DNA from: a bacterium
GTDB lineage: Bacteria > Electryoneota > RPQS01
NCBI GenBank assembly: GCA_018812265.1
Contig: JAHJDG010000168.1
Span: 1 to 41,008 of the forward strand
Direction of reading: 5' to 3'
DNA length: 41,008 nucleotides
This document shows, piece after piece, positions 1-41,008 of the stretch. The first letter of the stretch is position 1. Each line of letters starts with the position of its first letter. The notes under the pieces were generated by a model. That model was not told the DNA's origin, made no database searches, and was given only the letters and a program-made list of their open reading frames with translations. Both the position numbers and the translations under genes were made by a program.

Positions 1-675
1 CACCGTCAGCTCGCGGCCCTCGAAAAGTCTCTCCACCAACGCGTCGTCATGCTGCTCGTGAACCGCGTGCAAAGCCGCCTCTAATTCCGCCGGTGCATAC
101 ACCTTGGTCAAGCCCACTGTTGAACCGCCGCACAGCGGCTTCACGACTACCGGGAAACCGATCTGCTCGGTGATCGTTTGCTCCGCTTCGCTTGTCTTTG
201 ACAGGGAATCTTGCCGAAGCACCACACCTTAGGCGACGGGAATGCCCGCTGACTGGAACAGCGTCCGCGAGAATAACTTGTTCATGGCCACGCTGCTCGC
301 CAGAACGCCCGATCCCGTATAGGGAACTCCCGTCCATTCGAGCAGCGCCTGCAGAGTTCCGTCTTCGCCGCGGCCGCCGTGAAGAATCGGAAAGATGACG
401 TCCGGTTCAACGCCGTCTATCGCATCAAGCAGTCCGCGCACCGCAGTGGGATCGTAGCCGTCGTGTCTCCTCGGCAGCGGCGCTGCCAGACCGATCTCGG
501 GCGGAGCCATCGGCTCATTCGTGTGATAGAATGCTCCCGGTTTCTCCGGATCGTACTTGATCGCCGTGTGGCCGGCCGCTTCGATCCACGTCGCCACGGC
601 GTCGCCCGAGGCGTGCGAGACGATCCGTTCCGCCGATTCTCCGCCACAGAGAACGAGCACTCTCATAATGGGCAT
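1..675 (-). pseudogene. ddl: D-alanine--D-alanine ligase (ddl), interrupted by an in-frame TAA; 3' end beyond window
   Basis: Ddl is the ATP-grasp enzyme that makes the D-Ala-D-Ala dipeptide for peptidoglycan in the cytoplasm. The N-terminal part (148 residues) shows the family's glycine loop and GGESAER near residue 12, then PILHGGRGEDGTLQ and GVPYTGSGVLASSVAMNKL, as in other Ddl proteins. The frame is stopped by TAA at 229-231 right after AGIPVA, where relatives carry P and continue. The same frame then stays open to base 1 and reads on as Ddl, with FPVVVKPLCGGSTVGLTKV and VERLFEGRELTV of the ATP-grasp core. No frameshift is needed, only the stop codon. TAA is an ordinary stop elsewhere here (dnaK ends in TAA). 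It is therefore a nonsense mutation, a base-calling error or, less likely, a recoded codon. The gene lies 13 nt downstream of gltX and is last in the operon. ATG at 675 or at 666 could be the start. Confidence 0.85.
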
Positions 676-688
676 CCCGAAGTGTCGG

Positions 689-2161
689 TCAGCATGACAT
701 CGCGCCGCGCGCGAAATCCAATGCGCGTCCCACTTGTGACAACGTTCGCTCGCGTCCCCAAATTCCCACCAGTTTGGCGAGTTCCGGGCCGTGCGGTTGA
801 CCGGTCAGCGCGGCGCGCAAACCTCGCCACAGGTTTCGCCCCTTGATACCATGCGCTTGTCCCGCCTCGCCCGCGCGAATCTTGAATTCCTCCTCCAACC
901 GGTCGAACTCATTCCAAACGCTCGCGTCGAGTTCGGCCAGCTTCATCAAGAAATCCGAGATCACCTTCTGCAGCGTCGCATCGTGGAGAAGCGCTTCCAT
1001 CTCGTGGTCGGGATGCGGCACCGGTGCGAACACTTGCCGGACGCGCTCCACCAACTCCGCGCAGGTCTGGACGCCTCCCCGCAGCGTTGCCACCGCATAG
1101 CGCACGCGCGCTTCATCGTTAGTCTCGATCAGTTCCCGGAGGTCGGATCGAACGTTCTCGAGGATCAATTCGTCCGACTGCATCTTAAGATATTCGGAGT
1201 TCACCCAGAACAACTTGGTGACGTCGAACACCGCGCCCGCCTTGCCGACCCGTTCGAGCGAAAACTCATGAATAAGTTCGTTCAGCGTGAACAGCTCGCG
1301 GTCATCGCCGGGATGCCAGCCCAGAAGAGCAATGTAGTTCAGGAGTGCTTCGGGAAGCATTCCCCGCCGGCGGTAATCCTCAACAGCCACATCCCCCGTT
1401 CGCTTGGACATCTTGCTCCGATCCGGATTCAGGAGCAACGGCAGATGCGCAAACCGGGGCGGTTCCCACTCGAAGAACTCATAGAGCAGAATGTGCTTGG
1501 GCGTGGACGTCAGCCACTCTTCACCGCGCACGACGTGCGAAATCTCCATCAGGTGATCGTCCACCACGTTGGCCAAGTGATAGGTGGGAAATCCGTCGGA
1601 CTTGACCAGCACCTGATCGTCCACCGTATCCGAGTTGATCTCGACGGTGCCGCGAATCAGATCGTTGACCGCGATCATTCGTCCATGCGGAACGGCCATC
1701 CTCCACACGTGAGGCTCACCGGACGCCACGCGCTGCAGGGCTTCGTTTCGGGCGATCTTCCGGCATCTCCGATCATACATCGGCGGAAGACCTCGGGCGG
1801 CCTGATCGGCGCGGATCGCCTCCAGAGTCTCCGTCGAGCAAAAGCACGGATACCCGTGGTGCGAATCGGTCAACCGGCGGACGTGCTCCGCATAAATCGG
1901 TAACCGTTCCGACTGTACGTACGGACCGAACGGCCCTCCCGCCGCCGGACCCTCGTCAACGTCCAGGCCGAGCCACGCGAACACTTCGTAGAGATTCTCG
2001 ATGGCTCCCTCGACGCGACGCGTCTGATCGGTATCCTCAACGCGCAGGACGAACCGGCCGCCGTTTCTGCGCGCCAGCAAATAGTTGTAGAGCGCGGTGC
2101 GCAGTCCGCCGACGTGCAGGTATCCCGTAGGACTGGGTGCGTAGCGGGTTCTAATCGGCAT
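689..2161 (-). CDS. gltX: Glutamate--tRNA ligase
   Basis: This class I aminoacyl-tRNA synthetase charges tRNA-Glu with glutamate (in many bacteria of this kind also tRNA-Gln, a point not resolved here). The 490 residues match the usual length. The N-terminal Rossmann fold carries YAPSPTGYLHVGG at residues 7-19 (the HIGH-type motif as HVGG), FVLRVEDTDQTR at 37-48, and the KMSKS-type loop as KMSKRTGD at 250-257. The all-helical anticodon-binding half fills the rest. The ATG at 2161 has a GAAGG-like ribosome site about 8 nt upstream and begins 11 nt inside the end of ispF, so the two are probably translationally coupled. A tRNA-Glu gene is present elsewhere in the window. Confidence 0.97.
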   Translation of the reverse strand: MPIRTRYAPSPTGYLHVGGLRTALYNYLLARRNGGRFVLRVEDTDQTRRVEGAIENLYEVFAWLGLDVDEGPAAGGPFGPYVQSERLPIYAEHVRRLTDSHHGYPCFCSTETLEAIRADQAARGLPPMYDRRCRKIARNEALQRVASGEPHVWRMAVPHGRMIAVNDLIRGTVEINSDTVDDQVLVKSDGFPTYHLANVVDDHLMEISHVVRGEEWLTSTPKHILLYEFFEWEPPRFAHLPLLLNPDRSKMSKRTGDVAVEDYRRRGMLPEALLNYIALLGWHPGDDRELFTLNELIHEFSLERVGKAGAVFDVTKLFWVNSEYLKMQSDELILENVRSDLRELIETNDEARVRYAVATLRGGVQTCAELVERVRQVFAPVPHPDHEMEALLHDATLQKVISDFLMKLAELDASVWNEFDRLEEEFKIRAGEAGQAHGIKGRNLWRGLRAALTGQPHGPELAKLVGIWGRERTLSQVGRALDFARGAMSC

Positions 2162-2657
2162 GATCGCCTTCGGGAAAACGAATGGTCACCACTGCCAGAG
2201 CCGCGATTCCTTCGCTCCGGCCCGTGAAACCCAATCCTTCGGTCGTCGTAGCCTTCACGGAGATTTGCGAGTTTTTCACACCGAGAGCTGCCGCCAGATT
2301 CTCCTGCATCGCGGGAACGTGACTCGCAATCGGCGGACGCTCGCAGATCAAGCTGGAATCCACGTTCACGATCCGCCCGCCTCGCTCTCGCAAGAGGCCG
2401 ACGGCGCGTTCGAGCAAAATTGTGGAACGAATGTTCTTGAACTGCGGATCGGAGGAAGGAAACAGCGTACCCTTATCGCCCAGATTGGCGGCCCCGAGCA
2501 GCGCGTCGAGAATCGCATGGGCCAGTACGTCTCCGTCGGAGTGCGCTTCCAAACCGAAATCTGCGGGAATCTCCACGCCGCCCAGCACCAGCTGGCGTCC
2601 CGCCACGCAGCGATGTGCATCCATCCCGATTCCGGTTCTGAGTTCCAATTCAGTCAT
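2151..2657 (-). CDS. ispF: 2-C-methyl-D-erythritol 2,4-cyclodiphosphate synthase
   Basis: IspF converts CDP-ME 2-phosphate into the cyclic diphosphate MEcPP, with release of CMP, in the MEP isoprenoid pathway. Visible family motifs are GIGMDAH (metal-binding Asp and His) near the N-terminus, AHSDGDVLAHAILDALLGAA in the first half, and KATTTEGLGFTGR with EGIAA near the C-terminus. The 168-residue length is normal. I chose the ATG at 2657. A TTG at 2669 would add four residues (MCSR), but it lies in the T-run of the hairpin described at 2668-2701. The TAG stop overlaps the start of gltX by 11 nt. ispD lies just upstream, so the two MEP genes are neighbours, as in many bacteria, where they may even be fused. 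Confidence 0.96.
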   Translation of the reverse strand: MTELELRTGIGMDAHRCVAGRQLVLGGVEIPADFGLEAHSDGDVLAHAILDALLGAANLGDKGTLFPSSDPQFKNIRSTILLERAVGLLRERGGRIVNVDSSLICERPPIASHVPAMQENLAAALGVKNSQISVKATTTEGLGFTGRSEGIAALAVVTIRFPEGDHAD

Positions 2658-2667
2658 CCGTGAACAC

Positions 2668-2701
2668 AAAAGGGCTCATGGGAATCGGCGCCCATGAACC
2701 C
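2668..2701 (-). terminator. Intrinsic terminator-like hairpin between ispD and ispF
   Basis: Arms at 2672-2682 and 2691-2701 form an 11-bp stem (one G-T wobble when read on the minus strand) around an 8-nt loop. On the minus strand this is followed by TTTT at 2671-2668. It lies in the 83-nt gap after the ispD stop and directly before ispF. It would partly end transcription from ispD, or serve as an RNA processing or stability element inside the operon. Confidence 0.6.
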
Positions 2702-2752
2702 TTCGGAAATGTATCAGGAATCATCCGAACACCGCGCCGGCCATGATTCGTT

Positions 2753-3445
2753 TCATCGTCGTTCAAGCAGCACGCGGGCACGGTCGAGGTCCTCTTGAGT
2801 TGTGATCTTGAAATTCCGCGGATCGCCCTCCACTACACGCGTCTCGCCCAAATCGAAGTGCTCGATGAGCGCGACGTCATCGGTTGCGGCAAACTGCGTT
2901 TCCTCGGCCATCCGGTGCGCTTCCACACCGATCTCGCGGCGGACCACCTGCGGCGTCTGAATCGCGAGCAGATCCTGACGATCTATCGTGGCTACAATAC
3001 TGGGCGGGCGGCCGCCGATTCGCTTGAGCGTATCGGCCACCGGGATTCCGGGAACTACTGCCGCCACGTCATCCGTAAGACCGTCCAAAACGCGTTGAAT
3101 CAACTCAAAACTGACCAGCGGCCGAGCGGCATCGTGGATGGCGACGGCTTCACAATCCGTTCGCAGCTCGCGCAAAGCCAAGCTCACGGACTGTTGACGG
3201 GTGGATCCTCCGGAGACGACCTGGACGTTGGTTTTTGGAAAGAACTTGCCGACGCGTTCCTGAAACGCGTTCACAGAGTCCGGCGGCGCGGCAATCACCG
3301 CTTCCACGCAGTCCGCGAACGCAACGAACGAGCGAACCGCCCACACGAACATCGGCACGCCGGCCATCTCCAGCAGCGCCTTGGGCGTGCCCGCTCCCAA
3401 CCGAACGCCGCTGCCCGCCGCCGGCATGAGCAGCGCGAACCTCAA
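2753..3445 (-). CDS. ispD: 2-C-methyl-D-erythritol 4-phosphate cytidylyltransferase
   Basis: IspD transfers CMP from CTP to MEP, an early step of the MEP isoprenoid pathway. The N-terminus has the nucleotide-binding loop PAAGSGVRLGAGTPKALLEM (about residues 8-27; family consensus AAGxGxRxGxxxPKq). The middle has VSGGSTRQQSVSLAL and AIHDAARPLVS, and the last third has QTPQVVRR, TDDVALIE and VEGDPRNFKITT. All are hallmarks of the family. The length of 230 residues is typical. The start is a TTG at 3445 that overlaps the queA stop (TTGA). A later ATG at residue 7 would cut off the first beta strand. No good ribosome site is seen, so translational coupling to queA is likely. Confidence 0.96.
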   Translation of the reverse strand: MRFALLMPAAGSGVRLGAGTPKALLEMAGVPMFVWAVRSFVAFADCVEAVIAAPPDSVNAFQERVGKFFPKTNVQVVSGGSTRQQSVSLALRELRTDCEAVAIHDAARPLVSFELIQRVLDGLTDDVAAVVPGIPVADTLKRIGGRPPSIVATIDRQDLLAIQTPQVVRREIGVEAHRMAEETQFAATDDVALIEHFDLGETRVVEGDPRNFKITTQEDLDRARVLLERR

Positions 3446-4518
3446 ATGATCAACATCGCATCGCCATAGCTGTAGAAGCGATACTTCTCACGGATGGCGT
3501 GGCGATACGCTTTCATGATCAGTTCCTGATCGGCGAAGGCCGATACCAGCATCAGCAACGTGGATCCCGGCAGATGGAAATTCGTAATCAGGCGATCCAC
3601 CACTTTGAAATGATACGGTGGATAGATGAACTTGTCCGTCCATCCCCGGGCGGTTTTAATTCCGCCGTTGAAGTTGGCGACCGTTTCCAGCGTGCGCGTG
3701 ACCGATGTGCCGACGGCGATCACCCGCCGCCCGCGGGCAATGGCCTCATTGATGCGATCCACCGATTGCTGCACTACTTCATAGTATTCGGAGTCCATGC
3801 GGTGACGCGACAGATCCTCGACCTGCACCGGTCGGAACGTACCCAATCCGACGTGCAGGATAAGCGGAATAACGTCCACTCCCTTGGCCTTGACCTTCTT
3901 CACCAGATCGGGTGTGAAGTGCATTCCCGCCGTGGGGGCCGCCACCGCTCCCGAAACGCGCGCGAAAATGGTCTGGTAGCGTTCACGGTCGTCGGGCCGC
4001 ACTTCTCGCCGAATATAGGGAGGCAACGGCGGCTGGCCGTGTTTCTCCACCAGATCCGCAAAGTCTCCCTTGTAGTGAAAGCGCACCACTCGGCCGCCCG
4101 ACGTGGTATTGTCAATCACTTCGCAGGTGATGCAGTCCCCGATGGCGATGGTGTTTCCGGTTCGCACCTTGCGAGCCGGTTTCACCAGCACTTCCCAGAG
4201 CTCTTCGGTGAGACGGCGAAGCAGAAACACCTCGATTTCCGCTTCCGTCTTTTCCTTATAGCCGCGAAGCCGTGCGGGAAAGACCCGCGTCTCGTTCACC
4301 ACCAGACAGTCGCCCGCTTCAAGATAGTCCACGACGTCCGGGAATTTCGTGTCCACGATGCGACGCGTGTCACGATCCACGATCATGAGTCGCGAGTCGT
4401 CGCGGTGCGGCAGAGGTTCCTGCGCGATCAGCCGTTCGGGCAGGGCATACTTGAAGTCCGACAATCGCGGAGTGGTTTGCACTCCGCGCGGCTGGTAGAC
4501 AGCCGAAGTAATGGGCAT
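3442..4518 (-). CDS. queA: S-adenosylmethionine:tRNA ribosyltransferase-isomerase (queuosine synthesis)
   Basis: QueA moves and isomerises the ribosyl group of SAM onto preQ1 in tRNA to give epoxyqueuosine. The 358 residues carry the standard QueA blocks: LSDFKYALPERLIAQEP, HRDDSRLM, NETRVFPARL, APTAGMHFT, LHVGLGTFRPV, and near the end TNFHLPGSTLLMLVSAFA. The ATG at 4518 has a GAAGGGA ribosome site about 6 nt upstream, so an N-terminal extension of about 17 residues before the usual LSDF start appears real. The 3' end overlaps the TTG start of ispD by 4 nt. ruvB lies 63 nt upstream. Confidence 0.96.
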   Translation of the reverse strand: MPITSAVYQPRGVQTTPRLSDFKYALPERLIAQEPLPHRDDSRLMIVDRDTRRIVDTKFPDVVDYLEAGDCLVVNETRVFPARLRGYKEKTEAEIEVFLLRRLTEELWEVLVKPARKVRTGNTIAIGDCITCEVIDNTTSGGRVVRFHYKGDFADLVEKHGQPPLPPYIRREVRPDDRERYQTIFARVSGAVAAPTAGMHFTPDLVKKVKAKGVDVIPLILHVGLGTFRPVQVEDLSRHRMDSEYYEVVQQSVDRINEAIARGRRVIAVGTSVTRTLETVANFNGGIKTARGWTDKFIYPPYHFKVVDRLITNFHLPGSTLLMLVSAFADQELIMKAYRHAIREKYRFYSYGDAMLII

Positions 4519-4581
4519 AGGGTCCCTTCGCCTACGTTCTTTAAGGATGACCGGCCGCTGGCGACCGATCTTCGTGTGATT

Positions 4582-5619
4582 TCAATTGGCCAGCTTCGAT
4601 TCAAACAAGTTGGATTGAACGTCACTGGGTATCGTCAATCCGAGGTGTTCGAACGCTCGGGCAGTGGCAACGCGCCCTCGCGAGGTCCGCTGTAAAAAAC
4701 CTTGTCGTATCAGATAAGGCTCGCAGATCTCTTCCAGCGTGCCCTCGTCTTCTCCGATCGTCACGGCCAGAGTGCCCAGTCCGACGGGACCGCCGCGAAA
4801 CTTGTCTACGAGCGCCCGCAGCAGACGTTTGTCAAGCTCATCCAAACCGTACTCGTCAATTTCCAGAATCCGCAACGCTTCATGCGCCACCGGGCCGGTG
4901 ATTCGTCCGCTCGCTCGAACCTGAGCGACGTCGCGAATCCGCCGCAAGAGCCGGTTGGCGACGCGCGGCGTGCCCCGGGATCGCGTCGCAATCTCCGCCA
5001 GTCCGTTCTCGTCGCTTTCAACCGCGAGCAAGCCCGCCGACCGCCGCAGCAGAACGTGCAAATCCTCCTCGCCGTAGTAGTCGAGACGGAGCGTCACGCC
5101 GAATCGCGAACGCAGCGGCCCCGTCAACAATCCGGCTCGCGTCGTCGCTCCCACCAGAGTAAATCGCGGAAGCTGAAGCTGCAGCGTGCGCGCCGCCGGA
5201 CCCTTGTCAATCAGGATGTCCAGCTTATATTCTTCCATCGCCGGATAAAGATACTCTTCTACCGCTGAGCTCAGACGATGGATTTCATCAATGAACAGAA
5301 TATCGCCGTCCTGCAAGTTCGTCAGCAGTCCGGCCAAGTCCCCCGGCCTCTCCAGCACCGGTCCGGTCGTGATGCGGATATTCCTCCCCATGCTGCGCGC
5401 CATGAGATGCGCCAGCGTGGTCTTCCCCAGCCCCGGCGGGCCGTGAAACAGACAATGATCCAGCGCTTCCCCCCGCTCGCGCGCCGCCTGAATGAAGATG
5501 GAAAGCTGTTCCTTGACGCGCGGTTGACCCACGAACTCATCGAACGTTCCCGGTCGGAGAGAATTCTCTAACTCGCGATCTTCTTCGTGCCGTTCCGCTT
5601 CGATGATTCGCGGCATCAA
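4582..5619 (-). CDS. ruvB: Holliday junction branch migration helicase RuvB
   Basis: RuvB is the hexameric AAA+ motor that drives branch migration of Holliday junctions together with RuvA. Visible parts are [12 protein letters not shown] at residues 21-32, Walker [10 protein letters not shown] at 60-68, Walker B LFIDEIH at about 108-114, GATTRAGLL (sensor 1 area), and PLRSRFG with the arginine finger. A winged-helix C-terminus contains [16 protein letters not shown] and [17 protein letters not shown]. The length of 345 is typical. Its start overlaps the ruvA stop by 4 nt, giving a ruvC-ruvA-ruvB order of transcription. Confidence 0.98.
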
Positions 5620-6197
5620 TCCATCCTGAGTGACTGCTTCACCAGTTCTTCAACTCCCTGCGCTCCGCGCTTGGCCGCTCCGGCGACCGCTTTTTCGGCT
5701 TCGTTTCGCGTGAATCCCAACGCGCACAGCGCGTCCACCGCCTCGCGGACTCCACTGCCGACGGCTCCCGGCATCGCCGCCGTCTCCGGCAACTCCTCGC
5801 CGAGTTTCTTCTTCAATTCCAAAACGATCCGCTCGGCGATCTTCGCGCCGATGCGCGGAATACTCTTCAGACGATCACTGTCCCCGTCAGCCACCGCCCG
5901 ACGGATCGTTTCCGAGCGAGCGGCCGACAACACCGTCATCGCCAGTCGCGGGCCCACGCCGTTAACGGTGATCAGATGACGAAACAACCATCGCTCTTCA
6001 AGAGCCGAAAACGCGAACAGCACCAGCTCGTCGTCGCGAACCTGCAAATGAGTCCACAACCGAAATGGCTGGCCTATCGCCGGCAAATCATCATAAGTGG
6101 AGAGCGAAATAATCCCCCGCAAACCGATTCCACCCACCTGAATCACGGCATGCGATGGAGATTTGGCGGTCAGCACGCCCTCGACAAACTCAATCAC
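5616..6197 (-). CDS. ruvA: Holliday junction DNA helicase subunit RuvA
   Basis: RuvA binds the four-way junction as a tetramer and loads RuvB. The N-terminal OB fold starts [19 protein letters not shown] and includes [18 protein letters not shown]. The middle has the helix-hairpin-helix segments [13 protein letters not shown] and [16 protein letters not shown]. The C-terminal UBA-like domain, [19 protein letters not shown], contacts RuvB. The length of 193 is normal. There are 4-nt overlaps on both sides, with ruvC and ruvB. Confidence 0.97.
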
Positions 6198-6670
6198 CGT
6201 GCGACTCTCGCTTTCGGAGCATCATGCAACGCCCTGCACAGCGCCGCCGCCAGAGCGTCGGAGATGTCTTCTTCGCCGCCCTCGAACTCCAAGCCGAGAA
6301 TCCGGCCTACCATATAGCTGACCTGTGCCTTAGCAGCCGAGCCGCGACCCGTGACCGCCAGCTTGATCTCGCGCGGGCTAAGATCGCGCACGGAAATGCC
6401 CTTCATCTCAAGCGCTAAAATCGCGGCCGCGCGCGCCTGTCCGAGTTGCAATGCACTCAAGGCGCCGCGCCCTACGAATCCGCTCTCCACCGCTCCGGTC
6501 GTCACGTGGTACTCATCAACCGTCTGCTGAAGCGTTTCGAAAATCTTCGTTAGCCGCCGCCCGATCGGTTGCTTCGAATCGGTGCGAATCCGTCCCGAGC
6601 CCGCATAAACCGGTCCGCGCGCCGTCACGCGAATCACTCCCCAGCCGGTTGTGCCCAAGCCGGGATCCAC
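6194..6670 (-). CDS. ruvC: Crossover junction endodeoxyribonuclease RuvC (start uncertain)
   Basis: RuvC cleaves Holliday junctions symmetrically as a dimer, using four acidic residues. The sequence shows the first acid in the DPGLGTTGWGV motif, a second in AVESGFVGRGALSALQLGQA, and the last pair in EEDISDALAAAL. The start is odd. The listed GTG (6670) gives M-DPG, which would remove the first beta strand. In the same frame upstream the sequence reads SHEEVVLGVDPG, exactly what the family needs, but no ATG, GTG or TTG is in frame there. An ATT at 6695-6697 is the best-placed rare start and would leave 14 nt to the yebC stop. GAGGA at about 6684-6688 could serve the GTG, with long spacing. Confidence 0.93.
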   Translation of the reverse strand: MDPGLGTTGWGVIRVTARGPVYAGSGRIRTDSKQPIGRRLTKIFETLQQTVDEYHVTTGAVESGFVGRGALSALQLGQARAAAILALEMKGISVRDLSPREIKLAVTGRGSAAKAQVSYMVGRILGLEFEGGEEDISDALAAALCRALHDAPKARVAR

Positions 6671-6711
6671 ACCGAGAACTACTTCCTCGTGCGAAATCTT
6701 TCGGCAATCCG

Positions 6712-7458
6712 CTATGACAGAGACTCCATCACCGAATCGTCAATCTCGAAGTTGGAGTACACGTTTTGCGCGTCATCGAGCTCTTCGAGTGCGTCAATCA
6801 ATCCAAGCAGCGTCTTCGCGCTGTCCGCTTCCACCTTGATCGTGTTCTTGGGAATGTAGGAAATCTCGGCTGAAGCAACCGTTTTCCCGCGCGTTTCAAG
6901 CTCCGCCTTGACCTTATAAAGCTCTTCGGGAGTCGTATAGACTTCCCAAATCGAATCGTCCCCCTTCACGTCCGTGGCGCCGGCTTCGATGGCCAGCTCC
7001 ATGATCTCTTCTTCGCCGCCCTGATCCTTGTCAAGGCTGAGATAGCCCAGACGGTCGAACATCCACGCTACGGCGCCGGTTTCCGCCATCGTACCGTTGC
7101 GCTTGCTGAATACGTGCCGGACTTCACTGGCCGTGCGGTTCCGATTGTCGGTTACGCACTCCACCAGCACCGCCACTCCCCCCGGCCCATAGCCCTCATA
7201 GCGGACTTCTTCCAGAATCTGGCCTTCGAGTTCGCCCGCACCCTTCTTGATGGCTCGATCAATGTTGTCGCTCGGCATGTTCGCCGTCTTGGCTGCGTCA
7301 ATTGCGCTTCGCAGACGGGCGTTCGCCTCGGGATTCGAGCCTCCCAGACGGGACGAGATGGTGAGCTCTCGAATCAGCCTCGTAAACACTTGGCCCCGCG
7401 CCGCGTCAACCTTCTCTTTCTTGCGGCGGATGGTGGCCCACTTGCTGTGACCGGACAT
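6712..7458 (-). CDS. yebC: YebC/TACO1-family protein
   Basis: The family begins with the signature MSGHSKWATIRRKK, seen here, followed by DAARGQVFTRLIRELT, ANMPSDNIDRAIKKGAGE, EVRYEGYGPGGVAVLVE, and TDNRNRTASEVRHVFSK, all typical. The length of 248 is standard. Members were first described as DNA-binding transcriptional regulators (PmpR). More recent work on YebC and mitochondrial TACO1 links them to translation through difficult stretches such as polyproline. The sequence alone does not choose between these roles. Placement next to ruvC is a widespread gene order. Confidence 0.96.
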   Translation of the reverse strand: MSGHSKWATIRRKKEKVDAARGQVFTRLIRELTISSRLGGSNPEANARLRSAIDAAKTANMPSDNIDRAIKKGAGELEGQILEEVRYEGYGPGGVAVLVECVTDNRNRTASEVRHVFSKRNGTMAETGAVAWMFDRLGYLSLDKDQGGEEEIMELAIEAGATDVKGDDSIWEVYTTPEELYKVKAELETRGKTVASAEISYIPKNTIKVEADSAKTLLGLIDALEELDDAQNVYSNFEIDDSVMESLS

Positions 7459-7477
7459 ACTCTCGATTCAGTTGATG

Positions 7478-7906
7478 CTACTTGACGGAACGCTCGGTGG
7501 ACTCGGCTCGATGAACTCGAACCCAGTCACGGATGTATTCGATGGGAACGGAAGTGGGAGTGCCGGGCCCGAACAAGCGACCGACGCCCAACTGCTCCAG
7601 CTTCTCCATGTCTTCCTTGGGAATGATCCCGCCCCCGGTCAGGAGAACGTCATCCAATCCCTTTTCTTTCGCCAGCTTCAGAACCGCCGGGAAAATCGTC
7701 ATATGAGCCCCGGACAGTATCGAGAGGGCGATCACATCCACGTCTTCCTGGATCGAGGCCTCCACAATCATTTCGGGGGTTTGGCGGAGGCCCATATAGA
7801 TGACTTCCATGCCCGCATCACGGAAAGCGGCGGCCATGACCTTGGCGCCTCGGTCGTGCCCATCAAGCCCGGGCTTGGCAACCAAGATTCTGATTTTTCT
7901 ATCCAT
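7478..7906 (-). CDS. Cobalamin-binding small subunit of methylmalonyl-CoA mutase type (stand-alone B12 domain)
   Basis: About 142 residues from the ATG at 7906 form only a B12-binding Rossmann domain. It has the base-off/His-on motif DGHDRGAK (DxHxxG, where the His ligates cobalt), [12 protein letters not shown], and [12 protein letters not shown] with [10 protein letters not shown], as in the C-terminal part of MutB/McmA2. Such a subunit works with a separate catalytic subunit to interconvert methylmalonyl-CoA and succinyl-CoA. No catalytic subunit is in this window, so its partner must lie elsewhere or it serves another mutase. The frame stays open upstream to 7984, but those residues (PPQPPLHLQ) look non-coding. 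It is the first gene of the minus-strand operon, directly after the terminator at 7983-8021. Confidence 0.88.
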
Positions 7907-7982
7907 ACTCACGTGTCCAACAGGGATTTGCAGATGAAGGGGAGGTTGCGGCGGTGCCCCCCTTAGTAAGCTCTTAATATAC

Positions 7983-8021
7983 AAAAAAGGAGGCCGGAAA
8001 TCAATGGAAATTTCCGACCTC
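7983..8021 (-). terminator. Strong intrinsic terminator
   Basis: Arms at 7990-8001 and 8010-8021 make a 12-bp stem with one G-T wobble on the minus strand, with an 8-nt loop. The stem is followed on that strand by C and six T (plus-strand A run at 7983-7988). It would stop transcripts arriving from the accessory genes at 8,709-10,773 before the housekeeping operon. Confidence 0.75.
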
Positions 8022-8236
8022 TGACCGGATGGTCCAAAATCGTAAGTGACCCGCTGATCCGGTAATTCATCATGGTTCCTGTCCCCCTTCTTGACACTCG
8101 CGGCCCGAGCCAGAGTTCCTGACCCCTATCAGATCGGCTCGGCCTCCTCATTGGGGGTCAGGCGTATTCTATCGCCATCCGCTTCGAGTGCCTCCTGCGC
8201 CTTGATCGTCCATTGATCTATGTTCATCGCAAAAAT

Positions 8237-8268
8237 CTGAAAAACTGAAACGCTGAAAATCTGAAAGG
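8237..8268. repeat. Four tandem CTGAAANN octamers
   Basis: CTGAAA followed by two variable bases occurs four times in perfect 8-bp register: AA, CG, AT, GG. It lies in non-coding sequence with no gene immediately beside it. Confidence 0.9.
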
Positions 8269-8368
8269 AGAAAAATCAAGCAACCTGTCATTCTGGGCAC
8301 CGCGCGCTCCGTGTAAGAATTCACCACACGGAAAATCCGCGCGGGAGTCCAGAATCTCGTTCATTGAC

Positions 8369-8390
8369 CGCCGAGCCGGGTTAAGCGCTC
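8369..8390 (+). repeat. 22-bp dispersed repeat, inverted copy at 14690-14711
   Basis: These 22 bases are exactly the reverse complement of 14690-14711. About 50 bp further right a second shared block, GCAACCCGGCCGGAA (in the 8441 line), matches the reverse complement of the start of the 14641 line. The two sites are thus diverged copies of one composite element with different interiors. Confidence 0.85.
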
Positions 8391-8406
8391 CCGATCTTCT
8401 CCCGGT

Positions 8407-8426
8407 GGTGACTCTCCAGAGTCACC
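8407..8426. repeat. 20-bp palindrome, 9-2-9
   Basis: GGTGACTCTCCAGAGTCACC is a perfect 9-bp inverted repeat around CC. It shares the core TCTCCAGA with the palindrome at 8515-8534. The arm positions that differ between the two change in pairs, so base pairing is kept. Confidence 0.9.
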
Positions 8427-8477
8427 CCTTTTCACCGCGCGCAACCCGGCCGGAACGTACCTATTCAACACGGCGGT

Positions 8478-8497
8478 GTCGGCTGCTCGCAGCCGAC
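8478..8497. repeat. 20-bp palindrome, 9-2-9
   Basis: GTCGGCTGCTCGCAGCCGAC is a perfect 9-bp inverted repeat around TC. The same arms recur at 10821-10840 around AA. Confidence 0.9.
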
Positions 8498-8514
8498 CCT
8501 CCCGCGACCCCCGT

Positions 8515-8534
8515 GGCGGGTCTCCAGACCCGCC
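8515..8534. repeat. 20-bp palindrome, 9-2-9
   Basis: GGCGGGTCTCCAGACCCGCC is a perfect 9-bp inverted repeat around CC. A close relative (GGCGGGTC-ACA-GACCCGCC) sits at 11403-11421, just downstream of dnaK. Confidence 0.9.
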
Positions 8535-8708
8535 CGGAATCCATGCCGTCACAACGGTTTGGATTCTTGTAGCGGAAAATGTTTTTTGACCAAACGAACT
8601 GGGTTACTACTTAATTATGTGTTGTTTGTGGCACATCAAAGGAATTTCCGGTAAGTCATTTTGGATACCCATACGCACATCTGTGAAGCAAACCAAGGCC
8701 AAGCAATG

Positions 8709-9383
8709 TCATAGAGATTTTCTTTGTGGAACACCCGACGCCGTGACGTGCTTCATTATTGAGACACCCTTTGGGATCGTAGAACACTGATCAAGACTAA
8801 GATCGTTATGTGCTAATTCTGCAAGCATATTGATCTTTGGAAATTCTTCCCTGAAACGTTGTACGAACCTGGTTAGACTCTGGTCAGAATCATTGAGGCT
8901 TTTCAATCTCGTGATGTATCGCACAAAATGATCTTGAACAGCTGAGATAAGCAGTTTGGGATTGATGAGGATTACTCTGCGAGATTGATCATTCGAAATG
9001 GGAGAATCAGTGTCATCTGTCAGCAAGACTTTCTCCCGAGTCATACCAGAGTGATACAAGCCGTTCCGGCTATTTTGTAGATTCCTCACAATATCCTCAT
9101 AGTTTTCCATTTCCCTTAGTTGCGGAAAGACAGACAGAATGCCGCGCTCAAAGAATTCTGCAAGTCGAAAGTTGGAGTTTTCTCCTCTCTCATATTGGGC
9201 GATCATCTCGAAGTAGCTCATTATGATATGCAAGGAAGCGAATGCACCTTCCTCAAGATCGCAACACTTGGCTGCAATATCAATTTGCCATCCAAGAGTT
9301 CGATCCTCGAATATCAAGATCATATGCCCTGCTTCGAGGATTTCCGGGAAGTCTGATCGCTGGTATTTTGGCGAGATCCACAT
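8709..9383 (-). CDS. Hypothetical protein with HEPN-like R-N-x3-H motif
   Basis: I do not recognise this 224-residue protein. It starts at an ATG with a near-perfect AAGGAGAT ribosome site 7-8 nt upstream, so it is very likely expressed. It appears mostly helical and has no membrane segment. The one suggestive feature is RNGLYH at residues 106-111 in a helical context (NLQNSRNGLYHSG). This fits the R-x4-H motif of HEPN domains, which in toxins and defence proteins form an RNase site, but a single short motif can arise by chance. Base composition is clearly AT-richer than the housekeeping genes on both sides, suggesting acquisition. It is third in a same-strand row after the HNH-type and GIY-YIG-type genes, about 190 bp from the latter. 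Confidence 0.75.
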   Translation of the reverse strand: MWISPKYQRSDFPEILEAGHMILIFEDRTLGWQIDIAAKCCDLEEGAFASLHIIMSYFEMIAQYERGENSNFRLAEFFERGILSVFPQLREMENYEDIVRNLQNSRNGLYHSGMTREKVLLTDDTDSPISNDQSRRVILINPKLLISAVQDHFVRYITRLKSLNDSDQSLTRFVQRFREEFPKINMLAELAHNDLSLDQCSTIPKGVSIMKHVTASGVPQRKSL

Positions 9384-9513
9384 CGCGTTATCTCCTTGTT
9401 CTACTCAGGTAGAGCTCGATCCAACGTTGAGGATGACAGACGAGGATCGCACGGCCGTGCGCGGCTACGAAAGAAAAAACTCGTGGCGGTCTCCGACCGT
9501 CTTTGTACTTCCG

Positions 9514-9533
9514 GGCACGCGAGGACGCGTGCC
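9514..9533. repeat. 20-bp palindrome, 8-4-8
   Basis: GGCACGCGAGGACGCGTGCC has 8-bp perfect arms around AGGA. It lies between the GIY-YIG-type gene and the HEPN-like gene. An imperfect relative of the GGCGGGTC palindromes lies next to it at about 9485-9501. Confidence 0.8.
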
Positions 9534-9569
9534 TCAGCGAACGAAGAGCCTCGACCTCTATGCATACAT

Positions 9570-9857
9570 TCATTTGCCTTTCTCATTGTACTTCGGTTCT
9601 TGCTCCTTTATGACCAAAGACTCGTGTCGCTTGGCTGCTTCAATGGAATCAAACTGACGCACTTGCACCTTCACTCCTGCGACATGGTCCTTACCCTCTG
9701 CCAGATGCTCTTGCAGACGTTCCTGAACACGGCCCCGCTTGGCAGAACCGACGTAGTTTGTTTTGCCATCTTTTGTCTCGATCGTGTACACCACAGGCTT
9801 GTCGTTCGGAAGATTCGCAATGCCTGTCTTGTTGAACGGAACTGTTTTCTTTGCCAT
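9570..9857 (-). CDS. Small GIY-YIG-domain protein (putative nuclease)
   Basis: The 95 residues are almost only a GIY-YIG fold. VYT at 23-25 and YVG at 35-37 replace the GIY and YIG motifs. They are followed by a helix with R43/R47 and H51 (RVQERLQEHL) and a C-terminal helix with E79 and EQEPKYN, the place of the catalytic glutamate and the conserved KPKYN-like end. The family cuts DNA in homing endonucleases, UvrC and some restriction enzymes. Single-domain members are poorly understood. An ideal AAGGAG ribosome site lies about 9 nt before the ATG. There is no extra DNA-binding domain. Confidence 0.8.
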   Translation of the reverse strand: MAKKTVPFNKTGIANLPNDKPVVYTIETKDGKTNYVGSAKRGRVQERLQEHLAEGKDHVAGVKVQVRQFDSIEAAKRHESLVIKEQEPKYNEKGK

Positions 9858-9889
9858 TCTTGTTTTCTCCTTGAGTCATGTTTTAAGGA

Positions 9890-9906
9890 CGGGATCAATG
9901 ATCCCG
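9890..9906. repeat. 17-bp palindrome between two nuclease-like genes
   Basis: CGGGATCAATGATCCCG has 8-bp arms around one central A, in the 64-bp gap between the HNH-type gene stop and the GIY-YIG-type gene start. It could be a hairpin in the joint transcript or an operator. Confidence 0.75.
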
Positions 9907-9921
9907 CGCCGCAGGGAAGGT

Positions 9922-10773
9922 TCATTTCCTACTCCGTCGCGGCTCCGAGGAAACGTATGATATGGGCTGGATAAGAGAACGCGGATTGAGGAAGCACACT
10001 TCATCGTTACGCGCCGTGCGTGCCCCCAGTTGAAGCACTTCCTCCCTTGTGCGATAATCGCCAGGGAAAAAGGAGTACACAGGCAGGGCAGGCATGTATA
10101 CCTCCCATCTCACAGACCTTTCGTAGTCACATGCAGCGAAACTCGTGATATCAATCAAGCGGTGGTCCGGTGGTTCTGAGTCAACGGTCATCACATATCC
10201 AAAAGGAGGATAAGTGATCTCTGAAAACCACGCGCCGTCAAGAGTGCTGATACGCAAGCGAGGAGCAGAAAGCGCATGGAAGCGGAAGTGATTCGATGTG
10301 TTATAGAATGCATAGAATCTGTACCGCGGAGACAGGTGGCGTTCATCGCGGCAGAGCACGAACTTGCGGAGTTCGGGGTGATTATCCAAGAAGACGGGAC
10401 CATTCACAGAAGCGAACATCGTTACTATCTGCTTCAGAATAGACAGAGGGTAGAGATACTGCAAGTAGACCGAAGATGGCTTCCCCTTGGCCCTAATGAG
10501 AATGTCCATCCCTTGGTAGCACCAATCAACAAAGCGACTACCGTACCAATGGCCTGTCTTGTTGTTACATCTACCACACAACGTGTATCCGGATATTCCG
10601 CCCTGTTGTACGGGTCCTCTTGGGACTACACCGGGGCTGAGCTCCAAGACATCCTCAAGCTGCACTTTTATCGTTCGACGATTATTGAAGGCTTTCTGAG
10701 GGGGCACGTGCTCGTTCGTCAGGTCAGCGTATTCTCCACAGAGATGACATTTTCCTTTGTGCTTGCTCTTCAT
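9922..10773 (-). CDS. HNH-type zinc-binding protein (putative endonuclease)
   Basis: Numbered from the ATG at 10773 (a GTG at 10788 would add five residues; neither has a clear ribosome site), the protein has 283 residues. The N-terminal 75 residues look like a zinc-supported HNH fold: CHLCG with C9/C12, NEHVPP at 20-25 (the H of the HNH beta hairpin), and CGRCNNKTGHWYG with C66/C69. The remaining 200 residues are not recognised. They are rich in aromatic residues and could recognise a target. HNH proteins act in restriction, homing and defence but also in repair, so the role is open. It is the first gene of the three-gene minus-strand island. Composition is AT-richer than that of dnaK next door. 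Confidence 0.75.
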   Translation of the reverse strand: MKSKHKGKCHLCGEYADLTNEHVPPQKAFNNRRTIKVQLEDVLELSPGVVPRGPVQQGGISGYTLCGRCNNKTGHWYGSRFVDWCYQGMDILIRAKGKPSSVYLQYLYPLSILKQIVTMFASVNGPVFLDNHPELRKFVLCRDERHLSPRYRFYAFYNTSNHFRFHALSAPRLRISTLDGAWFSEITYPPFGYVMTVDSEPPDHRLIDITSFAACDYERSVRWEVYMPALPVYSFFPGDYRTREEVLQLGARTARNDEVCFLNPRSLIQPISYVSSEPRRSRK

Positions 10774-10816
10774 TATATGACTGCTCACATGTTAGAAAGC
10801 ATTGGCGGTGGCCTTT

Positions 10817-10844
10817 GGTGGTCGGCTGCAAGCAGCCGACCACC
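10817..10844. repeat. 28-bp palindrome, 13-2-13
   Basis: Perfect 13-bp arms (10817-10829 and 10832-10844) flank AA. The inner 20 bp (GTCGGCTGC-AA-GCAGCCGAC) have the same arms as the palindrome at 8478-8497. It lies just upstream of the HNH-type gene. Confidence 0.9.
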
Positions 10845-10958
10845 GCGTAAAAGCGCACTGCCGTGCGGCACTACCTCCAACACACAGCCGTGTGAAACTA
10901 CGGGCGCACGCAGTGCAGCACTACCCCTTGCCGAAGCGGAGGAAAACCAAAGAACTAA

Positions 10959-10980
10959 CCAACACGCTCCGGCGTGTTGG
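10959..10980. repeat. 22-bp palindrome, 9-4-9
   Basis: CCAACACGC and GCGTGTTGG are perfect 9-bp arms around TCCG. It lies about 55 bp upstream of the plus-strand promoter at 11036. Confidence 0.85.
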
Positions 10981-11035
10981 GAGACGGCTCGGCAAGCGAA
11001 CCCAACCCTCATAATTGCAATAAAACCAACACCGC

Positions 11036-11064
11036 TTGACTTTTACCAAATAATGTATTATATT
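11036..11064 (+). promoter_or_regulatory. Near-consensus sigma70 promoter with no recognised gene downstream
   Basis: TTGACT at 11036-11041, a 17-bp spacer, and TATATT at 11059-11064. Transcription would begin around 11071, at the left edge of a 9-bp hairpin (11072-11094), and run through a second C/G-rich hairpin near 11122-11139. The next genes to the right are on the opposite strand, so the product would be a non-coding RNA or antisense to the dnaK 3' end. Confidence 0.55.
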
Positions 11065-11071
11065 GTACGCA

Positions 11072-11094
11072 TAGCATCATGTGAAATGATGCTA
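11072..11094 (+). repeat. Inverted repeat at the predicted 5' end of the orphan transcript
   Basis: TAGCATCAT and ATGATGCTA form a perfect 9-bp stem with loop GTGAA. The stem begins about 7 nt after the -10 box of the promoter at 11036-11064. Confidence 0.8.
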
Positions 11095-11402
11095 ATAATA
11101 AACATCACCCGCCCCAATCTCCCCCCGTTCACGGGGGGATCGAGGGGGGGGCGAAGACAGCAGCGATGAGTCCTCCTCTTCATCCCTCATCCCTCATCCT
11201 TCCTCGTGATGACGATGCCGCCCTGCCCACTCCCCCGCTACGCACCGGTTGAAGAGTGGTCCCCAGTCGAAACGCGGCAGAGAATTCCGCGCCCTTCCAC
11301 ACCCCTCATTACGCACTGATATAAAGAGTGGCGATCTTTGACATACCTTCACGGCAACCGCGCGGTCACGCCGTGAAAAGAAGGCGGCAATTCGATACGC
11401 CG

Positions 11403-11421
11403 GGCGGGTCACAGACCCGCC
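11403..11421. repeat. 19-bp palindrome just downstream of dnaK
   Basis: GGCGGGTC-ACA-GACCCGCC lies 14 bp after the dnaK stop. It is related to the palindrome at 8515-8534. It may act as the 3' hairpin of the dnaK transcript, although no T run follows. Confidence 0.8.
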
Positions 11422-11435
11422 ACGGCGATCAGAGA

Positions 11436-13343
11436 TTATTTCTTGTTCTTGTCGTCCACGACTTCGAAGTCGGCGTCCTCGACTTTGCCGGACTTTTCGT
11501 CGTCGTCGCGCGATTGCGGCTGCGGTTCGGGCTCAGGTTGAGGAGTAGCCTGCTGCTGATAGAGCGTGGGCGCGATCTGCTGCCAGATTTGATTGAGCGC
11601 GTCGCTTGAAGACTTAATCTCGTTCATGTCGCTGCCCTTGAGCGCGGCCTTGACGCGATCCACCGCCGCCTGCAACTTGGCCTTGTTGTCGCCGGTTAGC
11701 TTTTCGCCGAGCTCCTTGATCTGCCGCTCGGTCTGGAAAGCGAGCGCATCGGCGGCGTTGCGCGAGTCCACTTCCTCGCGCCGCTTTTTATCCTCGCTCT
11801 CGTGAGATTTCGCGTCGGTTTTCATGCGCGCGACCTCTTCCTTCGAGAGGCCCGAGCTGTGCGTGATCTTGATGGACTGTTCGCGATTCGTGGCTTTGTC
11901 CTTGGCGTGAACCGATAGAATGCCGTTGGCGTCAATGTCGAACGTCACTTCGATCTGCGGAATGCCGCGCGGCGCGGGCGGAATGCCGTCGAGCGTGAAG
12001 CGGCCGATTGTCTTGTTGTCAACCGCTATCGGACGCTCGCCCTGCAAGACGTGAATCTCCACCGACGGCTGGCTGTCGGAGGCGGTCGAGAAAGTCTCGG
12101 TGCGCTTGGTGGGAATGGTGGTGTTGGCGTCAATCAGTTTGGTCATCACGCCGCCGAGAGTTTCGATGCCGAGCGAAAGCGGCGTCACGTCGAGCAGCAG
12201 CACGTCCTTGACGTCGCCGCCGAGAATGCCGCCCTGAATGGCCGCACCGACCGCCACCACCTCGTCGGGATTCACGCCGCGATGGGGATCCTTGCCGAAA
12301 AATTCCTTGACCAGCTCGATCACGCGCGGCATACGCGTCGAACCGCCGACCAGAATCACTTCGTCAATGTCGGACGCCTTGAGACCGGCCTCGCGCAACG
12401 CAATGCGGCACGGTTCGACGGTGCGCTGCGCGAGGTCTTCGGTGAGTTCCTGAAACTTGGCGCGGGTGAGCGTCATATCGAGATGCTTCGGTCCTTCGGC
12501 GGTGGCAGTGATGAAGGGAAGATTCACCTGCGTTTGCGATGAACCGGAAAGCTCGATCTTGGCTTTTTCGGAGGCTTCACGCAACCGCTGCAAGGCCATT
12601 GGATCCTTACGCAGGTCAATGCCTTCGTTCTTCTTGAACTCGTCGGCCAGATAGTCAATCAGGCGGGTGTCCCAGTCGTCGCCGCCGAGGTGCGTGTCGC
12701 CGTTGGTGGACTTGACCTCGAAGACGCCTTCACCGAGTTCGAGAATCGAAATATCGAACGTGCCGCCACCGAGGTCGTAGACGGCGATCTTCTCGTTTTT
12801 CTTCTTGTCGAGACCGTAGGCCAGCGATGCGGCGGTCGGCTCGTTGACGATGCGCAGGACTTCGAGACCTGCGATATCACCGGCGTCCTTGGTGGCCTGC
12901 CGCTGGGCATCGTTGAAGTAGGCGGGAACGGTAATGACAGCCTTGGTCACTTTTTCGCCGAGATAGTCCTCCGCCGCTTGCCGCATTTTCTGGAGGATCA
13001 TGGCGGAGATTTCGGGCGGGCTGTATTCCTTATCGTCAATCTTGACTTTGGCCAGTCCGCCGCTGCTCACGACATCATAGGGAACGCGGCGCATCTCTTC
13101 GCTGACTTCGTCGTGGCGACGGCCCATGAAGCGCTTTATCGAATAGACGGTCTTTTTGGGATTAGTGACGGCCTGCCGCTTGGCAGCCGGACCGACGAGC
13201 CGCTCGCCGCTCTTGGAAAAGGCGACCACCGACGGTGTGGTGCGCGCGCCTTCGGCATTGGGGATGACGACCGGTTCGCCACCTTCCACGACGGCCACGC
13301 AGGAATTGGTGGTTCCGAGGTCAATTCCGATGATCTTGGACAT
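11436..13343 (-). CDS. dnaK: Chaperone protein DnaK (Hsp70)
   Basis: Hsp70 ATPase that binds unfolded polypeptides with DnaJ and GrpE. From the ATG at 13343 there are 635 residues beginning [17 protein letters not shown] (phosphate-binding loop). Other hallmarks are [49 protein letters not shown], and the substrate-binding domain segment [20 protein letters not shown]. The C-terminus is a disordered Q/P/E-rich tail ending [13 protein letters not shown], as in most bacterial DnaK. The frame is open 27 residues further upstream, but the homology starts at SKIIG, with GGAGATCAACC before the ATG. No CIRCE element and no dnaJ or grpE are adjacent. Confidence 0.98.
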
Positions 13344-13448
13344 GGTTGATCTCCGTGTATGTTGAATTTCTGTTTGGTTTTCGCACGTAACACTCGCAGG
13401 ATACATGTGCAATGAGTGAACCATTTCGCATAAGTATTTGTATCGTAT

Positions 13449-13482
13449 AAACTAAAATGGCGAGTCTGACCCGACTCGCCAT
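13449..13482 (-). terminator. Intrinsic terminator downstream of the CMD-like gene
   Basis: 10-bp perfect arms at 13457-13466 and 13473-13482 with a 6-nt loop. On the minus strand these are followed by TTTAGTTT. It separates the CMD-like gene from dnaK, so dnaK should have its own promoter in 13344-13450. A second perfect 17-bp palindrome (13489-13505) lies between this terminator and the CMD-like stop. Confidence 0.7.
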
Positions 13483-13506
13483 AGTCTATCTGCCATAATG
13501 GCAGAG

Positions 13507-14217
13507 TTAGGGATTGATTCGCCGCCAAAGCTGCCAAGCTGACCGACTGGCCTCGGGAGAGGCCATGATGTCAGCCACTCTCAGTACGGTTTCGACCTCC
13601 TCAGGAGAGGCACCAAGATTCAGAGCGCCACGAAGATGACTGAACAGTTGTCGCGGGAAATTCTGAACGGCCAAGACCGCGACTTCGAGCAGCTCACGCC
13701 AGTGAGGCGGCAGGCCGGGCCGAGAAAGTACCAGGCCGTATCCCACGAGGACGGGCCAGACGGCCAGCTCAGGAGACAATTCTCCGAGGTTTGAGCGCAG
13801 CCGCACAACGCTCTCGCCATAGACCTGACTCTGAAGCTCGAAGCCCCGTTCCAGCCATTGTTTGGCATCCATGACTTCAAGTTCTTTGTCAAGTCCGGGA
13901 AGGCCTTCGCCGTAGACTTCCCGAATCTGAAACGCGGCCTCGATGGAGGTTTGAAAGCCCGCGATCAGGAACAACTGAAGCGCGGCTTCGCGGAGCGACT
14001 CGAAGGAATAGCATCGGTCGCGATAGCGTTCCAAAATGAGCTGCGCCTCCGGATTCTGCGGCGAAAGCCACAGCACCGAAAGCGCGGACAGAAGAATAAG
14101 GTGTTCCTGCTCGGGCCGCTCTGCGGCCAAGCCGAACACATCATTGGCAATCTTCAAGGATGAGTGGGCAAAGAAGTGAGATGGGCGGGGATCAGCTTCC
14201 GATCCGCTTTTTGTCAA
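13507..14217 (-). CDS. Carboxymuconolactone decarboxylase/AhpD-like fold protein (start uncertain)
   Basis: Two tandem all-helical repeats resemble the CMD/AhpD fold: LREAALQLFLIAGFQTSIEAAFQIREVYG in the middle (quoted by its first and last residues, about 95-120) and PPHWRELLEVAVLAVQ ... LFSHLRGALNLGASPEEVETVL in the last third. The second block is the classic RELIxLAVLA..H..GALN.GAT.EE pattern. No CxxC is present, so AhpD-type peroxidase-reductase activity is not supported. The reaction is unknown. The open frame reaches 14328 but would then overlap the SANT-type gene by 137 nt. I therefore prefer the TTG at 14217 (26-nt overlap); TTG at 14157 or GTG at 14139 are alternatives. Confidence 0.72.
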   Translation of the reverse strand: MTKSGSEADPRPSHFFAHSSLKIANDVFGLAAERPEQEHLILLSALSVLWLSPQNPEAQLILERYRDRCYSFESLREAALQLFLIAGFQTSIEAAFQIREVYGEGLPGLDKELEVMDAKQWLERGFELQSQVYGESVVRLRSNLGELSPELAVWPVLVGYGLVLSRPGLPPHWRELLEVAVLAVQNFPRQLFSHLRGALNLGASPEEVETVLRVADIMASPEASRSAWQLWRRINP

Positions 14218-14587
14218 TGAAGAGAGGCTGCCAACCCTTCTCGGTCTTAACCACCATTCCGGAGTCAATCTTTCCGCCGGGGGGAGAAGCCGCCACTCTT
14301 TCGACGTCCGGGTGTTTGATCTCGTCAATTATTTGTACCGGTCGCGGAACGGCTCCTCCGGGTTGAGGGGGCCGAAGCCCGGGCGAGGTTCCGCTGCGCC
14401 CCGCTTTATGAGCGGCCCGTTCGCGGGCACCGACGGGATCAATGCCGTGGGTCTGACGGAGTTTGTCCATTTTTGCGCTGATCGCCTTGCGGGTCACTCC
14501 GAAGCGGTCGGCCAGCTCAGCCATGGGAACCTTGCCGTAGTTATCCAGCAAGTATTTCTCTTCGGCGGGAGTCCATTTTTTTGCCAT
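14192..14587 (-). CDS. SANT/Myb-like DNA-binding domain protein
   Basis: The first 45 residues, MAKKWTPAEEKYLLDNYGKV then MAELADRFGVTRKAISAKM, form a Myb/SANT-like three-helix domain with the WTxxEExxLxxxYG start and a helix-turn-helix-like RFGVTRKAI. The domain is found in many small bacterial and phage regulators. Residues 50-100 are Pro/Gly/Arg-rich and look disordered, and a short ordered tail ends VKTEKGWQPLFIDKKRIGS. An AGGAG ribosome site lies about 13 nt before the ATG. It is probably co-transcribed with the CMD-like gene, which overlaps its end. Its target is unknown. Confidence 0.8.
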   Translation of the reverse strand: MAKKWTPAEEKYLLDNYGKVPMAELADRFGVTRKAISAKMDKLRQTHGIDPVGARERAAHKAGRSGTSPGLRPPQPGGAVPRPVQIIDEIKHPDVERVAASPPGGKIDSGMVVKTEKGWQPLFIDKKRIGS

Positions 14588-14689
14588 GTGAACTATTCGC
14601 TCCTATCGCTATGTCACCATTTGCCAAATTTTTGTTCAGCTTCCGGCCGGGTTGCACGCGGCAGAATGTTCGCTCTCGGACAGGATCAT

Positions 14690-14711
14690 GAGCGCTTAAC
14701 CCGGCTCGGCG
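14690..14711 (-). repeat. 22-bp dispersed repeat, inverted copy of 8369-8390
   Basis: Exact reverse complement of 8369-8390, in the 160-bp gap between the SANT gene start and the C25-like gene stop. The companion 15-bp block lies at the start of the 14641 line. Confidence 0.85.
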
Positions 14712-14747
14712 CGAGAGTGTATTCGCCTGAACTTCTCATCCAAGAAT

Positions 14748-17060
14748 CTACCGCACGAGTGCAAGCTTGTGGATACGAACGCCGTCCGCGCTGCTTAGCC
14801 GGTAGAAATAGACACCACTTCCCGCCATACTTCCCCCGCTTGTCCGGCCATCCCAAGTTGCGCGGAAATGACCGGCGGATAGTGGTTCATCCACGAGGGT
14901 TGCGACCCGTTTGCCGAGAATATCGAAGATCTCCAGTCGCACCGTGCCGGGCTGGGGCACCGCAAACTCAATTACGGTTACGGAATTGAAGGGATTGGGG
15001 AAGTTTTGGGCCAGACTCAGTTCGCGCGGCAGCCCGGCATTGGGCAGCGGGTCGGTGCTGACGGGTTCGACGGGAACGTGAGCCTGAAATGCCAGAACAT
15101 TGTCACCGGTCACGGTTATCACCACGGTATCGGCGCCCGTGGCATCCACCGGGATCGAAATGGACGATCCGCCGTGCCGGATCCAACCTGAGGTGAAACT
15201 CCCGTCACCGATCCAAACGGTCACGTTGACGCTGTCGGCCGGAAGCAGAGCCATATTGCCGACACCGACGATGACGTCGGTGAGTTCGGACGGCACCGTT
15301 TGAGGTACGGTGACGACCGGACGCACCGGAGTCTGAGTGTACACCTGAAGCGATGGATCGCCCTGCACCAAGTATTGACGGAACATGGTTTCGGTAACTT
15401 CGAGCACCGAGGATTCGCCGAGGAATTGAGCCATCGTCGCCCAGACCATCGCTTTGCCGGCGGCTAAACCGGGGGCGAGCTGTCCCACGTCATAGTCGAG
15501 CCAGGCCCGATAGAGAAGGGAATCGAGGCAGTCATTGTAAATTGTGTGCGTGTTCCAGCACGGGCCGATGAATCCGACCGCTCCGCGAGGCTGAAAAACC
15601 GTCCCCATAATCATCCACCGCTCGCCGAATCCATCGTCGTCACCGCCGTTGAAAATCCCCACTCCGCAGCCGATACCCGTGACAATGGGAAGCCGCCAGG
15701 CATTGCTCAAAGCACTTATGTCCGGAAGGTAGAAGTTGATGCCCGACCAGCCGATGTCCCAGCCGGTGCCGCGGTAATTGACGAAGGTCTGACCGACGTC
15801 CACGCGATTTCTCATCCGGTCCGCGCCGTTTTGGATGAAGACCGTGTCTACGTCAGTGAATCCGTTCCGCAAGAGCTCATCACGGACGTGTCGTTTGGTT
15901 GCGCGCTGCGAGGCTTCTTGCCGATCCGCCGCCACAACCGCCCGACGGAAGCGAAGAGAATCCGCGTAGAAGGGATCCTTTTCGTGATGAACGGACCGGA
16001 CCGCGATGTTTCTCACCTCGGTCGGAGTATTTACCACCCAGCGTCCGAGGAACACATCCGGGAAGACGTCATAACCCTCGATGGCGGCGTAGTGGTATTC
16101 GTTCGTATAGGGACCGGGAAGCGAGTAGCTGCTGAAGCGTGTAGGTGGATCCGCCGTATACAGATAACTTGGGGAAAGACGCGTTTCGTCACCGACGAGA
16201 ATCACGAAATCAAGGGGCGGATCGGCAGCGCTTCTTTCTTGAGTAATTCGATTGCGAATCTGCAGCGGGGTTGGATTCACGCCAATCGAACTTGTGGGAA
16301 CTACGCTGACCTTGACCCCCCGTTGCTCCTTCCACTTCACGAATTCCCGAATGTTCGGGATGTAGTCTCCAGTAAGGGTATCGTCGGGAACGATCATGAG
16401 AATGTGAGACGGAGCCGTGTTGTAGTAGCCGGAAATACTCTCCCAGTTCGTGACCACCGCCCGATAGACCTGCTGCCAAGGGCGGGAGAACCGGGTAGGC
16501 GGATTCAGGACCGGATTGTCGCCGATGGTTCCATCAATATCAATGCGAATGACGGTCTCCGTGAAAACCGAGCAGATTGTTGCATTGTTCACGTAGTGAA
16601 AAGGACGGATCGTGAGAGGCACTAAGCGAATCCCACCGAAAATCACGACATCCTCTAACATCACGTTTGGTATTGAGGATACGTTATCGGGTAGATAGCG
16701 GGCTTGCGCGGCCAGCCCGATCCGGTTCCACTGTTCGATCACAACCGAGGGATTGCCCGTGGGAGGCAAGGCCAGGAAGATCGTGAAACGCGGCATAAGC
16801 GACCCGGTGGGATTCATCTCCCCCCACAAACCGGGGAGAACACCAGAGAAATCCACGACTTCCTGACCGGTCAGGTTCTCCATGCTGAATCCAACTCGAA
16901 TGTGGGCAGGAGTCGTTTCCAGGATCGAAACGGAAGGTGAGTACAAGCCTCCCTCGTATATTCCATAGGGTGGATCCGAGGGAATGGCCGAAGCGGGCCG
17001 GGGTGCGATGCCAACGGTCAGCAGCGCGGCGATGACGATCAGTGTATGAGTGCGTCGCAC
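14748..17060 (-). CDS. Secreted peptidase C25 (gingipain-like) protein with C-terminal sorting domain
   Basis: 770 residues; the GTG start at 17060 is supported by AGGGAGA about 7 nt upstream. Residues 1-25 are a signal peptide ending ASA. Residues 30-210 resemble a gingipain pro-region. The C25 caspase-like fold runs from about 217 (SHILMIVPDD) through FVILVGDETR (285-294) and DVFPDVFLGRW (331-341) to QGDPSLQVY (566-574). The candidate Cys is C465 in GIGCGVGIF. The gingipain catalytic His lies in NY-x-GHG, but here NYRGTG (428-433) has Thr432 in its place. Ig-like spacers follow. Residues 683-770 (QNFPNPFN, EIFDILGKRVATL, AGHFRATWDGR, SGVYFYRL) match type IX/Por sorting or FlgD-like C-terminal domains. 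It is probably exported and surface-attached; proteolysis is doubtful. Confidence 0.88.
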   Translation of the reverse strand: MRRTHTLIVIAALLTVGIAPRPASAIPSDPPYGIYEGGLYSPSVSILETTPAHIRVGFSMENLTGQEVVDFSGVLPGLWGEMNPTGSLMPRFTIFLALPPTGNPSVVIEQWNRIGLAAQARYLPDNVSSIPNVMLEDVVIFGGIRLVPLTIRPFHYVNNATICSVFTETVIRIDIDGTIGDNPVLNPPTRFSRPWQQVYRAVVTNWESISGYYNTAPSHILMIVPDDTLTGDYIPNIREFVKWKEQRGVKVSVVPTSSIGVNPTPLQIRNRITQERSAADPPLDFVILVGDETRLSPSYLYTADPPTRFSSYSLPGPYTNEYHYAAIEGYDVFPDVFLGRWVVNTPTEVRNIAVRSVHHEKDPFYADSLRFRRAVVAADRQEASQRATKRHVRDELLRNGFTDVDTVFIQNGADRMRNRVDVGQTFVNYRGTGWDIGWSGINFYLPDISALSNAWRLPIVTGIGCGVGIFNGGDDDGFGERWMIMGTVFQPRGAVGFIGPCWNTHTIYNDCLDSLLYRAWLDYDVGQLAPGLAAGKAMVWATMAQFLGESSVLEVTETMFRQYLVQGDPSLQVYTQTPVRPVVTVPQTVPSELTDVIVGVGNMALLPADSVNVTVWIGDGSFTSGWIRHGGSSISIPVDATGADTVVITVTGDNVLAFQAHVPVEPVSTDPLPNAGLPRELSLAQNFPNPFNSVTVIEFAVPQPGTVRLEIFDILGKRVATLVDEPLSAGHFRATWDGRTSGGSMAGSGVYFYRLSSADGVRIHKLALVR

Positions 17061-17608
17061 GGTGTTCTCCCTGAAGGGGGGTCGTTCTGCTCCCTGTATC
17101 TCAACAACGACTAAGTATAAACCCGTGTTCCCAAATAGCGGCCCGCCGAAGAGATAGGACAGGCGGCGGGGATGGGTATAGTTAGTGTAGTCTCTTGGGT
17201 TTCATCCCCATTAAATACATGGGTCAGTGTTGACAATCGGTACGTCTGTTCGTATCTTCATCTATCGGCGATTGGAACAGCCGTTTTTTAAGCCCACACT
17301 ATCCGGAGCATTCAGGGTGCCGGAATCGTCCTCCCGTGAGCCTCCTCGATGGCGACTAATCCGAATATAGAGCTTTCGGACGGGCAAATCAAGGACATGC
17401 CGCCGATATAACCAGAAGCACCGCCCGGATGCTAAAGGTGGATCGGTATTTGCCGAATTTGCAGGAGTCACAACTGAAAACAATTGGATAAACAAGACCA
17501 ACAAGCCTCTTTCTGGTTGATCTTGAAAAGAAATAAGAGTTTGCCGGATGACTCCTGAGGTGATCCGACAGCCTACGAATTGCCTACAAACCTGCGAAGG
17601 GACAAGCC
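17061..17608. other. Gene-free divergent intergenic region
   Basis: About 550 bp separate the minus-strand C25-like gene from the plus-strand Cys-rich gene. It should carry promoters for both. One candidate is at 17230-17258. An 80-codon minus-strand frame (17262-17504) has a hydrophobic start but no ribosome site and no family resemblance, and I do not call it. Confidence 0.6.
17230..17258 (+). promoter_or_regulatory. Candidate sigma70 promoter
   Basis: Perfect TTGACA at 17230-17235, 17-bp spacer, TATCTT at 17253-17258. It points toward the Cys-rich secreted protein, with a long leader of about 340 nt. Confidence 0.35.
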
Positions 17609-18985
17609 ATGCGTGTTAGATTGGAGAGTTTTTGCCTTGCGGCGGTATTGGTAGCCGCCGTGCTCCTTGTCGGCCCCGCCCTGCCGGCGCTGGCCCAGAC
17701 GAGTAGCCTCGAAGCGCAGCTCCAGAGCGTATACGATGAAATCGAGGCTCTGAAAGCCAGCGGGAAGGAGATTCCCGCAGGACTGTATGAACGGTACTTC
17801 GAGATTGAATCGCAGCTCTACCCGGAGGAAGTGGATTGGTCAAGGGACGGGAGCCTCGATCAGGAGCCGGGTGAAGCGGATTCCTGTCCGGGTATCCAAT
17901 TGCCATTTCCAGCCGTGGGAGATTCGGTGATCGTGGCCGGCGAGACCTACCTGATGAACGACCGCTGCACGAACTGTCGCGGGGACGGAGCTCGAGACGT
18001 CGTCTACTCCATCAACGTTCCGGCCTGGACTCGTCTGATCATCAAGACCTGCCTGCATCCGGGAGGATTCGACACCTATCTGTGCGTGTACAAGAACTCC
18101 TGCTGCAATCGGGACAGTTTGGTGATTGCGAACGACAATTCCAGCATCTGCCGTCCATATTCTTTCAAGAGCTACATCAACCACTGTTTCGTGGACAGCG
18201 GAAGATACTACATCGTGGTTGACGGATACAATGTCGCTGCGAATGGACATTATCGCTTGGCCATCGTTCGCCTTGCAGATGTGACTTGCGGACCGACACC
18301 CGAGTTCGACTGCCCCGAGTTCTTTGCCGATCACGAGGAACCGGCGGAAGGCAGCGAGTCGGTGTGCGGTCAGAGCAACGTGGTCGAGGATCCGTGTCCG
18401 GCCAACTATTGCGGTATTATCGAGCCGGCCGGCGACGTGGACGTGTATTCATTCACGTTGAACGAGTGCAAGGTTGTAACCCTGCGCGTGTTTGCGAACG
18501 ACACCTACGGCCACAGCGGCTATTTCAAGGGTTTGGACTCCAAATTGCGGCTGTTCTCAGGTCCGGCCTGTGATCATCCCCTTTTCGAGAATGACGACGT
18601 AGGCGGTCAGATTGAAGGACAGCCGTGGGAGGACGACAGCCAGATCATCACGACGTGTCTGCGGCCGGGAACATATTATGCGGAGGTGACCAGCGCTGCC
18701 GCTGACACTGGCGACTATGAGTTCACGATTTCCTGTGTGGATTGTCCTCCGATCCAACCTTATGAGCCAATTGATGTGGTCTGCGAAGGATTCCGCTGTT
18801 GCGCGAGCTGGCCGTCGTCCCCCGATCCGCTGTACTACGTATGGCGGTACGCTGGGCTGCAATGGATCTTGGTTGGGACAACCTACGAGACGGAATTCTG
18901 CGAAACCCTCGAGCCTGGCCGTCCGCCGCCACAGTATCAGGTGTTCACCAGTCCCTGCGGCTACCCGCAGATACCCAGCCGATAG
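17609..18985 (+). CDS. Secreted Cys-rich protein with two PPC-like beta-sandwich domains
   Basis: 458 residues; the ATG is preceded by GAAGGGA. Signal peptide 1-30 (LPALAQ/TSS). Residues 33-75 form a charged helical, possibly coiled-coil segment. Two domains follow (about 93-222 and 232-378) that resemble bacterial pre-peptidase C-terminal (PPC) folds: DVVYSINVPAWTRLIIKTC, FDTYLCVYKN and SGRYYIVVDGY in the first, and DVDVYSFTLNECK, DSKLRLFSG and PGTYYAEVTS in the second. Many Cys suggest disulfides outside the cytoplasm. The C-terminal 80 residues look Fn3-like. There is no catalytic domain and no sorting tail. The order helix, SLDQ, GE, C, PPC also occurs inside the 29,922-34,562 protein. 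It is probably an extracellular binding or structural protein. Confidence 0.82.
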   Translation: MRVRLESFCLAAVLVAAVLLVGPALPALAQTSSLEAQLQSVYDEIEALKASGKEIPAGLYERYFEIESQLYPEEVDWSRDGSLDQEPGEADSCPGIQLPFPAVGDSVIVAGETYLMNDRCTNCRGDGARDVVYSINVPAWTRLIIKTCLHPGGFDTYLCVYKNSCCNRDSLVIANDNSSICRPYSFKSYINHCFVDSGRYYIVVDGYNVAANGHYRLAIVRLADVTCGPTPEFDCPEFFADHEEPAEGSESVCGQSNVVEDPCPANYCGIIEPAGDVDVYSFTLNECKVVTLRVFANDTYGHSGYFKGLDSKLRLFSGPACDHPLFENDDVGGQIEGQPWEDDSQIITTCLRPGTYYAEVTSAAADTGDYEFTISCVDCPPIQPYEPIDVVCEGFRCCASWPSSPDPLYYVWRYAGLQWILVGTTYETEFCETLEPGRPPPQYQVFTSPCGYPQIPSR

Positions 18986-19012
18986 TCTGTCCTTCTGTCA
19001 CTGACTATAGTA

Positions 19013-19042
19013 GAAGAGCCGGTCCCCGGGGGCCGGCTCTTC
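19013..19042. terminator. Hairpin between convergent genes
   Basis: 10-bp perfect arms GAAGAGCCGG and CCGGCTCTTC around a G/C-rich loop, 27 bp after the Cys-rich gene stop and before the stop of the convergent methyltransferase. There is no clear T run on either strand. It probably serves both. Confidence 0.55.
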
Positions 19043-19068
19043 GGTTGGTCGGTGGATGATTCTCCACT

Positions 19069-19758
19069 TCAACCTGTTCCCGTTTCGATGCGCCGCAAGA
19101 CGATTACTTTGCGGCTGTAGGGCGGAAAATTGAATAGCCGCACGAGTCTTCGCGCTATCGCCGGTCGCCGTTCGTGGAGACGCTTGAAATATCTTGACAC
19201 CCGTCGCACGTTTCCGAAGATCGCCACAACGGGCCGGAGGAACACGTTCTCCTGGCCCTCGCTTCGAATGGACCACTGCGAGGATGGGGAGGGCAGATAG
19301 AGTCTCGGATCGGGATAGGGATTCTGCAAGTGTTCCATCAGCCACCACGGCCGCGACTTGCCGAATACGCGCAGGAGCGCGAAAAAAAACCGCATCAGAT
19401 GATCCGTGCAACGCGTCAGGCGGCCGTAGGGATGGGTGATGATGATCTGTCGGCGGGCGACGCGGCACATCTCGGCCACCACGCGCGGCCGGATGTCGGG
19501 AGACAGATGCTCGAGCACTTCGATGCACAAGACGTGGTCGAAGCTCTCCGCGGCAAACGGCAACGCGGTCGCTGACGCGCGGATCGCCTGCTGAGTGGGA
19601 ATGGGAGGTTCGGGATACCACGGATCCACGCCGACGAAGCGATAGGGCAAACACGCTCCCAGACCTTCCGGTCCGGCGCCGACGTCGAGAATGGTGCCGT
19701 CGGGTGCGGGTCCCAGCAGGCGGGCGACCGCGCCGTAGCGCATGAGCCGGTCAATCAT
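19069..19758 (-). CDS. Class I SAM-dependent methyltransferase (type 11-like)
   Basis: Starting at the ATG at 19758 (MIDRLM; GCGGAAGA just upstream) there are 229 residues. SAM-binding motif I is ILDVGAGPEG at about 23-32, followed by FVGVDP (motif II acid). ATALPFAAESFDHVLCIEVL with EHL is the usual type 11 motif near 65-85, and RRQIIITHPYG comes later. The frame is open upstream to 19983, but that part overlaps the flippase gene and does not look like protein. With the flippase 37 bp upstream on the same strand it probably acts in polysaccharide or glycolipid assembly; the substrate cannot be told from the sequence. Confidence 0.85.
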   Translation of the reverse strand: MIDRLMRYGAVARLLGPAPDGTILDVGAGPEGLGACLPYRFVGVDPWYPEPPIPTQQAIRASATALPFAAESFDHVLCIEVLEHLSPDIRPRVVAEMCRVARRQIIITHPYGRLTRCTDHLMRFFFALLRVFGKSRPWWLMEHLQNPYPDPRLYLPSPSSQWSIRSEGQENVFLRPVVAIFGNVRRVSRYFKRLHERRPAIARRLVRLFNFPPYSRKVIVLRRIETGTG

Positions 19759-19793
19759 CGAGTCTTCCGCGAATTCGGCATGAAAATCCGTTC

Positions 19794-21047
19794 CTACGTG
19801 ATCGGCGGCAACGCCGATACGTCGAGATGCTTCTTTCCCATTCGGTAGGATCCGAACGCCAGAACGGCATAGGTGGTGACGAGCACGATCGCCGCCGAAG
19901 TCAGGCCGAAGGTGGGAAGGAGAATAACGTTTAGGACCACGTTTACGATCAGCGAGATTCCGAGAACGGGCACGGGCACCCACGTCTTTCCGATTCCCGC
20001 CAGCGCATTGGTCAGGACGCTATAGACCGGCTCACAGAAGGTCGCAAGGATGAGGATGCGGAAGAACGGAATCGCCGGAATGTATTTCACGCCTAGCAGC
20101 AGCGGGAAGAACCACGGGCTGATCAGCCACATAACGATATTCACCGGCAGCAAAACGACCATCATGAAGAGCAGAATCTTGCGAAGGCGGCTGCGCAAAA
20201 CGGCCATCTGGCCGCCGGCTCCCAACCGAGATGCGCTGGGCAGGACGAGAAAATTCACGGCCTGCGAAAGCAGTCCGTACATCCGAAGGAGCGTGCGGGC
20301 GGCGATGTAGGGAGCAATTGCTTCCGCGCTGAAAAACGCACCGACCAAGAGAACGTCGCCCTGCTGAAGGAAGAGTTCACCCAGAGCCAGCAGTCCCACC
20401 CACCGTCCCAATTGAAACGTGCCTTTCCAATTGCCGCGCAGACCGACGGAGAGCAGTCCGGGTTCATAGGCGAAGGCGATCAGTGTGGAAAGAATTGCGG
20501 CACACAGATTGGCCGTCAACGCCGCTTCCGCAGAAGTCAGCCGTCCGACGGCAAACAGCACGGCAAAGCCGGCCAGACTGCCCAGAAAATAGCCCGCTTC
20601 CACCCAGAAGGCCGACCAGGCGCGCTGACCGGACTGCAAAAGCCCGATGGCCACGTCCCGCGGCACGAGAGTGATCTGCATGATTGCCGCGATCAAGGCG
20701 AGTTGCCTCCCCACGCCGAGCAGCGGCAGAATCACCTGCCCAAGGGCGGCTCCGAGGAGCGCCGTGGCCAGACTGAGCCAGAGCGCGGGTCCTTGAAAAT
20801 CGCGGTGACCGCCCCGCGCGCCATGAATGACCAGGGGAACAATCCACAGTCCGCGCGACATGGCCGCGATGAGATTGACATAGGCGATGGCCATGCCGTA
20901 GCGACCGAAATCGCCGAGCGGCAGCACGCGAACGACGAGCAGAATGAGCGCCGCGCCATAGACGGCCGGCAGCGCTCTCAGAAAGAGCGATCCGCTCGCC
21001 CGATGAACCAGCGAACGATTCACTAAACGTTCACTTGAAGGAGCCAC
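19794..21047 (-). CDS. Polysaccharide flippase (Wzx/MOP-family membrane protein)
   Basis: 417 residues with about twelve hydrophobic segments, an early RALPAVYGAALILLVVRVLP (about residues 24-43) and LGDFGRYGMAIAYVNLIAA, the pattern of Wzx/RfbX O-antigen transporters of the MOP superfamily. Later GDVLLVGAFFSAEAIAPYIAA and QAVNFLVLPSASRLGA fit the family's second half. Such proteins move undecaprenyl-linked sugar units across the inner membrane. Next to it are a methyltransferase (downstream) and, 2 kb away on the other strand, a ligase/polymerase-like protein, consistent with a small surface-polysaccharide locus. No glycosyltransferases are seen in the window. Confidence 0.87.
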   Translation of the reverse strand: MAPSSERLVNRSLVHRASGSLFLRALPAVYGAALILLVVRVLPLGDFGRYGMAIAYVNLIAAMSRGLWIVPLVIHGARGGHRDFQGPALWLSLATALLGAALGQVILPLLGVGRQLALIAAIMQITLVPRDVAIGLLQSGQRAWSAFWVEAGYFLGSLAGFAVLFAVGRLTSAEAALTANLCAAILSTLIAFAYEPGLLSVGLRGNWKGTFQLGRWVGLLALGELFLQQGDVLLVGAFFSAEAIAPYIAARTLLRMYGLLSQAVNFLVLPSASRLGAGGQMAVLRSRLRKILLFMMVVLLPVNIVMWLISPWFFPLLLGVKYIPAIPFFRILILATFCEPVYSVLTNALAGIGKTWVPVPVLGISLIVNVVLNVILLPTFGLTSAAIVLVTTYAVLAFGSYRMGKKHLDVSALPPIT

Positions 21048-21087
21048 TCGAAGATCATCCGACGTTCTTTGTCATCGGCACGGGCGC

Positions 21088-22842
21088 TCAGGGAACCTCG
21101 ATCGGCATGAGCATCTGGACATATTCGCGTTGGCGATTGAACTTGGTCAGGAAGTCGAGCGCGCGTCGCATATCCGGATCGTCATAGGGCACAAGCAGGC
21201 GACTCTGGATCATTCGCACTTTCGTCTCGAGCTGGTTCAGCACAAATTCCAGCAGTCCGCGGGGATGGGGATACCTTTCCACGGCGACGGATTCGCGATC
21301 CACACCGGCCAAATCGCAGGCACGATCGAGAGCGAAATCGAGGCCCCCCAATCCGTCCACCAGTCCCCGTTCACGAGCCTGAATCCCCGTCCACACCCGA
21401 CCCTGGGCGGATTCTTCAACTTGGGCTTTCGACAATCCGCGACCGTCGGCCACGTGAGTCAGAAACTCGTCATATACGCCATCCATGAACTCCAGAATCA
21501 CCTTTTCGTGCTCGGGAGTGAATTCCTTGTCCAGCCGGAAGAACTGATCCCAGTAGCCCTTTTCCACCGTCTCGACGCGAGCGCCGATTTTCTCATAGAG
21601 ATCCTTGGCCGATGGAATGACGCTGACGACTCCGATGGAACCGGTGATGGTATTGGGTTGGGCGATGATTTCCGAAGCCGCACATGAGATGTAGTAGCCT
21701 CCGGACGCCGCCACGTTCCCCATGGAGACGACGACGGGCTTTTTGTGTTTCAGACGTTTGAGCTCCTGCAGGATGATATCGGAAGCCAGCGAAGATCCAC
21801 CGGGCGAATTCACGCGCAGCACAACGGCTTTTACGCTCTCATCCTCGCGCAGCTCGCGCAGCAACTTCACCATATCGCCGGATTCGATGTCATCGCCATC
21901 TCCCCACGGGTCATCGCCGTCACCGTAGGAGATGGATCCGCCGGCGAACACCACGGCGATTTCATCGCCGAATTCCGCCGACGTTCGGGAACGGGCGTAT
22001 TTGGCGGGGGAAATCCCGCGGAATTCATCACCGGCCCGGATCCGGTCGCGGAAGTCGCCCCAATCCATCGCCAGGTCGGCGATTCCCGCCTGCACGGCTT
22101 CCTCTCCACCGATCACCAGCCGATCCGGCTGAAGCAGCATCTTCTCTAAAGCCTCTTTACCGATTTGCGGTCGAGCATCGGCAATCTCTCCGGTGTAGGT
22201 CTTGAACAGATCATCGAGCAGCGATTGCAGACTTTCGCGAAGCGGACCCGACATGGCTTCGGAATCAAGGTTTTCATATGCGCCCTTGTACTTCCCCGTG
22301 TGAAGCACGTGGAATTCAATTCCGACCTTTCGGAAAGTCTTGGCCAGATACGTATTCGAGGCACTTAGCCCCAACATGATCAGCCCCCCCGAACGCGAAG
22401 GCGTGATCGCAATGGTATCGGCCATGCTGGCCAGATAGTAGTCGCGATCGGTGGCCATCTCCAAATAGGCGTAGACCGGTTTGCCGCTCTCCTTGAAACG
22501 CGACACGGCTTCCCGAAGTTCGCGGAGTTCGGCAAAGCCCATCGTGCCCCAGGGCCTCAGCACCACCCCGACGATTCGTGGGTCGTCGTCGGCCTGCTCA
22601 AGACAATATAGCAATTGGGAGATCGTGGGCTGCTCGCGGAGCCAGACCTCGAACTGAGGCGAGGAACGGTGCTCCGGGACAAACCCGGAGAGTTCGATCA
22701 TGAGGAAGCTGTGGCGACTGACAGCGGTCTCCTTCCCCACTCCCGCCATGAACGAGCCGATCAGAATCCCGGTAACCACCATGCTCAGCACGCCTCCCGC
22801 GATCAGGATGATGAGCACCCAGCAACAAGCCTTGTTGTTCAT
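21088..22842 (-). CDS. sppA: Signal peptide peptidase SppA (long, two-domain form)
   Basis: SppA degrades leftover signal peptides in the inner membrane. 584 residues match the long form with two ClpP-like domains. One N-terminal membrane segment (9-33) anchors it. Domain 1 contributes the general base K186 in HTGKYKGAYEN, and domain 2 the nucleophile S380 in GNVAASGGYYISCAA. Also visible are VVLRVNSPGGSSLASD and NTITGSIGVVS. Both catalytic residues are kept, so it should be active. The ribosome site AAGGAGG (22850-22856) is ideal. A TATAAT box on this strand lies at 22899-22904, about 57 bp before the start codon. A 40-bp gap separates it from the downstream flippase, so an operon is possible. 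Confidence 0.93.
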   Translation of the reverse strand: MNNKACCWVLIILIAGGVLSMVVTGILIGSFMAGVGKETAVSRHSFLMIELSGFVPEHRSSPQFEVWLREQPTISQLLYCLEQADDDPRIVGVVLRPWGTMGFAELRELREAVSRFKESGKPVYAYLEMATDRDYYLASMADTIAITPSRSGGLIMLGLSASNTYLAKTFRKVGIEFHVLHTGKYKGAYENLDSEAMSGPLRESLQSLLDDLFKTYTGEIADARPQIGKEALEKMLLQPDRLVIGGEEAVQAGIADLAMDWGDFRDRIRAGDEFRGISPAKYARSRTSAEFGDEIAVVFAGGSISYGDGDDPWGDGDDIESGDMVKLLRELREDESVKAVVLRVNSPGGSSLASDIILQELKRLKHKKPVVVSMGNVAASGGYYISCAASEIIAQPNTITGSIGVVSVIPSAKDLYEKIGARVETVEKGYWDQFFRLDKEFTPEHEKVILEFMDGVYDEFLTHVADGRGLSKAQVEESAQGRVWTGIQARERGLVDGLGGLDFALDRACDLAGVDRESVAVERYPHPRGLLEFVLNQLETKVRMIQSRLLVPYDDPDMRRALDFLTKFNRQREYVQMLMPIEVP

Positions 22843-22898
22843 GATTCAGCCTCCTTGCCGATGGTTGACATTCGATTGCAGTAGAAAGGTTTAGCCGG

Positions 22899-22921
22899 AT
22901 TATAGATTTGGCGTCTGTCAA
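22899..22921 (-). promoter_or_regulatory. Partial promoter for the sppA gene
   Basis: Minus-strand TATAAT at 22899-22904 sits at a good distance from sppA. A perfect TTGACA lies upstream at 22916-22921, but only 11 bp away instead of about 17. The -10 box is plausible; the -35 is unclear. Confidence 0.35.
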
Positions 22922-22925
22922 CCCG

Positions 22926-22954
22926 TTGCATAACTTGTATCAAAACCTTACATT
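22926..22954 (+). promoter_or_regulatory. Candidate promoter for the O-antigen ligase-like gene
   Basis: TTGCAT at 22926-22931, 17-bp spacer, TACATT at 22949-22954, pointing to the gene at 23080. It is back to back with the sppA promoter region in the 237-bp divergent gap. Confidence 0.3.
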
Positions 22955-23079
22955 ACATCCGGTCTACCGGTGAGGCGGAAAGTGTTGTTGTTCAGGAACA
23001 TGGACAACCATACCGACAGTACCGGAGGCATGAGGTTTGCGCTATTGAGTTCGGCTAAAAACAGTAGAATTCAAAACAT

Positions 23080-24582
23080 ATGACCGTAAAAGCAGACAAG
23101 ATCATCATTAGTTTGATGGTCGCGGCATTCCTGGCAGCCTACACAGCCGTCGTCTTCGGATTCCTCACCATCGAGGGGGAAACGAGGTTGGTGTGGCTAC
23201 TCGTGTTGGCGGTCCCGGTGGTCGCGCTGCTCGTGTCATATCCAAAGGTAGCGTTGGTCGTGCTGACCATTCAGGTTCTTCTGGTGCGCAGCCTGTACGA
23301 CTATCAGATACTCCCGCGCGAGGCGACCTGGATGACGGACATTTTCATCATCCTGATCGTCGGGCGAACGCTGTTCATGCTGCCGTTCCGGAAGGAATCC
23401 TTGCAGAAGGTAGAGAAATTTCTTCTGCTCATCGTTGCGTTTGCGTTGTTTTCGGCTATCTGGAACGGCAATTCCACGACGACGTTTGTGGTGGGAGCGA
23501 GGCTCGCTTTCCGGTATTTATTCCTGTTCCTCGCCGCCTGTCATTTGGGATTCAGCCAGACCTGGATCCGGCGCTATCTGATCTTCCTTTTCGTTATTGC
23601 GATCATTCAGGTTCCCGTCGCTCTGTACCAACAAAGCCTCTACCGCTGGATAGACCCTGATCGCATCACGGGTACGTTTGGCCGGGGACAAACCGGACTG
23701 ATGGTCATTTACCTGTTGAGCCTACTCTCCTATCTAATCGCCCGCGCAATTGAGACGAACCGGATTCCGTTTCGACACGTCCTGCTGATCGTTCTGATGA
23801 GTATTCCCCCGATTCTGGGCGAGGGCAAATTCTATTTCCTGTTCCTGCCGATCCTCATACTCTTTATGATTCGCGGAGAGATCCGGCATCATCCGCTGCT
23901 CGCGGTGGTCATTACCGGAATCGGGATTGCCGTGGTCGTGGGGGCGGATTTCGTGATCGTATCGGCGCGCGGCTGGAAACCGGGGAACAGTCCGATTGAC
24001 TACATGCAGCGTCTTCCCGGCGTGGTTGAGCACGAGTTGACGGTGTCCAAGTACGGCCGCTTTGGGCGGGTAGATCGCTATCTGGCCTCGCTCAATCTCA
24101 CGCTACGAAACCCGAAAAACGTTCTTTTAGGCGAAGGTCCCGGCGCCATCACGGGCCTCACCCTGGCGGAGGATCACTCGAAGAAAGCTCCCTACTACGC
24201 ACAATGGGGGCTGACGTCGGAATCGGCGATGTCCGCCCCGTGGCTATTGATCGAATACGGTTTCGTGGGGCTGGGACTTTTTTTCTGGCTGCTGTGGCTG
24301 ATCTTCCGGCGGGCTGCGTATCTGCGGAACTCAGAGGATTTGGAGCGACGGGTGTTCGGACGAACCTTCGAGGCCATCACGCTCATCTATTTCATGGGAA
24401 TGTTCTACGGCTCGGTGTGGCAGATGGACTCGGCCAGCGTCACGTTCTGGCCACTGGCCAGCATGTTCGTCTACCTCAGCTATCAGGAACAGACCCGCCT
24501 TCAGGCACAAACCGAAACGACCGTCGAGACGGCCGAGAAACACTCACGGTTGCCGATGCTCGCCGGAGCCTCTTCTTCCTGA
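23080..24582 (+). CDS. O-antigen ligase/polymerase-like membrane protein
   Basis: 500 residues with roughly ten to twelve hydrophobic segments and a long soluble loop at about 285-375 (RGWKPGNSPIDYMQRLPG, KYGRFGRVDRYLASLN, GEGPGAITGLTLAED). This is the topology of WaaL/Wzy enzymes, where the large periplasmic loop holds functional Arg and His residues. Motif evidence is weak, as usual in this family, so polymerase and ligase cannot be separated. The last 35 residues are a polar cytoplasmic tail. No good ribosome site precedes the ATG at 23080. It probably acts on the surface polysaccharide exported by the flippase encoded across the sppA gene. Confidence 0.75.
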   Translation: MTVKADKIIISLMVAAFLAAYTAVVFGFLTIEGETRLVWLLVLAVPVVALLVSYPKVALVVLTIQVLLVRSLYDYQILPREATWMTDIFIILIVGRTLFMLPFRKESLQKVEKFLLLIVAFALFSAIWNGNSTTTFVVGARLAFRYLFLFLAACHLGFSQTWIRRYLIFLFVIAIIQVPVALYQQSLYRWIDPDRITGTFGRGQTGLMVIYLLSLLSYLIARAIETNRIPFRHVLLIVLMSIPPILGEGKFYFLFLPILILFMIRGEIRHHPLLAVVITGIGIAVVVGADFVIVSARGWKPGNSPIDYMQRLPGVVEHELTVSKYGRFGRVDRYLASLNLTLRNPKNVLLGEGPGAITGLTLAEDHSKKAPYYAQWGLTSESAMSAPWLLIEYGFVGLGLFFWLLWLIFRRAAYLRNSEDLERRVFGRTFEAITLIYFMGMFYGSVWQMDSASVTFWPLASMFVYLSYQEQTRLQAQTETTVETAEKHSRLPMLAGASSS

Positions 24583-24614
24583 TATTGGAGACTGTTTCCC
24601 CGAAGGTCTCATTC

Positions 24615-24643
24615 GCCCGCTTTGCAGCGGGCTTCTTCTTTTC
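24615..24643 (+). terminator. Intrinsic terminator of the O-antigen ligase-like gene
   Basis: 7-bp stem GCCCGCT/AGCGGGC with loop TTGC, followed by TTCTTCTTTTC, 32 bp after the stop codon. Confidence 0.75.
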
Positions 24644-24671
24644 GGACACACCGAATTCCCGCCGACAAGGA

Positions 24672-24697
24672 AGCCCGAAACGCGAACGTATCGGGCT
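24672..24697 (-). terminator. Probable terminator of the tRNA transcript
   Basis: Downstream of tRNA-Glu on the minus strand, AGCCCGA and TCGGGCT form a 7-bp stem, extended after one mismatch by ACG/CGT around a 4-nt loop. It is followed by TCCTTGT, a weak T-rich tail. Confidence 0.5.
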
Positions 24698-24701
24698 CGT
24701 G

Positions 24702-24773
24702 TGACCCCACGGAGAATCGAACTCCGATTGCGAGAATGAAAATCTCGAGTCCTAACCGTTAGACGATGGGGCC
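24702..24773 (-). tRNA. tRNA-Glu (anticodon TTC)
   Basis: On the minus strand the sequence folds as a 72-nt cloverleaf: acceptor GGCCCCA/TGGGGTC with discriminator A, D-arm with TAACGGTTAGGA, anticodon loop with TTC (ATTTTCATT), and T-arm GGAGTTCGATTCTCC. CCA is not encoded. It lies 68 bp downstream of tRNA-His in the same transcript. Confidence 0.95.
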
Positions 24774-24841
24774 AAGATAGGAAAACATGCTGACCATCCG
24801 CGGCTCCGGACCCGCCGCAATCTTGTCGAGGTCAAATGTTG

Positions 24842-24916
24842 GGTGGCTGAGGGGACTTGAACCCCCGACCCTTGGATCCACAATCCAATGCTCTAACCAA
24901 CTGAGCTACAGCCACC
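24842..24916 (-). tRNA. tRNA-His (anticodon GTG)
   Basis: The minus strand gives acceptor GTGGCTG/CAGCCAC preceded by an encoded G-1 opposite discriminator C, the identity pair of tRNA-His. The anticodon loop contains GTG (GATTGTGGATC), the D-arm AGCTCAGTTGGTTAGAGC and the T-arm GGGGGTTCAAGTCCCC. CCA is not encoded. Confidence 0.95.
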
Positions 24917-25070
24917 ACGGAGGGTCTCTTGAGAGCGCGACGGAATGCCGGTTGCCCAACCACTCAGCCAGAGGAAGGCTGTTCCCGATCGAGCCTATAC
25001 CGTAAACTTTAGAATATCAGCGTGATCGGTGCGATATTCGGGTGCCCGTCACGGCTTGGCATGACCGGAC

Positions 25071-25099
25071 ATTATACAAACTGCGGACGAGCTTGTCAA
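25071..25099 (-). promoter_or_regulatory. Perfect-consensus sigma70 promoter for the tRNA-His/tRNA-Glu transcript
   Basis: On the minus strand TTGACA (25094-25099), exactly 17 bp of spacer, then TATAAT (25071-25076). Both hexamers are full consensus. Transcription would start near 25064, about 148 nt before tRNA-His, with nothing else between. Confidence 0.85.
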
Positions 25100-25119
25100 T
25101 ACCTCCCGCTATTGGAAGC

Positions 25120-26466
25120 CTACTTCCGCTTGGTCTGCCCCGTTTTCTTCCTGAGCAGAGGTTCGAGGGCATCCTCGAGATTCGGTCTACCGATCTCTTG
25201 GAGATCATAGCTGACCCGCACCATCGGCTGAGTGATCTTGATGATCCGTGTTAAATCTATTGGGGTTGCCACGACCACGGTGTCTACCTTGGATCGAGCG
25301 ACCGTGGCTTCGAGATCCGAAATCTGTTTGGAACCATACCCCATCGCCGGCAATACCGCACCGATTTCCGGGTAAGCCTTGAACGTCTTGGCAATGGAAC
25401 CGACGGCAAAGGGACGGGCATCTACGATCTCGGCCGCACCGAACTTGCGGGCCGCCACCACTCCCGCTCCGTACTTCATCTCGCCGTGCGTACAGGTGGG
25501 ACCGTCCTCAATCACTAATACTCGCTTCCCCCGAATCCGTTCCGGATGATCGGCCGTAACGGGTGAAGCAGCTTCGATTTGCATGGCCGCGGGATTCGCC
25601 ACTTCGATAGAGTGGCGGACGGTTTGAATCTGATCGGGTGTCGCCGAGCCGATTTTATTGATGACGATGACGTCGGCCATGCGGAGATTGATTTCTCCGG
25701 GATGATAAGTCATTTCATCGCCGGCCCGGAGCGGATCGGCCACGGTGATATGCAGATCCGGTTTGTAGAACGGGAGATCGTTGTTGCCGCCGTCCCAGAG
25801 AACCACGTCGGCCTCTTTTTCGGCCACCCGGAGAATCGCCTCGTAGTCCACTCCGGCGAAAACCACCGAGCCCCGTCGAATGTGCGGTTCGTATTCCTCC
25901 ATTTCTTCGATCGTGCAATGATGCTTCTTCAGGTCGGCGATGGACGAGAAGCGCTGGACCGCCTGCTTCGAGAGATTGCCGTAGGGCATCGGATGACGGA
26001 TGGCCACGATCCGCTGGGAGGCTGCCGTTAGAATCTCCGCGACGCGGCGGGTGGTCTGGGACTTTCCCGCTCCGGTCCGAACGGCACAGACGGCGACCAC
26101 CGGTTTCGAGGACGCGAGCATGGTCTGGCGCGCTCCCAGCAGCCGGAAATTGGCTCCCGCCGCCATTGCCCGCGAAGCCCAGTGCATCACGTAGTGATGA
26201 GGAACATCGCTGTAGCTGAAGGTTACCTCGTCCACCTTCAGCTTGGTGATGAGGTTCTCCAGTTCAGTCTCGGCATGGATCGGGATTCCCTTGGGGTAGA
26301 GCTTGCCTGCCAGATCGGGAGGATAGCGTCGGCCTTCGATGTCCGGAATTTGCGTTGCGGTGAAAGCTACGACTTCGTAGGCCGGATTGTTACGATACAC
26401 AACGTTGAAATTATGGAAATCGCGCCCGGCCGCCCCTTGGATGATGGTTACAATCCGTTGTTTCAT
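25120..26466 (-). CDS. P-loop GTPase-like protein related to cyclic 2,3-diphosphoglycerate synthetase
   Basis: 448 residues from the ATG at 26466 (GGCAGGTG just upstream). The N-terminal 125 residues form a Rossmann-like domain (MKQRIVTIIQGAAGRDFHNF, FTATQIPDIEGRRYPPDLAG, VTFSYSDVPH). A P-loop ATPase/GTPase domain follows with Walker A VRTGAGKSQTTR, HPMPYGNL, DVVLWDGGNNDLPF (Walker B area), ADVIVINKI (NKxx specificity) and VLVIEDGPTCTHGEM. This is the layout of the archaeal cyclic 2,3-diphosphoglycerate synthetase and of bacterial COG2403-like proteins. Bacterial members have no established reaction, so the archaeal activity should not be assumed. Its promoter overlaps a palindrome (26513-26534). 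Confidence 0.85.
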   Translation of the reverse strand: MKQRIVTIIQGAAGRDFHNFNVVYRNNPAYEVVAFTATQIPDIEGRRYPPDLAGKLYPKGIPIHAETELENLITKLKVDEVTFSYSDVPHHYVMHWASRAMAAGANFRLLGARQTMLASSKPVVAVCAVRTGAGKSQTTRRVAEILTAASQRIVAIRHPMPYGNLSKQAVQRFSSIADLKKHHCTIEEMEEYEPHIRRGSVVFAGVDYEAILRVAEKEADVVLWDGGNNDLPFYKPDLHITVADPLRAGDEMTYHPGEINLRMADVIVINKIGSATPDQIQTVRHSIEVANPAAMQIEAASPVTADHPERIRGKRVLVIEDGPTCTHGEMKYGAGVVAARKFGAAEIVDARPFAVGSIAKTFKAYPEIGAVLPAMGYGSKQISDLEATVARSKVDTVVVATPIDLTRIIKITQPMVRVSYDLQEIGRPNLEDALEPLLRKKTGQTKRK

Positions 26467-26506
26467 TGCACCTGCCAGAGTTTCTTTGCGAACGTAATCT
26501 CCATGC

Positions 26507-26535
26507 AATTTATGACTTTTGGCCCAAAAAGTCAA
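26507..26535 (-). promoter_or_regulatory. Promoter of the cDPG-synthetase-like gene
   Basis: Minus-strand TTGACT (26530-26535), 17-bp spacer, TAAATT (26507-26512). The start site would be near 26500, giving a short leader of about 34 nt to the ATG at 26466. Confidence 0.55.
26513..26534. promoter_or_regulatory. Operator-like palindrome over the -35/spacer
   Basis: Perfect 8-bp arms TGACTTTT (26513-26520) and AAAAGTCA (26527-26534) around GGCCCA. They fill the spacer and cover most of the -35 box of the promoter at 26507-26535. A bound dimeric regulator would block RNA polymerase, so repression is the simplest reading. Confidence 0.5.
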
Positions 26536-26710
26536 TGTCGTCGTGCAGGGATTCACAATCTGCCCCTGATTGGAAAGATTCGGTTCGTCAAACGTAGCAC
26601 CTTGTTTCCCAGAAAGTTGAGGCAGAATTTGAGTGAACTGCGGGCAGAAAGAGAAGCGGACCGTCAAAGCGATCCGCCGGATTATTTGGAAATGCAGTGG
26701 GAAGACGACG

Positions 26711-29401
26711 TTACATGATTATCTTGATTCCGGTAACGTCCTTACAGGCCGTAAGAATGTTCCTTACGTTCCCATCACCGTCAAACTGGGGTGTGGCCGT
26801 GATCAGAAGGGTTCGGATATCGCCGTTGGCGCGACGAATATCCACCGTGTAGCGGCTCCGGACTCCGCGGCGGCGGGCTTGGGTGTAGTCGCGAACGACT
26901 GCGAACTGTTCGGGAGTCATGAATTCGCCCAGACTCCTCCCCACAAGTTCCTCACTGGGAAGGCCGAACAGGCTCCCCATGGCCGGGTTGGCATAGACGA
27001 ACAATTCCTCCAAATCCACGATTCCGACGGCTTCGCCGAAATTGTCCACCAGCCAGCGCAGGCTCTCTTCGCTATCGCGCAGCGCCTGTTCCTCACGTAC
27101 CCGTTCGCCCACGTCGCGCAGAATGGAGAAGAATCCCGCGAGTTTTCCGTTTTCGTCAAGGATCGGATTGGCGGACGCTTCGACGTCAATCAGCTGGCCG
27201 TCTTTGGTGCGATGAACACTCCGACCCTTAACGACATGTCCGCCGCGGATGCGTTCGAGAAACACCGTATGGGCCGCGTCATCCAGATCGGCACCTCCCA
27301 GAATCCGATAGGTCTCGTGGCCGATGATCTCGTTGGGATCGTACCCGTACATCCGCGCGAATTCGGCATTCACGAAGGTGATAACTCCTTCCGGATCGGC
27401 CATGAAAACCGCTTCGCCCGAGGCTTCAATCGCCTTGCGAAGCGTGATGAGTTCACGTTGCGACTGTTTGCGCTCAGAGATATCGCGGGCGAAAACGCAG
27501 AGGATGGCGTGGTCACGGAGTTCTACGTAGTTGGCCCGTACCTCCACCGGGATTCTCCGCCCGTCGCCGGTAAGGTGGATGGTTTCCCGACTGAGCGCAC
27601 TCTTGATTCGGACCACCTCCCAGTCCCGTGCCCAGCGATTCCTGTCCAGATAGAGGTCAATATCGTGCCAGGTCATTTTCAGCAGTTCGGCGCGGGATCG
27701 GGCAAGTACCTTGCAGGCGGCATCATTCACGTACAATAGATGCGCGTCCGGGCCGATCCAGAAGACTCCATCGCCGGCGCAGTCCACCGCGAACTGAGTG
27801 AACCGCAAGGCTTCTTCCGAGCGTTTGCGTTCGAGTAGGGTCGAGATTTGCGCGGCAACCGTGGAGAACACTCGGACGTGATAGTCGGTGAAGAGATTCT
27901 CGGTTCGATAGCTTTGCACCACCAGTGCGCCGAACGGTTTCGACTGGCTGACCAGAGGAACGCCCAACCACGAGAGGGCCGGAGTTCCGTGCACCTTGGC
28001 CTCGCCGCGGCGCTCCATTTCGGCGTACTGTTCGGGATTCAGATAGAGAGGTCTGCCGTGGCGAATCACCCACTCGGTCAGAGCGTTTCCGAACGGACGG
28101 GGTTTCGGCGGCGGGTCCACTTCGTCAATGAAAATCGGAAACGAGATCATGTCCAATTGGGGATCATGAAGCGCGAGATAGTAGTTTTCAATCGGAACCA
28201 GCCGGCCGATCTGCGCGAAGATGCTGCGGAGCATCTCTTCCTGAGTGTCCGAGGTCGTTCCAATCTGCAATATCCGCAGCACGACGTCCTGCTCGAGTTC
28301 GGCACGCTTGCGTTCGGTAATATCCCGAACGATGGCGATGATGAGGGTTTCGTCGGCAACGCGAACGGAGGCCAGCGAAACTTCGCAGTCAATGAGCACG
28401 CCGTCCTTCCGCTTGTGCATCCAGTAAAAATTCTGAGGCTCGCCCCGCATGGCGGAGCCGATGTATTCCTTGGCTGCGGCGTCGGAGCGTCGTCCGTCCG
28501 GCTGGAGTTCGGGGGAGAACTCGACCGGCGAGTGACCGATAATATCTTCCGGTTCGCAACACCATAGTTCACAGGCTTTGCTGTTGCAGTCGCGGAAGAG
28601 TTCATCCATCAGGAAAAATCCCTCACCGGAGCGGCTGAATACGGTACGGTATTTCTCTTCACTCTCTCGCAGAGCCTCCTCAGTGCGTTGCTGACGATCC
28701 TGCATCTGAATGGCTTCGACTTTACGGGCCGCCAGATCGGCAAAGAGTTCCAAGTAGAAGAACGTCTCGGCCGTCGGGCGGCGTCCATCGGTCGGGTCAT
28801 CACAATTAATGGCTCCGATCACTCGCCCGTCCGCACCATACAGGGGAACATAGGCAAGATCCATTGCATCCCACGTATCCCCCGGTTGGGGTGTGCGACG
28901 ACCCGGCACCACTTGATCGGGAGGGACAATATCCGACAGTTTCTCGGCCGGAATAAAATAGGAGCGGCTGATCTTGTAGCGTTCGCTGTCCGGGCCGAAC
29001 AGCTTGGCCCGCTCTTCAGGCGCACGGCGATGAGTTTGCAGGAACTCGATGTCATCCTCCGTGCACCCATGATAGGCCGCCATCACGATATCCCAGTTCT
29101 CGAACACGTTAACCGTCACCGAACTCCAGCCAGCCTCCCCAATGGCGTTGACAACTCGCTGGAGGGTATTCTGTACGGTCTTGGCCTCCTGCACGGCCGT
29201 ACCCGCGCGCAGAAGCCGGGCGAGTTTATCGCGGGATTCCTCGATCTGCTTTGCATATTCATCAAGGACCTGCAAGGAATCGAAGCGTTCCTGTTCCTCG
29301 CTGATCCGCATGACCTCGATTTCTTCAAGCTCCATCAGCCGTCGCTGCAGAGCCTCGAATTCCTCAAGAAGTCCTTGATCGTATGTCTGGGTTACCGTCA
29401 T
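26711..29401 (-). CDS. Multi-domain GAF/PAS sensor protein without an output domain
   Basis: 896 residues, cytoplasmic (no membrane segment). Order: coiled coil 9-63, GAF 66-230 (WDAMDLAYVPLYGADGRVIG), PAS/PAC 242-366 (ending VRDITERKRAE), GAF 372-525 (LSWLGVPLVSQSKPFGALVV), then PAS/PAC at 528-646, 650-770 and 775-896, each closing with the usual DISERK, DVGERV or DVTGIK. In histidine kinases or diguanylate cyclases a HisKA, GGDEF or similar domain would follow the last PAC, but the frame ends GIKIIM at TAA. The other frames downstream do not continue into a kinase. It may act through partner proteins. The next gene downstream is the P-loop protein; upstream is the divergent C25-like giant. 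Confidence 0.92.
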   Translation of the reverse strand: MTVTQTYDQGLLEEFEALQRRLMELEEIEVMRISEEQERFDSLQVLDEYAKQIEESRDKLARLLRAGTAVQEAKTVQNTLQRVVNAIGEAGWSSVTVNVFENWDIVMAAYHGCTEDDIEFLQTHRRAPEERAKLFGPDSERYKISRSYFIPAEKLSDIVPPDQVVPGRRTPQPGDTWDAMDLAYVPLYGADGRVIGAINCDDPTDGRRPTAETFFYLELFADLAARKVEAIQMQDRQQRTEEALRESEEKYRTVFSRSGEGFFLMDELFRDCNSKACELWCCEPEDIIGHSPVEFSPELQPDGRRSDAAAKEYIGSAMRGEPQNFYWMHKRKDGVLIDCEVSLASVRVADETLIIAIVRDITERKRAELEQDVVLRILQIGTTSDTQEEMLRSIFAQIGRLVPIENYYLALHDPQLDMISFPIFIDEVDPPPKPRPFGNALTEWVIRHGRPLYLNPEQYAEMERRGEAKVHGTPALSWLGVPLVSQSKPFGALVVQSYRTENLFTDYHVRVFSTVAAQISTLLERKRSEEALRFTQFAVDCAGDGVFWIGPDAHLLYVNDAACKVLARSRAELLKMTWHDIDLYLDRNRWARDWEVVRIKSALSRETIHLTGDGRRIPVEVRANYVELRDHAILCVFARDISERKQSQRELITLRKAIEASGEAVFMADPEGVITFVNAEFARMYGYDPNEIIGHETYRILGGADLDDAAHTVFLERIRGGHVVKGRSVHRTKDGQLIDVEASANPILDENGKLAGFFSILRDVGERVREEQALRDSEESLRWLVDNFGEAVGIVDLEELFVYANPAMGSLFGLPSEELVGRSLGEFMTPEQFAVVRDYTQARRRGVRSRYTVDIRRANGDIRTLLITATPQFDGDGNVRNILTACKDVTGIKIIM

Positions 29402-29921
29402 TCGTTCGCCTCAGAACAGGGTCGCCTGTCCATAGTTGGTTGTTCAGAAGGCATGCCGTCGGGATTGTCCCATCTCAGAGTAGCAAATCTAATTCCGCCA
29501 GCGAGGCACGCCAAATCGTCCAGAAAAGGTCTTCTGGTACAGCCCACTGATTCGATTCTCCCCACCCGCTTCCTGCAACATTTCGGTAATCGTGCGAATT
29601 CACGCACAAAAAAACATTGGTTTAGTACTACGGGAGCCAGATCAAGAATGGCACGAAACTGCTACGGTTGCTTGGTGCTGACCCAGCAGAACAATTTCTC
29701 TAAATTGATCTTTCCTGTTGAATGTGGGCCGCATCTGGATTATATTCTACGTTTAATAGGTATTTCCTGGCCATGTGCCATGCGGAACATAATTACCCGC
29801 AAGGGCTGGGTCGCGTCTTTTTCCTATTTTACGGATCATGCAAGAGTTGATGTGGAACGGGATTGGCTTGCAAATGGATAGAAGCGCAACTGTGTTGAGA
29901 ACAAGTCTGGAGGTTTGGAGA
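29402..29921. other. Gene-free divergent region
   Basis: About 520 bp between the sensor gene and the first giant C25-like gene. It is AT-richer than its surroundings and should hold promoters for both, but I could not pick a convincing pair of boxes. A plus-strand frame is open from 29838 into the C25-like gene; the true start is taken at 29922. Confidence 0.55.
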
Positions 29922-32900
29922 ATGAGACTGCGAGGACTCCTTTCATTGCTGCTGCTGTGTGTGTGTTCCGGAATGGCTTGGGGCTCCTGGATATCCGTTG
30001 ACTCCGTGGTTCCGGATCAGCCCATGCAGATGACCGTTCGGAGTGACATAGCAAACTCCTGGCACGTCGAACTGACCGTACCCGGCGTGAACATCGAGTC
30101 GGTTACGGTTCCGGAGGGCACATTTGATCTGGTGGGTCTGCCGGATTGTCTGGCGGCGGGTCTCGACGGAGAACCCGATCTGCCCGTGTATGGCCGTCTT
30201 ATCGGTTTACAGCACCGTGGCGATCCGGAAATCGAGATTCTATCGGAGGAGTGGATTGATTTGGACGGCACCTTTGACGTCCCCTTCAATCGTGAAGGAA
30301 GTGACGCGGCGCGGCGGGCGGCTGTAAACGCGACCCGCAACGAATTCCTGCCCACTTCCCCGTATGAGCTCTCATCCCGCCAGGTGATCGGCGGCGTATC
30401 GGTAGCGGCCTTGAATGTCAGGCCGGTTCAGTACAATCCGGTTCAACGGACCGTGCGCGTACTACGCAACGTTTCGTTGCGCATTCGGGAGACCGGACCC
30501 TCGGCAGTTCCCACCCGCCCCATCACCGAGACGACGGCCAGTTTGCTGCGTCCGCTGATGCCCAACTGGAGCACGCTGAGTCTGGACGACATCGTGGTCC
30601 GCGGGACGTACATAATTATCATCGCGAATAACTCGCTCAAGACGAATCTTGCCGATTTCGCCACCTGGCACAATCGCAAGGGTCATCGAGTCGAGTGGGG
30701 TAGCCCGGATTCGATCAGCAGTTGGACAACCACCGGAATCAAGTCGTTCATTCAACGGCGATATAACGACGCGAATCCGCCCCTGGAATACGTCTGCATC
30801 ATGGGCGATCATGACGGCACGTACGCCGTTCCGGCCTGGTCGTCTCCGGATGACAATGACTGGGAGTACGCGCGTCTCGACGGCACCGACATGCTACCGG
30901 ACATCGCTATTGGCCGGTTCAGTTTCGGAACCACCACCGAACTGGCACCGCAGATTGTCAAAACACTGAACTACGAGCGTTCTCCGGCGCCGCCCAACGT
31001 GGCCACGAAACCGAACTGGTACAAGGCGGGAGGCGTATGCGGTGACTATCACAACGACACCTACATCTCCACGATCCAGACGGCAAGGTGGATTCGGATG
31101 CGGATGCTGGAGGCCGGCTACACAAACTCCAGCATTGACACCCTGTACTGGACGAACTATCACGGAAACGTCAGTGCGGCGGACATGGAGACGAGCATCG
31201 AATCCGGGGTATCCCTATGGGCATATCGCGGGTATCTGGACATGAACCTGTTCAGTGCAGCCAACGCCGACGCGCTCAGCAACCAGAGCGGGAATTGGCC
31301 GTTTATTCTGACGCTCACCTGCAGCACCAACGACTTCATGAGCGGTGACGACATTTGTGAACATCTGATGCACCCGATCAACTATCCTTCGGGCGGCGCC
31401 ATCGCCACCATTGGACAATCCTCGCTTTCGACCAATACCCGGTCGAACAACATTATGACCAATGGGGCGGTGCAGGGCCTGCTGCGGGAGGGCATCCACA
31501 CAACGGGCGGCTGTTTGAATCGGGCCAAGCTCGAAATGTACCTGAATTATCCGACCGATTCGAGCATGGTTCACCGCTTCCTTGGATATACGAATCTTCT
31601 GGGCGATCCGGCACTGGGCGTGTTTACGGACACTCCCGACACGCTGTTCGTGAACAATCCCTCTTCGATTTCCGTCGGAACGAACTATCTTACGCTCACG
31701 GTCACTGATTTGGGAAGTCAACCGGTTGAGGGCGCCTATGTGAATCTCGTCAAGGGATCGGAAGTTTACATGGGCGACTGGACGAATGCTTCCGGTCAAG
31801 TGACCATCAACTTTTCGACCACGACAGCCGAATCGCTGTACGTGACCGCCAGCAAACACAACTATCGGCCGGCGATGAATCGTTTGTGGGTAGGAACGGC
31901 GACGCGGTTTGTTTCGCCCGCGACCGGCAGTTTCCCATCCGCGGAGCCGGGTCAGGTGGTTGCGCTTACCCTGTCGCTGAAGAACTGGGGCACGTCCTCA
32001 GCCGGCGGCGTCGAGGCGACGTTGAGCACAAGCGATCCCTATATCACAGGCATCAGCGACAATTATGAGAGCTACGGCACCATCGCGGCGGGAGGTACGG
32101 TAACGCGAACGAGCGCGTTCACCTTCACGGTGAGCAGCTACGCTCCCGCCGGACACGTGCTTCAGTTTACACTGACCGTCAACGACAACCTCGCCAACAC
32201 GTGGTTGAGCACGGTACCGATAAGCATTTCGAACGGCGATTTCGAGTACTCGACCCACGGTTTGACTGGCGTCGGCGACGGCGTGCTCGATCCGGGCGAG
32301 AGTGGACAGATCTGGGTTCGGTTCCAGAACCTCGGGACCCGCGCGACTCCGGCCGGACTGACGGGTTATCTTTCCTGTCAGAATTCGGCGGTCACGATCA
32401 CCGACAACGCGGGCGTATTCCCCTCGGCGACGGCGGGCGGCACCTGCGACAATCAGGGCGATCCGTTTGGCATTACCGCGACGGCCAATGCGTATCCCGG
32501 CGAGCGGATTCCATTGGTCTGCACGTTCCCCCTGAGCAGCGGTTTCTCCGACACCGTTCGGTTCAACGTTTACATCGGCAGCATCGCGTCGAACGCTCCC
32601 ACTCCACCGGACGAATACGGCTATTGGGCGTTCGACAATACCGATGTTGCCTACGATAAGCATCCCACCTACAGTTGGATGGAGATTGACCCTCGGGAAG
32701 GCGGGTCCGGCAGCGCCGTCGCTCTTACGGATGACAATGACGGCGGTGACGTATCCACGACTGTGAGCCTGCCGTTTTCGTTCCGATTCTACGGCCAGGA
32801 CTTCAATGACATCACGATTTGTTCGAACGGTTGGATCGCGATGGGAGCGGATCAAGTCGAACATACCGATTTCCGGAACTACAATATTCCTTCCGCCAGC

Positions 32901-34562
32901 GGGGCGTCGGGAATGATCGCCCCGTTCTGGGATGACCTTCGTATTCCGCCCGCCTCGTCGCCCTCCCGAAGCAGCGACCAAGCACAGAGAAACGAAGTGG
33001 CTATTGACGAAGGTCACTATTTAGCCGTAAAGGCGGAGATTGAGGTCATCGAACAACGGTTGGCGGCCGCCACAGAGGACGAAAATCTTGAACCGTTGAA
33101 AAATCGTTTGGCGCAGCTCTACGAAGAACTCGGCGTCACGCCAAATGCACGGCAGCACGGCAACAGCCTGGATCAAGGCGGAGAGACCTGCGCAAACGCC
33201 ACCGTAATCTCGGGCGAGTCGGTTTCAGTCTCGGGGACTTTGGGCGCAACGGATGATTGTGTGTACCTGCGTCCCTACTTCGATGTATTCTACCGCTACA
33301 CGGTTCCTTCCACCGGACAGTATCAGATTGACATGTGTACCAGCGCCGGGGACACGTACCTTCGCCTGTGGACGGATGGAACGTGTTGTTCCGGCTCGAC
33401 CGTGTACGAAGATGACGCGTGCGGCGATTTGGATCCTCTCAGGCAAATCGGTTTGACGGCGGGTCAGATCGTGTATATCGAGTGCGGAATGTACAGCAGC
33501 ACGGGCACGCCGGGCGCATACAACCTGCACATCAATTTGCTCGGGAATCCCTGTGACAACGCCCGGATCATTCCCAGCATTCCGGCCAGTTTTGACAGCA
33601 CAACGAGCGGTTCGCCCGCGATTTATACCCCGCAATTGTGTGGATCAGGTAATTCGCCGGATGTTTTCTATCAGTACACACCAGCCGTCGTGGAAACGGT
33701 AACCATCACTACCTGCTTGGGAACCACAAGTTTCGACACCCGGTTGGTGGTATTCGAAGACGGTGTGGAGATTGCCTGCAGCGATGATGACTGCTCCAAC
33801 GGCACAATCTTTCCGAACAATGACTTGGCCAAGATTGACTTCCTGATCTTGAATCCCGGCCACACCTATTGCATTGACGTCACCGGATATAGTTCCGGTT
33901 ATTCCGGCAACTACACGTTGAGCATTCACCACTATACACCGGAAGGCGTGTATACGTATCATGACGCGGCCAACCATCGTTTCATCGTCGAGTGGAGCAA
34001 CATATTCAAGTGGTCGGGCAGCTCAACACTGGTGGATGAGACGTTCCAAGTCATTCTCTATCAGCCAGGCTACCCAACGACCCCCACCGGCGACGGTGAG
34101 ATACTGTTCCAATATGAGACCTGCAACAACACGCCGGATGCCTACGCGTCGAACGACTATGCAACGGTGGGAATCGAGAATTTCACCCAGACGGACGGAG
34201 TCCTGTACAGCTACTGGAACCTGACGAGTCCCTACATTCCGGGCGCGGCAACTATGACGAGCGGGCGGGCGATTCTGTTTACGACGGAGAAGACCGCCGT
34301 AATTCCCGCCGATCCCAAGGCACCGGAGAATCTGACCGCCATTTCGGGCGGCGGGGGCGTCGTCTTGCGGTGGAACGCGGTCACCGAGGACATCAACGGG
34401 AATCCGGTCTCGAACGTGCAGTACAACATTTACCGGGGAGCGACTCCCGATTTCACACCGGGCGCGGGTACGTACGTTACCACCGTGACCGACACGTTCT
34501 ATACGGATTCACCGTTGCCCGGCACGACAAACTTCTATGTCGTGGAAGCGGAGACTCCGTGA
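29922..34562 (+). CDS. Giant secreted C25 (gingipain-like) protein with a nested PPC module
   Basis: 1,546 residues. The ATG at 29922 follows GGAGGTTTGGAG and begins a signal peptide (MRLRGLLSLLLLCVC ... AWG). A pro-region is followed by a C25-like fold at about 225-570: TYIIIIANN, YVCIMGDHDGTYAVP, DMLPDIAIGRFS, WAYRGYLDMNLF, LTLTCSTNDF (C467) and LLGDPALGVF. The His of the gingipain GHG is Tyr438 here (YRGY). Ig-like repeats with PGESGQIWV follow. From about 899 (GYWAFDNT) comes a beta-sandwich with FYGQDFNDITICSNGWIAMG and APFWDDL. It is interrupted at about 1012-1341 by a module with helix, SLDQ and two PPC-like domains, then resumes at GVYTYHDAANHRFIVEWS. The C-terminus is Fn3-like. No sorting tail is seen. 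Confidence 0.88.
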   Translation: MRLRGLLSLLLLCVCSGMAWGSWISVDSVVPDQPMQMTVRSDIANSWHVELTVPGVNIESVTVPEGTFDLVGLPDCLAAGLDGEPDLPVYGRLIGLQHRGDPEIEILSEEWIDLDGTFDVPFNREGSDAARRAAVNATRNEFLPTSPYELSSRQVIGGVSVAALNVRPVQYNPVQRTVRVLRNVSLRIRETGPSAVPTRPITETTASLLRPLMPNWSTLSLDDIVVRGTYIIIIANNSLKTNLADFATWHNRKGHRVEWGSPDSISSWTTTGIKSFIQRRYNDANPPLEYVCIMGDHDGTYAVPAWSSPDDNDWEYARLDGTDMLPDIAIGRFSFGTTTELAPQIVKTLNYERSPAPPNVATKPNWYKAGGVCGDYHNDTYISTIQTARWIRMRMLEAGYTNSSIDTLYWTNYHGNVSAADMETSIESGVSLWAYRGYLDMNLFSAANADALSNQSGNWPFILTLTCSTNDFMSGDDICEHLMHPINYPSGGAIATIGQSSLSTNTRSNNIMTNGAVQGLLREGIHTTGGCLNRAKLEMYLNYPTDSSMVHRFLGYTNLLGDPALGVFTDTPDTLFVNNPSSISVGTNYLTLTVTDLGSQPVEGAYVNLVKGSEVYMGDWTNASGQVTINFSTTTAESLYVTASKHNYRPAMNRLWVGTATRFVSPATGSFPSAEPGQVVALTLSLKNWGTSSAGGVEATLSTSDPYITGISDNYESYGTIAAGGTVTRTSAFTFTVSSYAPAGHVLQFTLTVNDNLANTWLSTVPISISNGDFEYSTHGLTGVGDGVLDPGESGQIWVRFQNLGTRATPAGLTGYLSCQNSAVTITDNAGVFPSATAGGTCDNQGDPFGITATANAYPGERIPLVCTFPLSSGFSDTVRFNVYIGSIASNAPTPPDEYGYWAFDNTDVAYDKHPTYSWMEIDPREGGSGSAVALTDDNDGGDVSTTVSLPFSFRFYGQDFNDITICSNGWIAMGADQVEHTDFRNYNIPSASGASGMIAPFWDDLRIPPASSPSRSSDQAQRNEVAIDEGHYLAVKAEIEVIEQRLAAATEDENLEPLKNRLAQLYEELGVTPNARQHGNSLDQGGETCANATVISGESVSVSGTLGATDDCVYLRPYFDVFYRYTVPSTGQYQIDMCTSAGDTYLRLWTDGTCCSGSTVYEDDACGDLDPLRQIGLTAGQIVYIECGMYSSTGTPGAYNLHINLLGNPCDNARIIPSIPASFDSTTSGSPAIYTPQLCGSGNSPDVFYQYTPAVVETVTITTCLGTTSFDTRLVVFEDGVEIACSDDDCSNGTIFPNNDLAKIDFLILNPGHTYCIDVTGYSSGYSGNYTLSIHHYTPEGVYTYHDAANHRFIVEWSNIFKWSGSSTLVDETFQVILYQPGYPTTPTGDGEILFQYETCNNTPDAYASNDYATVGIENFTQTDGVLYSYWNLTSPYIPGAATMTSGRAILFTTEKTAVIPADPKAPENLTAISGGGGVVLRWNAVTEDINGNPVSNVQYNIYRGATPDFTPGAGTYVTTVTDTFYTDSPLPGTTNFYVVEAETP

Positions 34563-35067
34563 TCCCGAAATGATGACAACGGGACATGGCAGATGACATG
34601 CGAAGGGCCCGGGAATTCCCCCGGGCCTCTTGCGAAATAAATCTATCCAATCGGATAGGTTGTTATACGAGACAATTGAGATCAATCGGAAGTGATTGAT
34701 TAATGGGGAGTGGAAGTCCGCGCCTCACGGCCTTTTCTTTGCACGTTGACGCAACTCGATTGTGCCGGTGAAGACGGTCTTCATGGACAAGAGAAAGGAT
34801 ACGGCGCCGGAGTATTCCCGACCCGTGCCATGTCCACTTATTCCCGCCCGAAAAAGCGGCCTTTCCGCGAGGATTGAACCGCCTCCCATGCGGTCTACTG
34901 ACCCGAACCAAGCCGGGACCGGTCACAACTTGTAATGTTGTCACGACTTGTCGGCTCACCGGGGAGACGTATCCGTCGAGTGAGACGGTTGCATCTACAC
35001 CGGAGTTATGCTAAATTATTCGAGTTTTGCAGCAGGAAAACCGTCAACTTTGCAACTGAGTGAGATC
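34563..35067. other. Intergenic region between the two giant C25-like genes
   Basis: About 500 bp. It begins with the hairpin at 34606-34630 and has nothing else I can name. The 98-codon minus-strand frame at 34663-34959 shows no family features and no ribosome site. The second gene has its own signal peptide, and the terminator-like hairpin suggests it has its own promoter. Confidence 0.55.
34606..34630 (+). terminator. Terminator-like hairpin after the first giant C25-like gene
   Basis: 8-bp stem GGCCCGGG/CCCGGGCC with loop AATTCC, 43 bp past the stop codon. The following TCT is only a weak T-rich tail. Confidence 0.5.
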
Positions 35068-38000
35068 ATGGAATCTTGTCGCGGTCGGTTTCGATTTTCT
35101 CGTTGGTCAGTTTTAATCGTCGTCTTGTTGTCAGCTTTGGCTTGGCACGGCACGGCTGAGGCAGTCACCCAGAAGAGCGTCATGAGCGCCAAGAATCCGG
35201 CAGATTTCTACCGTTTGCCGGGTCCACAAGCCGTTCGAGAGATGCCGTCGGAGCTCCTGAACCCCAATCCGGAAGCGGTGCGAATCCGTTTCTACAATCC
35301 GCCGCTTGAGCTTGGCACCACCGAGATTGAAGGCATCGTGTATAACACCATCCGGCTGACGGGAGAAGCCGCGACGTTTGAGCCGGGCGCGCCCGACGTA
35401 CCGCGCGTGACGCGGCTCATTATGATCGGCAACACCGGCAACGTGGAGCTGTCGGTGGCCAATCAATCCTACACGGTCACGTCCAACGCGAATATATCTC
35501 CCCGGCAGATGCTGACGGGCGACACGGATGCTCCTGCGGGAGGAATCGTACCGCCCGATCCCGAGATCTACGGGATGAACGACTGGTTCCCTTCGACCGT
35601 CGTAGAGATCAGCCAGCCGGCCACGCTCCGGGACTTGCGTTTCGTGGTACTCCAGATCCATCCCGTTCAGGTGAATCCGGTCACGCAGGAACTGCGCGTC
35701 TACGACAATATCGAAGTCCTGATCTCGAACACGGGCGGCGTCGGGCCGAATGAGATTCCCTACACTCCGGTCTCGATCAGTCCCGATTTCAAGAAGCTGT
35801 ATCGGTCCTTCGACAATTTCGAGGGCAGCTATCTGGACCAGCTCCCCGTATTGCCCGGTAAGTATCTGGCGATCTGTCCGGACGCCAGCACTTCCATTGC
35901 CCAGACGCAGAAGCTGGTCAACTGGAAGAAGCAGCGGGGATTGGACGCCTACTACGCCACCACGACCCAAACGGGAACCTCCTCCTTGAATATTCGGACC
36001 TACATTCGCAACGAATTTCTCGCGTCGGGTGGAACACTTGAATACGTCTGCCTGGTGGGAGATCCGGACGGTTCGACGGGCTTTAACTTGACGAGCTCGG
36101 GGGATCTCGACAACTATTTCGGAGTGATGAATCCGGGGGAAGGCGAAAATCCCGATCCGGTTCCGGATATTGCCATCGGCCGCCTTTCCTGCGGTTCGGG
36201 CGATGAACTGAGCGCGACGGTTGCCAAGACGGTCAATTACGAATCGGCTCCCTACACGGTCAATTCGGCTTGGTTCACCAGCGCGTGGTGCGGCGTTCAC
36301 ACGTATGCGGGCGGGGAAGATGTGCTGTCGAATCCGTCCACCAAGGAATACACGCGGCAAATCATGCTGCAACATGGCGTGGGTACCGTGTATTGGAACC
36401 AATACTACAACGGCATAACCACGAGCGACATTGGTCAACGTCTGGGCGCGGGCATCTCGGTATTCAACCATCGGATGTCGTGGATCGGTCAGATCTCGAC
36501 CACGGACGTGAACAACAACGCCCCCTATAACGCGATGTCCCCGTTCGTGATGTCCATAACCTGCGGAACCGGTGGCTTTGCCAGCGGCAGCTCCGTGTCC
36601 GAAGAGTGGCTGTGTCCTTCCACGAGTCCATCCCCCAGCAATCCGCGCGGCGCTATCGGATGTGTTGGATTGTATGGATCAGGTACACATGTCCAATATA
36701 ACAACATCCTTGACGCGGGCACGATGTGGGGCATCTACGTGTTGGACATCCAGAGCCAAGGGGTGGCGCTAATCGCGGGCAAGCTTGACCTTTACCGCAA
36801 CTACTACCTGACATCGCCGTCGTCCGTCGCCGATTTCTGCGAGTGGGCGAATCTGATGGGCGATCCGGCCGTACCGATCTGGCGGCACTTTCCGGTCACT
36901 CAGACGGTCACACGTCCGACCACAATCCGTCGCGGGACCAACAACGTGTCGCTACGCGTCGTCAACTCCCAGACCTCGCTGCCGGTCGAAGACGCCTTCG
37001 TTTGTCTGTGGAAAGGCACGGAAACGTACTCCCGCGGCTACACGAGCACCAATGGATACGTGAACCTTCCCTGCTCGACGTCCACCACGGGCTACCTGCG
37101 AGTGACCATCACCAAGGACGATCTGCGGCCATACGTTGATTCGATTCAGGTGGTCAGTGCAACGGCCTCTCTGGCGCTGAGCACGGTCATCGTAGACGAT
37201 GACAACATCGGCGGCACTATCGGTAACGGCAACGGTGTCATCAGTCCCGGTGAAACCGCCGATCTCACGATCCGGCTGACGAACACGGGCACGTCATCCA
37301 CAGTAACGGGCATTTCCGGTACTCTGCTCACTTCGTCGCCCGGCATTCAAATCACTCAAGCGACAAGTACCTATCCGAATATCACAGTGGGTGGAACGGG
37401 GAATCCCGTCACGCCGTTCCGGATTGTTGTCACGTCGGTGTTCCACAACGAGCCGGTGGCGCTCTTCTTGGCCCTTACATCCTCGGCGGGAGCGGAGACC
37501 GTGCGCGTGAATCTGACCCCGAGTGCGGCGGACGTGGAATACGTCAGCCATGCCTTCGGGGGTCCCGGCGGCAATACCGATCCCGGCGAATCGGGGAGCC
37601 TGATGGTCACGTTCCGCAACAGCGGCGCGCGGTCGCTGGTCAGCAGTCAGGCCGTGTTGAGAACCAACGACCCGAACATATACATCACCGATTCGCTGGC
37701 AAACTACGGCAACGTTAACGCGTTGGCCACGGCCACGAATAGCACCGATCCGTTCAGTATTCAGATCAGTCCGGGAACCTTCAACGGCCATCGAGCGGTG
37801 ATGGAACTGGTGGTGTGGGACGCCAACGGTTTTCGCGACAGCACGCTATTCGATAGCACGGACTTCTACACAACGGACTCGACTCTGTTCAGTCCGGTTG
37901 TGACGAATTTCTTCCTGACCATCGGCACGCGCACTTCGACCAGCCCGTCGGGACCGGATGCCTACGGCTATTATGCCTTCGACAATACCGAGACTCAACC

Positions 38001-40287
38001 GATGGGTTCGGGCGCGACGTATGAGTGGGTGGAGGTCGGCCCCGGCGGTCCGGGCACGTCGTTGAATTTCTCGGATACGGGAGACAATCTCGATGCCAGC
38101 ACGACCCTCACGTTGCCGTTCAATTTCACATTCTACGGTCAGACGTTCACTCAGATCACCGTTTGCACCAACGGCTGGCTGGCGTTCGGTTCGTATCCGA
38201 TCACGGATTACCGCAATTACCGGATGGGCACCTCGATCGGGCCGCCGTATATGGTGGCCGCCTACTGGGATGATCTGTGGATCAGCGGCACCAGCAATAA
38301 CGTGTACTACTACTATGATGCGACCGAGCACCGCTATATCGTGGAGTGGCGCGCGCGCACGCTGCACAGCCTGGTCAATGAATTCTTCGAGATCATTCTC
38401 TATGATCCGGCCTACTATCCGTCGGTGAGCGGAGACGGAAAGGTCAAGGTCCAATATCAGACCTGCACCCCCAGTTCGAATACCGGCGGGAGCAATGATA
38501 ACGCCTACGCTTCCGTGGGAATTCAGAACGGCGATCATTCGATCGGACTCGACTACTACTACGCCAATCAATACGGTCCGGGAGCGGCCACGCTGCAGAA
38601 CGGCCTGGCGATCATGTATACGACCGACGCGAGCGGGCAGCTGTTCTCTTCGGCGGAAGTGACGCTTCCGAACGGCGGTGAGAATTGGTACGTCGGGGAG
38701 ATTCACAACATCCAGTGGTACACCACCGGCGTTCAGGGTTTGGTTGACATCGAGCTGAATCGCAGCTACCCCGGCGGTGCCTGGCAAATGCTCTTTGAGG
38801 ATGCGATCAACGACGGTTCACAATCCTGGTCCGTATCCAGTCCGGCGGTATCGGGGACGGCGCGTATTCGGGTGACAAGCGTGTCGGATCCTTCGGTCGG
38901 CGACACGTCCGACACTTCGTTCAGCATTTCCACGCCGTCCATCACCCTGACGACACCCAACGGCGGCGAACAATATGCTCAAGGCTCCGGAATGGACATC
39001 ATCTGGTCCACCGTCGGCATCGGGCTGGTGCGCGTGGAGATCAATCGCAGCTATCCCTCGGCGAGCTGGGAAGAGGTTACGGCCCAAGCCGTCGGCAGTT
39101 ACTATTGGGTCGTCACGGATCCGCCGACGTCCACGGCTCGCATCCGCCTCACCGGAAGGACCGTTCCGACGGTGGGAGACACATCGGCGGCCAACTTCAC
39201 CATCGGAGTCCCGCCGGTCGTCGCTCACGTGGCTCGATCGGACGTGCAGCCGGGACCGGCACTCTTCGTGGCACAGGTCACCGATGACGTCCCCGGTTTC
39301 GTGACGCGGCTCCTCTACCGTGTAGAGGGCGCGCCTTCGTGGGATTCACTAACGTTTGCCACAACGGGTAATCCCGATGAATTCGCGGCCACGATTCCCA
39401 GCGTGAGTACCGGCACCTATGAGTACTATGTGCGAGCCATGGATCCGCAGGGATTGTTTGCTCGCGTCCCGGTATCGGGAACCTACTCATTTGACGTAGG
39501 GGCGTGGGGTGACGATTGTCTGGTCTATGACGACGGAACGGCAGAGAATTACAACTGGGTGAACGGACCCGGTTTCCAATGGGCTGTGAAATTCAATTCG
39601 GGCACGTATCCCTACATGCTCGCCGCCGGACGTTTTGCGATTTGTCCGACCACTCCGGGATCCATCCACGCCCCGATCGTGTTCCGCGTGCTCGACGCCG
39701 ACGGACCCGGCGGAATGCCCGGGAGCGTGCTGTTCGTGGACACGACCGGCTCGGCCGGAAACGTGATCGGCGGTCTTCCGTCGGGCGCGGCTTGGGCGGA
39801 GGTGGTCACTCGCGTGGGCGGGCAGCCCCTGCAACTCAACGGCCCGTTCTATCTGTCGGTGCAGAATATTGAACCGCGCATGTACCCGGTCGCGTTCGCG
39901 CACGACACGGCGGGCACCCGCAATAATCTTTCGTTCCTCTACGACGCCTGCGAAGAAACCTGGTTCAATGAGAACAACGGCCAGGAGAACAACCGGCCGG
40001 GGAATCGAATGATCCGCGCGTGCGGTTTGACTCTCGAAGCGGTGGAAGAAGTCGTCATATCGAGAACGGATAGCGCCGGCATAATCAGCGCCCGACTGCG
40101 TTGGATCTCAACGGGCGCGCCCTACTATAAGGTGTACAGCTCCGCCTCGGCTTCCGGTCCGTTCGACACATTGGAAGGAACCATAGCGGGAGTGCCCGTC
40201 GGAAACACGGTGATTTTCACGGATCAGGGCGCGGTCAGTGAAACGCTGAAACGATACTACCAGGTGATCGCGACCGACACACCGTAG
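35068..40287 (+). CDS. Giant secreted C25 (gingipain-like) protein, second paralogue
   Basis: 1,739 residues from the ATG at 35068, which starts the signal peptide (MESCRGRFRFSRWSVLIVV ... AEA). The frame is open from 35008, but that ATG has GGAG only 3 nt away and no signal peptide directly after it. C25-like segments: YLAICPDAS, LEYVCLVGDPDGS, VPDIAIGRLS, FNHRMSW (467-472 from N), SITCGTGGF with C499, and LMGDPAVPIW. Ser471 stands where gingipains have the catalytic His. Then come Ig-like repeats, an uninterrupted beta-sandwich at about 965-1190 (FYGQTFTQITVCTNGWLAFG, AAYWDDLW, HRYIVEWRA), two tandem Kre9/KNH-like repeats at about 1195-1385 (LPNGGENW, TPNGGEQY), and a C-terminal beta-rich part ending Fn3-like. 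No sorting tail is seen. Confidence 0.88.
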   Translation: MESCRGRFRFSRWSVLIVVLLSALAWHGTAEAVTQKSVMSAKNPADFYRLPGPQAVREMPSELLNPNPEAVRIRFYNPPLELGTTEIEGIVYNTIRLTGEAATFEPGAPDVPRVTRLIMIGNTGNVELSVANQSYTVTSNANISPRQMLTGDTDAPAGGIVPPDPEIYGMNDWFPSTVVEISQPATLRDLRFVVLQIHPVQVNPVTQELRVYDNIEVLISNTGGVGPNEIPYTPVSISPDFKKLYRSFDNFEGSYLDQLPVLPGKYLAICPDASTSIAQTQKLVNWKKQRGLDAYYATTTQTGTSSLNIRTYIRNEFLASGGTLEYVCLVGDPDGSTGFNLTSSGDLDNYFGVMNPGEGENPDPVPDIAIGRLSCGSGDELSATVAKTVNYESAPYTVNSAWFTSAWCGVHTYAGGEDVLSNPSTKEYTRQIMLQHGVGTVYWNQYYNGITTSDIGQRLGAGISVFNHRMSWIGQISTTDVNNNAPYNAMSPFVMSITCGTGGFASGSSVSEEWLCPSTSPSPSNPRGAIGCVGLYGSGTHVQYNNILDAGTMWGIYVLDIQSQGVALIAGKLDLYRNYYLTSPSSVADFCEWANLMGDPAVPIWRHFPVTQTVTRPTTIRRGTNNVSLRVVNSQTSLPVEDAFVCLWKGTETYSRGYTSTNGYVNLPCSTSTTGYLRVTITKDDLRPYVDSIQVVSATASLALSTVIVDDDNIGGTIGNGNGVISPGETADLTIRLTNTGTSSTVTGISGTLLTSSPGIQITQATSTYPNITVGGTGNPVTPFRIVVTSVFHNEPVALFLALTSSAGAETVRVNLTPSAADVEYVSHAFGGPGGNTDPGESGSLMVTFRNSGARSLVSSQAVLRTNDPNIYITDSLANYGNVNALATATNSTDPFSIQISPGTFNGHRAVMELVVWDANGFRDSTLFDSTDFYTTDSTLFSPVVTNFFLTIGTRTSTSPSGPDAYGYYAFDNTETQPMGSGATYEWVEVGPGGPGTSLNFSDTGDNLDASTTLTLPFNFTFYGQTFTQITVCTNGWLAFGSYPITDYRNYRMGTSIGPPYMVAAYWDDLWISGTSNNVYYYYDATEHRYIVEWRARTLHSLVNEFFEIILYDPAYYPSVSGDGKVKVQYQTCTPSSNTGGSNDNAYASVGIQNGDHSIGLDYYYANQYGPGAATLQNGLAIMYTTDASGQLFSSAEVTLPNGGENWYVGEIHNIQWYTTGVQGLVDIELNRSYPGGAWQMLFEDAINDGSQSWSVSSPAVSGTARIRVTSVSDPSVGDTSDTSFSISTPSITLTTPNGGEQYAQGSGMDIIWSTVGIGLVRVEINRSYPSASWEEVTAQAVGSYYWVVTDPPTSTARIRLTGRTVPTVGDTSAANFTIGVPPVVAHVARSDVQPGPALFVAQVTDDVPGFVTRLLYRVEGAPSWDSLTFATTGNPDEFAATIPSVSTGTYEYYVRAMDPQGLFARVPVSGTYSFDVGAWGDDCLVYDDGTAENYNWVNGPGFQWAVKFNSGTYPYMLAAGRFAICPTTPGSIHAPIVFRVLDADGPGGMPGSVLFVDTTGSAGNVIGGLPSGAAWAEVVTRVGGQPLQLNGPFYLSVQNIEPRMYPVAFAHDTAGTRNNLSFLYDACEETWFNENNGQENNRPGNRMIRACGLTLEAVEEVVISRTDSAGIISARLRWISTGAPYYKVYSSASASGPFDTLEGTIAGVPVGNTVIFTDQGAVSETLKRYYQVIATDTP

Positions 40288-40309
40288 GAATTCCCTTTTT
40301 GAGAAACAG

Positions 40310-40345
40310 CGACCCGGCCATGGCGGCCGGGTCGTTTTCTTTTCC
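40310..40345 (+). terminator. Strong intrinsic terminator of the second giant C25-like gene
   Basis: 10-bp perfect stem CGACCCGGCC/GGCCGGGTCG with loop ATGGC, followed by TTTTCTTTTCC, 23 bp after the stop. Confidence 0.85.
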
Positions 40346-40366
40346 TTCGGAAATGAATGCGAGTTG

Positions 40367-40762
40367 TTACTCGGGTACGACTTTATAGCCGTAAAGGTGA
40401 ATCCCTTCCGCACCATCATCGGCGATCTTACGGAACTCCACGCGCACTCTCATGCCGATTTTGACCTTATCGGGCGGGACGTCGGCGATCTGCGTAGTGA
40501 TGCGACCGCCTTCATCGAGCGCGATGATCGCCAAGGCATAAGGACTTTGTTTCTCGAAGCCGCTGGGAGCCACGCGGATGATGGTATAGGACAGGACTTC
40601 TCCGCCGTATTCCAGCTTGACCGGCTTGAAACGGCGATTGCCGTTGCCGGGTTCCACCAGCCGCGGCGGGAAGAAGACCTTGCCGGTCTTGGCAGATTTG
40701 GCCGCTTCGCCGCGATACCGCCGGGGAATTTCCCGCCAATAGCGGGCCGTGATCTGTGACAT
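40367..40762 (-). CDS. DUF35 OB-fold protein (thiolase partner) lacking the zinc-ribbon cysteines
   Basis: 131 residues with the DUF35 layout: an N-terminal helix and rubredoxin-like ribbon (RYWREIPRRYRGEAAKS, then TGKVFFPPRL), followed by an OB fold (VLSYTIIRVAPSGFE, SPYALAIIALDEGGRITTQI, KIGMRVRVEFRKI). DUF35 proteins bridge or channel acyl-CoA between thiolase and HMG-CoA-synthase-like enzymes or act in steroid side-chain enzymes. In relatives the ribbon is CxxCG...PPRxxCPxCG. Here all four Cys positions are replaced (AAKSAKTG and LVEPGNG), so no zinc can be held there. The thiolase gene lies directly upstream, 28 bp away. Confidence 0.85.
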   Translation of the reverse strand: MSQITARYWREIPRRYRGEAAKSAKTGKVFFPPRLVEPGNGNRRFKPVKLEYGGEVLSYTIIRVAPSGFEKQSPYALAIIALDEGGRITTQIADVPPDKVKIGMRVRVEFRKIADDGAEGIHLYGYKVVPE

Positions 40763-40789
40763 GTATCTGGTCTCCGTCGTTTGCGAGAT

Positions 40790-41008
40790 TTACTGAAGCG
40801 CCTTGAGGACGTGAACCACCCCGCTGCCGCCGCTGCCGCCCATGTTCTGAGCCAGTCCGATGCGGGCCTTGGAAAGCTGTCGTTCGCCAGCGTCATGGCG
40901 AAGCTGATGAGTCAGCTCCACGATTTGACCGATGCCGGTTGCACCCACCGGATGACCTTTGGACTTCAACCCGCCGGACGGGTTGATCGGCTTGGATCCG
41001 CGCAGAGC
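40790..41008 (-). CDS. Thiolase, C-terminal 72 residues (5' part beyond window)
   Basis: The visible part reads [20 protein letters not shown], then [29 protein letters not shown] and ends ALQ at [11 protein letters not shown] carries the catalytic His of the thiolase superfamily. The NMGGSGG ending without the CxG loop is characteristic of SCP-x-like/archaeal acetyl-CoA acetyltransferase-type thiolases, which are usually encoded next to DUF35. It is cut by the right edge, so the N-terminal Cys cannot be checked. Confidence 0.9.

Follow-up and report, generated by a model that had tools for sequence, protein, structure and literature searches.

A PPC-type module nested in a β-sandwich loop of a secreted C25-like protein, with cargo of differing ancestry among its orthologues

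Host gene and insertion site

The window, the whole 41,008-nucleotide stretch of DNA analysed here, comes from contig C168 of a MAG of 3.5 Mb (235 contigs, 97.5% complete, 2.9% contamination) and carries two C25-like genes, the second directly following the first in window order. The first gene encodes the host protein, which runs from a signal peptide through a C25 propeptide, a C25-like domain and Ig-like domains into a NIDO-like β-sandwich with a nested insert, and terminates in an Fn3-like end. Pfam matches comprise Peptidase_C25 (1.3e-45), Propeptide_C25 (5e-13) and NIDO (8.5e-4, below cut-off), and PorU models match the host family far below cut-off. The features of the locus, all on the plus strand, are as follows.

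29922..34562, plus: host C25-like protein; the frame opens at 29838 and the ATG at 29922 is the likely start
32655..32939, plus: first half of the host β-sandwich, ending in FWDDL (pLDDT about 80–98; profile and split matches)
32940..33947, plus: whole nested insert, 336 aa, in place of a 4–16 aa loop
32976..33128, plus: charged helical hairpin of the insert, aa 1047–1077 and 1085–1097 (AlphaFold2 helices, pLDDT about 83–92)
33168..33185, plus: LDQGGE motif, opening the first PPC-like domain; most inserts have it, as do free proteins close to their mature N-terminus
33168..33536, plus: PPC-like domain 1, cargo type A (PPC tree)
33543..33941, plus: PPC-like domain 2, grouping as sister with domain 2 of the insert in G008 (100/97)
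33948..34340, plus: second half of the host β-sandwich, starting VYTYHDAANHRFIVEW (profile gap, right-half tree, AlphaFold2 model)
35068..40287, plus: C25-like paralogue with an empty loop; the frame opens at 35008
38278..38301, plus: empty 8-residue loop of the paralogue, equivalent to the insert site (sequence comparison)

The insert separates two strands of the host sandwich without disturbing the reading frame, generating a gap of 336 residues between FWDDL (aa 1030–1034) and VYTYHDAANHRF (from aa 1371). At the equivalent site of the paralogue, only 8 residues lie between YWDDL (aa 1086) and VYYYYD (aa 1099). A preliminary description of this DNA had proposed a PPC-like module nested in the sandwich with the frame kept on both sides, and the single open reading frame at 29838–34562 bears this out; its estimate of about 330 intervening residues is likewise close to the measured value. 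The insert had been placed at 32956–33945, a location that stands with a slightly wider extent. Its contents are as first described (a charged helix, LDQGGE and two Cys-containing PPC-like domains), the helix resolving into a helical hairpin. The junctions carry no flanking repeats longer than 7 bp, and a search of the same genome for a near-identical donor returned only matches of about 35 bp. The base composition of the insert (54.7% GC) departs little from that of its flanks (58%), giving no sign of recent transfer.

The host resembles gingipain-like Peptidase_C25 proteins and PorU in combining a C25 domain with a propeptide and in retaining the catalytic Cys, but differs in having Tyr at the gingipain catalytic His position and in being without a T9SS tail. 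With Cys present but Tyr at the His position, it is doubtful from sequence that the scaffold is a protease. Members of this C25-like family from Cloacimonadota, LCP-89-like and KSB1 relatives mostly have Tyr, Trp or Ser in place of the gingipain catalytic His, within the motif NYRGY/W, and nearly all of those aligned retain the catalytic Cys; the family may be read as a pseudoenzyme or as using another catalytic arrangement. Neither window C25-like protein (29838–34562 and 35008–40287) yields a Por_Secre_tail or CHU_C match, whereas several paralogues in the same genome do carry the T9SS sorting tail. Upstream of the host gene, in divergent orientation, the minus strand at 26711–29401 encodes an 896-aa protein that appears by eye to be sensor-like, with several PAS and GAF-type domains.

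Fold of the insert and its free-standing counterparts

AlphaFold2 predicts both halves of the window protein's sandwich with confidence (pLDDT about 80–98 and 72–97), and the helical hairpin reaches 83–92. The first PPC domain is modelled at about 50–82 and the second at low confidence (30–85). The alignments comprised the window protein and related loci and left out the free PPC proteins, and the insert is modelled less well for this reason. Structure prediction had been suggested as a check on the sandwich: the confidence of its two halves is established, and its closure around the insert is consistent with the model while staying unproven, as no inter-domain error was returned.

The one-PPC orthologue from DeMMO2_36 gives a clearer model (mean pLDDT 82.5), in which the inserted domain follows a disordered linker and lies between two confident halves; its core is mostly at 85–93, with some blocks at 56–66. 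In Foldseek this model matches 5sv5, the PPC domain of Bacillus anthracis collagenase, at TM 0.78, and 1nqd, the ColG collagen-binding domain, at TM 0.66–0.70 (target-normalised), with probability 1.00. The two-PPC model of the window protein returned no Foldseek match at E <= 0.001. Additionally, a profile of the inserted domains matches 2luw in the PDB (E 4.3e-5), and a PDB sequence search with the insert alone gave nothing meaningful. The Pfam PPC model (PF04151) scores the insert domains below threshold, at E 0.06–0.85 and at best 14.6 bits against a gathering score of 25.9. On the predicted structure of the DeMMO2_36 relative, rather than of the window protein itself, the inserted domain has the PPC/collagen-binding-domain fold. 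The inserted domains share with 5sv5 and 1nqd this fold and an attachment to peptidase-like secreted proteins, but are Cys-rich, fall below the Pfam gathering score and are nested rather than C-terminal.

Across the order's 13 genomes, about 290 PPC copies form a reservoir. In free secreted proteins encoded by the window's own genome and by relatives, charged helices, LDQGGE and PPC domains follow the signal peptide in the arrangement seen in the insert; one example from the same genome, on contig C157, is 1360 aa long and carries Por_Secre_tail. The insert had initially been taken for a complete extracellular protein, a view that does not hold: it is without signal peptide, Fn3 and T9SS tail, so that it represents an N-terminal module, and by sequence it resembles the mature N-terminal piece of the larger T9SS-tailed secreted proteins common in the order. 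Such a module is able to exist apart from the host, being present in free proteins and forming a confident core in the one-PPC model. In the insert of G008 (L096, G008:C353) the PPC domains are followed by two further Cys-rich linker units, GRCCYGDP...C, and units of this type also join PPC domains in free proteins.

Filled loops across the order and the ancestry of their cargo

Loop length, taken as the gap between profiles of the two sandwich halves across the collected relatives' loci, is bimodal: about 165 sandwiches have 4–16 aa, versus 149–437 aa in nine proteins (ten entries, the window host being counted twice). These nine, the window host included, are filled at the same site and come from six genomes in two families of one order. 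The filled orthologues are G008 JAHIZR010000103 (437 aa), G007 JAGVEU010000199 (160 aa), G011 DYHQ01000012 (159 aa), G012 JAUXGA010000005 (336 aa) and JAUXGA010000002 (159 aa), and three genes of G002 (149–151 aa). The expectation that other genomes would hold the sandwich with and without the insert is thereby confirmed, with eight filled relatives in five other MAGs beside the many empty copies.

An order-wide search with an empty sandwich as query against 13 genomes agrees with this division. Among the roughly 150 matches listed, nearly all cross the loop or stop elsewhere, and those that break at the loop are exactly the nine hosts, their matches stopping at query residue 108–122 and, for seven among the matches listed, resuming in the second half at 106–114. 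About ten paralogues in the window's own genome have an empty loop, as do the best matches outside the order (G023, G026, G037 and others).

The nine hosts form one clade at 100/100 in a tree of the 800 residues before the insert, and again at 100/98 on the residues after the insert alone; on the last 100 residues before the insert their grouping is not rejected (p 0.09). The flanks of the insert belong to one domain, as split matches, the right-half clade and the models agree, removing the concern that its bordering strands might derive from different domains. No empty or lost loop was found among the recognised orthologues of the host clade. Since every one of them is filled, the loop was first filled before the two families of the order diverged, and the event is, on these sequence comparisons, not recent. 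The filled and empty genes lying next to each other had been read as both states of one visible event; the neighbour is instead a deep paralogue.

Cargo ancestry departs from host ancestry. In a PPC tree of 77 domains, built on only 135 alignment columns, the first PPC domains of the inserts fall into four separate groups among free-standing proteins. Type A unites the window host, G008 and G012a with free proteins (100/99); type B comprises G002a, G002c and G007 (inside 97/94); type C joins G002b and G012b to a free G011 protein (99/85); and type D places the G011 insert with free G012 proteins (100/87). The three copies of G002 thus hold two cargo types, and in family f2 three hosts forming one clade (96/98 or 96/91) hold three. 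The G012a insert (helix, LDQGG and PPC) pairs as sister with a free protein encoded in the same genome at 100/93, helices included, with 46% identity over 295 aa and 73% DNA identity over 338 bp; none of the free proteins is near enough, as a donor, for a transfer to be dated.

The best host tree requires at least five cargo-type changes against a minimum of three, and because this tree is weakly resolved within the clade, three changes (four types in one clade) are the safe minimum. Placing the three type A hosts in one lineage is still allowed (AU p 0.20). In G011 the type D domain looks, in sequence, more like what is left of an A-D array after trimming than like a fresh filling, and even with D so counted, three different N-terminal modules (A, B and C) have occupied the loop.

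Proposed history, alternatives and known systems

The reading considered probable is that a single loop opening, of ancient date, took place in a tail-less secreted C25-like clade, that its cargo was later replaced, and that the nested module adds binding surface. Under this account, the short loop joining the FWDDL strand to the next one in the C-terminal NIDO-like sandwich would have opened once, in one orthologous clade, and received a helical hairpin, LDQGGE and one or two PPC domains from the mature N-terminus of PPC secreted proteins. The loop would have stayed open ever since, its cargo being swapped among at least three different N-terminal modules over time and partly trimmed, most simply by recombination with free PPC genes. 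Refilling of the loop appears to have taken place three times or more, and a single mixed array, trimmed differently, possibly accounts for part of the variety. A more tentative proposal, set slightly below even, regards the loop as an exchange site in active use, in which nested PPC cassettes are repeatedly overwritten through recombination with the reservoir of free PPC genes, such that the C25-like scaffold retains its cellular location and the binding module changes.

Chance and artefact are excluded as the source of the insert. A chimeric assembly or binning error might be suspected in a MAG of 235 contigs with 2.9% contamination, yet it is barely credible given the intact frame on both sides, the small shift in base composition (54.7% versus 58% GC) and the filling of the same site in the independent assemblies JAHIZR010000103, JAUXGA010000005, JAUXGA010000002, DYHQ01000012 and JAGVEU010000199; the assembly artefact named as a risk in the preliminary description falls away on the same evidence. 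Very improbable, too, is one capture followed by vertical descent, with the cargo types arising by divergence of one insert. The shared site, the single host clade and the LDQG or LDEG opening of most inserts would suit such a history, but a single clade of all nine cargo PPC1 domains, a group defined by position in the host and not by the tree, is rejected by the AU test under the model used (p = 8e-66, lnL difference 264).

That a longer mixed PPC array was captured once and then underwent lineage-specific losses, with no later replacement, is unlikely but draws on real arrangements: mixed arrays such as A-D and B-D exist in free proteins, and the G011 insert carries a GPHLD prefix directly before its D-type domain, as though A had been deleted. 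Against it, types A, B and C each start with their own LDQ/E-G motif, and A and B are N-terminal in free proteins, so that one array should not hold all three; moreover, two PPC domains are the most that any orthologue carries, and the nearest relative of G012a is a free protein from the same genome. Replacement of the cargo after one opening is preferred for the evolutionary course.

As to function, the PPC domains are expected to project sideways from the host domain and to provide an extra protein- or matrix-binding surface, the specificity of which would change with the cargo. In the E495 metalloprotease, a PPC domain attaches to protein substrates and makes the enzyme catalytically more efficient on them (PMC3327674), and a PPC-containing segment of Grimontia collagenase binds triple-helical collagen (PMC6168687). 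The competing view that the insert is ballast which the host tolerates, or a spacer with no part in binding, concerns this function only and is compatible with the evolutionary account; it is not the likely reading. The variation of the inserts in size (149 to 437 aa) and type and the absence of the helical hairpin from six of the nine hosts speak for it, while the retention of an insert in every orthologue and the use of one domain family in all fillings, with conserved Cys and DVFY-type positions, speak against it.

Domain insertion is in itself ordinary, occurring in 20% of multidomain proteins with a median inserted-domain size of 115 aa in one survey (PMC13114784). The same survey finds inserted domains to be compact with termini close together, which makes a PPC-type fold suited to insertion. 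Like the A1-B-A2 insertions described there, the present insert is a compact domain with its own fold interrupting a loop of another, and its size of about 110–130 aa per PPC fits the median; it differs in combining a constant site with cargo of different ancestry among the orthologues of one clade. The lineage-specific BEAN/HABAS insertions in RNA polymerase (PMC11515920) are similar in being polyphyletic insertions of one domain family in a host protein, but they are independent insertions into old lineages rather than one socket changing cargo within an order. What stands out is that a single loop seems to have been filled several times over. A literature search returned nothing on LCP-89 or on PPC domains in a nested-loop setting, and a search on domain replacement at one site found none.

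Domain insertion is common but mostly observed as a single event fixed in the past; here, one site is combined with varied cargo and with many empty paralogues as controls, and two already evolved modules appear to be recombined as socket and cargo. The system therefore lets one ask which properties allow a loop to take up foreign domains, how frequently exchange occurs and whether function follows the cargo, providing a worked case from an almost unstudied phylum with T9SS-type secretion. The genome itself encodes SprA (G000:C200:433-6474, 770 bits), and its Por_Secre_tail domains number at least 150, an example of T9SS beyond Bacteroidota in which tailed proteins are very numerous.
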